Positions 1-34,772 of a stretch of DNA of 34,772 nucleotides are shown here, piece after piece. Origin of the DNA: Candidatus Niyogibacteria bacterium CG10_big_fil_rev_8_21_14_0_10_46_36. Lineage in GTDB: Bacteria > Patescibacteriota > Minisyncoccia > 1-14-0-10-42-19. Where the stretch lies: positions 1 through 34,772 of the forward strand of contig PFCO01000006.1 of the NCBI GenBank assembly GCA_002772995.1, read 5' to 3'. The position numbers and the translations under genes were made by a program. Numbering within the stretch: position 1 is the stretch's first letter; each line of letters begins with the position of its first letter. The notes under the pieces are model-generated. The model was not told the DNA's origin. It did not search any database and saw only the letters and a program-made list of their open reading frames with translations.

Positions 1-36
1 AACCTCCAGACGCCGGTGCAATTCCGGCCCCCGCAA
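1..36 (+). tRNA. initiator tRNA-fMet, 3' part only
   Basis: The window opens just after a CAT anticodon would end. Visible parts are the anticodon-stem 3' strand CCTCC (3-7), a variable loop, a five-pair T stem GCCGG/CCGGC (12-16 and 24-28) around loop TGCAATT, acceptor strand CCCCGCA (29-35) and discriminator A36. The acceptor strand and discriminator are identical to E. coli initiator tRNA, including A72, the base left unpaired in bacterial initiators; this is the basis of the call. CCA is not encoded (CAC follows). The T loop has G where position 55 is normally U. The 5' half, including the anticodon, lies outside the window, so identity rests on the 3' third. Confidence 0.72.
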
Positions 37-45
37 CACTTTTTC

Positions 46-82
46 AAACGATCCGCTTCCGGCGGGTCGTTTGTGGTATTAT
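46..82 (+). promoter_or_regulatory. hairpin and extended -10 promoter of udg
   Basis: AAACGATCCGC (46-56) pairs with GCGGGTCGTTT (62-72), a stable stem that may end the tRNA transcript although no T-run follows. An extended -10 box, TGG-TATTAT, lies at 74-82. Standard spacing puts +1 at 89, the A of the udg ATG, predicting a leaderless mRNA. No good -35 is seen, as is usual with extended -10 promoters. Confidence 0.5.
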
Positions 83-88
83 GAAAAC

Positions 89-694
89 ATGAAAAACGAC
101 AATCGCACCGAAGAAATGCGTAAAATCAAAGATGAGGTGCTGAATCTTAAAGAATCTCCGTTGTACAAAGAGCGGATAAAAAATAAGGCTCTTCCTGTGA
201 TAGGTGAGGGAAGCCATAACGCCCGCATTATGTTTATTGGAGAGGCGCCTGGCAAGAACGAAGCAGAAACAGGCAGGCCTTTTTGTGGTGCGGCAGGCAA
301 TGTGCTGGATAAGCTCTTAGAGTCCATTTCGCTTGATAGAAAAGAGGTGTATGTAACCAATGTAGTAAAAGACCGTCCCACATCAAATAGGGACCCTCTG
401 CCTGAAGAAATAAAGCTATATGCGCCGTTTTTGGATAGGCAGATAGACATCATTCAGCCGAAAGTCATCGCAACACTTGGGCGGTTTTCTATGGGTTATA
501 TTATGAGAAAGTTTGGGCTTGAATCCGAGCTCCAATCCATAAGCAAGATGCACGGCAAGGTGTTTGAGGCAAAAGCAAGGTACGGCTTGGTAAGAATTCT
601 CCCTCTCTATCACCCCGCAGTTGCCCTTTATAACGGGAGCGAGATGGATACGCTTAAAAAGGATTTTGGGCTGCTGAAAAAGTTTATATCATAA
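89..694 (+). CDS. uracil-DNA glycosylase, family 4-like, without Fe-S cysteines
   Basis: Base-excision repair enzyme expected to remove uracil from DNA. The 201-residue protein has the family-4 uracil-pocket motif GEAPGKNEAETGRPFCGAAG (residues 51-70), the NVVKDRP segment (91-97), a PKVIATLG strand and the C-terminal HPA motif (175-177) that contacts DNA. Canonical family-4 enzymes hold a 4Fe-4S cluster through four cysteines: an N-terminal CxxC, one in KCRP and one in EIxxC. Here the N-terminal pair is absent, KCRP reads KDRP and EIxxC reads EIKLYAPF; the only Cys is in the active-site loop. The cluster has probably been lost. The in-frame TTG at 71 is less likely than ATG 89, which sits at the predicted transcription start. 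Confidence 0.88.
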   Translation: MKNDNRTEEMRKIKDEVLNLKESPLYKERIKNKALPVIGEGSHNARIMFIGEAPGKNEAETGRPFCGAAGNVLDKLLESISLDRKEVYVTNVVKDRPTSNRDPLPEEIKLYAPFLDRQIDIIQPKVIATLGRFSMGYIMRKFGLESELQSISKMHGKVFEAKARYGLVRILPLYHPAVALYNGSEMDTLKKDFGLLKKFIS

Positions 695-698
695 TATA

Positions 699-727
699 TT
701 GACAGGCTAATAAATATATGTTATAAT
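699..727 (+). promoter_or_regulatory. consensus promoter, 74-aa protein gene
   Basis: TTGACA (699-704), 17-nt spacer, TATAAT (722-727): a perfect consensus promoter. The predicted start near 734 leaves a leader of about 28 nt containing the ribosome binding site. Confidence 0.9.
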
Positions 728-761
728 CCACCTGAGTAAATTTAAAAATTCGGAGGAAGAT

Positions 762-986
762 ATGCGAGTCCAAGCACTAACCATTGAAAAGGCGTTGAGA
801 ATACATAGAGAACAAATGGGGGAAAAGCTAAAAGATGCTTTTTGCGAGCCGCATTTTCGCAAAAGCTGTGTGAGATGTATGTGCTATCCAATATATCCGT
901 CCGCTTTTAATGCGATTATTATTTCCGCAGCAACCTTTTTGGCTCTTACGGCGATATATCTGTTTTTCGAAATTCGGATTGGGTAG
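762..986 (+). CDS. small cysteine-containing membrane protein, unknown
   Basis: A 74-residue protein I do not recognise. A GGAGG ribosome binding site at 752-756 fixes the start. The N-terminal half is charged and likely cytosolic; a cluster of four cysteines follows (Cys28, then Cys36, Cys39 and Cys41 in a CVRCMC context), which could bind a metal, and a single hydrophobic helix (about residues 50-69) ends the protein. It has its own perfect consensus promoter and is followed by an intrinsic terminator, so it is a monocistronic, probably strongly transcribed gene. Function unknown; a tail-anchored small metal-binding protein is one reading. Confidence 0.72.
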   Translation: MRVQALTIEKALRIHREQMGEKLKDAFCEPHFRKSCVRCMCYPIYPSAFNAIIISAATFLALTAIYLFFEIRIG

Positions 987-1036
987 CATTATTCTAATGA
1001 CATTCAATCTTCGGATGGAATCTAAATGTTAATGAC

Positions 1037-1069
1037 GAGGGTTGCTTCGGTAGCCCTCTTTTTATTTTT
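1037..1069 (+). terminator. intrinsic terminator after the 74-aa gene
   Basis: GAGGG (1037-1041) pairs with CCCTC (1054-1058) across a TTCG-capped inner stem, followed by a T-rich tract to 1069. Confidence 0.75.
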
Positions 1070-1074
1070 CGTAG

Positions 1075-1080
1075 TACAAT
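1075..1080 (+). promoter_or_regulatory. -10 box close to the VirB2-like gene start
   Basis: TACAAT at 1075-1080 predicts +1 near 1087, two nucleotides before the ATG at 1089. There is no Shine-Dalgarno sequence and no recognisable -35. Confidence 0.45.
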
Positions 1081-1088
1081 AAACATAT

Positions 1089-1430
1089 ATGAACAATTTC
1101 AAAAAAATAGCGATGGTCGTAAGTGCTTTTGCTCCCGTTTTCGCCTACGCGCAGAGCGGTTCGCTTATTTCTGATATTATCTACAAGATTGTGTATATCT
1201 TTAATTATCTTGTGATAATCATCATGGCGCTCGGCTCCGTTGTGTTTTTGTGGGGAGTTATTTCGTATATCACTGCCGCAGGGGATGAGGTAAAGCTTGC
1301 GAGCGCAAAGAACTATATTACTTACGGCATCATCACTCTTTTTGTTATGGCCGCTGTGTGGGGGCTGGTTGCCGTGCTTCAGAATACATTTGGCATTGGA
1401 GCGGAGTTTACACCCACACCGTCGTATTAG
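1089..1430 (+). CDS. VirB2/TrbC-like two-helix membrane protein
   Basis: A 113-residue protein with a signal peptide ending near the AYAQS cleavage site, a hydrophobic helix (about 34-58), a short polar loop containing AAGDEVKLASAKNY, and a second helix (about 72-96). This layout matches VirB2/TrbC-type pilin-like proteins, which are common in Patescibacteria genomes and often called pilin or membrane protein of unknown function. No other secretion-system genes lie beside it, so a role in a conjugative or type IV pilus is inference only. The 49-residue membrane protein at 1433 starts 2 nt after its stop and is probably translated from the same mRNA. Confidence 0.72.
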   Translation: MNNFKKIAMVVSAFAPVFAYAQSGSLISDIIYKIVYIFNYLVIIIMALGSVVFLWGVISYITAAGDEVKLASAKNYITYGIITLFVMAAVWGLVAVLQNTFGIGAEFTPTPSY

Positions 1431-1432
1431 GT

Positions 1433-1582
1433 ATGGAGATTTACGAAGTACCTCATACCCGCGAGCATTGGTTCCGTCTTGCGCTGAGCATCGGACTTAT
1501 CATCCTGATCATCCGGGTCATCCTGAGAATAGGGAAGCTCTTGGAGGTATTTCTCTATTTTAGTCTTATTGATAAGATGTAA
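1433..1582 (+). CDS. small one-helix membrane protein, unknown
   Basis: A 49-residue ORF starting at ATG 1433, two nucleotides after the stop of the VirB2-like gene, with no ribosome binding site of its own; translation by re-initiation is likely. A hydrophobic stretch LALSIGLIILIIRVILRI suggests one membrane helix. It ends just before a terminator shared with the gene before it. No family recognised. The tight spacing and plausible membrane helix support it as real, but it could be a chance ORF. Confidence 0.5.
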   Translation: MEIYEVPHTREHWFRLALSIGLIILIIRVILRIGKLLEVFLYFSLIDKM

Positions 1583-1593
1583 TAAAAAAAACG

Positions 1594-1632
1594 AGCCCGT
1601 TACTTTCGTATGAAAATAACGGGCTTTTGTTA
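1594..1632. terminator. bidirectional terminator
   Basis: AGCCCGTTA (1594-1602) pairs with TAACGGGCT (1617-1625), with A-runs before and T-runs after, so it can end transcripts from both directions. It separates the convergent genes at 1433 and 1634. Confidence 0.85.
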
Positions 1633-1633
1633 G

Positions 1634-1909
1634 TTAGAGGTGTAACGAGCTATTGTGGTACCAGCTGTTGTAGAAAGTGACGGATCTTTCTGCTTGCCTC
1701 TCCGATTTGTTCTGTTCCACAACCTGGTCGAATGCCAGCACATTGTAGGAGCCGTTCTCGTTGCGTTCCGCGCGCGCTATGGTGCGGTTATCAAATTCCT
1801 TGTCTAGCTCCCTAAGGTCTTCCAACGGGAGAGCAAGGTGTCTCGTATGGACAAGGTGCGCATAGGACGGAGTGAACGGCGTTGTCGTAGTTGCCGGTGT
1901 CTGAAACAT
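1634..1909 (-). CDS. 91-aa protein of unknown function
   Basis: A soluble 91-residue protein I do not recognise, without signal peptide or membrane helix. The start is well supported: an AGGAGG site lies eight nucleotides before the ATG, and a TTGACT/TATAAT promoter with 17-nt spacing lies upstream (1980-2008). The N-terminus is Thr/Pro-rich; the middle is charged (LEDLRELDKEFDNRTIARA) and probably helical; the C-terminus is polar. It has a roughly 65-nt leader that contains a hairpin and ends at the bidirectional terminator. A monocistronic accessory gene. Confidence 0.7.
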   Translation of the reverse strand: MFQTPATTTTPFTPSYAHLVHTRHLALPLEDLRELDKEFDNRTIARAERNENGSYNVLAFDQVVEQNKSERQAERSVTFYNSWYHNSSLHL

Positions 1910-1930
1910 TTTTAAATACCTCCTCGTTTC

Positions 1931-1953
1931 GCCAGAGCTCGAAGAGCGCTGGC
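1931..1953 (-). promoter_or_regulatory. leader hairpin before the 91-aa gene
   Basis: GCCAG/CTGGC and GCTC/GAGC segments form a stem with one mismatch in the transcribed leader, ending about 15 nt before the ribosome binding site. It may stabilise the mRNA or tune translation. Confidence 0.45.
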
Positions 1954-1979
1954 AGGGTTTTATTTATTTTCTAAGGTTA

Positions 1980-2008
1980 ATTATATCATATTTATATTAA
2001 AAAGTCAA
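1980..2008 (-). promoter_or_regulatory. promoter of the 91-aa gene
   Basis: Minus-strand TTGACT (2003-2008), 17-nt spacer, TATAAT (1980-1985). Confidence 0.85.
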
Positions 2009-2011
2009 ATA

Positions 2012-2041
2012 TAAAAAAGGCCCCAAATAAGGCCCTTTTAT
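2012..2041 (-). terminator. terminator after the thioesterase-like gene
   Basis: On the minus strand AAAGGGCC pairs with GGGCCTTT with one mismatch, followed by a T-run. It lies 3 nt after the stop codon and directly before the next promoter. Confidence 0.7.
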
Positions 2042-2043
2042 CA

Positions 2044-2724
2044 TTATTTTTTGTTGTTTTGGAGCCGTTTTTTGCGTCTTCCCCCGGCTTCTTTAAATCG
2101 GCGTTTTTCTGCCTTTGTTATTGGAATTACCGGACCGATGGACACCTTGTTTTTGTCTGCACCAAGTGCGACATAGGTAAAGTAATTTGAGCAAATATGC
2201 CATTGTTTGCCGCTCATAGGGCTTATGGCATCTACGCGGACGCCTACCTCCATGGAAGTACCCCAAACGCGGTTTACTGAGGCCTTGTACACAAGAATGT
2301 CCCCAAGAAACGCGGGCGCCTTAAAATCAAAACCGTCCGTGCTTTTTGTAACGCAATAGGCGTTTCCCACATGGAGCCGTGCGGATATGCTTGATGCTAA
2401 ATCCATTTTTTTCATGATCTGGCCGCCATGGATGGTTCCATTCGGGTTTAGCTGTTCGGGGAATACGGTATCGTAGTGTTTTATTGCTGAATTGCGCACC
2501 CACTTGCTTTTTAGGGCGGTTGGTTCTTTTTTCACGCCCCTGGGGATGTAAAGGTTCTCCATTGCCAGAGTCACTGCTTCTTTCATCGTGTTTTCGGCTA
2601 TGTGGTGGTTGCGTGCTCCTTCGTGCTCGGGGGCGGGCTTTATTTTGTCCGTTTTTTTTAATTCTGCGGCAGAGTGTTCCCTTGAGAGCTCTTTCGCCTT
2701 CTCTGAAGGGGGCGTTTTTGCCAT
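2044..2724 (-). CDS. acyl-CoA thioesterase-like hotdog protein
   Basis: A 226-residue protein whose residues from about 75 to 200 match the acyl-CoA hydrolase (YciA/BACH) hotdog fold: a HGGQIMKKMD helix start with the candidate catalytic Asp, then CVTKSTDGFDFKAP, GDILVYKA and TSMEVGVRVDA. Such enzymes hydrolyse fatty acyl-CoA thioesters. Two features are odd: an N-terminal extension of about 75 charged residues that family members usually lack, and a Lys/Arg-rich tail. The start is supported by an AAGGAG site. The natural substrate is unclear in an organism likely to have little lipid metabolism; scavenged host or environmental acyl-CoA is one possibility. Confidence 0.82.
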   Translation of the reverse strand: MAKTPPSEKAKELSREHSAAELKKTDKIKPAPEHEGARNHHIAENTMKEAVTLAMENLYIPRGVKKEPTALKSKWVRNSAIKHYDTVFPEQLNPNGTIHGGQIMKKMDLASSISARLHVGNAYCVTKSTDGFDFKAPAFLGDILVYKASVNRVWGTSMEVGVRVDAISPMSGKQWHICSNYFTYVALGADKNKVSIGPVIPITKAEKRRFKEAGGRRKKRLQNNKK

Positions 2725-2758
2725 GGCTTGCTCCTTTTAAAGTACTTTGTCTTGCCTT

Positions 2759-2764
2759 ATTATA
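2759..2764 (-). promoter_or_regulatory. -10 box of the thioesterase-like gene
   Basis: Minus-strand TATAAT, giving a leader of about 27 nt. No convincing -35. An imperfect palindrome, AGGGCAATTTCCCT, at 2773-2786 overlaps the -35 area and could be an operator. Confidence 0.5.
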
Positions 2765-2874
2765 TCTTATTTTAGGGCAATTTCCCTGTATGGGGCGGTT
2801 TTTAGAGCTATTTTACAGGCGGGTGTCAATTGTCGGAAAATGCTCAAAAATGAGCCATTTTTTAAGGAAAAGAC

Positions 2875-2903
2875 TTGACAAATGATTTATTTTCTGATAT
2901 CAT
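2875..2903 (+). promoter_or_regulatory. promoter of the 3D-domain protein
   Basis: TTGACA (2875-2880), 17-nt spacer, TATCAT (2898-2903). The predicted leader is about 110 nt. Confidence 0.8.
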
Positions 2904-3018
2904 TCGCAACGGTGGTTCTTTTAGTCTTTTCCGTGTGGTATGAATTGTTCTTATAACAAAGGACAAAAACCATATGGAAAAAAATATTCAAAAAACCAAA
3001 AAAGGAGGAGATGTCTCC

Positions 3019-3567
3019 ATGAATAGGCAAAAGAGGCCGACTTTTCTGGTTTCTGTCGCTATTCCGCTTCTTTTTACTTCTTCATTTTTTAGCTCTGCGG
3101 TTGATTATGTGGGTTCATTGGTAGTCACTAATTCGTATGCCGAGGAGCAGATGATAGAAGAAAATGGCGACCCGCTCGGAGAGATTGGGGAGCAATTAAA
3201 AAAGGAGGGCATTGAGTATGTTCCTGTTGAGCATGAGTCGCCCACGGTGCTGAGTAAGCGTGTTGTTACTGCATATAATGCAGTGCCCGAGCAGACGAAC
3301 GATCGTCCATGCGAAGGTGCATTTACGCCTCATACCGGCATCAATTTTTGCAAAACAAATCTCCCCATTGTGGCAACGAACGAATTGCCATTAGGGACGC
3401 TTGTGAAAATTGATGACAGGATATTTCTTGTAGCAGACAGAACCAATAGCCGATACAAATATAGGTACGATATATTAACCCCAACACTTTCAGAAGCGAG
3501 AGAATGGGGAAAGCGCACCCATATTATAGAGGTCATCGGGAAAGTAGTAAAAAACGAGAATTCATAA
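3019..3567 (+). CDS. secreted 3D-domain (double-psi barrel) protein
   Basis: From ATG 3019 this is a 182-residue protein with a signal peptide (MNRQKRPTFLVSV, then a hydrophobic core, cleavage near NSYA). The C-terminal half, from VVTAYNA through GTLVKIDDRIFLVADRTN to YDILTPT, matches the 3D domain, a double-psi beta-barrel related to RlpA and MltA that acts on or binds peptidoglycan in characterised relatives. Conserved aspartates are present in ADRT and YDIL. ATG 3019 is preferred over the in-frame ATG 2974 because an AAGGAGG site precedes it and the signal peptide begins there; the longer form would add 15 Lys-rich residues. Likely role: cell-wall remodelling. Confidence 0.82.
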   Translation: MNRQKRPTFLVSVAIPLLFTSSFFSSAVDYVGSLVVTNSYAEEQMIEENGDPLGEIGEQLKKEGIEYVPVEHESPTVLSKRVVTAYNAVPEQTNDRPCEGAFTPHTGINFCKTNLPIVATNELPLGTLVKIDDRIFLVADRTNSRYKYRYDILTPTLSEAREWGKRTHIIEVIGKVVKNENS

Positions 3568-3601
3568 AAGCGTTCCGATATATCGGAACGCTTTTATTTT
3601 T
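3566..3601. terminator. bidirectional terminator between convergent genes
   Basis: A near-perfect palindrome centred on CCGATATATCGG with AAAA before and TTTTATTTT after. It serves both the 3D-domain gene and the glycosyltransferase gene, whose stop codon lies inside the T-run. Confidence 0.9.
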
Positions 3602-4733
3602 TATATATATTCTGTACTTGTTCAAACATCTGTTCAATACGAAATTCTTTTTGTATCTTTTCGTAAAGCGCTTCGCTGAAGTGGGTGCGCAGTGCCGCGT
3701 TATCCATAAGCATCTGTATATGATTTGTGAGCGTAAATTCATCCCCGGCTGCCGCTAAAAGCCCTGTCTTTCCGCCGTGGATGATTTCGGGTACGCCGCC
3801 TACCTCAGAAGCGATAACCGGGAGTTTTGCTGAGCCTGCTTCTAGAAGCGCATACGGAAATCCCTCTTTTAACGAGGGGAGTATAAAAATATCAAATGCT
3901 TTTAAGAGTGAGGACGCAGTATCGATGTGCCCCGCAAGAATGATGTTGTTTTCAAGACCGAAGCGCCGTATTTCTTTTTCAAGCGCTTCACGCTCTTCTC
4001 CTTCGCCGATAATAATGCATGTCCAGCTTCGCTCAGGGATACGCCCGAGTGCGCGTATAAGATGCGGGATGCCTTTGTTTTTCGTGAGTTCCGCAATCGT
4101 TCCTATCCATACAGAGCGGGGCGCGGGCGCTAGGCCGTATTCCTTTTTAAAATAAGCGCGCGCTTTTGTTTTTTCAATAAATTCGGGTTCTACGATGGCA
4201 TTTTTTATCGTGGAACTTTTTTTGTCCGCAAACGGAAGTTTTTTTGCCGCGCGCTTATCGTAATCAGATACGCAGATAATCTTGTGGTGCATAAGAGAAG
4301 ACACCCACGACGAAAGATAGATCAGGTGCTTCTGCCAGAACGGGCGTTCCTCATGGAATGCCCAGCCGTGCGCAGTAAAGACTATGCGCGGAACACCGGC
4401 GAGGCGCGCTGCAAGCGCTCCCACACCCCCCATTTTAGAACTATTTAAGTGGACGATATCAGGTTTTTCTTTGCGGAAAAGCTTCCAAAGCGCTCCAAAT
4501 GTCTTGAGCTCCTGGATAATGCCAACTCTGCGTGTTGTAGCAAATGTATGCACGGGAATGCCTGCTTTGCGCATTTTCTCGGGGAGCAGGCCTTCGTTTC
4601 CCATGACGGCCTGCACCGCATACCCGCTCTTGGGCAAGCGAGTAGCTATATCGTAAAGATAGCGTTGCGCTCCGCCCCAGTGGGAGCGGGTTATGGCAAG
4701 GATTATTTTTTTCTTTTTAGGAGATGCAGTCAT
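3594..4733 (-). CDS. GT4 family glycosyltransferase
   Basis: A 379-residue GT-B fold enzyme that would transfer a sugar from a nucleotide donor to a lipid-linked or glycan acceptor at the inner membrane. The N-terminal domain begins ITRSHWGGAQRYLYDIA, typical of the acceptor-side domain; the C-terminal domain has IGTIAELTKNKG, IIGEGEE and the donor-binding KEGFPYALLEAGSAKLPVIAS segment, with the spaced glutamates of the E-x7-E motif. Length is normal. It starts 2 nt after the stop of the sugar-phosphate transferase gene, so the two form an operon for one surface glycan, this enzyme adding a sugar after the first is primed. The exact sugar cannot be read. Confidence 0.9.
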   Translation of the reverse strand: MTASPKKKKIILAITRSHWGGAQRYLYDIATRLPKSGYAVQAVMGNEGLLPEKMRKAGIPVHTFATTRRVGIIQELKTFGALWKLFRKEKPDIVHLNSSKMGGVGALAARLAGVPRIVFTAHGWAFHEERPFWQKHLIYLSSWVSSLMHHKIICVSDYDKRAAKKLPFADKKSSTIKNAIVEPEFIEKTKARAYFKKEYGLAPAPRSVWIGTIAELTKNKGIPHLIRALGRIPERSWTCIIIGEGEEREALEKEIRRFGLENNIILAGHIDTASSLLKAFDIFILPSLKEGFPYALLEAGSAKLPVIASEVGGVPEIIHGGKTGLLAAAGDEFTLTNHIQMLMDNAALRTHFSEALYEKIQKEFRIEQMFEQVQNIYKK

Positions 4734-4735
4734 GG

Positions 4736-6124
4736 TTAACGCCCGCGGCGGGTAAGCGTAAGCAAGATAGTTTTTAAGATAATAGAAATGTCTATCACGG
4801 GGCTTTGGTGTTTTATATAGTAGAGGTCGTATTGGAGCTTTTCAAGGGTTTCTTCTACGGAGCCCGCGTACATCTGTGGCATGTTTATCTGCGCCCATCC
4901 AGTGACCCCCGGCTTTATTAAATGGCGCATGGTGTAGTGCGGTATCATGTCTTCAAGACGCGTAACGATCTCGGGGCGTTCCGGGCGGGGCCCCACTACC
5001 GAAATATCATTTTTTAGTATATTCCATACTTGCGGGAGCTCATCTAGGTGAGTTTTCCGCAAAAAATTTCCTATGCGGGTGATGCGCGGGTCTTTGTGCT
5101 CTGCCCATATTGGCGAGCCCTCTTTTTCGGCAAGCCCGTCTTTTGAGAGGGCGATCATGGAGCGGAATTTTACGAGTGTAAATTCTTTTTTATTTTTCCC
5201 AATGCGGACCTGGCGGATAAGAATTGGCCCGGGACTTGTTACTTTTATCGCAAGCGCGATAAACGGAAAAAGCAGTATAGTGAGCGCCGTTCCGATAAGT
5301 GCGAGCACTACATCAAGCGCGCGCTTGATGACATCATTAAAGTTGTTTTTAAGCTGAGCGAGGTTTTCCAAAAACCATGCTTCGTTAATCAGGGATGTCG
5401 GTATTTTCCCGGTAATGAATTCATAAAATGCAGGGAAGTCCATAAACGAAATGCCGAGCGGGAGTACTTGATAAAGCATACGCACAACCGCTTCGTTTTG
5501 CTTTATGTCGGCTGACGCGACTACCAAATTTATTTTTTCGCGCTGTATGATATCGGTGAGATGATTATCAAAAGAAAAAGTTTTGACGGACTGCAAAGAA
5601 AGTATTTTTTCGTTCGTGGTCATAACTCCCGCGGGCTCAAACCCAAGCTGGGGATTTGCGTTGAGATATTCCATCATGTCAAGCGCATCGGACGACGCAC
5701 CGAAAAAAAGAATTTTTGTTCTGAGTGATGTCGCAAGGTAGCGTGCGATAATTGAACGCCATGCGCTTAGGAAGAGCGTGACCAGGATAATATGGATAAG
5801 GAGATTTGTTTTCGGGGCAATGCCAAAGTAGGGGATGAGATAAAAAAGAAATGCGCCGATAATACCTCCGGCTATGATATTGCGGATTATCTTTTCTTGG
5901 AGTGCCGCCGTTGCTTTGAGTGATTTTCGTTCGTAAAGCCCGCCAATATAGAAAACAAACAGCCATAGGATGAGAAGAATGGTGAAGGGCGCTTTGTGCA
6001 GTTCCCAGTGCGCCGCAAAACTATCCCCTTGGTAGCGCAAAAAGAGAGTAAGCGCGAGCGCTCCGTAAAAAAGCAGAATATCCCCAAGAAAGAGGACAAA
6101 CGAAAGAAATGGAATCCGTTTCAT
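4736..6124 (-). CDS. polyprenyl-phosphate sugar phosphotransferase (WbaP/WcaJ type)
   Basis: A 462-residue initiating enzyme for exopolysaccharide or O-antigen-like glycans: it moves a sugar-1-phosphate from a nucleotide sugar to undecaprenyl phosphate. Four hydrophobic helices fill the first 130 residues, a Rossmann-like middle domain follows (ILFFGASSDALDMM), then a re-entrant helix (KRALDVVLALIG) and the catalytic domain with RQVRIGKNKKEFTLVKFRSM, LRKTHLDELPQVWNIL, VVGPRPERPE and KPGVTGWAQI. All family hallmarks are present. First gene of the operon with the GT4 enzyme. A TACAGT box at 6133-6138 (minus strand) would give a leader of about two nucleotides, but the promoter is weak. Confidence 0.93.
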   Translation of the reverse strand: MKRIPFLSFVLFLGDILLFYGALALTLFLRYQGDSFAAHWELHKAPFTILLILWLFVFYIGGLYERKSLKATAALQEKIIRNIIAGGIIGAFLFYLIPYFGIAPKTNLLIHIILVTLFLSAWRSIIARYLATSLRTKILFFGASSDALDMMEYLNANPQLGFEPAGVMTTNEKILSLQSVKTFSFDNHLTDIIQREKINLVVASADIKQNEAVVRMLYQVLPLGISFMDFPAFYEFITGKIPTSLINEAWFLENLAQLKNNFNDVIKRALDVVLALIGTALTILLFPFIALAIKVTSPGPILIRQVRIGKNKKEFTLVKFRSMIALSKDGLAEKEGSPIWAEHKDPRITRIGNFLRKTHLDELPQVWNILKNDISVVGPRPERPEIVTRLEDMIPHYTMRHLIKPGVTGWAQINMPQMYAGSVEETLEKLQYDLYYIKHQSPVIDISIILKTILLTLTRRGR

Positions 6125-6180
6125 TGCCTTATACTGTACAACAGAATTGGAGGTTTTTCTAGGGTTTGCGGGGGCTGTAA

Positions 6181-6212
6181 TAAACGGCTCACACCCCCGT
6201 GTGAGCCGTTTA
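6181..6212. repeat. 14-bp-arm hairpin between divergent genes
   Basis: TAAACGGCTCACAC (6181-6194) and GTGTGAGCCGTTTA (6199-6212) are exact reverse complements around a CCCC loop. There is no T-run on either side, so it is not a classical terminator. It lies between the sugar transferase start and the promoter of the next gene. It could be an operator, insulator or dispersed palindrome. Confidence 0.8.
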
Positions 6213-6227
6213 TAGGGGGCGTATTTG

Positions 6228-6256
6228 TTGACTTTTTTATTATTTTGTATTATAAT
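6228..6256 (+). promoter_or_regulatory. promoter of the 366-aa secreted protein
   Basis: TTGACT (6228-6233), 17-nt spacer, TATAAT (6251-6256); predicted leader about 50 nt. Confidence 0.88.
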
Positions 6257-6311
6257 TTAGAACAAAATAGGATACTGTATTTTAAAAAAACCAAACTAGG
6301 AGGTTCTGCAT

Positions 6312-7412
6312 ATGAGACGGTCTATAGCAGTGATGGCTATACTATTTGCGCTATTTTCTTTTTATCCGGCGCATGCGGGGAAAAACAAAGAACCCGAGGC
6401 GTGCGGACCGAACAACACGCAGCAGTCTCTTGTAAGGAACGGAACATTTTTGTTTTCTGACCGCGACAAGAACGCTGTTTCAAGCGGCGTCGTGTATCAG
6501 ATAATTCCTTTGCAGCCGGACGGTTTTGAGACGATTGTTGTTCATTCTCATCCGAGCAACAGTAAAGACCCGCGTACAAATGTCGCTTTTGCGATATTTG
6601 AGTGGAGTTGTGATAAACAAGGAGTCCGTCTCGAAGACATTGAACAGTGCGGACGCTTCTGGCAGTACTACGCGGGTATGGATGAGGATTTCCGCGAGGC
6701 GTATGTGTATGAGGTAAAGAGTCATGAAGTTGTTCCGGATTTGCGCAGGGGCAAGGTGTGGGCGATTGATGCTCGTGTTGTGACCCGATGGGTGAGAGAA
6801 GGCCCACAGGAAAATATTTACGCGAACAAGGCTTTTCTCCGTAATCAAATTACCGGGGAATTTGATCTTATTCATGAGCGTAGATTTTTTAACAGAAATC
6901 ACTGTCCTCAGGGCCAAGATGACCCGCGCGAGGGCGCACATGAACGGATAGAGTTTTTTACGGACACATTCCCGAGATTCTATGCGGTGGGTTTTGCCAA
7001 TATGTTCACGGTTAAGATAAACGGCAACCGGGAGCGTATACTGTTTTATTCCTATAACGACGGCCTGTACAACTTCGCAAACTTCTGGGACTATCCGTAT
7101 GCAATTCGGGGAACTCCCGCGGATTTTCTGATGTTTTATGACAAAAAAGAGAAGACATCAAACGACGCACAGCCAGGCGGCGGTTCGTGGGTGGGCCTCA
7201 ACAGAGACAGAATAGTGTCCATGCAAAATCCTCCATCCGCGCAAGACCCTATCATCGATAACCCGTTCTCTACTCTTTACTCTGAAGAGATGCCAGAGGC
7301 GGCAGAAGCGTCTAGCGATGCTTTGCCGAGCGTATACCGCTGGGTAGAAGAGCGCGAGCGTCTTGGGGTAACCGAGTTGCCTGAAGACATTCAAGACTCA
7401 CTAAATTACTAA
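6312..7412 (+). CDS. secreted protein of unknown function
   Basis: A 366-residue protein with a clear signal peptide (MRRSIAVMAILFALFSFYPAHA, cleavage after AHA). The start is set by AGGAGG about eight nucleotides upstream. The mature part has four early or central cysteines (CGPNN, WSCDK, EQCGR, NHCPQ), which could form disulfides outside the membrane, and many aromatic residues (FWQYYAGMDEDF, NFANFWDYPYAI), suggesting a compact beta-rich domain, followed by an acidic C-terminal region. I recognise no family. It has its own consensus promoter and intrinsic terminator, so it is monocistronic. Periplasmic, wall or extracellular location is inferred from the signal peptide. Confidence 0.8.
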   Translation: MRRSIAVMAILFALFSFYPAHAGKNKEPEACGPNNTQQSLVRNGTFLFSDRDKNAVSSGVVYQIIPLQPDGFETIVVHSHPSNSKDPRTNVAFAIFEWSCDKQGVRLEDIEQCGRFWQYYAGMDEDFREAYVYEVKSHEVVPDLRRGKVWAIDARVVTRWVREGPQENIYANKAFLRNQITGEFDLIHERRFFNRNHCPQGQDDPREGAHERIEFFTDTFPRFYAVGFANMFTVKINGNRERILFYSYNDGLYNFANFWDYPYAIRGTPADFLMFYDKKEKTSNDAQPGGGSWVGLNRDRIVSMQNPPSAQDPIIDNPFSTLYSEEMPEAAEASSDALPSVYRWVEERERLGVTELPEDIQDSLNY

Positions 7413-7416
7413 ACAA

Positions 7417-7456
7417 AAAGAGCCAAGGAAATTTTCCTCGGCTCTTTATTTTTTTG
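7417..7456 (+). terminator. intrinsic terminator
   Basis: AAAGAGCC (7417-7424) pairs with GGCTCTTT (7440-7447) over an AAGGAA/TTCCTC inner stem, then a long T-run. Confidence 0.9.
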
Positions 7457-7509
7457 TTGTTTTGTGATATGTTTACGGGCGAAAGAACATTGAGAAGGGA
7501 GGTTTTGCG

Positions 7510-8280
7510 GTGAAGAATATAAAAGATTTGTATTGGGGGTTTGCCTTTTTTGCAGTAACATCAGCTTTGTTTTCTTGTGCATTTTTCTTTTCTCTTGGAT
7601 GCGGAGGATTGTTTGGTATATGCAGCTATGTGCTCGATGAGCCGCCTATGCCTGTTTCGGATTCTTTCCAGCGTACGCCGTTTGGTTTTGGCGTATACAC
7701 CGATGATTCCGGAACCTGGCAGATAACGGACAATGTTCTTGCGGGCATAGATATGCAGTACCAGAATGTTCTACGCTGTGCGGAGAAAAAGTTGGACGCG
7801 GATATCATGATTACCATAGAGCCGGCAAAAAAATGGAGTCCCGATGGGACAACAAGTCCTTCTATAAACATAACAGGCATGTCGTCTGATGCTTCTGCTT
7901 CTGAAATGACTGACGAAGAGCTCGCAGAAAAGTACCCCGACGAGTACCCCCCCGATATGTTTTTTGATTCCCTGGGCATTCCTTTTGCCCAGCAGAATAA
8001 TTCGGAGGAGAACATACCGCATTCCCGCATATTGGAAGGAACAATAAGCGAGAATTTTAAAATCATATTATCTGATAAGGACGCATGTTTGCTAAAAAAG
8101 CATACGGATGGTCTTACTTCTTCTTTTGATGGACACATAGCTATATGGGTTAACGAATCAGGCCAATTGGTCGGGCACGAAATTGAACATGTGCTTGCGC
8201 GTGTTCTGGGTCTTACCGAAGAGGAAGAAGAATCTTTGTATGCATGCACTCCCGCTATAGAACATGTCGATTTTAAATAA
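7510..8280 (+). CDS. membrane-anchored or lipoprotein with HEIEH motif, unknown
   Basis: A 256-residue protein starting at GTG 7510, supported by a GGGAGG site seven nucleotides upstream. The N-terminus (about 10-40) is a long hydrophobic segment with several cysteines, consistent with a signal anchor or a lipoprotein signal. The exported part is acidic (TDEELAEKYPDEYPPDMFF). Near the C-terminus is GHEIEHVLARVLGL, which fits the HExxH zinc-protease signature in a helix, but I cannot place the rest in a peptidase family and no third zinc ligand is obvious. No function is claimed beyond a possible metalloprotease-like helix. It ends at a perfect palindromic terminator. Confidence 0.72.
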   Translation: MKNIKDLYWGFAFFAVTSALFSCAFFFSLGCGGLFGICSYVLDEPPMPVSDSFQRTPFGFGVYTDDSGTWQITDNVLAGIDMQYQNVLRCAEKKLDADIMITIEPAKKWSPDGTTSPSINITGMSSDASASEMTDEELAEKYPDEYPPDMFFDSLGIPFAQQNNSEENIPHSRILEGTISENFKIILSDKDACLLKKHTDGLTSSFDGHIAIWVNESGQLVGHEIEHVLARVLGLTEEEEESLYACTPAIEHVDFK

Positions 8281-8281
8281 T

Positions 8282-8321
8282 AAAAAAGTCTCAAGACTAG
8301 TCTTGAGACTTTTATTTTTCA
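8282..8321. terminator. bidirectional palindromic terminator
   Basis: AAAAGTCTCAAGAC and GTCTTGAGACTTTT are exact reverse complements, with A-run and T-run flanks. It separates the convergent genes at 7510 and 8319. Confidence 0.92.
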
Positions 8322-8945
8322 TAATGCAGGTATTTTGGGAGGAAATTTCGGAGGGGGTAGCGGGTAGAACATAAATTCCTGTTCGTAATCGCTATACGAT
8401 CCTTCTGAGTTTTCGTTTGAAGGCATGCCGTCTTCCCCGGTATCATTTCCGTCTTTGTTGCTATTTCCGTCCGCTTTTCCTTTGTTGTGTTCCACAACAG
8501 TCGGAATCCCATGTCTTTGGCGTTCCATTGCTTCCCCAACTTGTTCCTCAAGTTGTTTTGAATACGGGAGCTTATGGGCGCGCGGTTCGTTCGCGGGGCG
8601 GTACGTAAATAGAGACATGATCTGAGAAAAGAAAGAAGGTTCCTCTGGTGCTTCTGTGCCGTCGGAATATTCAGTAAGCCAGATGAATATCGCTCCTTTA
8701 AATCCTGTTTTCTTGTCGGGCTGCTGGACAACGCTGCTCAGAAATAAAAATTTATTCGGCGGTTCTTTGGGTGTTGACCATCCTTGGGAACTTTCAATGC
8801 TGTTCCATATAAAGAGACCGGCAGGCAGAATGGCTACGATGAGGAGCGCTTTTATGAGCCACTTGCCGTGCACTCCCACGAGAATCCATAAGAGAAGCGC
8901 TGTGATAAACGCAAATAAGAGTATTGTTGCTGCGATAGATGACAT
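8319..8945 (-). CDS. third gene of stator-like operon, membrane protein, unknown
   Basis: A 208-residue protein with two hydrophobic helices (about 3-25 and 30-47) and a long polar C-terminal part ending in a Pro-rich stretch (PLPPPKFPPKIP). No family recognised. Its ATG overlaps the stop of the ExbD-like gene by one base (TAATG) and has a GAGGAGG site, so translation is coupled to that gene. The segment FLFLSSVVQQPDKKTGFKGAIFIW may be a small beta domain. Its fixed position after an ExbB-like and an ExbD-like gene suggests it is a partner or target of the motor, but this is inference from operon structure only. Confidence 0.75.
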   Translation of the reverse strand: MSSIAATILLFAFITALLLWILVGVHGKWLIKALLIVAILPAGLFIWNSIESSQGWSTPKEPPNKFLFLSSVVQQPDKKTGFKGAIFIWLTEYSDGTEAPEEPSFFSQIMSLFTYRPANEPRAHKLPYSKQLEEQVGEAMERQRHGIPTVVEHNKGKADGNSNKDGNDTGEDGMPSNENSEGSYSDYEQEFMFYPLPPPKFPPKIPAL

Positions 8946-9565
8946 TATCTGCCTCCTCTGCGTGCCTCAAATTCATAAATAGACATGGGCGCATTGTTCA
9001 TATTGGTAACATTTCCGTTTTCATCAAGCGTAAACCGGAATGCCGTTTTTTCGTCGCCGTTGTGTTTCAGAAGCACGGTATTGGATATCACTTCGGTGTC
9101 AGAGCCCTCTAGCTTAAAGAGCGTTATGGTAACAGAGACGGGAGAAAAGCTCTTTTTGAAATACATATGGACATTTACCACATATTCTCCCGGGACAATG
9201 CCGCGGAACAAGACGCGTTCCTCATTCTTTTTTACCATGACTATTTCGCCGTTTTCTTTTCTCACTCTGTCATTTCGCTGGCCAAGGTCATCGCGGGTGA
9301 GATACATAAAGCCGTCTTCGCGCCGCTTGAAATAAACAATATGGTCTTTCGGGTCTTTTACATATGTGTCTACATCATCGTCAAGATCATCGCCCCACTG
9401 AACGAGAATGAGAAATTTTTCATCAAGCTTGATGCCGTCTTGTTTTTTCTCTTCCTCTGGATTTACTTGGAGTATCGCAAGGATAAAAAGCACCACGAAC
9501 ACCAAGAGCATATTGAAGAGCAGATCAAAAAATGCCGTGCGGGTGAAGTATTTTCGTCTTTTCAT
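8945..9565 (-). CDS. ExbD/MotB-like stator subunit with DUF2135-like outer domain
   Basis: A 206-residue protein: a basic N-terminus, then a single helix RTAFFDLLFNMLLVFVVLFI with an Asp at residue 13, the position of the proton-carrying Asp in ExbD, TolR and MotB. After the helix comes an exported domain beginning LVQWGDDLDDDVDTYVKDP, then VYF, GEYVVNVHMYF and a C-terminal FRFTLDENGNV, resembling the beta-sandwich called DUF2135 (YfaP-like), not the usual ExbD or OmpA domain. The start overlaps the upstream gene by ATGA. Role inferred: couples ion flow through the ExbB-like subunit to movement or force on an envelope partner. Confidence 0.75.
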   Translation of the reverse strand: MKRRKYFTRTAFFDLLFNMLLVFVVLFILAILQVNPEEEKKQDGIKLDEKFLILVQWGDDLDDDVDTYVKDPKDHIVYFKRREDGFMYLTRDDLGQRNDRVRKENGEIVMVKKNEERVLFRGIVPGEYVVNVHMYFKKSFSPVSVTITLFKLEGSDTEVISNTVLLKHNGDEKTAFRFTLDENGNVTNMNNAPMSIYEFEARRGGR

Positions 9566-10101
9566 TTTCTGCTTTTCCTTCTAAGCGCTATCTCAAGGGC
9601 GTGTGCTTGTATTTTGAGCAAGACCATTGAGGTGAGTCCCACGATAGTTGTGAGAAGCGCGGTACCCGAGCCGCTCCAGATTACCTGAGAGAGCTGTTTT
9701 AGGTCTTCCAGTTTTAGGTCCAAGATATTTCCCTTTACGAATAAAAAGAGAAAACCGAGGATGGTTCCGCCGAGCCCAATGTATTCGCATATATCCGCGT
9801 TGAACCAGATGCCGTCTATTTTTAGTGCCAGCTCGTCCGTTTCTTCTTTTGCGGCAGCTATTTTTGCGCCCTCATACTCTTTTTTATCGGAAGGGAAGGG
9901 GCGGCTGTTACCCATTCGCCATGCGACATGACCGCATACGAGCGTCGTCGCAAAAAATATAAGCATAATGAGAAAGCTTAATTTTGTTACATCAGCATTT
10001 GCTATATAGGCGAATATGCCCATTCTGTGGAGGATAACAACACCGAGGAGCACAAGCGTTGTAAAAAGCAGCCAGCGCAAAAAGAGTGTTTTTTCTCGCA
10101 T
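9562..10101 (-). CDS. MotA/TolQ/ExbB-like stator subunit
   Basis: A 179-residue membrane protein with four predicted helices: two near the N-terminus, then ICEYIGLGGTILGFLFLFV and SGSGTALLTTIVGLTSMVLL. The last two carry the glycine/threonine pattern of MotA/TolQ/ExbB ion-channel helices (GGT..G and GTALLTT.VGL). The cytosolic loop between helices 2 and 3 is short compared with MotA. The start is placed at ATG 10101 because of the AAGGAG site; an upstream TTG (10149) would add 16 residues without a site. First gene of a three-gene coupled operon. Likely forms the pentameric ring around the ExbD-like dimer, by family analogy. Confidence 0.75.
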   Translation of the reverse strand: MREKTLFLRWLLFTTLVLLGVVILHRMGIFAYIANADVTKLSFLIMLIFFATTLVCGHVAWRMGNSRPFPSDKKEYEGAKIAAAKEETDELALKIDGIWFNADICEYIGLGGTILGFLFLFVKGNILDLKLEDLKQLSQVIWSGSGTALLTTIVGLTSMVLLKIQAHALEIALRRKSRK

Positions 10102-10161
10102 ATTTGTCTCCTTGTCCCGCCACTTTGTGCGTGGGTGGACTTTTGGCAATGAACTTTTTTT

Positions 10162-10170
10162 ATTGTATCA
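10162..10170 (-). promoter_or_regulatory. extended -10 promoter of the stator-like operon
   Basis: Minus-strand TGATACAAT (TGn plus TACAAT). The leader is about 55 nt to ATG 10101. No -35 seen. Confidence 0.5.
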
Positions 10171-10252
10171 CGCAAAAAAACCTTGCGATATGTAGACAAA
10201 TGGGAAATTATGGGGCGTTGACAAAATAATAAATATTTTGTATTGAGAAAAC

Positions 10253-10290
10253 AAAAAGCCTCGGCGTAGTGCCGAGGCTTTTTTTATTTC
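10253..10290. terminator. terminator after efp, bidirectional
   Basis: AAGCCTCGGC (10256-10265) pairs with GCCGAGGCTT (10271-10280), flanked by A5 and T7 runs. Confidence 0.9.
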
Positions 10291-10853
10291 TTTTCCGCTC
10301 GTTCGGTATATTGTCCGGTTACGGTGTTCACTCGTATGGTATCTCCTTGGTTTATGAACATGGGTACCGCAATCTCCAAGCCATTCTCAAGCGTTACGAG
10401 CTTGTTGCCTCCGGTTGCCGTATCCCCCTTGATGTTCGGAGGCGCCTCTTTTACGAGATATTCCACTTTGATAGGGAGCACTACGCCAATAACTTTTTCA
10501 CGAAATATCTGCTGGGTGACGGTCATATTTGGTTTTAAGAATTTTTTTTGATCGCCTAAGGCTGCATCGTCAAGCTCAAAGCGGCTGCTCTTGTCGTTCG
10601 GTTCGTGAAATATGAATTTTCCGCGGTGTTCATATACAAAAACTGCTTCTTTTTTTTCTATTTCAGCTTCTTCGTAGGAATCACTTTGGTGAAGTGTTTT
10701 TGGGATAACCTTGCCGCTTATAAGATTTTTTATCTTTGCCTGCACAACAGGCTTTCGTTGCTGCATGCGGACAAATTGCGTCTCAACGACTTCGTATGGC
10801 TCGCCGTCCATAACAAAGACGGTTCCTTTGGTGAGTTCGGTGTACGATAGCAT
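10284..10853 (-). CDS. efp: elongation factor P
   Basis: A 189-residue protein of normal length that binds stalled ribosomes between the P and E sites and helps form peptide bonds at polyproline stretches. All three beta-barrel domains are visible: the N-terminal KOW-like domain (GTVFVMDGEPYEVVETQF), the OB domain with TVTQQIFREKVIGVVLPIKVEYLV, and the C-terminal domain with the signature KGDTATGGNKLVTLENGLEI. The tip loop that in E. coli reads PGKG, with modified Lys34, here reads MQQR, so the usual target of lysylation or rhamnosylation is not in place. A CATAAT box about 12 nt before the ATG is a possible promoter. No Shine-Dalgarno. Confidence 0.95.
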   Translation of the reverse strand: MLSYTELTKGTVFVMDGEPYEVVETQFVRMQQRKPVVQAKIKNLISGKVIPKTLHQSDSYEEAEIEKKEAVFVYEHRGKFIFHEPNDKSSRFELDDAALGDQKKFLKPNMTVTQQIFREKVIGVVLPIKVEYLVKEAPPNIKGDTATGGNKLVTLENGLEIAVPMFINQGDTIRVNTVTGQYTERAEKK

Positions 10854-10886
10854 GATTTTTTATGAATTATGCGCGAAAAGCGCAAA

Positions 10887-10915
10887 TTGAAAATGATATA
10901 TTTTCCCATTATAAT
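10887..10915 (+). promoter_or_regulatory. gatB promoter, near-leaderless
   Basis: TTGAAA (10887-10892), 17-nt spacer, TATAAT (10910-10915). Predicted +1 is about 10922, three nucleotides before the ATG. The AGGAG at 10916-10920 falls between the -10 and +1 and would not be in the mRNA. Confidence 0.75.
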
Positions 10916-10924
10916 AGGAGTTAT

Positions 10925-12373
10925 ATGGAATATCAACCGACTATCGGGCTCGAAATACATGCCGAACTCAAAATGCGGACAAAGATGTTTTGTGATTCTA
11001 AGAATGACCCGTTTGAGGCCCATCCAAATGTAAATGTATGCCCCGTGTGTATGGGTCATCCGGGAACGCTTCCGGTTGCGAACAAGGAGGCAATCCGCCA
11101 CATTTTGCGGATCGGGCTTGCACTTGAGGGCGAAATACCCGAGTATTCGCAATTTGATCGCAAGAACTATTTTTATCCTGATCTTCCGAAAGGATATCAA
11201 ATATCGCAGTACAAGCATCCTTTTGTGGAGCGCGGCAGACTCTATCTGCCCAAGGCAAACAAGGAGATACGCATCACCCGCGTGCATTTAGAAGAAGACG
11301 CGGGAAAGCTTGTGCATGAAAAAGACGGCACGCTCGTTGATTTTAACCGCGCAGGAGTTCCGCTTATGGAAATGGTAACGGAGCCTGATTTTGGGGATGC
11401 CGCGGAGGTCCGTGAGTTTGCCGAAGAATTCCAGCGGATTTTGCGGTATTTGGACGCGTCTGACGCAGATATGGAAAAAGGCCATATGCGGATAGAGGCA
11501 AATATTTCCATTGCAAAGCCTGGTGAACAATGGGGTACAAAGGTGGAGGTGAAAAATCTTAATTCGTTCCGTGCAGTTGAGCGTGCGATAGCGTACGAGA
11601 TAGAGCGCCAGGCGGAGGTTTTAGACAAGGGAGAAAAAGTATCGCAGGAGACGCGCGGATGGGACGAGGAAAAACAAAAAACATTCTCTCAGCGCTCAAA
11701 AGAAGAGGCGCATGATTATCGCTATTTTCCGGAACCTGATTTGCCGCCGGTGCGTCCGCATGGCGAATTTGATATAGAAGTGCTCCGCGCGGGACTCCCC
11801 GAATTGCCGGCAAAGCGCCGTGAGCGTCTTGTAGACGAATACGGTCTATCGGGTGATGCGCTTATTATGGCGCTTGATGATGTTCATTTTTTAGCGTTTT
11901 TGGAAGCGGGGTTGTCGGAACTTTTTTCATGGGCACCCGAAGCTAAAAAAGAAGATATAAAAAAAATAGCGTTGAATTATCTTACATCCGATTTGCAGGG
12001 TATAGTAAAAGAAAAGGGCACCTCTTGGAATGAATTACTGCTTACGCCTGAAAATTTTGCCGAACTCATAAAAATGGTGCATGCTGGAGAGATATCCTCG
12101 CGCGTGGCAAAAGATGTGCTTTTGCAGATGGTTGAGGAGAATGGCGACCCGTCGCAGATTGTGGAAGAAAAAGGGCTCAAGCAGGTAAGTGACGCGGGTG
12201 CATTGGAAGTAATGGTGCAAAAGGTAATCGCGGAGAATCCCGATGCGGTAGCGGATGTTAAAAGCGGAAAAGAGAATGCCATCAAATTTTTAGTGGGGCA
12301 AGCGATGAAGGCAACCAAGGGTTCTGCAAACCCCGGGGTTGTAGAAGGCTTGCTGAAAAAACTTATTTCATAA
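10925..12373 (+). CDS. gatB: Asp/Glu-tRNA(Asn/Gln) amidotransferase subunit B
   Basis: A 482-residue subunit of the GatCAB enzyme that converts Glu-tRNA(Gln) and Asp-tRNA(Asn) to the amide forms. The kinase-like domain starts YQPTIGLEIHAELKMRTKMFC and contains CPVCMGHPGTLPV, FDRKNYFYPDLPKGYQISQ, the phosphate-contacting RVHLEEDAGKL and DFNRAGVPLMEMVTEPD; the C-terminal helical tail (from about 335) is the YqeY-like tRNA-binding domain ending in GQAMKATKGSANPG. ATG 10925 matches the conserved N-terminus; the in-frame upstream ATG 10862 would add 21 non-conserved residues and lies before the promoter. gatA and gatC are not adjacent. Of the usual FCxC pair only one Cys remains, while CPVC is kept. 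Confidence 0.96.
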   Translation: MEYQPTIGLEIHAELKMRTKMFCDSKNDPFEAHPNVNVCPVCMGHPGTLPVANKEAIRHILRIGLALEGEIPEYSQFDRKNYFYPDLPKGYQISQYKHPFVERGRLYLPKANKEIRITRVHLEEDAGKLVHEKDGTLVDFNRAGVPLMEMVTEPDFGDAAEVREFAEEFQRILRYLDASDADMEKGHMRIEANISIAKPGEQWGTKVEVKNLNSFRAVERAIAYEIERQAEVLDKGEKVSQETRGWDEEKQKTFSQRSKEEAHDYRYFPEPDLPPVRPHGEFDIEVLRAGLPELPAKRRERLVDEYGLSGDALIMALDDVHFLAFLEAGLSELFSWAPEAKKEDIKKIALNYLTSDLQGIVKEKGTSWNELLLTPENFAELIKMVHAGEISSRVAKDVLLQMVEENGDPSQIVEEKGLKQVSDAGALEVMVQKVIAENPDAVADVKSGKENAIKFLVGQAMKATKGSANPGVVEGLLKKLIS

Positions 12374-12394
12374 TTATTATTACCTTATTTCACT

Positions 12395-12598
12395 ATGAGT
12401 AACGATCCATCACAGCCGTTTCCCGAAGATCAAGGCACCATGCCTCCCCAGAAGATTGATAGTGACGAACAAAAAGAGGCGGCAAAAAAAGAGCTTGAGC
12501 GAGAGCTTGAGCGCGAACTTACCCCCGAACAAGTAAAAGAAGCGCTTGAAAAAGCGCGTGAACGGCAGGGAGAAGATCCGTTTTCGCACGATAATTAG
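12395..12598 (+). CDS. small charged coiled-coil protein, unknown
   Basis: A 67-residue, highly charged protein: a Pro/Asp/Gln-rich start (SNDPSQPFPEDQG) and a continuous helix-forming stretch with an ELERELEREL repeat. It begins 21 nt after gatB and has no ribosome binding site; it may be read from the gatB mRNA. Its end overlaps the miaA end by four bases on the other strand. No family recognised. Biased composition makes it uncertain as a gene, but position and codon use are compatible with its neighbours. Confidence 0.5.
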   Translation: MSNDPSQPFPEDQGTMPPQKIDSDEQKEAAKKELERELERELTPEQVKEALEKARERQGEDPFSHDN

Positions 12599-13479
12599 AT
12601 AAACTTTTTAACCAGTGTTTCAGCTTCTTTTTGAGAGCGTATCCAATGGATGCGCTCTTCTTTTTTCCACCAGGTATATTGGTGCTTTACAAAGCGGAAT
12701 ATATCGCGCAAGAGAAGTTTGCGCATATCTGTTTTTGATATTTTATTTTGCAAAAATCGGGCTACCCAGCGCGGTTCAAGCCCAAGCTCGTCTAAGCGTT
12801 TCCAGCTGACGCCTTGAGTGTGGAGTTTTTTTATCTCCTGTATCATGCCGCGGCGGAGGCGTTCATCCAGGCGTTTTGTTATTTTTTTCTCAAGCATTTT
12901 TCTATCAATTTTTATCCCAAGAAACAATATTGAAGTCCGACTTCCATAATTACGGAAGTCGGACTTCAATAAAGGGACCGGCTTGCCTGTTGTCTTTATT
13001 ATCTCTATCGCGCGTATTAAGCGCCGCTTATTTTTTTGTTCAATGGTGCGCGCGCGGCGCGGGTCAAGCTTTTTAAGCATCAAGAAAAGCGCGTCTGCTG
13101 ATTTTTTTTCGAGTGCGCGACGAAGCGCCCAGTTTGCGGGGACTTCGGGTATTGTCGGAGTTTCGGTAAGCGCTTTTATGTAGAATGCCGTACCGCCTAC
13201 AACGAACGGGGTTTTTCCTTTTGCTTGTATTTCTGTAAGCGCGCGCGCCGTCTGTTTTTTGAATTGCACCACGGTGTAGTGCGTCTTGGGGGTTACCGCG
13301 TCAATGCAGTAGTGCTTAATACCGCCCATCTCTTTTTTGGTTATTTTACCTGAAGACAAATCAAGCCCTTTGTATACTTGGCGGGAATCAGCAGAAATAA
13401 TCTCGCCGTTGAATTTCTTAGCGAGCCGTACGCCGAGGGCTGATTTGCCGGATGAGGTTGGCCCGAGAATAACTATCAT
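12595..13479 (-). CDS. miaA: tRNA dimethylallyltransferase
   Basis: A 294-residue enzyme that adds an isoprenoid group to A37 of tRNAs reading U-starting codons. Seen: P-loop ILGPTSSGKSALGVRLA at the N-terminus, SADSRQVYKGLD, the HYCIDAV segment (usually HLID), FVVGGTAFYIKAL, and NKRRLIRAIEIIKTTGKP. The start overlaps the thrS stop by ATGA, so the two are translationally coupled. Residues about 173-185 (KSDFRNYGSRTSI), between the TGKP loop and the next strand, are encoded by an 18-bp-arm palindrome that looks inserted. The C-terminal swivel region (ERIHWIRSQKEAE) is present. Confidence 0.95.
   Translation of the reverse strand: MIVILGPTSSGKSALGVRLAKKFNGEIISADSRQVYKGLDLSSGKITKKEMGGIKHYCIDAVTPKTHYTVVQFKKQTARALTEIQAKGKTPFVVGGTAFYIKALTETPTIPEVPANWALRRALEKKSADALFLMLKKLDPRRARTIEQKNKRRLIRAIEIIKTTGKPVPLLKSDFRNYGSRTSILFLGIKIDRKMLEKKITKRLDERLRRGMIQEIKKLHTQGVSWKRLDELGLEPRWVARFLQNKISKTDMRKLLLRDIFRFVKHQYTWWKKEERIHWIRSQKEAETLVKKFI
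12928..12971. repeat. in-frame palindrome inside miaA
   Basis: Bases 12928-12945 and 12954-12971 are exact reverse complements (18-bp arms) around an 8-nt spacer. Each arm also carries an internal palindrome of the form GAAGTC-N-GACTTC. It sits in the coding sequence without breaking the frame, in a region that is a variable loop in MiaA. No second copy is seen in this window. Confidence 0.9.
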
Positions 13480-15200
13480 TGTGCCTGTCCGAGAAACACC
13501 GAGAGGGTCATTTCACCCAGGTCTTTTTTGCCGTGCGCGCGGACGGAAATTTTTTCCGCTTGTTTTTCTTTTTCGCCAATGATGATACTAAACGGAGTTT
13601 TTTCCAGTTCCGCTTCGCGTATCTTTTTGCCGATAGATTCGTTTCGCGCATCAAGCGATACACGAATGTCTTTTTCTTCCAGCTTCTGTTTTATTTTTTC
13701 TGCATAGGGGAGCACCTTATCGTTTACGGTGAGGATGGTTGCTTGCACGGGTGCGAGCCAAAACGGAAATACACCTGCCGTGTGTTCTATCAAAACCGCA
13801 AGAAAGCGCTCAATAGAGCCCATGATTGCTGCGTGTATCATGACGATGCGTTCCCGTTCTCCTTGTTCGTTAATGCAGGTAAGATCAAATTGTTCGGGCA
13901 TATTCATATCGAACTGAATGGTCGCCACCTGCCATTCGCGGTTAAGCGAATCCTTTGCAAGAAAGTCCAGCTTTGGACCGTAGAATGCCGCCTCTCCGGG
14001 AGCGTCTTCGGCGTTCACCTTTTTTTCTTTAATTATCTCTTTGAGCGTTGCCTCTGCCGTGTTCCATATCTTTTTGTCACCCAGATAATTTTTCGGGTTT
14101 TTGGGGTCGTGGCGCGACAGGCGTACACGGAGCACAAACCCAAATGCACCGTAAAAATCATGGATAATGTCCCATACTTTTGTAAACTCTTCTTTTGCCT
14201 GGTCCATTCTGCAAAATACATGTGCATCGTCTTGAGTAATGGCGCGTACGCGCGATAATCCCGCAAGTTCTCCCGTCTGTTCGTCGCGGTATACTTTAGT
14301 GGTATTTGCGTACCGTTGGGGGAGTTCGCGATAGCTCCATTGTCTGCGTGCGTATATCTGGATATGGTGCGGGCAGTTCATGGGCTTCATTGCAAACTCA
14401 TGGCCTTCGCGGGTGATTACGCGGAAGAGTTCGTTTTTAAACTTGTTCCAATGGCCGCTTTTTTCGTAGAGTTCTTTTTTGGTGATGTGGGGGATGTCTA
14501 CCTGCCCGTATCCATGTTTTTTACGGAGTTGCCATACGCGGTCATCCAAAAGGTTGCGCACAAGCGTGCCTTTTGGGGTCCACAAGGGGAGCCCCGGGCC
14601 TACAAGTTCGGAAAAAGTAAACAAGTCCAATTGCGGGCCGAGTTTTTTGTGGTCGCGTTTTTCTGCTTCTGCTTGCATCGTGAGATGCTCATCAAGTTCT
14701 TGCTTTGTGTGGAATGCAACGCCATAGATGCGCGTAAGCTGGGGATTTTTTTCATCTCCCTTCCAATAGGCGCCGGCAATCTTTGTAAGTGCAAATGCGT
14801 TGGGGTCTATCTCTTTTGTATTTTTAACATGTCCGCCTTTGCACAAATCGGTAAAATCACCCGTCGTGTAAAGGGTTAGCTGTTTTTTTTCTTTCACAAA
14901 ATCCTTGATAAGTTCTTGCTTGAAGGGCTGCAAAGCAAGCATTTTTTTGGCAGTAGGTGCGGTTGTCTTTTTGCCTGTAAACGAAAGCTCCTTGGCGATA
15001 AAGTCACGCATGTCCTTTTCAAAAGTTTTAAGGTCCTCGGGGCGTATGGGCTTTGGAAGCTCAAAATCATAATAAAACCCATCTTCAATCGTGGGTCCGA
15101 TGCCGAGTTTTGCTTTTGGGAATTTTTTGAGTACCGCCATCGCCAAAAGGTGGGCAAGGGAGTGGCGTATGTGGTCAATATCCGTTTGATTTTTGAGCAT
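13476..15200 (-). CDS. thrS: threonyl-tRNA synthetase, without TGS domain
   Basis: A 574-residue class II synthetase charging tRNA(Thr). It begins directly at the editing domain (HIRHSLAHLLAMAV, later CKGGHVKNT), so the N-terminal TGS domain of about 60 residues is absent, a known short form. The catalytic core shows MKPMNCPHHIQIYARR, RYANTTKVYRDEQTGELAGLSRVRAITQDDAHVFC and HAAIMGSIERFLAVLIEH; the zinc-binding Cys and two His are in place. The C-terminal anticodon-binding domain (FWLAPVQATILTV) follows. The -10 box at 15207-15212 puts +1 on the A of the ATG. Upstream gene of miaA in a two-gene operon. Confidence 0.96.
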   Translation of the reverse strand: MLKNQTDIDHIRHSLAHLLAMAVLKKFPKAKLGIGPTIEDGFYYDFELPKPIRPEDLKTFEKDMRDFIAKELSFTGKKTTAPTAKKMLALQPFKQELIKDFVKEKKQLTLYTTGDFTDLCKGGHVKNTKEIDPNAFALTKIAGAYWKGDEKNPQLTRIYGVAFHTKQELDEHLTMQAEAEKRDHKKLGPQLDLFTFSELVGPGLPLWTPKGTLVRNLLDDRVWQLRKKHGYGQVDIPHITKKELYEKSGHWNKFKNELFRVITREGHEFAMKPMNCPHHIQIYARRQWSYRELPQRYANTTKVYRDEQTGELAGLSRVRAITQDDAHVFCRMDQAKEEFTKVWDIIHDFYGAFGFVLRVRLSRHDPKNPKNYLGDKKIWNTAEATLKEIIKEKKVNAEDAPGEAAFYGPKLDFLAKDSLNREWQVATIQFDMNMPEQFDLTCINEQGERERIVMIHAAIMGSIERFLAVLIEHTAGVFPFWLAPVQATILTVNDKVLPYAEKIKQKLEEKDIRVSLDARNESIGKKIREAELEKTPFSIIIGEKEKQAEKISVRAHGKKDLGEMTLSVFLGQAQ

Positions 15201-15214
15201 ATAAATACTATACT
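15186..15214 (+). promoter_or_regulatory. promoter of the small-protein pair
   Basis: TTGATT (15186-15191), 17-nt spacer, TATACT (15209-15214), overlapping the start of thrS on the other strand. +1 near 15221. Confidence 0.65.
15207..15212 (-). promoter_or_regulatory. thrS -10 box, leaderless
   Basis: Minus-strand TATAGT; predicted +1 is base 15200, the first base of the thrS ATG. It shares bases with the -10 of the divergent promoter, so the two promoters probably exclude each other. Confidence 0.5.
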
Positions 15215-15230
15215 ACCAGCAAATTTTATA

Positions 15231-15329
15231 TTGATAAAGGAGGGTAATATCTTCAAGGATCCGATTCTTGTTGCTATGGTAATGCCTGTTTCGTTTGCCG
15301 TGTGCATAGAGAACAAACAAATTAATTAG
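15231..15329 (+). CDS. possible 32-aa leader or small membrane peptide
   Basis: An ORF ending at TAG 15327-15329, with two unusual start options: TTG 15231, or ATC 15249, which lies five nucleotides after a strong AAAGGAGGG site (15236-15244) that has no ATG, GTG or TTG at the right distance. The product would be 26-32 residues with a hydrophobic middle (ILVAMVMPVSFAVCI). Its stop codon overlaps the ribosome binding site of the next small gene, an arrangement typical of coupled translation. A rare AUC start is possible but unproved. Confidence 0.35.
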   Translation: MIKEGNIFKDPILVAMVMPVSFAVCIENKQIN

Positions 15330-15341
15330 GAGATGCGCGCG

Positions 15342-15464
15342 ATGCAAGAAGACGACGGGCACGACCGCATGACCAGCATTATGCATTTGATATTTTGGCC
15401 TCTGTTTATTCTGACGATTGTTGGTATGGTATGGGCATGCTTCCATTACAAAGATTTTTTCTAG
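15342..15464 (+). CDS. 40-aa single-helix membrane protein, unknown
   Basis: ATG 15342 follows AGGAG (15328-15332) by nine nucleotides; an in-frame ATG at 15333 is too close to the site. The product starts MQEDDGHDRM, has one hydrophobic helix (about residues 11-33, with IFWPLFILTIVGMVWACF) and ends HYKDFF. It is followed by an intrinsic terminator at 15477. Own promoter, ribosome binding site and terminator make this a convincing small gene despite its size. No family recognised. Confidence 0.65.
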   Translation: MQEDDGHDRMTSIMHLIFWPLFILTIVGMVWACFHYKDFF

Positions 15465-15476
15465 ACAAACACAAAA

Positions 15477-15502
15477 CCGAGCACAACGCTCGGTTTTTAT
15501 TT
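15477..15502. terminator. bidirectional terminator
   Basis: CCGAGC (15477-15482) pairs with GCTCGG (15488-15493), T-run after and A-run before; serves the 40-aa gene and dnaE. Confidence 0.85.
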
Positions 15503-18500
15503 ATGCCGCAGGTTCTATGGGCTTGATGCCGTCGGCGATGATGCTTACTTCGCCGTTCCGGTGGGATATTTTACCTTTCAATGCGATGCCCCGGTCTTCT
15601 TCAAGGAGATGACCGTATGATTTAAGCGTGTTTGGAAATACGACAACCTCTATGGAGCCCGCGAGATCCATGAGAGAAATGAATGCCATCGGGTCGCCGT
15701 TCTTGGTTAGTATTTTTTTTGCGCTCTCAACAACGCCTCCAATGACAATAGGGGTTCCGTCCTTGAGGGTGCGCGCAAAATCGGTGTTCGTCTCTTTTGT
15801 TTCCAGAAGCGAGCGGAATTTGTCCAGCGGGTGTCCTGATACATACAACCCCAAAAGTTCCTTTTCCCAGCGGAGCTTATCGTCCATTGCCGCTGCCGGC
15901 ACATCTTTTAGCTGTAGTGTTGGAGCATAAGACGGACCGCCTTTCATGCCGAAAAGCGAGTGCTGGTTTTGTTCTTTTGCCCTGCTTGATTCTTTGTGGT
16001 AGGTGAGTATTGTTTCCATACTCTCAAGCATTTGATTGCGTTCTCCGAGCGAATCCATGGCACCCGCTTTTGCGAGCGCTTCTATGGATTTTTTGTTCAG
16101 GTCTTTTGTCGGGAGGCGTTCAAGGAGTCCCGCGAGCCGCTGGTATGGGCCGTTCCGTTCGCGTTCCTGGATTATCATGTCTACGACATTCGCGCCGACA
16201 TTTTTAATGGTGCGCAGCCCAAATCGTATCGCGAGTTCTTCGCCGTCCCGCTGAGGCGTAAACCCCGCGTTACTGCGGTTGATATCAGGCGGAAGCACAC
16301 GGATGCCCAAACTTGTACATTCTTTTACCAAGAACGCGATGCGGTCTACATCTTTTTCGTCCGCGTTCATAAATGCTGTCATAAATTCCAAAGGGTAGTG
16401 TGTCTTGAGCCACGCGGTTTGGTAGGCGATAAGGGCATAGGCTGCAGCATGGCTACGGTTAAACCCGTAGCGCGCGAACGGGGGGAAGAGCTCCCATATT
16501 TGGATTGCTGTTTTTTTATCTATTTTGTTTTTTATCATTCCGCCTATTAACTTCTCCTGCTGTTCGTCCAGCAAAGATTTTATTTTTTTACCGATGGCTT
16601 TGCGCAGGGTGTCTGCTTCGGGGAGTGAATAGCCTGCCAAATCGCGCGCGATACGCATCATTTGTTCCTGGTAGACGCCGATGCCGTATGTATTTTGGAG
16701 GACCGGTTCGAGTTTTGGATGAAGGTAGGTGATTTTTTCTTTGCCGTGTTTCCGGTTGATGAATGACGGGATAAGTTCCATTGGCCCGGGGCGGTACAAA
16801 GCCACCATCGCGATGATGTCCTCAATGGTTGAGGGCTTAAGGTCTTTTAGGTAGCGGGTCATGCCACCCGACTCAAGCTGAAACACGCCCACGGTGTGGC
16901 CTTCTGCAAGCGTTGTGAATGTATGTTCGTCGTCAATGGGGATTGCATCAATGTCAATGCGTTCTCCTGTGCGTGTTTCTATGAGGTTAAGGGCCTCTTC
17001 AATAATGCTTAGGTTTTTAAGTCCCAAAAAATCCATTTTCAAAAGACCGAGGTCTTCAATTGTGTGCATTTCGTACTGGGTGACGATGGTTTGCGTCTCA
17101 CCCGATGTGCCACGCGATACGGCGTACTGGAGCGGGACAGTTTCGGAGAGCGGGTCTTTGGTGATAACGACGCCGCATGCATGTACCGAAGCGTGCCGTA
17201 CTACGCCTTCCAACTTGCGCGCGGAATCCACGAGTCTCCGTGCTTCAAAATTTGTTTTGTAGGTTTCTGCAAATTCGGGGTTTGCTTTAAGCGCCTTTGC
17301 AAGCGTCATGCCTACGCTAAACGGAATAAGTTTTGCTATCTGGTCGCAGAAGGAATACGACATCCCAAGCGCGCGGCCAGTGTCGCGGATTGCCGCGCGT
17401 GCCGCCATGGTTCCGAATGTAATGATTTGCGCTACATGGTCTTCGCCGTATTTTTGACGGGCGTACTCAATAACCTCATCTCTCCGGGTGTCTGCAAAGT
17501 CTATATCAATATCAGGCGGACTGATACGCTCGGGGTTCATAAACCGCTCAAAAAGTAAGTCGTACTTGAGCGGGTCGACATTTGTGATATTCAAAGCGTA
17601 GGCAATAAGAGAACCCGCCGCAGACCCTCTGCCCGGCCCCACAACAATGCCGTTTCGTTTTGCCCAGTTTACAAAGTCCTGCACAATCAAAAAGTACGAA
17701 GAAAATTTTGTCTTTTCTATGATATCCAACTCGTATGCGAGGCGCTCTTTCGCCTCTTTAGACGGCTTGCCGCCGAATCGTTTGCTAAGGCCCGCTTCGG
17801 CGAGTTCTTTTAAGTACGAGTCAACCGTGTGGCCTTCGGGGACTTCGAAGTGGGGGAGTTTAATTTTGCCCAAATGAAGTTCTAAGTCTACTTGGTCGGC
17901 AATTTTTACCGTGTTTGTGATTGCTTCGGGCGTATCCGCGAATGCTGCTTGCATTTCTTCGGGTGAAGTAAGCGAAAAATCATCCTCTTTCATGGTGAGA
18001 CGGTCTTCGTCGTCTACTTTGGTGTTAGTCTGCACTGCAACGAGAATATCTTGTGCTTGCCGGTCTTCTTTTTTTAAGTAGTGGACATCTTGCGTTGCCA
18101 CCATGGGAATAGAAAGTTTTTTTGCAAGTTTTTTGAGTCCGTTTTGGACCTCCACATGATTGGGGATGTTGGGGTGGTGGGAAAGTTCAATATAAAAATT
18201 ATCTTTGCCGAAAATGTCTTGGTATTCACGCGCGAGGGCTTCGGCTTTGTCGGGCTTTGCGGCAAGGAGAGCGCGCGAAATTTCGCCCGTGAGGCACGCG
18301 GAGAGCGCGATAAGGCCCTCGGAATGGGCGCGCAAAGCGTCTTTATCAATGCGGGGCTTATAATAGAAGCCCTCAAGGTTAGAAAGGGTTACAAGCTTTA
18401 AAAGGTTTTGGTAGCCTGTTTCATTTTTTGCAAGGAGTATAAGATGGTAGCGTTTGTCGTCTACCCCGTGGACTTTTTCTTGCATGCTTCTGGCGGCGAT

Positions 18501-18704
18501 ATATGCTTCAATCCCGATGATAGGCTTAATGCCCGCCTTTTTCGCTTTTTTATAAAACTCAATTGCCCCGTACATGTTTCCATGGTCGGTTAAGGCAAGC
18601 GCGGGCATGCCGAGTTCTTTTGCTTCACGAACAAGCTCGTCAATCTTTGCGAGCCCGTCTAGCAAACTATAGTGCGAATGAACATGGAGGTGGACGAAGG
18701 ACAT
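15501..18704 (-). CDS. dnaE: DNA polymerase III alpha subunit
   Basis: A 1067-residue replicative polymerase. Domains in order: PHP (FVHLHVHSHYSLLDG, ALTDHGNMYGAIEF), palm with GPGRGSAAGSLIAYAL and catalytic PPDIDIDFADTRRDEV, the third acidic position in the LLKMDFLGLKNL region, fingers (VALYRPGPMELIPSFINRKHG, GYSLPEADTLRKAIGKK, GFNRSHAAAYALIAYQTAWLK), helix-hairpin-helix and a C-terminal OB domain (GTPIVIGGVVESAKKI) ending GEVSIIADGIKP. About 90 residues shorter than E. coli DnaE, mainly at the C-terminal tau-binding end. The HxH pair of the PHP domain is kept, so metal-dependent proofreading in PHP is possible. An extended -10 lies just upstream. Confidence 0.97.
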   Translation of the reverse strand: MSFVHLHVHSHYSLLDGLAKIDELVREAKELGMPALALTDHGNMYGAIEFYKKAKKAGIKPIIGIEAYIAARSMQEKVHGVDDKRYHLILLAKNETGYQNLLKLVTLSNLEGFYYKPRIDKDALRAHSEGLIALSACLTGEISRALLAAKPDKAEALAREYQDIFGKDNFYIELSHHPNIPNHVEVQNGLKKLAKKLSIPMVATQDVHYLKKEDRQAQDILVAVQTNTKVDDEDRLTMKEDDFSLTSPEEMQAAFADTPEAITNTVKIADQVDLELHLGKIKLPHFEVPEGHTVDSYLKELAEAGLSKRFGGKPSKEAKERLAYELDIIEKTKFSSYFLIVQDFVNWAKRNGIVVGPGRGSAAGSLIAYALNITNVDPLKYDLLFERFMNPERISPPDIDIDFADTRRDEVIEYARQKYGEDHVAQIITFGTMAARAAIRDTGRALGMSYSFCDQIAKLIPFSVGMTLAKALKANPEFAETYKTNFEARRLVDSARKLEGVVRHASVHACGVVITKDPLSETVPLQYAVSRGTSGETQTIVTQYEMHTIEDLGLLKMDFLGLKNLSIIEEALNLIETRTGERIDIDAIPIDDEHTFTTLAEGHTVGVFQLESGGMTRYLKDLKPSTIEDIIAMVALYRPGPMELIPSFINRKHGKEKITYLHPKLEPVLQNTYGIGVYQEQMMRIARDLAGYSLPEADTLRKAIGKKIKSLLDEQQEKLIGGMIKNKIDKKTAIQIWELFPPFARYGFNRSHAAAYALIAYQTAWLKTHYPLEFMTAFMNADEKDVDRIAFLVKECTSLGIRVLPPDINRSNAGFTPQRDGEELAIRFGLRTIKNVGANVVDMIIQERERNGPYQRLAGLLERLPTKDLNKKSIEALAKAGAMDSLGERNQMLESMETILTYHKESSRAKEQNQHSLFGMKGGPSYAPTLQLKDVPAAAMDDKLRWEKELLGLYVSGHPLDKFRSLLETKETNTDFARTLKDGTPIVIGGVVESAKKILTKNGDPMAFISLMDLAGSIEVVVFPNTLKSYGHLLEEDRGIALKGKISHRNGEVSIIADGIKPIEPAA

Positions 18705-18715
18705 GGGTGAATTTT

Positions 18716-18724
18716 ATTGTACCA
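18716..18724 (-). promoter_or_regulatory. dnaE extended -10 promoter, short leader
   Basis: Minus-strand TGGTACAAT (TGn plus TACAAT). +1 near 18709 predicts a five-nucleotide leader without Shine-Dalgarno. Confidence 0.55.
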
Positions 18725-18852
18725 CCTTTCTCCAACCCAAAACACTTTTTATAAACTCAAAATAATGGCGAAATATGGAGCTTCTTGGGAGTGTGTTGTT
18801 TCCCCGCTAGATAGGGTATGATGCTTAAAGAAAAATATTGAGAGGTGTTTAT

Positions 18853-19104
18853 ATGACAGAACAAGCGCAGTCGGTAACGATTTACTCAAATGGTGGAGGG
18901 TATTATTTTGTCGGAACCTCAAAAATAAAGCATGTTTGTGATGATTTTGCTCCGATGATGTTTACTCTCCCGCACAATGTGGAGTCCAGACACGATTTGC
19001 CGGATGGCGTAGTGAGAACTATCGAAGATGTTGTTCGTGTATATTTCTCGAAAGAAGAAGAGATTCTTGACCCAAGCACAAAATTTGCCATAGATTATCG
19101 CTAG
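18853..19104 (+). CDS. 83-aa protein of unknown function
   Basis: ATG 18853 is preferred over the in-frame TTG 18838, because GAGAGGTG at 18840-18847 gives a ribosome binding site and a TATGAT -10 lies at 18817-18822. The 83-residue product (TEQAQSVTIYSNGGGYYFVG...) has no signal peptide or membrane helix; it looks like a small alpha/beta cytosolic protein with several aromatic and acidic residues. I recognise no family. It ends at a terminator shared with the convergent gene at 19152. Confidence 0.65.
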   Translation: MTEQAQSVTIYSNGGGYYFVGTSKIKHVCDDFAPMMFTLPHNVESRHDLPDGVVRTIEDVVRVYFSKEEEILDPSTKFAIDYR

Positions 19105-19121
19105 AATACAGTGCATACAAA

Positions 19122-19158
19122 TAAAAAAGAACCCATACGGGTTCTTTTGTTTTATTTT
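19122..19158. terminator. bidirectional terminator
   Basis: AAAAGAACCC and GGGTTCTTTT are exact reverse complements around ATAC, with A-run and T-run flanks, between convergent genes. Confidence 0.9.
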
Positions 19159-19517
19159 CCGTTGCAATAGCAGACCATGTGGGTTAGCGTATCGTGGCAG
19201 AGACGTTTTTCTGCGTAAGTCTTGGCGTATATTTCCACACCCTTTTTTATCATACCGCGGAGCGTGTATGTGTCCTCGGGGATTTTTCCTTCGTAGACCT
19301 CACGCAATGCGGCGTCTATGTCTATCATGTTCTGTATGAGGGTGTCTTCGTGTTTACAACCCGTAAGAAACGCGGCGATACGCGTGCGGTTTTCTGCGTC
19401 TCTCAGGAGCTGGTCAAATGATTCCGGAGGCCAGTCCCACTTGTCCCACATAGCTTGCATATTTTGAGGAAGATTTTTTACCTGTTCATTAAACCACCCA
19501 TCAGTGTATTTTTTCAT
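19152..19517 (-). CDS. 121-aa protein of unknown function
   Basis: Start placed at ATG 19517, eight nucleotides after a GGAG site; the longer in-frame form to 19604 would overlap the start and promoter of rnhB on the other strand. The product (MKKYTDGWFNEQVKNL...) is mostly helical and soluble, with WDKWDWPPESF, a run of acidic residues and a C-terminal part holding three cysteines (RLCHDT, MVCYC). No family recognised. Divergent from rnhB, convergent with the 83-aa gene. The cysteine pair near the end could bind metal, but the spacing is not diagnostic. Confidence 0.65.
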   Translation of the reverse strand: MKKYTDGWFNEQVKNLPQNMQAMWDKWDWPPESFDQLLRDAENRTRIAAFLTGCKHEDTLIQNMIDIDAALREVYEGKIPEDTYTLRGMIKKGVEIYAKTYAEKRLCHDTLTHMVCYCNGK

Positions 19518-19565
19518 TCGTTTCTCCGAGTGTGTTTTCAAATTCATTTTTGAGGATAGCACGGG

Positions 19566-19574
19566 TGCTATAAT
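19566..19574 (+). promoter_or_regulatory. rnhB extended -10 promoter, leaderless
   Basis: TGCTATAAT (TGn plus TATAAT 19569-19574) predicts +1 at 19581, one base before the ATG. ATAGCAC/GTGCTAT (19555-19571) forms a palindrome over the -10 and may be an operator. Confidence 0.6.
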
Positions 19575-19581
19575 AAAAACA

Positions 19582-20181
19582 ATGGCAAAGTATCTCATCG
19601 GCATAGACGAAGTAGGACGGGGGCCGCTGGCGGGCCCTATTACTATCGGCGTTGTTGTAGTGCCTCAAAAAAGAAAGAACTTGTTTGTGGGTATCAAGGA
19701 TTCTAAGGCGCTCTCTGTTAGCAAGCGCGAAGAATGGTTTAAGGCGTTGCAGGGCCATACGCGCGGGAATAGAATGTTTTACGCGATATCATCCGTAAGC
19801 CATGCGGTAATTGATAAAATTGGCATTGTGCCTGCGACTCGTCTTGCGATTTCGCGCTCGCTTAAAAAGATTGCAAAAAAGAATGTCAGGATAGGTTCAA
19901 AAAGTGCGCGGGTATTGCTGGACGGGGGACTCAAGGCGCCCCGGGAGTACGCAAACCAACAAACCATTATACGGGGAGACAAGCAGATTCCGATAATAGC
20001 AGCCGCCTCCATTATGGCAAAAGTGATGCGTGACCGAAAAATGATGCGTCTTGCGCGCGAATACCCGCAATACGGCTTTGATATTCACAAGGGATACGGC
20101 ACAAAAGCGCACATGCGTGCGCTCAAAAAATATGGATTAAGCAACATCCACCGAAAGAGTTTTTGCGGGAGGTTTATATAA
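19582..20181 (+). CDS. rnhB: ribonuclease HII
   Basis: A 199-residue enzyme that cuts RNA in RNA/DNA hybrids, including single ribonucleotides in DNA. The N-terminal IGIDEVGRGPLAGPITIGVVVV carries the Asp-Glu metal pair and the GRG motif that senses the RNA-DNA junction; later come KDSKALS, LLDGG with the third Asp, and AAASIMAKVMRDRKM with the fourth Asp, then GYGTKAH. All catalytic residues are visible. The start at ATG 19582 matches the conserved N-terminus and lies 1 nt after the predicted transcription start; the in-frame ATG at 19504 is upstream of the promoter. Confidence 0.95.
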   Translation: MAKYLIGIDEVGRGPLAGPITIGVVVVPQKRKNLFVGIKDSKALSVSKREEWFKALQGHTRGNRMFYAISSVSHAVIDKIGIVPATRLAISRSLKKIAKKNVRIGSKSARVLLDGGLKAPREYANQQTIIRGDKQIPIIAAASIMAKVMRDRKMMRLAREYPQYGFDIHKGYGTKAHMRALKKYGLSNIHRKSFCGRFI

Positions 20182-20183
20182 GG

Positions 20184-20189
20184 TACAAT
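20184..20189 (+). promoter_or_regulatory. -10 box at the crystallin-fold gene
   Basis: TACAAT gives a predicted +1 at 20196, one base before ATG 20197. This argues against the in-frame ATG at 20188, which lies inside the -10. Confidence 0.4.
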
Positions 20190-20196
20190 GGGCATA

Positions 20197-21723
20197 ATGT
20201 TTCAATTCCTGAAAAAGGGAAAAACACATGAGAAAACGAAAAACGCAAATCCAGCGCGCTTGCTTGTTTTGTTCGCGGCATTCTTATTTGTTACCGGTGC
20301 GTTTGTGCATGCGCGCTTTGACAGAGGATCAAACCTTGCATTTACTTCGTTCATCCAAAATCTGCTGCTCCAGAGGTCTGGAAATACTGCTCCGTCTGCT
20401 TCCCAATCAACGCCTCCTTCGTCACGGCCTTCACAGGATTCACGGACATCGCGGTCATTTAATCCATTTAATCCCTATGTATCATCACCTCCGCCAGATT
20501 CTTCCGGTTCTTCCGGGTCCTCTGGCTCATCGGGACCCTCGGGCTCTTCGGAGCCAACAGCTCCGTCGGGTAGTTGCAGCGGCCCGGTAAAAGTATTTGA
20601 GCACACTAATTACGAGGGGAAGGCAGCGGGGTTTGGCGTGGGCAGATATAATCTTGGTGTGTTACAGTCGTGCGGTGTTCTGAATGATAGCATCTCATCG
20701 GTGCAGGTTCCTTCGGGGTACCGTATTATTCTCTACGAGCACCATAACTTTACTGGGAGTACATTTGTCCGTCTGGCGAGTGACAAAACGCTAGTGAATG
20801 ATGGCTGGAATGACAGAGCATCTTCACTTGCGGTAGAGCAGGTCTCGTCTTCTCCGCCTCCGTCTTCATCTCCATCACATTCAACCGTTACCGATCACGG
20901 CTCGGTAACATACAATGGGCATAAAGGTGCAGTTACTCGTCATGCGTATTCCACGAATCTCGTGTCGTTTTATGTTGACCCGAATAGCAATTATTCGCTG
21001 AATCAAATAGAAAAGTTATTAGGATGGTATGGCACATGCATCGAGATATACGATGACCTGTACGGTTCGGTAGCCGGCCCGTATTTTAAAGACCACCGAG
21101 GCATTGCCATTCCTACGGTTGCGGTTGTTTCGTCCACATGCGGTGCCGGATGTGGCGCAGGCATGAAGGCGGAGATTCATCAAGACGCATGGAATACCAT
21201 GGATAGCAATAAGCCTGGTGACCAATGGATAGCGTATTATGAGTTAGGAAGAGGGTCGCAAATAAATTCATTTCCGTTTTATAATCAATTACGGCCGTTG
21301 CATGTAGGTACATTCATACCGCATTATACGGCGCTTCAATGCGGACGCGCGCTTGGCGTTGATGTGTTTGGGAGCGGGAATAAGTTTCCCGGATTTTCAA
21401 AAGAAGTGAGTGCATTTAAGAGCGACTCATCGCTTACTTTTCTTGATGTGTATATTGATACAAACGCGGGCAACACAGTAAGACGAAACGGCAGCGAAAT
21501 TATCCCGTGGGATATTATGGCGGTGGTGTTGGACCAGCTCGACCAGAAGTATGGGACTGCAAAAGTAAAAAAGCTCTTTTCCGTATTGAGCGCTCCGGGG
21601 CGCGCCGCTGAGGTGCATAGAGCGCTTTGTAATTTTGAGGAAGGGGTCAAAACGGCGATGGGCAATGCGGCACTCAATGCCATGATAAAAGAATGGAAAA
21701 TGCCTACTGATTGCGGTTTGTAG
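20197..21723 (+). CDS. secreted beta/gamma-crystallin protein with decayed peptidase-like region
   Basis: A 508-residue exported protein: N-terminal signal anchor (LLVLFAAFLFVTGAFVHA), a long Ser/Pro/Gly-rich linker, a beta/gamma-crystallin domain (about 130-215; VKVFEHTNYEGKAAGFGVGRY and YRIILYEHHNFTGSTFVRL, each a Greek-key half), a second Ser/Pro linker, and a C-terminal region of about 290 residues. That region contains WIAYYELGRGSQINSF in a context like the helix of M60-type metallopeptidases, but the HExxH histidines are replaced (YELGR), so it is probably not catalytic. Cysteines GTC, TCGAGCG and QCG suggest disulfides. Likely a surface or secreted binding protein; ligand unknown. Confidence 0.78.
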   Translation: MFQFLKKGKTHEKTKNANPARLLVLFAAFLFVTGAFVHARFDRGSNLAFTSFIQNLLLQRSGNTAPSASQSTPPSSRPSQDSRTSRSFNPFNPYVSSPPPDSSGSSGSSGSSGPSGSSEPTAPSGSCSGPVKVFEHTNYEGKAAGFGVGRYNLGVLQSCGVLNDSISSVQVPSGYRIILYEHHNFTGSTFVRLASDKTLVNDGWNDRASSLAVEQVSSSPPPSSSPSHSTVTDHGSVTYNGHKGAVTRHAYSTNLVSFYVDPNSNYSLNQIEKLLGWYGTCIEIYDDLYGSVAGPYFKDHRGIAIPTVAVVSSTCGAGCGAGMKAEIHQDAWNTMDSNKPGDQWIAYYELGRGSQINSFPFYNQLRPLHVGTFIPHYTALQCGRALGVDVFGSGNKFPGFSKEVSAFKSDSSLTFLDVYIDTNAGNTVRRNGSEIIPWDIMAVVLDQLDQKYGTAKVKKLFSVLSAPGRAAEVHRALCNFEEGVKTAMGNAALNAMIKEWKMPTDCGL

Positions 21724-21743
21724 AATGATTGTATTACAAAAAG

Positions 21744-21772
21744 AAAACCCCGCGTGGTGCGGGGTTTTTTTG
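21744..21772. terminator. terminator between convergent genes
   Basis: AAAACCCCGC (21744-21753) pairs with GCGGGGTTTT (21759-21768); T-run after it on the plus strand. Confidence 0.88.
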
Positions 21773-21773
21773 T

Positions 21774-22625
21774 TTAATCTTCTTGCGGGTGAAAGAATCG
21801 CCAAATTTCGGTGTGCTCGGTGATAAAATCATACATTTCCGTTACTGCGGCTTCTATCTTTTCTTCCGACGGATGCTTGAGGAGCAATATGCGCTCTCCG
21901 AGCATGGGCAGGATGAGAGCGGGGAACAGGAATATGGCTGATACGATCAGTAAGACAGGGTTTAATCGGAGATAGTTCCCAAAGACTGCTATGTACAGAG
22001 ACAGAAAAATACAGCTTAAAAAGAAAAAGAGAAATCCTGTTACCAGCGGAGCGGAAAATGGAATAATGCCCAGCATGTAAAAAATAAGTACAAGCATGCT
22101 GATGTGTTGTTGGGTTGAATTAATTACGATTGATGTCCCGCAGTTAATGAGAGTCATCGGGGCTTTTTTCATATTGCGCCTTGTCGGTATTCTTCCGTCT
22201 TCTATCAGGGTGACTATTTTGTGTTCGCATGCGTGCCATTCTTTCAGGTTGCTGAATCCAGGCATCCGTGCAATGTAAAAAAATATTGATAGATTCCTCG
22301 TTACTATAAATGATACAAAAAGAATGAATATCATCGCGAGGAACCGTGCTGTCCATAGTTTTTGAGGAGAGAGCAATAGAAGCGATGCTGCGCACAAAGA
22401 AAGACTGATAGTGCCTACCACGAGAACAATATCGTGGTTTTTAAGAGCACTGCTTACATCGAGCATGCGTCTTATGCCATCGTAGTGCGAGGTTTTAAAA
22501 AATAGGCTTGCTACAGGACTTCCTTCAAATCTTTTATAGATAGTGAGTCTGAATCCGTCTTCTGTGCTTTCTCCTCCCACGCGGACAGAGGACTTCCCAA
22601 CACAGCCGAAAATGCTTGTAATCAA
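21774..22625 (-). CDS. DUF1385 (YqhQ-like) membrane protein
   Basis: A TTG start at 22625 is proposed because AAAGGAG lies nine nucleotides upstream and an extended -10 (TGCTATACT) lies before that; the ORF remains open further upstream without a better start. The 283-residue product opens with GKSSVRVGGESTEDGFRL, has membrane helices in the first half (IVLVVGTISLSLCAASLLLL and FLAMIFILFVSFIV), the family segment EWHACEHKIVTLIEDG, an INCGTSIV motif where YqhQ has CGTSFL, and two more hydrophobic hairpins. The HACEHK motif is the hallmark. Biochemical role of the family is not established. An acidic amphipathic tail ends the protein. Confidence 0.75.
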   Translation of the reverse strand: MITSIFGCVGKSSVRVGGESTEDGFRLTIYKRFEGSPVASLFFKTSHYDGIRRMLDVSSALKNHDIVLVVGTISLSLCAASLLLLSPQKLWTARFLAMIFILFVSFIVTRNLSIFFYIARMPGFSNLKEWHACEHKIVTLIEDGRIPTRRNMKKAPMTLINCGTSIVINSTQQHISMLVLIFYMLGIIPFSAPLVTGFLFFFLSCIFLSLYIAVFGNYLRLNPVLLIVSAIFLFPALILPMLGERILLLKHPSEEKIEAAVTEMYDFITEHTEIWRFFHPQED

Positions 22626-22665
22626 TGGGTTGTACTCCTTTGGGAATGTTCTTTTACTCCCGTAT

Positions 22666-22674
22666 AGTATAGCA
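22666..22674 (-). promoter_or_regulatory. extended -10 promoter of DUF1385 gene
   Basis: Minus-strand TGCTATACT; +1 near 22659 gives a leader of about 34 nt containing the AAAGGAG site. Confidence 0.5.
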
Positions 22675-22694
22675 AATCTGGGTCGTTTGTGGCT

Positions 22695-22723
22695 TTGACA
22701 TATCCTGCTTTTTTCGTTACTAT
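22695..22723 (+). promoter_or_regulatory. rpmF promoter, near-leaderless
   Basis: TTGACA (22695-22700), 17-nt spacer, TACTAT (22718-22723); predicted +1 at 22730, two bases before the ATG. No Shine-Dalgarno. Confidence 0.75.
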
Positions 22724-22731
22724 GGATTAAT

Positions 22732-23013
22732 ATGACAGTCCGAATGAGACATACAAAATCACATAGAAACAACCGCCGGGCGCATCACGCGCTAGAACCT
22801 GGTGCGGTTTCGACATGCGTGAAATGCAAGCAGGATAAGCTTCCGCATAGAATTTGCGAGAACTGTGGATCCTACAATAACCGCGAGGTAGTAGATGTGC
22901 TCGCAAAGCTCACCAAAAGACAAAAGAAACAAAAAGAGAAGGAGTTAGCGGCGCAAGAAGCCCAGGAGGCATCGCAAAAGCCCATGGATGTAGCGTCGCT
23001 CTCGCAGAAGTAA
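22732..23013 (+). CDS. rpmF: ribosomal protein bL32
   Basis: A 93-residue large-subunit protein. The N-terminal MTVRMRHTKSHRNNRRAHHA is the rRNA-binding arm of bL32, followed by a zinc ribbon with two CxxC pairs (TCVKCKQ and ICENCG). Residues after about 60 form a Lys/Gln/Ala-rich tail that E. coli L32 lacks. The start is set by the conserved N-terminus and by a promoter that places +1 two bases before the ATG. The nusB-nudix gene begins about 50 nt downstream with no obvious terminator between, so they may share a transcript. Confidence 0.95.
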   Translation: MTVRMRHTKSHRNNRRAHHALEPGAVSTCVKCKQDKLPHRICENCGSYNNREVVDVLAKLTKRQKKQKEKELAAQEAQEASQKPMDVASLSQK

Positions 23014-23062
23014 TCTTCTGTTCCGCTCCTCCTCCTTTTTTGTTCATTAAGAAAATCTAAAC

Positions 23063-23959
23063 ATGGCAAACCGACATCTTTCACGATCAATCGCGATGCA
23101 AACCCTCTTCGAGTGGGATTTTAACGGGTATGACGATTCGCGGATAGATGAGATGCTCGAACGAAACACTAAAGAATTTGCGCCCGGCGTCGATGATGAC
23201 GATGATTTTGCGGGCGTATTAGTGCGTGGGGTGCTCAAGAAGCGCAAAAAGATAGACTCGGTGATTGAGAAAGCGGCACCCGAATGGCCTATTGAGCAGG
23301 TTGCGCGCGTAGACCGCAATGTCTTGCGCCTGGGTTTATGGGAGCTGTTATTCGGCAAGCGCGATGAGGTGCCCCCGAAGGTTGCCATTAACGAAGCGAT
23401 TGAACTTGCAAAGAACTTCGGCGGGGAATCGTCGGGGCGGTTTGTAAACGGCGTGTTGGGGACGGTGTACAAAGAGATAGGAGAGCCTGGCAAAGACGAC
23501 ACGGGAAAAAAGCCGTTTGACGGCGACATTACAAAATTGCCCACAGACCATTTAGGCGGCGGTGTTGTGTACCGGCGGGATGGCGGTCTATTATTGTTTG
23601 CCATGGTGCATGATGTGTTCGGGTACTGGACGCTTTCTAAGGGAAAGCTCGGCCAAGGCAAGGTTGATGTAGAAAAAGGCACCGCTCAGAAGATACAAGA
23701 AGAGCTTGGCATTACGGATGTCCGTATGGGTGAAGAGATGGGCATAAATGAATATGTCGCATCCGACCCGGAACGAGGGAAGATCCGCAAGCAAGTAACA
23801 TATTTTTTAATAGAGACGAGGGATACGGAATTACATCTCAAGGAATCAGGGGGGCTTGATGATGTGCGCTGGTTCAGGCAGGATGAAATTACGGGAATAA
23901 AGACATACCCCGACATTAAGCCGCTTTTAGAGAAAGCGATAACAATATTAACAAAGTAA
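23063..23959 (+). CDS. nusB: NusB fused to a Nudix-fold domain
   Basis: A single 298-residue ORF. Residues 1-140 are NusB, the all-helical antitermination and rRNA-transcription factor (HLSRSIAMQTLFEWDFNG, VARVDRNVLRLGLWELLF, KVAINEAIELAKNFGGESSGRFVNGVLGTV). After a short linker, residues about 160-298 form a Nudix-like fold (GGGVVYRRDGGLLLFAMV, WTLSKGKLG, VRWFRQDEI). The Nudix box is partly degenerate: the block KIQEELGI keeps EExG, but the preceding Arg-Glu of the REUxEE core reads Gln-Lys. Catalysis is therefore doubtful; nucleotide binding is possible. No ribosome binding site. rnc lies 70 nt downstream. Confidence 0.9.
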   Translation: MANRHLSRSIAMQTLFEWDFNGYDDSRIDEMLERNTKEFAPGVDDDDDFAGVLVRGVLKKRKKIDSVIEKAAPEWPIEQVARVDRNVLRLGLWELLFGKRDEVPPKVAINEAIELAKNFGGESSGRFVNGVLGTVYKEIGEPGKDDTGKKPFDGDITKLPTDHLGGGVVYRRDGGLLLFAMVHDVFGYWTLSKGKLGQGKVDVEKGTAQKIQEELGITDVRMGEEMGINEYVASDPERGKIRKQVTYFLIETRDTELHLKESGGLDDVRWFRQDEITGIKTYPDIKPLLEKAITILTK

Positions 23960-23967
23960 TCAGAAAT

Positions 23968-24014
23968 GCGAAATTCAAAGTGTTGCGACATCATTGGGAC
24001 GCTTTGAATTTTGC
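23968..24014. repeat. inverted repeat between nusB-nudix and rnc
   Basis: AAATTCAAAG (23971-23980) and CTTTGAATTT (24002-24011), extended by GCG/TGC, form a stem with a roughly 20-nt loop. T-rich sequence follows, so it may be a weak terminator or an mRNA processing site upstream of rnc. Confidence 0.55.
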
Positions 24015-24029
24015 GTTTTGCATAACACA

Positions 24030-24728
24030 ATGAACAATGTATCAGGCCTTGAAAAGAGTCTTGGTGTTAGTTTTACCAACAAGGATCTTTTAAACGAAGC
24101 CCTTACTCACAGGTCATATCTCAACGAAAACGAATCATGGAAATATCCGCACAATGAGCGCCTGGAATTTTTGGGCGACGCGGTCATAGAGCTTATCATC
24201 ACCGAAGCGCTTTTTTTGCGTTTCCCCGATAAGCCTGAAGGAGAACTTACGAGCTTTCGCGCCTCGCTTGTAAATACGAAGATGCTTGCTGAGGTTGCGG
24301 GCGCCTTGCAAGTAAACGATTATTTGCTGCTTTCGCGCGGAGAATCAAAAGACACGGGAGGGCGTGCGCGCCAGTATATTCTTGCGAACGCCTTTGAGGC
24401 AATAGTCGGCGCGCTGTATCTTGATAAGGGGTATGATATCGTGCAGTCATTTTTGGAAGATAAATTATTGCCGAACCTTACTGAAATAATTGAGAAAAAA
24501 TTATATAAGGACCCAAAGAGCCTCTTTCAGGAGGAAGCCCAAGATCGGCAGGGCATTACGCCCACTTACAGCGTTATACGCGAATCAGGACCCGATCACG
24601 ACAAGCACTTTGTTATAGGTATTTTTTTGGAAGATGAAAAAGTTGCTGAAGGCGAGGGACCGAGCAAACAAATGGCACAGGAAGAAGCGGCACGCAAGGC
24701 ATTAGAAGCTAAGGGATGGATAGAATAA
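24030..24728 (+). CDS. rnc: ribonuclease III
   Basis: A 232-residue double-strand RNA endonuclease that processes rRNA precursors and structured mRNAs. The catalytic domain has FTNKDLLNEALTHRSYLNE, the signature NERLEFLGDAVIELI with the metal-binding Glu and Asp, and ILANAFEAIVGALYLDKG with the second acidic pair. The dsRNA-binding domain follows (DPKSLFQEEAQDRQG to KQMAQEEAARKAL). ATG 24030 matches the conserved start; the TTG at 23994 would add a non-conserved tail inside the inverted repeat. smc starts 3 nt after its stop, an rnc-smc order also known in Firmicutes. The 19-bp stem around the 16S gene in this window is a likely substrate. Confidence 0.96.
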   Translation: MNNVSGLEKSLGVSFTNKDLLNEALTHRSYLNENESWKYPHNERLEFLGDAVIELIITEALFLRFPDKPEGELTSFRASLVNTKMLAEVAGALQVNDYLLLSRGESKDTGGRARQYILANAFEAIVGALYLDKGYDIVQSFLEDKLLPNLTEIIEKKLYKDPKSLFQEEAQDRQGITPTYSVIRESGPDHDKHFVIGIFLEDEKVAEGEGPSKQMAQEEAARKALEAKGWIE

Positions 24729-24731
24729 GGC

Positions 24732-26933
24732 ATGCATCTAAAACGCTTAGAACTGAACGGGTTTAAGTCATTTGCAAAGAACACGGCGTTTGAACTTCCG
24801 TCGCCTATTACTGCTATTGTGGGCCCGAACGGTTCAGGTAAGAGTAATTGCGCAGAAGCAATCCGCTGGGTGCTTGGAGAGCAGTCCATGAAATCGCTCC
24901 GCGGGAAACGGGGAGAGGATCTGATATTCAGCGGCTCACATTCAGCGTCGCGCATGTCTAAGGCGTCGGTGACGCTTGTGTTTGATAACACGCAAAATCA
25001 ATTCCCTGTTGAGTTTGATGAGGTTGCGCTCTCACGGAATGTGTATCGTGACGGTGCGAACGAGTATATGATAAACGGATCCATTGTGCGCTTGAAAGAC
25101 ATTATTGAGCTATTAGCACATGTCGGACTCGGCTCGTCTCAGCACCATATCATCGGACAGGGAGAGGCGGATAGAATTTTGTATGCTTCTCCGAAAGAAC
25201 GCAAAGAAATGGTAGAAGATGCGCTTGGACTTAAGATATATCAGATAAAACGGGCCGAAGCAGACCGGAAACTTGAGCGCACCGGGGAGAATATGAAGCA
25301 GGTAGAAGCACTCCGCAAAGAGATACAGCCGCATCTGCGGTTTTTAAAGGCGCAGGCCGCAAAATTTCAAAAGACCGAAGAATTACGGAGCGAACTTGAG
25401 CGCACATACACGGAGTATCTGTCACGCGAGACATTCTCGCTTGAGAGTCTAGAAGGAACGCTTTCAGGGAAAAAGCATGAGCCTGAAAAAGAGCTCGCGG
25501 ATATTGAAAAGCAGCGCAAAGATATAGAAGAAAGCATCGCAAAAGCGCGCAAAGAATCAACCTCTTCCGATGAGGGTGTGTTTCAGGAGATTACCCGCGA
25601 GCTTGCTCTCGTCCGCGAGAAAAAAGGAAAGTTGTCGCGTGAAATGGGGCGTATTGAGGGAATGATAGACGCGCTTAAGCGCCCTATGCAGGGCGTATCG
25701 CTGGACGATGCGGTATCCCGGGAAGATGTAGAGGAACTTATTGCCGAAGTCGAAGGGATGCTCACATCCGCTCTTGAGGAAGATGTAATTGACCAGATGC
25801 AGTCGTTCATCCAAGAAGCGCTTGAGCGGGTATCGTCATTTTTCTCTCGTATTGATTCGGCACATGTAAAAGTAGAAGAACAACCTGCAACTGACCTCAA
25901 GAAACTGACGGACGAAAAACAGAAAGTAGAAAAAGGGATGCATGAGCTTGATGCCCAGGAAAAAGACCTTCTTGAGAAGGAGAAAGAGTTGGGCGGGAGT
26001 CTGCATGGACACGAAAAGAAACTCCGTGAACTTGAGCGCGCCTTGTACAATCTGGATGCTACAGGAAATCGTATGAAGGACGCATTGCGGAATGTTTCTA
26101 TAGAGGAAGAGCGCTTGCGTTTGCGTAGCGAAGAATTTGCTCGCGAGAAGCAGGAGGCGGCTCATTATATTCCGGTTGATACGCTCCCGAAGGCAAAGGA
26201 AGCGCTTGGCGAGCAGGACCGCGAAAAGATGCGCCGGGATATAGCGCGTCTCAAATTTAAACTTGAGGATGCGGGCGGTGTTGACGGGATGGTGCTCAAA
26301 GAACTTGAGGAAGTTGGGGAGCGCGACAGTTTTTTTGAGAAAGAATTAGGCGATCTTGAAAAAGCATCCGCAGATTTGAAAAAACTTTCCGGGGAGCTTT
26401 CTGGAAAGCTGGAAGAAGAGTTTGAAAAAGGCATATCAAAAATAAACAGCGAATTCCAAAAACATTTTGAGACTATCTTTGGCGGGGGAAAGGCGGAATT
26501 GCGCTTACTTAAAATAAAGGAAGGAGGAGAGGAGGACGCGCTTGGAGAAGACGCTCCGCAGAAAAAATCGCAATACGCAAACGGTCTTGATGTGTATGTG
26601 AATCTTCCGCGAAAGCGCATTCGCGGGCTTGATATGCTTTCGGGAGGAGAGCGCGCGCTTACTTCTATTGCGCTTTTGTTTGCGCTTTCAAGCGTAAACC
26701 CGCCGCCATTTTTGGTGCTTGATGAAATGGATGCGGCACTTGATGAGAATAACTCCCGCAAATACGGGCAAATGCTCGGTAATCTTTCTAAGGGGACTCA
26801 ATTGGTTATTATTACCCATAACCGCGAATCAATGAGACACGCAGGTGTACTCTACGGGGTAACTATGGGTTCTGATGGAATCTCAAAAATACTCTCTCTT
26901 AAGCTTGAAGAGGCGGTGCAGTACAGTAAGTAA
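24732..26933 (+). CDS. smc: short SMC-like chromosome segregation ATPase, hinge not visible
   Basis: A 733-residue ABC-type ATPase of the SMC family, which compacts and segregates chromosomes. The N-terminal half-ATPase (KRLELNGFKSFAKNTAFEL, Walker A GPNGSGKSN at 31-39, IRWVLGEQSMKSLRGKRGED) and the C-terminal half (signature LSGGERALTS from residue 636, Walker B FLVLDEMDAALDENN, IITHNRE) are complete and bacterial-SMC-like. Between them is only about 450 residues of coiled coil, where canonical SMCs have about 850 plus a hinge. I see no glycine-rich hinge fold; a short acidic helical stretch (about 320-385) is in its place. Translationally coupled to rnc. Confidence 0.9.
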   Translation: MHLKRLELNGFKSFAKNTAFELPSPITAIVGPNGSGKSNCAEAIRWVLGEQSMKSLRGKRGEDLIFSGSHSASRMSKASVTLVFDNTQNQFPVEFDEVALSRNVYRDGANEYMINGSIVRLKDIIELLAHVGLGSSQHHIIGQGEADRILYASPKERKEMVEDALGLKIYQIKRAEADRKLERTGENMKQVEALRKEIQPHLRFLKAQAAKFQKTEELRSELERTYTEYLSRETFSLESLEGTLSGKKHEPEKELADIEKQRKDIEESIAKARKESTSSDEGVFQEITRELALVREKKGKLSREMGRIEGMIDALKRPMQGVSLDDAVSREDVEELIAEVEGMLTSALEEDVIDQMQSFIQEALERVSSFFSRIDSAHVKVEEQPATDLKKLTDEKQKVEKGMHELDAQEKDLLEKEKELGGSLHGHEKKLRELERALYNLDATGNRMKDALRNVSIEEERLRLRSEEFAREKQEAAHYIPVDTLPKAKEALGEQDREKMRRDIARLKFKLEDAGGVDGMVLKELEEVGERDSFFEKELGDLEKASADLKKLSGELSGKLEEEFEKGISKINSEFQKHFETIFGGGKAELRLLKIKEGGEEDALGEDAPQKKSQYANGLDVYVNLPRKRIRGLDMLSGGERALTSIALLFALSSVNPPPFLVLDEMDAALDENNSRKYGQMLGNLSKGTQLVIITHNRESMRHAGVLYGVTMGSDGISKILSLKLEEAVQYSK

Positions 26934-26940
26934 ATAATAC

Positions 26941-26969
26941 CCCGCCACTCCATGGAGGTGGTACGCGGG
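26941..26969 (+). other. stem-loop after smc
   Basis: CCCGC/GCGGG outer and CCACTCC/GGAGGTGG inner pairs form a stem, but no T-run follows. It may protect the smc mRNA 3' end or act as a weak terminator before the next promoter. Confidence 0.4.
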
Positions 26970-26981
26970 ATGCATGAGAGC

Positions 26982-27010
26982 TTGACAAAATATATATATT
27001 TTGGTATTAT
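26982..27010 (+). promoter_or_regulatory. promoter of the 125-aa and 85-aa genes
   Basis: TTGACA (26982-26987), 17-nt A/T spacer, TATTAT (27005-27010); leader about 53 nt. Confidence 0.88.
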
Positions 27011-27069
27011 ATCTCCTGATTGAGTTCCTTATTATAACGATACGCAGTACGACATAGGAGGGTTTCGTA

Positions 27070-27447
27070 ATGAGCAGAAGTACGCATAGCGTGACTTCGT
27101 TATATGTCCAGAAGGGTGATGAAAGGCTTGAGAGCAGAAGGTGGACTGAGGTTAAGAATTTCTTACGCAAAGCGCATCCGGACATTGGTACGGATAATAT
27201 GCACATACATGAAGTCATTCACTGCCCTGAAGATAAGGCCATTATCCTTGCTGATGAGATATTGCGCCTTAAGACAGCAATTCAGGATGACAGTTTACAT
27301 GTGGTGTATTTCCCCGGTAAAAATGATTCTTCTGGGAGCAGCGCGCATCGTAGGAAGACCCTGGTCATCGTAAGCAAGGACGCAAAGGCTATCAGTATAG
27401 CAAGTGGCCTTGTGCGAGTCTTTAAAATGGGACTCGGGTATTGGTAA
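27070..27447 (+). CDS. 125-aa protein of unknown function
   Basis: Start fixed by AGGAGGG eight nucleotides upstream, and the gene has its own consensus promoter. The 125-residue product (SRSTHSVTSLYVQKGDERLE...) is soluble and basic, with WTEVKNFLRKAHPDIG, MHIHEVIHCPEDKAI and a C-terminal KTLVIVSKDAKAISIASGLVRVF stretch; it reads like a small alpha/beta cytosolic domain. No family recognised. First gene of a two-gene operon with the 85-residue protein, 23 nt apart. Confidence 0.7.
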   Translation: MSRSTHSVTSLYVQKGDERLESRRWTEVKNFLRKAHPDIGTDNMHIHEVIHCPEDKAIILADEILRLKTAIQDDSLHVVYFPGKNDSSGSSAHRRKTLVIVSKDAKAISIASGLVRVFKMGLGYW

Positions 27448-27470
27448 ATATAAAAAGGAGGAATACTAGC

Positions 27471-27728
27471 ATGCCGGAAATGAACATTTCGACCATTGAG
27501 GAAGCCCGGAGCAGGGTTAAGGACTTTTTTAAGTTTCAGGGATTTGAGAAGAAGTCAGTTAGAACATCTATGGAATATGACCGTACGGATGAAGGATACT
27601 TTTCGTTTGATGTATTGAAGCCATTCATGTGCGTGGTGCATGTATACACGAATGGAATAGTTACCGAACCGAACCGGGAGCTTGACCAGCATAGTCACGA
27701 TCAGTTTGCTGAAAAGCGGGCTGCGTAA
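27471..27728 (+). CDS. 85-aa protein of unknown function
   Basis: ATG 27471 follows AAGGAGG by about nine nucleotides. The 85-residue product (PEMNISTIEEARSRVKDFF...) is soluble, with a helical start, a beta-like middle (YFSFDVLKPFMCVVHVYTNGIV) and a polar His/Gln-rich end. No signal peptide, no membrane helix, no family recognised. Second gene of the operon starting at 27070; both have strong ribosome binding sites and end at the bidirectional terminator, so the pair is probably expressed well and together. Confidence 0.7.
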   Translation: MPEMNISTIEEARSRVKDFFKFQGFEKKSVRTSMEYDRTDEGYFSFDVLKPFMCVVHVYTNGIVTEPNRELDQHSHDQFAEKRAA

Positions 27729-27745
27729 CAGTTTATATCTAAAAC

Positions 27746-27780
27746 AAAAAAGAAGGAGATTATTCTCCTTCTTTTTCTTT
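27746..27780. terminator. bidirectional terminator
   Basis: AAGAAGGAGA and TCTCCTTCTT pair around a 4-nt loop with A-run and T-run flanks; ends the 85-aa operon and rpsP (whose last codons lie inside it). Confidence 0.88.
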
Positions 27781-28212
27781 GCCCGCCGTAACTTCTGGCG
27801 TAGGCTGGGTTGTTTCTTCTTGGGGTGTTGCTTTCGGTTGCTCTTCGGGTTTTGGTTCTTCTTTCGGCGTTTCGGGGGCTGCTTTTTCTTCGGTTGCCCC
27901 TTCTGCCTTGGGTGCTTCGGCGGGTGTTTCCGCCTCTTTTTTCTTTATTGATGGGAGGACATCCATTTTGGGGGCGTTTACTATCTTTGCGTTTACCAAA
28001 ATGTTATGGACGGTGCCGGATGCTTTTGCGCCGTGAGAAAGCCAGTGCTGAATGCGTTCGTTCTTGAGTTGGACGCGGTCTTTGCGGGGGTCGTAGGAAC
28101 CCACAATTTCAAGGAACCCTCCTGATTGGGGGCTTTTTGTTTTTTCGGTGACGACAACCCGAAAGCTCGGGTCATTTTTGCGTCCTACGCGCTGTAATCG
28201 AATCATTAACAT
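27760..28212 (-). CDS. rpsP: ribosomal protein bS16 with long acidic tail
   Basis: A 150-residue small-subunit protein. Residues 1-80 are bS16 (MIRLQRVGRKNDPSFRVVV, FLEIVGSYDPRKD, ERIQHWLSHGAKASGTVHNIL). The last 60 or so residues are an Ala/Pro/Glu/Lys-rich tail (EAPKAEGATEEKAAPETPKE), absent from model S16 proteins and likely disordered. Start ATG 28212 gives MLMIRLQ; ATG 28206 (MIRLQ) is also possible. The longer ORF upstream is not conserved. The -10 candidates 28220-28228 put +1 one to four bases before 28212, so the mRNA is nearly leaderless. Confidence 0.95.
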   Translation of the reverse strand: MLMIRLQRVGRKNDPSFRVVVTEKTKSPQSGGFLEIVGSYDPRKDRVQLKNERIQHWLSHGAKASGTVHNILVNAKIVNAPKMDVLPSIKKKEAETPAEAPKAEGATEEKAAPETPKEEPKPEEQPKATPQEETTQPTPEVTAGKEKEGE

Positions 28213-28219
28213 GATAGGG

Positions 28220-28250
28220 ATTATGATACCAAAAACCCCGGAAATTGCAA
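28220..28250 (-). promoter_or_regulatory. rpsP promoter
   Basis: Minus-strand TTGCAA (28245-28250), 16-nt spacer, TATCAT (28223-28228), with an overlapping CATAAT (28220-28225). Confidence 0.55.
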
Positions 28251-28284
28251 CCCCGTTAGAGGCCTGGCGGACCTCTTTTTGCAA

Positions 28285-28315
28285 GAAAAAAAGCCCAGGC
28301 GCTATGCCTGGGCTT
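28285..28315 (-). terminator. terminator after the MoxR-VWA gene
   Basis: On the minus strand AAGCCCAGGC pairs with GCCTGGGCTT around a 5-nt loop, followed by a T-run of eight. Confidence 0.9.
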
Positions 28316-28325
28316 GTATATTTAT

Positions 28326-30896
28326 TTACCTTGTCTCGTAGAGCTTCGTGGTGTCGAACGGAGTCTTTTGTTTTTCTCCGGTGCTTCCCATTGCGCTTCC
28401 GAAAGACCGGTAGTTTTTCCCGGTAGAGGAGAATTGAGGAGTGGCAACGCCATAGGTTTTCGTCAGGGCGCGTATAATCTTTAGCGCGATGTCCTTTGTC
28501 GCAAATGCAACCCGGTCGCGTTCGCTGTCCTGTATTCCCCAGAAGACCATGCCGCTCGTTGCGTCAGCCATCTTGCTGATACTGCTCGGAGCTTTAAGAT
28601 CCGCTATGCGCCCATTCTTGTACACGATGTATTCTTGCCCCTTTATCCCGAATGGGTCAAAGATGAATACCGGCGTGATAACAATTGACTGTTTAACGCA
28701 TGCTGTAAGAAGTTCATCCAGTTTTCCGTGACGGATGGTTTCTATGCCGTCAGTTATCGGCACAAGAAATGTGAGCATTTCTCCATAACGGCTGATGCGT
28801 TCTTTGATGCGCAGCAATACCGTTTCTAGCATGAACTCGATATCTGTTGCGCCCTTGCAGTCAGTAGAACTGATCATCTTCTCTATCTTTGAGATATCGG
28901 GAGAAAGGAATTTCATTTGCTCTGCAAAAGCAATTTCTTGCTCAGCTGAGAAATATTTCTGTTCACTGAAATCAATGTGAGCGTAGGAGAAATCCCTCCC
29001 TACTCCTTCTCTGCATATTGCAAGAGCGGTCTGCGAGCCCCAGCGAGCAAGGTTGCCCTTGGTCGCAAGCGTTCCTTTCCCTACTACCTCGCCTGCCATG
29101 GAGTACGAGCGGTCTTTTGCGGTAATGATGCAGATTTCAGGAACCGTGCGCACCTTCACCAGCGGTTTTGGCGCTCCCGAGTCAATAAACTCGGGGATTC
29201 GTGAAGGCTCCGCTTTGCGGATTTCTTCAAGATTTTTTATCGGCTTTCTGTAAGATATTTCTCCCCGGCGATGATGTGTCTTTTTTTTCTGGACTTGAAA
29301 ATCATCCTTAAGGCGGTCTATCTCTTCAAGGAAGAGCATGACACTCTCGGCGGTCTCAAAGTTTTTTATGCCTTGGATATCGATGTCCGTTTCCGGGCCT
29401 GCTTCTTCTGACTGCGATGTGGAAAGCTCAACCGTAGGTTCCTGCTGGTCAAGGAAAAAGTCATTGAGCGATATTTTTTTATCTGGTGCTCCTTTTTCGC
29501 GTCTCCCTTCGGACTTTTTGTCTTCCGGCGTGAGGCGCTCTTCTCCCTTTTTTTCTTTTTTTCTCGGGGGTTCCTGGTTTTTGAGATTGTCTGCGGGCGG
29601 AGGAGTTTTTTGTTCCTGTTTGGGTGGGGGATTGTTCTCAAAGCTTCCTTCAAACGGCTTTTCGGATGTCGCTTCGCGCAGCTCTTCGTGCGAGTGTATC
29701 CGCGAGAGCTTGTCTTTCGCGGTCACAAAAAGAGATTTTATCTCCGCAAAGAACGCTTCCGCCTTCGCTTCGATCTCCGCAATGCGCATTTCAAATTCCT
29801 TTTGCTGGTCATCATGGCCGATGCCATGGTCCACCGTTTCTTTTAGCTTGTCCAGCTCATCGAGCAATTCTGCTGTTTCTTTTGTGTACGCATGATGTTT
29901 CAGCGTATCTATAAAGAGGTCGACCACATGGTTTATCTGCTTTCGCTGGTCTTTTGTTTCTACTCGGTGAGTGATGTACCCGTACATGAAAAGAAAATCA
30001 TCCCACGCTATCTCAGTCCGGCCTTCAAAGAGGGCGTGCGCACGCAAGAGCTTATGGAGCTTTACAATCGCCGCACGGTCAGTTAACACCGCATCTTCCT
30101 CGTGGAATCCCTGGGTCTCGATAACGATGTCGAGGAGAGAGACAAGCGCCCAGGTCATAACAAGCGGAACCCGGATCTTCGGGCTGCTCCCGCCTATATA
30201 TTCGTATGCCTTGTCCAGATCCTCCTTGCTTACTTTTGCTTTTGGAGCTGCGTCCAGAAGGTTTTCCGGCCAAGTACGCGACCGTCTCATTGCTTCACGG
30301 AGGTTTTTAAACCTCTTTTTGAATATGAGGTTTCTGCAAAACACGCCAAGCGAGAATCTGTCGATAACCTGTTCTTCAAGCAGTTTGGATGATCTGCTTT
30401 TCGGATTTGCGGCAGCAATGAGCTGGCGCATGGAAGAGGGGGTCCATTCCTCTTTCTTGGTTGACGGATTGAAATATTCGTATCTTCCTTCGTTTAAAAT
30501 AGGAAGAAGAACATTCATAATCTCGTCGGGTGCGCGCGTAATCTCATCAAAGAAACCCGTATCACACCGGAGAAAACAGCCTGGCTCAAAACTCTCAAAT
30601 ATCTTCTCTTCTTCTTTTCCGTGGCCGAGGTCGGTTTTTTCGCGGACAAGAACGGCGGGTCCTATGATTTGATTTATGGTCATCTCATTTGTTCCCTGTA
30701 CATGGTGAAGGCGCAAGCTTGTTGCATGCGCTATCAGTTCGCTTGATAGTGTTTTAGCAGTTCCTGTCGGTCCGATGATAAGCATGCTTTCCTTGGCAAG
30801 AAAACTTATCGGGAGGAATTTTTTCAATCCCTCCTGTCCTTCGATAAATTTATCCAGAGCATCATAAAGAAATTTTCCTATCTCTGTTACTTTCAT
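28326..30896 (-). CDS. MoxR-type AAA+ ATPase fused to a VWA domain
   Basis: An 856-residue single chain. The N-terminal part is a MoxR/RavA-like AAA+ ATPase: Walker A GPTGTAKT (42-49), Walker B FFDEIT (115-120), sensor segment LIAAANPKSRS and VIDRFSLGVF with the arginine finger. A charged linker rich in Lys, Glu and Pro (about 420-500) follows. The C-terminal 270 residues are a VWA domain with an intact MIDAS metal site: DRSYS (595-599), Thr in GATDIE, Asp in ITDG. MoxR and VWA proteins usually occur as neighbouring genes (RavA-ViaA, CobS-CobT) that act as metal-insertion or chaperone machines; here both are in one polypeptide. GGGAGG sets the start; a structured leader precedes it. Confidence 0.9.
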   Translation of the reverse strand: MKVTEIGKFLYDALDKFIEGQEGLKKFLPISFLAKESMLIIGPTGTAKTLSSELIAHATSLRLHHVQGTNEMTINQIIGPAVLVREKTDLGHGKEEEKIFESFEPGCFLRCDTGFFDEITRAPDEIMNVLLPILNEGRYEYFNPSTKKEEWTPSSMRQLIAAANPKSRSSKLLEEQVIDRFSLGVFCRNLIFKKRFKNLREAMRRSRTWPENLLDAAPKAKVSKEDLDKAYEYIGGSSPKIRVPLVMTWALVSLLDIVIETQGFHEEDAVLTDRAAIVKLHKLLRAHALFEGRTEIAWDDFLFMYGYITHRVETKDQRKQINHVVDLFIDTLKHHAYTKETAELLDELDKLKETVDHGIGHDDQQKEFEMRIAEIEAKAEAFFAEIKSLFVTAKDKLSRIHSHEELREATSEKPFEGSFENNPPPKQEQKTPPPADNLKNQEPPRKKEKKGEERLTPEDKKSEGRREKGAPDKKISLNDFFLDQQEPTVELSTSQSEEAGPETDIDIQGIKNFETAESVMLFLEEIDRLKDDFQVQKKKTHHRRGEISYRKPIKNLEEIRKAEPSRIPEFIDSGAPKPLVKVRTVPEICIITAKDRSYSMAGEVVGKGTLATKGNLARWGSQTALAICREGVGRDFSYAHIDFSEQKYFSAEQEIAFAEQMKFLSPDISKIEKMISSTDCKGATDIEFMLETVLLRIKERISRYGEMLTFLVPITDGIETIRHGKLDELLTACVKQSIVITPVFIFDPFGIKGQEYIVYKNGRIADLKAPSSISKMADATSGMVFWGIQDSERDRVAFATKDIALKIIRALTKTYGVATPQFSSTGKNYRSFGSAMGSTGEKQKTPFDTTKLYETR

Positions 30897-30904
30897 GATG
30901 TCCT

Positions 30905-31096
30905 CCCTGTATCCGTGTTGGTTGTATTTTTAATGTTCAGTACTTGCCTTTTACAGAAAAAGGCAAGTTGGGTACCGATCCGATTCTTCCAGAGGAGGGG
31001 AGTGCATACACTTCTCCCGTCCTACGTAGGGATAGAATGGGTCAGGTAGTGCCTAACTTGCCCTTTCCTTTCTGATAGGTATTGCCTATGTAATTT
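30905..31096 (-). ncRNA. structured 5' leader RNA of the MoxR-VWA gene
   Basis: The predicted transcript starts near 31096 and runs about 200 nt to the ATG. On the minus strand GGCAAGTT (31055-31062) can close a roughly 100-nt domain with AACTTGCC (30962-30969). The same AACTTGCC can instead form an 11-bp hairpin with the following AAAAGGCAAGT (30942-30952 on the plus strand): the two folds exclude each other, as in riboswitches and attenuators. Inner hairpins include TTAGG/CCTGA, AGTG/CACT and the palindrome CCTACGTAGG. A CCTCC inside the domain could pair with the GGAGG ribosome binding site. No known riboswitch class recognised. Confidence 0.6.
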
Positions 31097-31102
31097 GGCT
31101 TT

Positions 31103-31130
31103 ATTGTACTAAATCTCAATAGATTGTCAA
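31103..31130 (-). promoter_or_regulatory. promoter of the MoxR-VWA leader
   Basis: Minus-strand TTGACA (31125-31130), 16-nt spacer, TACAAT (31103-31108). Confidence 0.85.
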
Positions 31131-31184
31131 TCCCGCTAAAAATCGCGTTTGCCATAGGATTAGTCACTAGGGGGGTATTTGTAT

Positions 31185-31294
31185 AAAAAAAAAGAGGGGC
31201 GTAACCGCTTTGTAAGCGTTGCCCCTCATTGATTTGTAGCGTCCCCCGGACGCTTTTGTGATTACTGCACCGTCTTACAGACGCGTGCCTCAAG
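31185..31294 (-). ncRNA. candidate small RNA, about 110 nt
   Basis: A complete small transcription unit with no plausible ORF. The promoter (31300-31328) predicts a start near 31294. Three stems follow on the minus strand: GCAC-CGTCT/AGACG-GTGC, AGCGTCC/GGACGCT with a GGG loop, and a terminator GAGGGGC/GCCCCTC followed by nine T's (31185-31193). Single-stranded stretches are A-rich (AATCACAAAA, ACAAATCAATG). It does not resemble tRNA, 5S, 6S, SRP or tmRNA that I can see. Function unknown; it lies between the 16S gene and the MoxR-VWA leader. Confidence 0.65.
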
Positions 31295-31299
31295 TCTCA

Positions 31300-31328
31300 A
31301 ATATAACAAACATGTAAGCATGTGTCAA
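31300..31328 (-). promoter_or_regulatory. promoter of the candidate small RNA
   Basis: Minus-strand TTGACA (31323-31328), 17-nt spacer, TATATT (31300-31305). Confidence 0.88.
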
Positions 31329-31339
31329 TTAAGAAAAAT

Positions 31340-31386
31340 AAAAAAGGCGCTCTTACTGCTTACCATAAGCAGGGCGCCTTTTGCAC
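31340..31386. terminator. two-layer hairpin terminator
   Basis: AAAAGGCGC (31342-31350) pairs with GCGCCTTTT (31374-31382) outside a CTGCTTA/TAAGCAG inner stem. Read on the minus strand it is followed by a T-run, acting as a backup terminator after 16S and insulating the small RNA promoter. The roughly 65 nt between it and the next terminator show nothing recognisable. Confidence 0.75.
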
Positions 31387-31444
31387 AAGCCGGCTGTAGA
31401 TTGCCTTTATTGCGAATCTAACCATATCGTAACATGCTGCAAAG

Positions 31445-31478
31445 CAAAAAACAAAAATCCCGCGTGCGCGGGATTTTT
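31445..31478 (-). terminator. 16S transcript terminator
   Basis: On the minus strand AAAAATCCCGCG pairs with CGCGGGATTTTT, followed by TGTTTTTTG. It lies only 8 nt after the 3' arm of the 16S processing stem, so 16S is transcribed without tRNA, 23S or 5S. Confidence 0.9.
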
Positions 31479-31485
31479 GTAATAT

Positions 31486-31504
31486 GCATTTTCTTTTGTT
31501 CCGT
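31486..31504 (-). repeat. 3' arm of the 16S processing stem
   Basis: These 19 bases are the exact reverse complement of 33201-33219 before the 16S gene. In the transcript they pair, closing the 16S precursor into a stalk of the kind cut by RNase III. Confidence 0.85.
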
Positions 31505-31612
31505 CCGGTCGCGATTTGAGGCTCCGCGACCAACACCTATTACTCCCAGAGGAAGTATCGCCTAACTGTTCCGATTCTTCTTTGATGAAATCAAATGAAT
31601 ATCGGAAATAGT

Positions 31613-33170
<1,558 letters not shown>

Positions 33171-33177
33171 AATTGCA

Positions 33178-33219
33178 TACGAATATGCAATTCGGATAGA
33201 ACGGAACAAAAGAAAATGC
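33178..33219 (-). repeat. 5' arm of the 16S processing stem and adjacent hairpin
   Basis: Bases 33201-33219 pair exactly with 31486-31504. Between this arm and the 16S 5' end is a 10-bp hairpin, GAATTGCATA/TATGCAATTC, with a TTCG loop (about 33171-33194). Confidence 0.8.
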
Positions 33220-33260
33220 GTATTTCTTCTTTTGCTCTGGTATTCGGTTGTTAATGTATC

Positions 33261-33319
33261 CGGGCAAGTATGCCCGCTGCTGTTTGGAAAACAAAAACTG
33301 CCTTTTCAGACAGCAGCGG
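33261..33319 (-). other. 16S leader hairpins
   Basis: Two stems in the precursor leader: CCGCTGCTGT/ACAGCAGCGG (33274-33283 with 33310-33319) and CGGGCA/TGCCCG (33261-33276), which share their junction bases and so may compete. They lie between the promoter and the processing stem, where antitermination or assembly signals are found in other rRNA leaders. No clear boxA was found. Confidence 0.6.
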
Positions 33320-33381
33320 ATTTACTTGTTAACTGCGTATTCAAAAATTATATACTACTATGCTATTCCATACTAGTCTCC

Positions 33382-33409
33382 ATTATAATCGTTTATTTGT
33401 AGCGGTCAA
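33382..33409 (-). promoter_or_regulatory. 16S rRNA promoter
   Basis: Minus-strand TTGACC (33404-33409), 16-nt spacer, TATAAT (33382-33387); predicted +1 near 33375. The roughly 140 nt upstream to the next terminator contain nothing I can identify. Confidence 0.82.
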
Positions 33410-33552
33410 GGGGGCTATATTCTGTATTCTGCAAATCCTGGAAGGGGACTTGTGTAAAGCTTATTGGGCCTTCTCCTATATGCCAGGACCTCTACCCGCA
33501 ACGACTTTTTATACATTCATAGTAATACAGGATTGCTGGTGGCGTTTACAAT

Positions 33553-33580
33553 AACAAAACCCGCCGTACGGCGGGGTTTG
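33553..33580 (-). terminator. terminator after the beta-helix gene
   Basis: On the minus strand AACCCCGCC pairs with GGCGGGTT around GTAC, followed by TTTTGTTATTG. Confidence 0.85.
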
Positions 33581-33609
33581 TGGGGGATTACGCTCATATA
33601 TAAGCGTTG

Positions 33610-34772
33610 TTATTGAATAACATTTGGGTCGCATCCGGTTAGGCTTGAGAATGACGAACTAAAGTCATTTCTTGATCCGCCGTTGTAGAACCATGTGTTG
33701 CTATTCGTATCCCATGTGTTTGAGCTGATATTGTTTGTGCCGCATGTGGAAGTGCTGTCAGACAAATAGATTGGCCATACGGTTGTATTTGAATTGAATT
33801 GGTTTTCGGTAATTTGCGTATCTCGCACCCCCCATAGTCCCATAAATGTGTGTTCCGAGTCGTTTGTGTTTGGCCAATTGTTAAGTGCGAATGTATTATT
33901 TCGAATAATATTATTACCGCTGCCGTAGAAGAAGGACATGCCCCATGAGCCGTTCAAAATTGTGTTGTTCTCGAAGATGATATTTCTTATTCCGTTGGAA
34001 CTGCAGGGCGAGCCACTGCCTCCTGTTAGGCCGTTAAACTGTAATGCGCGACCTCCAAAATTCCGAATCGTATTATTATCAACCTGAGCTCCCACTATGT
34101 TATTGCAGGTTGAGTTGCTGAAATAGATTTGTTGCACATTCTTAAGGCTTAGCGGTTGTCCGTTTGTTGGGTTTGTTTTCTCTATGCAATTTGTAGCTAC
34201 ACCCACTGTACAATTCCCACTTTCTGCATATCCATTTACCTCAAGTGTATTACCACGTATTACTATTCCGCTTATGTTAGGATTCAATGGTGAAATTACG
34301 ATGCCCGAGAAAATATTATTATGGATCTTCGAGTTAAGGATCTGATTATTTGAATTGTGAACCTTAAACCCATCCCAACAATTTGAAATTTCGATGCCGT
34401 CCCATACATTGTACTGGCCATTTGCCTCTACTCGCTTTACATCGTTACTGCTTGCCGGGTTGTTGCATGCTATCTTTGGATTTTCTCCTGGGTAATTCCG
34501 AATGATTATCTCATTTCCGTTTGTGCAATTTTTATTAAGACTCAAAATAGAGTTAAGCGTGTAAGTTCCATTTCGCACATGTATAAGGTCCCCACAAGAC
34601 GCTGAAGAATAAGCTGTTCCTATGTTAGTGAAATCTCCACCGCTCGGTGCAACTATTGCATCTGGCGTTGATGCGGATGTTGGGGGTGGCGGAGGTGTTG
34701 CGGTGCCAATTGTGATCGATTGTGATAGCTGGTTGTTGTTTTCATTCGACTCAGCAAAACGGTTTACATCAT
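33610..34772 (-). CDS. secreted CARDB plus parallel beta-helix protein, 5' end missing
   Basis: The frame stays open to the window edge, giving 386 visible residues and an unknown N-terminal part. The first residues (DVNRFAESNENNNQLSQSITI) look like the last strand of a CARDB adhesion-type domain; a five-Pro, Ser/Thr linker follows; then about 320 residues of right-handed beta-helix with Asn-rich turns (NNIFSGIVIS, IRGNTLEVNG, NIIFENNTILNG, NNIIRNNTFALN), as in NosD and pectate-lyase-like proteins. Cysteines are spread through the helix. Such domains bind or cleave polysaccharides; catalytic residues cannot be assigned. An internal GTG at 34578 is not the real start, since the homologous-looking fold continues upstream. 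Confidence 0.82.
   Translation of the reverse strand, partial: DVNRFAESNENNNQLSQSITIGTATPPPPPTSASTPDAIVAPSGGDFTNIGTAYSSASCGDLIHVRNGTYTLNSILSLNKNCTNGNEIIIRNYPGENPKIACNNPASSNDVKRVEANGQYNVWDGIEISNCWDGFKVHNSNNQILNSKIHNNIFSGIVISPLNPNISGIVIRGNTLEVNGYAESGNCTVGVATNCIEKTNPTNGQPLSLKNVQQIYFSNSTCNNIVGAQVDNNTIRNFGGRALQFNGLTGGSGSPCSSNGIRNIIFENNTILNGSWGMSFFYGSGNNIIRNNTFALNNWPNTNDSEHTFMGLWGVRDTQITENQFNSNTTVWPIYLSDSTSTCGTNNISSNTWDTNSNTWFYNGGSRNDFSSSFSSLTGCDPNVIQ

Follow-up and report, generated by a model that had tools for sequence, protein, structure and literature searches.

The window, by which we mean the whole 34,772-nt stretch of contig PFCO01000006.1 analyzed here, carries on its minus strand a gene for a MoxR-type AAA ATPase (28326..30896), whose product matches the Pfam families AAA_5 and bpMoxR and shows weak similarity to RavA. 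The original prediction had described this gene as MoxR-VWA; the MoxR part agrees with the domain search, whereas no VWA domain was matched in Pfam, although the product has a C-terminal MIDAS-like motif (DRSYS). A consensus scan located a sigma70-type promoter (TTGACA-N16-TACAAT, 11/12 consensus positions) at 31103..31130 on the same strand, with transcription expected to start near 31096. The promoter and gene start thus delimit a leader (~31096-30897, minus strand), as had been proposed, with a Shine-Dalgarno sequence (AGGGAGG) at 30902..30908 (minus strand). Its domain at 30935-31075 was predicted to fold more stably than dinucleotide shuffles (z = -3.45).

Two further features of the window lie upstream of this leader. 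At 31178-31328 (minus strand), another promoter (TTGACA-N17-TATATT) precedes three stem-loops and then a strong terminator ending in U9 (fold z = -4.6). Neither a tRNA nor an Rfam match was found in this unit, which has the appearance of a small RNA gene situated between the 16S rRNA gene and the leader. A similar promoter-stems-terminator unit, diverged in sequence, occupies the equivalent place in genome G002 (L041 6050-6190). The 16S rRNA gene itself (31613-33170, minus strand) runs directly into a terminator (31480-31451), and no tRNA or 23S gene follows it in the window; the rRNA genes are therefore unlinked.

Within the leader, the minus-strand segment AACUUGCC (30969-30962) is perfectly complementary to GGCAAGUU (31062-31055), and ACUUGCCUUUU and AAAAGGCAAGU can form an 11-bp hairpin at 30942-30968 (minus strand); both alternative pairings predicted for 30962-30969 are therefore present in the sequence. 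The long-range pairing forms a terminator-like stem with a 9-bp perfect core, with its 5' arm AAGGGCAAGUU at 31055..31065 and its 3' arm with U-run AACUUGCCUUUUU at 30957..30969 (both minus strand), ahead of UUUUU and 65 nt before the ATG. The original prediction had offered an attenuator as one option, and transcription attenuation is what the U-run behind this stem suggests. The 11-bp hairpin, which would sequester the terminator 3' arm, was seen in near relatives only, as judged by eye rather than by a statistical count. The long-range stem has a widely conserved competitor in another hairpin, absent from the original prediction, which we call PA (GUUAGG-CACUA-CCUGAC, 31041..31057, minus strand) and whose pairing is kept while its sequence is free; when the window leader was folded through the U-run, 0/6 of its pairs were kept.

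A further claim concerned a CCTCC that might mask the ribosome binding site. As RNA, this CCUCC could in principle pair with GGAGG, and alternative folds could then cover or expose the ribosome binding site. However, the CCTCC of the window is not conserved (L003 reads CCCUACUUUG at that place) and is paired inside a rod in the window fold, while some 50 nt separate the U-run from the Shine-Dalgarno sequence downstream, which falls outside the conserved pairings; translational control thus appears very unlikely.

BLASTN searches with the window leader revealed a second copy in its own genome, before a LonB-like protease gene, and further copies in two congeners, of which one lies before the MoxR-VWA orthologue and two lie before an unknown gene, which in G002 is followed by a proteasome-beta-like gene (L019 2845-3702, minus strand; TIGR03634, E = 4.8e-11, below the NCBIfam cut-off). 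The five nearest leaders share AGAAAGGAAAGGGCARGUUAG...CUAUCCCU and similar folds, and the four nearest relatives gave fold z-scores of -5.5 to -6.7. A MAFFT-based model (R1) added four more genomes, with 7 genomes matched in the class and the window's own genome only in the phylum draw; as a family search model it was too specific, and it was replaced by a sequence-only core model (R2), which detected 43 sites at E <= 1.2e-4 among 384 Paceibacteria class genomes. In a phylum-wide draw of 362 genomes, R2 found one site outside the class (L105, G430 C14:1522), in a genome of 1.7 Mb. When 84,980 species genomes were scanned with a DNA pattern, the matches included Patescibacteria showing the full anatomy as well as recognizable chance matches: those in Proteobacteria, archaea and other groups lacked PA, terminator and promoter. 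The 8 pattern matches in IMG/VR, none with flanking anatomy, were likewise attributed to chance, and two weak core-model matches (G213_C77 and G258_C15) were discarded because the 3' box was missing.

The 51 sites analyzed comprise the R2 sites, four taken from the pattern scan and others that scored less well but had the complete anatomy; they span at least 17 Paceibacteria families. All genomes are MAGs, and the shuffle statistics reported below ignore relatedness. Members usually lie within 40 nt downstream of a promoter, with a -10-like hexamer 6-39 nt upstream of the motif. Because the search used the boxes described below, their conservation is in part built in; the R-Y pairing, PA, the competing terminator and the gene set are independent of the search criteria. 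Judged from these sequence comparisons, the window leader is a member of an apparently undescribed RNA leader family found in many ultrasmall Paceibacteria (Patescibacteria).

The family anatomy consists of a 5' box (GAAAGRAAAGGGCA), the PA hairpin of free sequence and a 3' box (YCUAUYCCUA), and the consensus reads in order RGAAAGRAAAGGGCA, hairpin PA, a short spacer and usually CGACUCUAUYCCUA. In the window, the 5' box AGAAAGGAAAGGGCA (31059..31073, minus strand), which is near-invariant over the 51 sites in alignments A2 and A3, pairs with the 3' box CAUUCUAUCCCUA (31027..31039, minus strand) through G31068-C31030, R31067-Y31031, A31066-U31032, A31064-U31034, G31063-C31035 and G31062-U31036. 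The R-Y pair between the boxes was G:C in 27 leaders, A:U in 24 and mismatched in none of the 51. Given that R2 carries no pairing information and that 15/16 of its training sequences were G/C, pairing played no part in the selection of the A/U leaders. Moreover, both states occurred inside six single families (f1, f4, f27, f36, f66 and f42) and inside the single genomes G257 and G073, indicating that this change happened repeatedly, and the neighboring pair showed one compensatory change, from A:U to G:C, in G265. The box covariation score was 0.187, compared with 0.093 +/- 0.013 after shuffling (0/500 shuffles reached 0.187), and full box pairing was abolished when the partner was slid by any offset. 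The covariation covers these two pairs only, the other box pairs being invariant and thus neither supported nor contradicted. Folded alone, the core kept the box helix in 35/51 leaders; the alternative registers chosen by RNAfold in 16 sequences conflict with the R-Y covariation and were rejected. A leader peptide was also rejected, as no conserved start codon was seen by eye after the Shine-Dalgarno-like 5' box.

PA begins 0-2 nt after GGGCA and ranges from 3 to about 30 bp, with sequence and length both free. It reached at least 4 bp in 46/51 leaders, compared with 22.4 +/- 2.9 when arms were swapped between leaders, and the mean helix length was 4.88 bp against 3.51 +/- 0.13 in the swaps. 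PA thus covaries far beyond the arm-swap controls, and the compensatory changes that the original prediction had proposed to look for in homologous leaders were found. These data also bear on an RNA thermometer, in which heat alone, with no binder, would melt one fold and favor the other. The weak core helix (-8 to -12 kcal/mol) and the stress-type gene set described below would suit such a device, but thermometers conserve stability and not sequence, whereas here the two boxes hardly vary over at least 17 families; we consider a thermometer improbable.

In almost every leader, the region from the 3' box to the start codon contains a stem followed by U5-8. The combined score of stem and U-run averaged 14.2 compared with 8.5 +/- 0.4 for shuffled sequences (51 leaders), and a strict scan predicted an intrinsic terminator stem with a U-run between promoter and start codon in 47/51. 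The 5' arm of the stem was located upstream of or within the 3' box in 47/51 leaders; among the 47 strictly scored cases, it overlapped PA in 32 and the 5' box in 7, used the 5' end of the transcript in 4 and lay downstream in 4. In the window this arm overlaps both the 5' box and PA, so that the long-range stem excludes the box helix and the hairpin alike. Different families exclude the core via different partners, a pattern that chance similarity would not yield. In predicted folds of whole leaders, 1/51 kept the box helix and 11/51 kept PA, compared with 10.1 +/- 2.6 and 35.9 +/- 2.5 of 51 when only the downstream part was shuffled. The U-run stem was weak or interrupted in a few leaders (G159, G257b, G216 and G149_C89), about eight leaders built it from the 5' end or downstream sequence and not from PA, and the loops of the long-range stems are large (about 40-150 nt). 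Together, the PA arm swaps, the box covariation and the whole-leader folds indicate a conserved hairpin that is mutually exclusive with a terminator. The mutually exclusive pairing noted originally in the window is therefore real and not due to chance, because the competition is conserved in distant leaders of differing sequence, and the proposal of a structured two-state regulatory leader gains support at the sequence level.

We then considered the genes behind the leaders. Pfam searches assigned 13 downstream genes to Trypsin_2 (HtrA-like; two below the curated cut-off), 3 to S41 with PDZ, 1 to LonB and 1 to the Lon substrate-binding domain (below the cut-off); 4 encode PrkA (one, in G023, by sequence similarity only), 3 MoxR, 2 the MoxR-VWA type, 1 an FtsH/PAN-like AAA protein and 1 a VWA protein. 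No recognized domain was found in about 20/49 downstream genes, and most products outside the assignments listed above have signal-peptide-like N-termini by eye. As far as raw domain counts can tell, the genes point to a shared theme of protein quality control, both in the envelope and in the cytoplasm, and so to a possible proteostasis regulon. The original prediction had guessed at a metal or nucleotide signal on account of MoxR-VWA, but leaders of this family also stand before genes for HtrA-like and S41 proteases, Lon/LonB, PrkA, MoxR and many signal-peptide proteins; the element is thus not tied to MoxR-VWA, and the guess loses its footing. One Lon-type gene behind the leader (L063, G003 C42, minus strand) seems to use two frames near its start, where the ATG frame led by the Shine-Dalgarno sequence differs from the main Lon frame, possibly reflecting a frameshift or an assembly error.

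In many leaders (e.g., L101, L078 and L023), a boxA-like element (YUCUUUGAMAA) was observed 20-50 nt before the ATG, between the terminator and the Shine-Dalgarno sequence. It occurred in 29/47 leaders compared with 1.3 expected by shuffling, and at a higher cut in 23/47 compared with 2/80 other genes; the pattern was chosen after the sequences had been viewed, and coincides with the published consensus of the Nus boxA (GYTCTTTAANA, e.g., in the suhB leader; PMC5725501). Nus factors could therefore be involved, but boxA differs from the conserved core in being a separate linear element, and the window leader has no good match (8/11). This frequent element, and the position of the boxes just after the promoter, would also fit an explanation in which the boxes are a DNA operator or a polymerase-bound RNA element (put/EAR-like processive antitermination) and the stems that follow are ordinary ones. 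The widely varying box spacing, with PA of 3 to about 30 bp, the covariation of PA and the specific competition of the terminator with the core all speak against it, and we hold it to be unlikely.

Taken together, we regard it as likely that the leader acts in cis as a transcription attenuator whose antiterminator is embedded in the terminator, and in this model it very probably decides whether transcription continues into protein-quality-control genes. The first ~50 nt would fold into the irregular box helix (GRA.AGG with CUCU.A.UYC) topped by PA, forming the antiterminator. As RNA polymerase advances, the 3' segment and a run of U would emerge, and this segment may then pair with the 5' box, a PA arm or the 5' end of the transcript, generating an intrinsic terminator and destroying the antiterminator. 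The terminator fold, being more stable, would be the default, whereas a signal binding the conserved boxes would hold the antiterminator so that transcription could reach the gene. The computed part of this model comprises the family, the box helix and PA (by covariation), the terminator-like stem with its overlap, and the gene set; we infer that termination occurs and that binding switches expression on. Since the genes served are proteases and AAA+ quality-control machines, stress on proteins or on the envelope is probably what the signal reports.

That an irregular hairpin of otherwise simple build is so strictly conserved favors a specific binder, and the chances that this binder is a protein are about even, a protein being slightly likelier than a metabolite given a gene set without metabolic genes. 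A small-molecule or ion riboswitch, in which the boxes would form an aptamer lying within its own terminator, as is the case for HMP-PP (thiS), is a less probable but tenable alternative. The near-invariant boxes flanking a freely varying hairpin, a terminator-embedded layout as in PMC6478431, and the absence of CAT_RBD antiterminator proteins from all 20 motif-bearing genomes searched (0/20; control positive in 4/14 genomes) are consistent with it, but the core is only a simple irregular hairpin, and the proteases and AAA machines offer no transporter or biosynthesis theme hinting at a ligand. Returning to the attenuator model, its broadest form posits a new class of antiterminator RNA with a dedicated binder as a main stress-response switch of Paceibacteria, coordinating secreted HtrA/S41 proteases, Lon, a proteasome-like operon, PrkA and MoxR/VWA; we find this evenly poised between true and false.

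The leader family is likely new. The window leader had no match in Rfam 15 at the gathering threshold, and relaxing the limit to E = 5 gave none on its minus strand; the best of the low-score matches, to mir-92, lies on the opposite strand and is an artefact of composition. A search of the open-access journal literature found nothing on this leader RNA. Regulation of the cell cycle and differentiation in Patescibacteria was described as almost unknown in a 2024 review (PMC11665869), and the leader offers an entry point to gene regulation in this group, with a regulon and a structural model that includes a specific covarying pair. It may also provide a native, short and portable control element for Patescibacteria, which are without inducible expression systems. 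ANTAR-bound RNAs have two hairpins with conserved loops, whereas the leader has one hairpin with a free loop sequence; no ANTAR protein was detected in the 20 motif-bearing genomes (0/20), with the control genomes also silent. Both, however, would act by antitermination via mutually exclusive hairpins (PMC3369936). The RAT elements of BglG/SacY/LicT similarly have an irregular antiterminator hairpin overlapping a terminator arm (general logic in PMC3369936), but the upper stem of the leader is far longer and variable, its genes are not sugar genes, and, as CAT_RBD is absent from the 20 bearers, its binder is not of the BglG/LicT type. The HMP-PP (thiS motif) riboswitch, a conserved element embedded in and exclusive with an intrinsic terminator (PMC6478431), has a different conserved sequence, and the leader has no thiamin genes and no Rfam match, the genes behind it encoding proteases and AAA proteins. 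The extended hairpin and terminator-embedded architecture of the riboswitch (PMC6478431) nevertheless make its layout the most like that of the leader, which, if our model is true, would give a second case in nature of an antiterminator that lies within its own terminator.

Follow-up and report, generated by a model that had tools for sequence, protein, structure and literature searches.

A candidate genus-restricted small RNA gene between the 16S rRNA gene and a MoxR-type AAA gene in Candidatus Niyogibacteria

Intergenic trans-encoded small RNAs of bacteria are the closest described counterparts of the locus presented here, a promoter-to-terminator unit that lies behind the 16S rRNA gene of an uncultured bacterium. 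The unit shares with them a promoter of its own, a length of ~100 nt, hairpins, a Rho-independent terminator and the lack of an open reading frame; it differs in having no conserved seed between congeners. 6S RNA is also a small RNA read from a housekeeping promoter, is in a similar size range, and forms a rod with a central bubble. The unit, in contrast, is predicted to form three separate hairpins, and it has no match to the 6S family (RF00013) in Rfam. The small SRP RNA (RF00169) and 5S rRNA (RF00001) have comparable lengths (~100–120 nt), and 5S genes are commonly found near rRNA genes. However, the ends of the unit do not pair together, and there is no Rfam match to either family. The tRNA genes found behind 16S genes in the same class resemble the unit in promoter, length (~100 nt) and a T-run at a comparable place (e.g. 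locus L041), but no tRNA is found in the window.

The source genome, Candidatus Niyogibacteria bacterium CG10_big_fil_rev_8_21_14_0_10_46_36, is assembled into 827 kb on 11 contigs, and the order to which it belongs is represented by 4 genomes in the comparison set. Its size, the 16S insertions and the genes it carries point to a member of the Patescibacteria/CPR. The window, i.e. the whole stretch of DNA analysed, is 34,772 nt in length and is part of contig 6. Read along the minus strand, the 16S gene (33170–31613) is followed by a simple terminator (31480–31451), a composite hairpin with T's (~31384–31347), a promoter (31328–31300), an RNA of ~107 nt, a run of nine T's, a second promoter, a leader and an AAA gene. 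The features are as follows.

31613..33170, minus strand: 16S rRNA gene, upstream of the small RNA unit (RF00177, 1392 bits)
31300..31328, minus strand: promoter of the small RNA unit (TTGACA at 31328–31323, 17-nt spacer, TATATT at 31305–31300)
31185..31293, minus strand: predicted small RNA, ~107 nt (fold z −4.5, no Rfam match, no credible open reading frame)
31267..31288, minus strand: stem-loop 1 (SL1), 9 bp with one bulge and a 3-nt loop, the same in MFE and centroid folds
31238..31254, minus strand: stem-loop 2 (SL2), 7 bp with a 3-nt loop, the same in MFE and centroid folds
31185..31227, minus strand: intrinsic terminator, with a 7-bp outer stem, bulges, a 5-bp inner stem and nine T's
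31103..31130, minus strand: second promoter, belonging to the MoxR-type AAA/VWA gene downstream (TTGACA-16-TACAAT; TTGACA-16-TAGAAT at the equivalent place in the congener, L009)
30897..31102, minus strand: structured leader of the AAA gene, outside the small RNA (156/194 identical to L009; fold z −2.59)
28326..30896, minus strand: downstream gene, a MoxR-type AAA ATPase of 856 aa (Pfam AAA_5 8e-18, bpMoxR 2.1e-9)

The original prediction described a TTGACA-17-TATATT promoter followed after about 110 nt by a hairpin and nine T's, with two stable stems between them. Its coordinates are exact, the unit being on the minus strand, and the two stems reappear as SL1 and SL2. The promoter agrees with the consensus at 11/12 positions and has a TG upstream of the −10; the start of the RNA at ~31293 is set from the position of the −10. 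In the MFE fold the terminator hairpin (SL3) occupies 31227–31194 and the nine T's 31193–31185. The whole RNA folds at −41.7 kcal/mol, which is 4.5 sd better than dinucleotide shuffles (0/200 and 0/1000 as good). With the terminator removed, z is −3.47, and 6/1000 shuffles do as well. A lone 11/12 promoter is unremarkable (3 promoter-like sites observed in 2 kb against 2.8 expected), but promoter and terminator together are less common. In a stricter scan across the 34.8-kb window there are three promoter–terminator pairs spaced 40–250 nt apart, of which the small RNA unit alone combines a T-run >5 with a hairpin below −12 kcal/mol.

The unit matches no described RNA family, as had been supposed. 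Searched at gathering score with Rfam 15, the whole window shows the 16S gene alone, and the unit has no match. A permissive Rfam search of 711 nt yielded sub-threshold matches only. The best E-value was for mir-92 on the plus strand at 30983–31034, outside the unit, and the sole match on the strand of the unit was STnc290 (18.4 bits against a gathering score of 60, E 1.8). A DNA search of its own genome, the genus and the congeners returned the unit itself and nothing else, and phage and plasmid collections gave no match. A covariance model of the window RNA (R1, built from this single sequence) has no convincing match beyond itself. Weak R1 matches in G001 and G000:C9 were folded and discarded, as neither forms a three-stem unit with a T-run. 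A literature search on small RNAs in this bacterial group, confined to titles, found none on the point.

A contig scan with the AAA protein located one further locus, L009 (contig G002:C6), in the same genus, and the comparison that bears on the unit is thus between two genomes, the window and L009. The order in L009 is 16S, its terminator, a promoter, an RNA of ~95 nt, TTGACA-16-TAGAAT and the AAA leader. The unit promoter is TTGACA-17-TATCAT (4581–4609), again 11/12 to consensus, and the RNA has two hairpins and a strong composite terminator built like that of the window, with eight T's. The stricter scan misses this homologous terminator because two bases precede its T-run; a corrected scan recovers it. 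Window and congener share, at equivalent positions, a promoter of housekeeping type and a strong intrinsic terminator that enclose no open reading frame.

The location of the unit, flanked by the 16S gene and by a gene that has a structured leader, had been called suggestive, though possibly due to chance. As the position is repeated in the one congener that has the locus, it is not a one-genome accident. The arrangement does not extend to another genus of the family (G003), where 16S is followed by a glutaredoxin-like gene, as read from the translated frame, with no such unit. The assembled sequence of a further genome of the same genus (G001, 80% complete) lacks both the 16S gene and the AAA gene. 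Of 285 class genomes, 2 encode the AAA protein, with 77–78% identity between the window and the congener. A promoter of at least 10/12 followed by a terminator within 40–160 nt was sought behind 47 16S genes with ≥500 nt of downstream sequence. Three of the 47 matched: the window, L009 and L041. By sequence reading the L041 match is an ordinary tRNA gene, and the unit with a strong terminator is found in the window and L009 only.

Conservation between the two genomes is uneven, the promoter and terminator of the unit being above the chance level. The 16S trailer has 120/133 identities and the AAA leader 156/194 (z 16.9). The small RNA promoter has 18/29 (global z 3.4), the terminator 31/39 (z 4.1), the spacer to the second promoter 31/51 (z 3.0) and the second (AAA) promoter 17/28 (z 3.4). 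The RNA body without its terminator has 31/58 identities (z −0.87). This is at shuffle level, and the body sequence is therefore not conserved; the best local alignment of the two bodies is a shared 7-nt word, which is at chance level.

On the persistence of the stems in relatives, which the original prediction had made its test, the picture is mixed. Two hairpins and a composite terminator recur, and the shapes are closer than those of shuffles, but the body sequence is unconserved and R1 scores the L009 unit at background level (7.7 bits, E 7.2 in 68 kb); a whole-genome R1 search of G002 gave no match. The L009 RNA as a whole folds better than 1000/1000 shuffles, and without the terminator z is −2.14 (34/1000 as good). 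The MFE shape distance between the window and L009 is 38, against 57.9 ± 9.9 (7/500) and 55.9 ± 10.7 (28/500) with one body shuffled, a modest result and one among several tests. Exactly two hairpins are also formed by 184/300 and 141/300 shuffles, and two hairpins alone are not special. Nor is the terminator build, since composite terminators are found elsewhere in the window. An outer stem, bulges and an inner stem are shared by several, at 7361–7456 (a match to R1), 31347–31384 and, in the unit itself, 31194–31227.

The interpretation preferred here, tentatively and at a little under an even chance, is that the unit encodes a small noncoding RNA of ~107 nt on its own and is restricted to the genus, with selection on the start, the stop and perhaps the shape, but not on the sequence. 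The unit would be transcribed constitutively, and the transcript would end before the AAA gene, which has a promoter of its own. If active, the RNA might work through its row of hairpins, for example as a protein-bound RNA recognized by structure, with no fixed base-pairing seed. That selection acts on the hairpin row alone, with promoter, terminator and shape kept while the sequence turns over completely, is a rather improbable extension. At present the unit is an ordinary orphan small RNA candidate. A transcript from it would represent a small noncoding RNA in an uncultured lineage with small genomes; the fast turnover would then be a warning that sequence conservation cannot find such RNAs in this lineage.

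Nearly as likely as a small RNA gene is an orphan promoter–terminator pair, a relic of a small gene (a tRNA or a short open reading frame) or an insulator behind 16S, which would yield a short transcript under no selection; this has a substantial, if somewhat lower, probability. The body diverges as unconstrained DNA would, and the spacer beyond it is no less well kept. In addition, a promoter, tRNA and terminator stand behind 16S elsewhere in the class (L041), and L057 also has a tRNA there. On the other hand, an intact 11/12 promoter and a strong terminator have persisted in each genome while the neighbouring protein fell to 77% identity, and both bodies fold better than shuffles. ARAGORN, moreover, finds no tRNA or tmRNA in the window.

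The promoter type is ordinary for the group, as the promoter DNA of the L009 unit matches class promoters elsewhere. A DNA search of 285 class genomes with the L009 unit gave weak matches, and most of those inspected are promoters, including that of an ordinary gene in its own genome and that of a tRNA gene. Promoters of this kind also stand before genes and tRNAs in further genomes of the class. Judged from these sequences, the weak matches reflect promoter type and not the RNA.

The unit may also be looked at as a transcription attenuator, i.e. a distal promoter and a regulated terminator for the AAA/VWA gene. Strand and order are shared with that gene, and in both genomes the T-run is 50–60 nt before its −35. 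Yet a separate promoter and leader precede the AAA gene in each of the two genomes, and there is no ligand- or peptide-like conserved part. No competing fold is seen either, and ~10 kcal/mol is needed in both genomes to free the 3′ arm of the hairpin (−38.0 versus −27.2; −36.8 versus −26.4). A base-pairing small RNA that acts on the neighbouring leader or on other mRNAs would fit the general kinship with terminator-bearing intergenic small RNAs of bacteria, as well as the single-stranded stretches between the stems. However, pairing with the AAA leader does not exceed that of shuffles in either genome, and the bodies have no conserved seed-like stretch, the shared 7-nt word being no more than expected by chance. 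Given the lack of an antiterminator and of excess leader pairing, and the separate promoter of the AAA gene, neither attenuation nor local antisense control is likely; a base-pairing role in general is slightly less probable than attenuation. A small protein gene is scarcely credible, as the original prediction had it: an 83-codon frame with a TTG start does open inside the unit, but it extends past both the terminator and the second promoter, has no Pfam family match, and opens in body DNA that the congener has not conserved.

The AAA leader (30897–31102, minus strand; 4792–5000 in L009) is far better kept than the small RNA. Its ends can pair in a long closing stem, GGAAAGGGCAAGUU/AACUUGCCUUUUUC, in competition with the hairpin CUUGCCUUUU..AAAAGGCAAG, and the leader is a riboswitch-like candidate.

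Of interest also is a covarying hairpin in the 16S trailer (31505–31539, minus strand; consensus GUGUURGUC-NNN-GGAGCC..AAAU-NNN-GACY). It is in the stretch from 16S to the first terminator (31612–31481), which is 90% identical in L009. A pattern search finds hairpins of this type in 21/49 trailers against 8/980 shuffled trailers. When 20 of these were aligned (the 21 less L074), 95% of cells were paired and 7/8 pairs had changed on both sides, whereas slid controls reached at most 45%. A covariance model has matches in 37/112 class genomes (E ≤ 0.05). Of the 30 best-scoring matches, 24 share a contig with a listed 16S gene, and 24/24 are downstream of it on the same strand, 20 at a distance of 31–98 nt and 4 at 576–1138 nt; the remaining 6 are 4–553 nt from a contig start. 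These matches include most of the 20 training sequences, which match by construction. No Rfam 15 family covers the window site, and a literature search on 16S trailers in this group found no paper. The trailer hairpin may matter more than the small RNA, because it is sited where the 3′ end of the rRNA is made and is found class-wide. In addition, GACGGAACAAAAGAAAATGC behind 16S (31481–31505) is complementary to GCATTTTCTTTTGTTCCGTTC before it (33200–33240, minus-strand reading), and the two are likely to form a 16S processing stem that encloses the hairpin.

The 3′ end of 16S (31613–31640) also deserves mention. The genes of the window, L009 and G003 end in GGATCATTATC.. or GGATTATTAAA.., without the CCTCC anti-Shine-Dalgarno motif. 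CCTCC is present in 21/55 readable class 16S ends (8 further loci are unreadable), or 21/53 after omission of a duplicate (L089) and a too-short end (L087). The exact motif is thus missing from 32/53 informative class ends, some of which keep a partial CTCC. Several window genes have GGAGG before the start codon, despite a 16S without CCTCC. The small RNA was considered as a source of the missing anti-Shine-Dalgarno and rejected, as CCTCC is absent from both the window and the L009 RNAs. Finally, the 16S genes of the window (31983–32062, ~75 nt) and L009 have insertions near the same site, and the 16S match is 2236 nt in length in L009 versus 1558 nt in the window.
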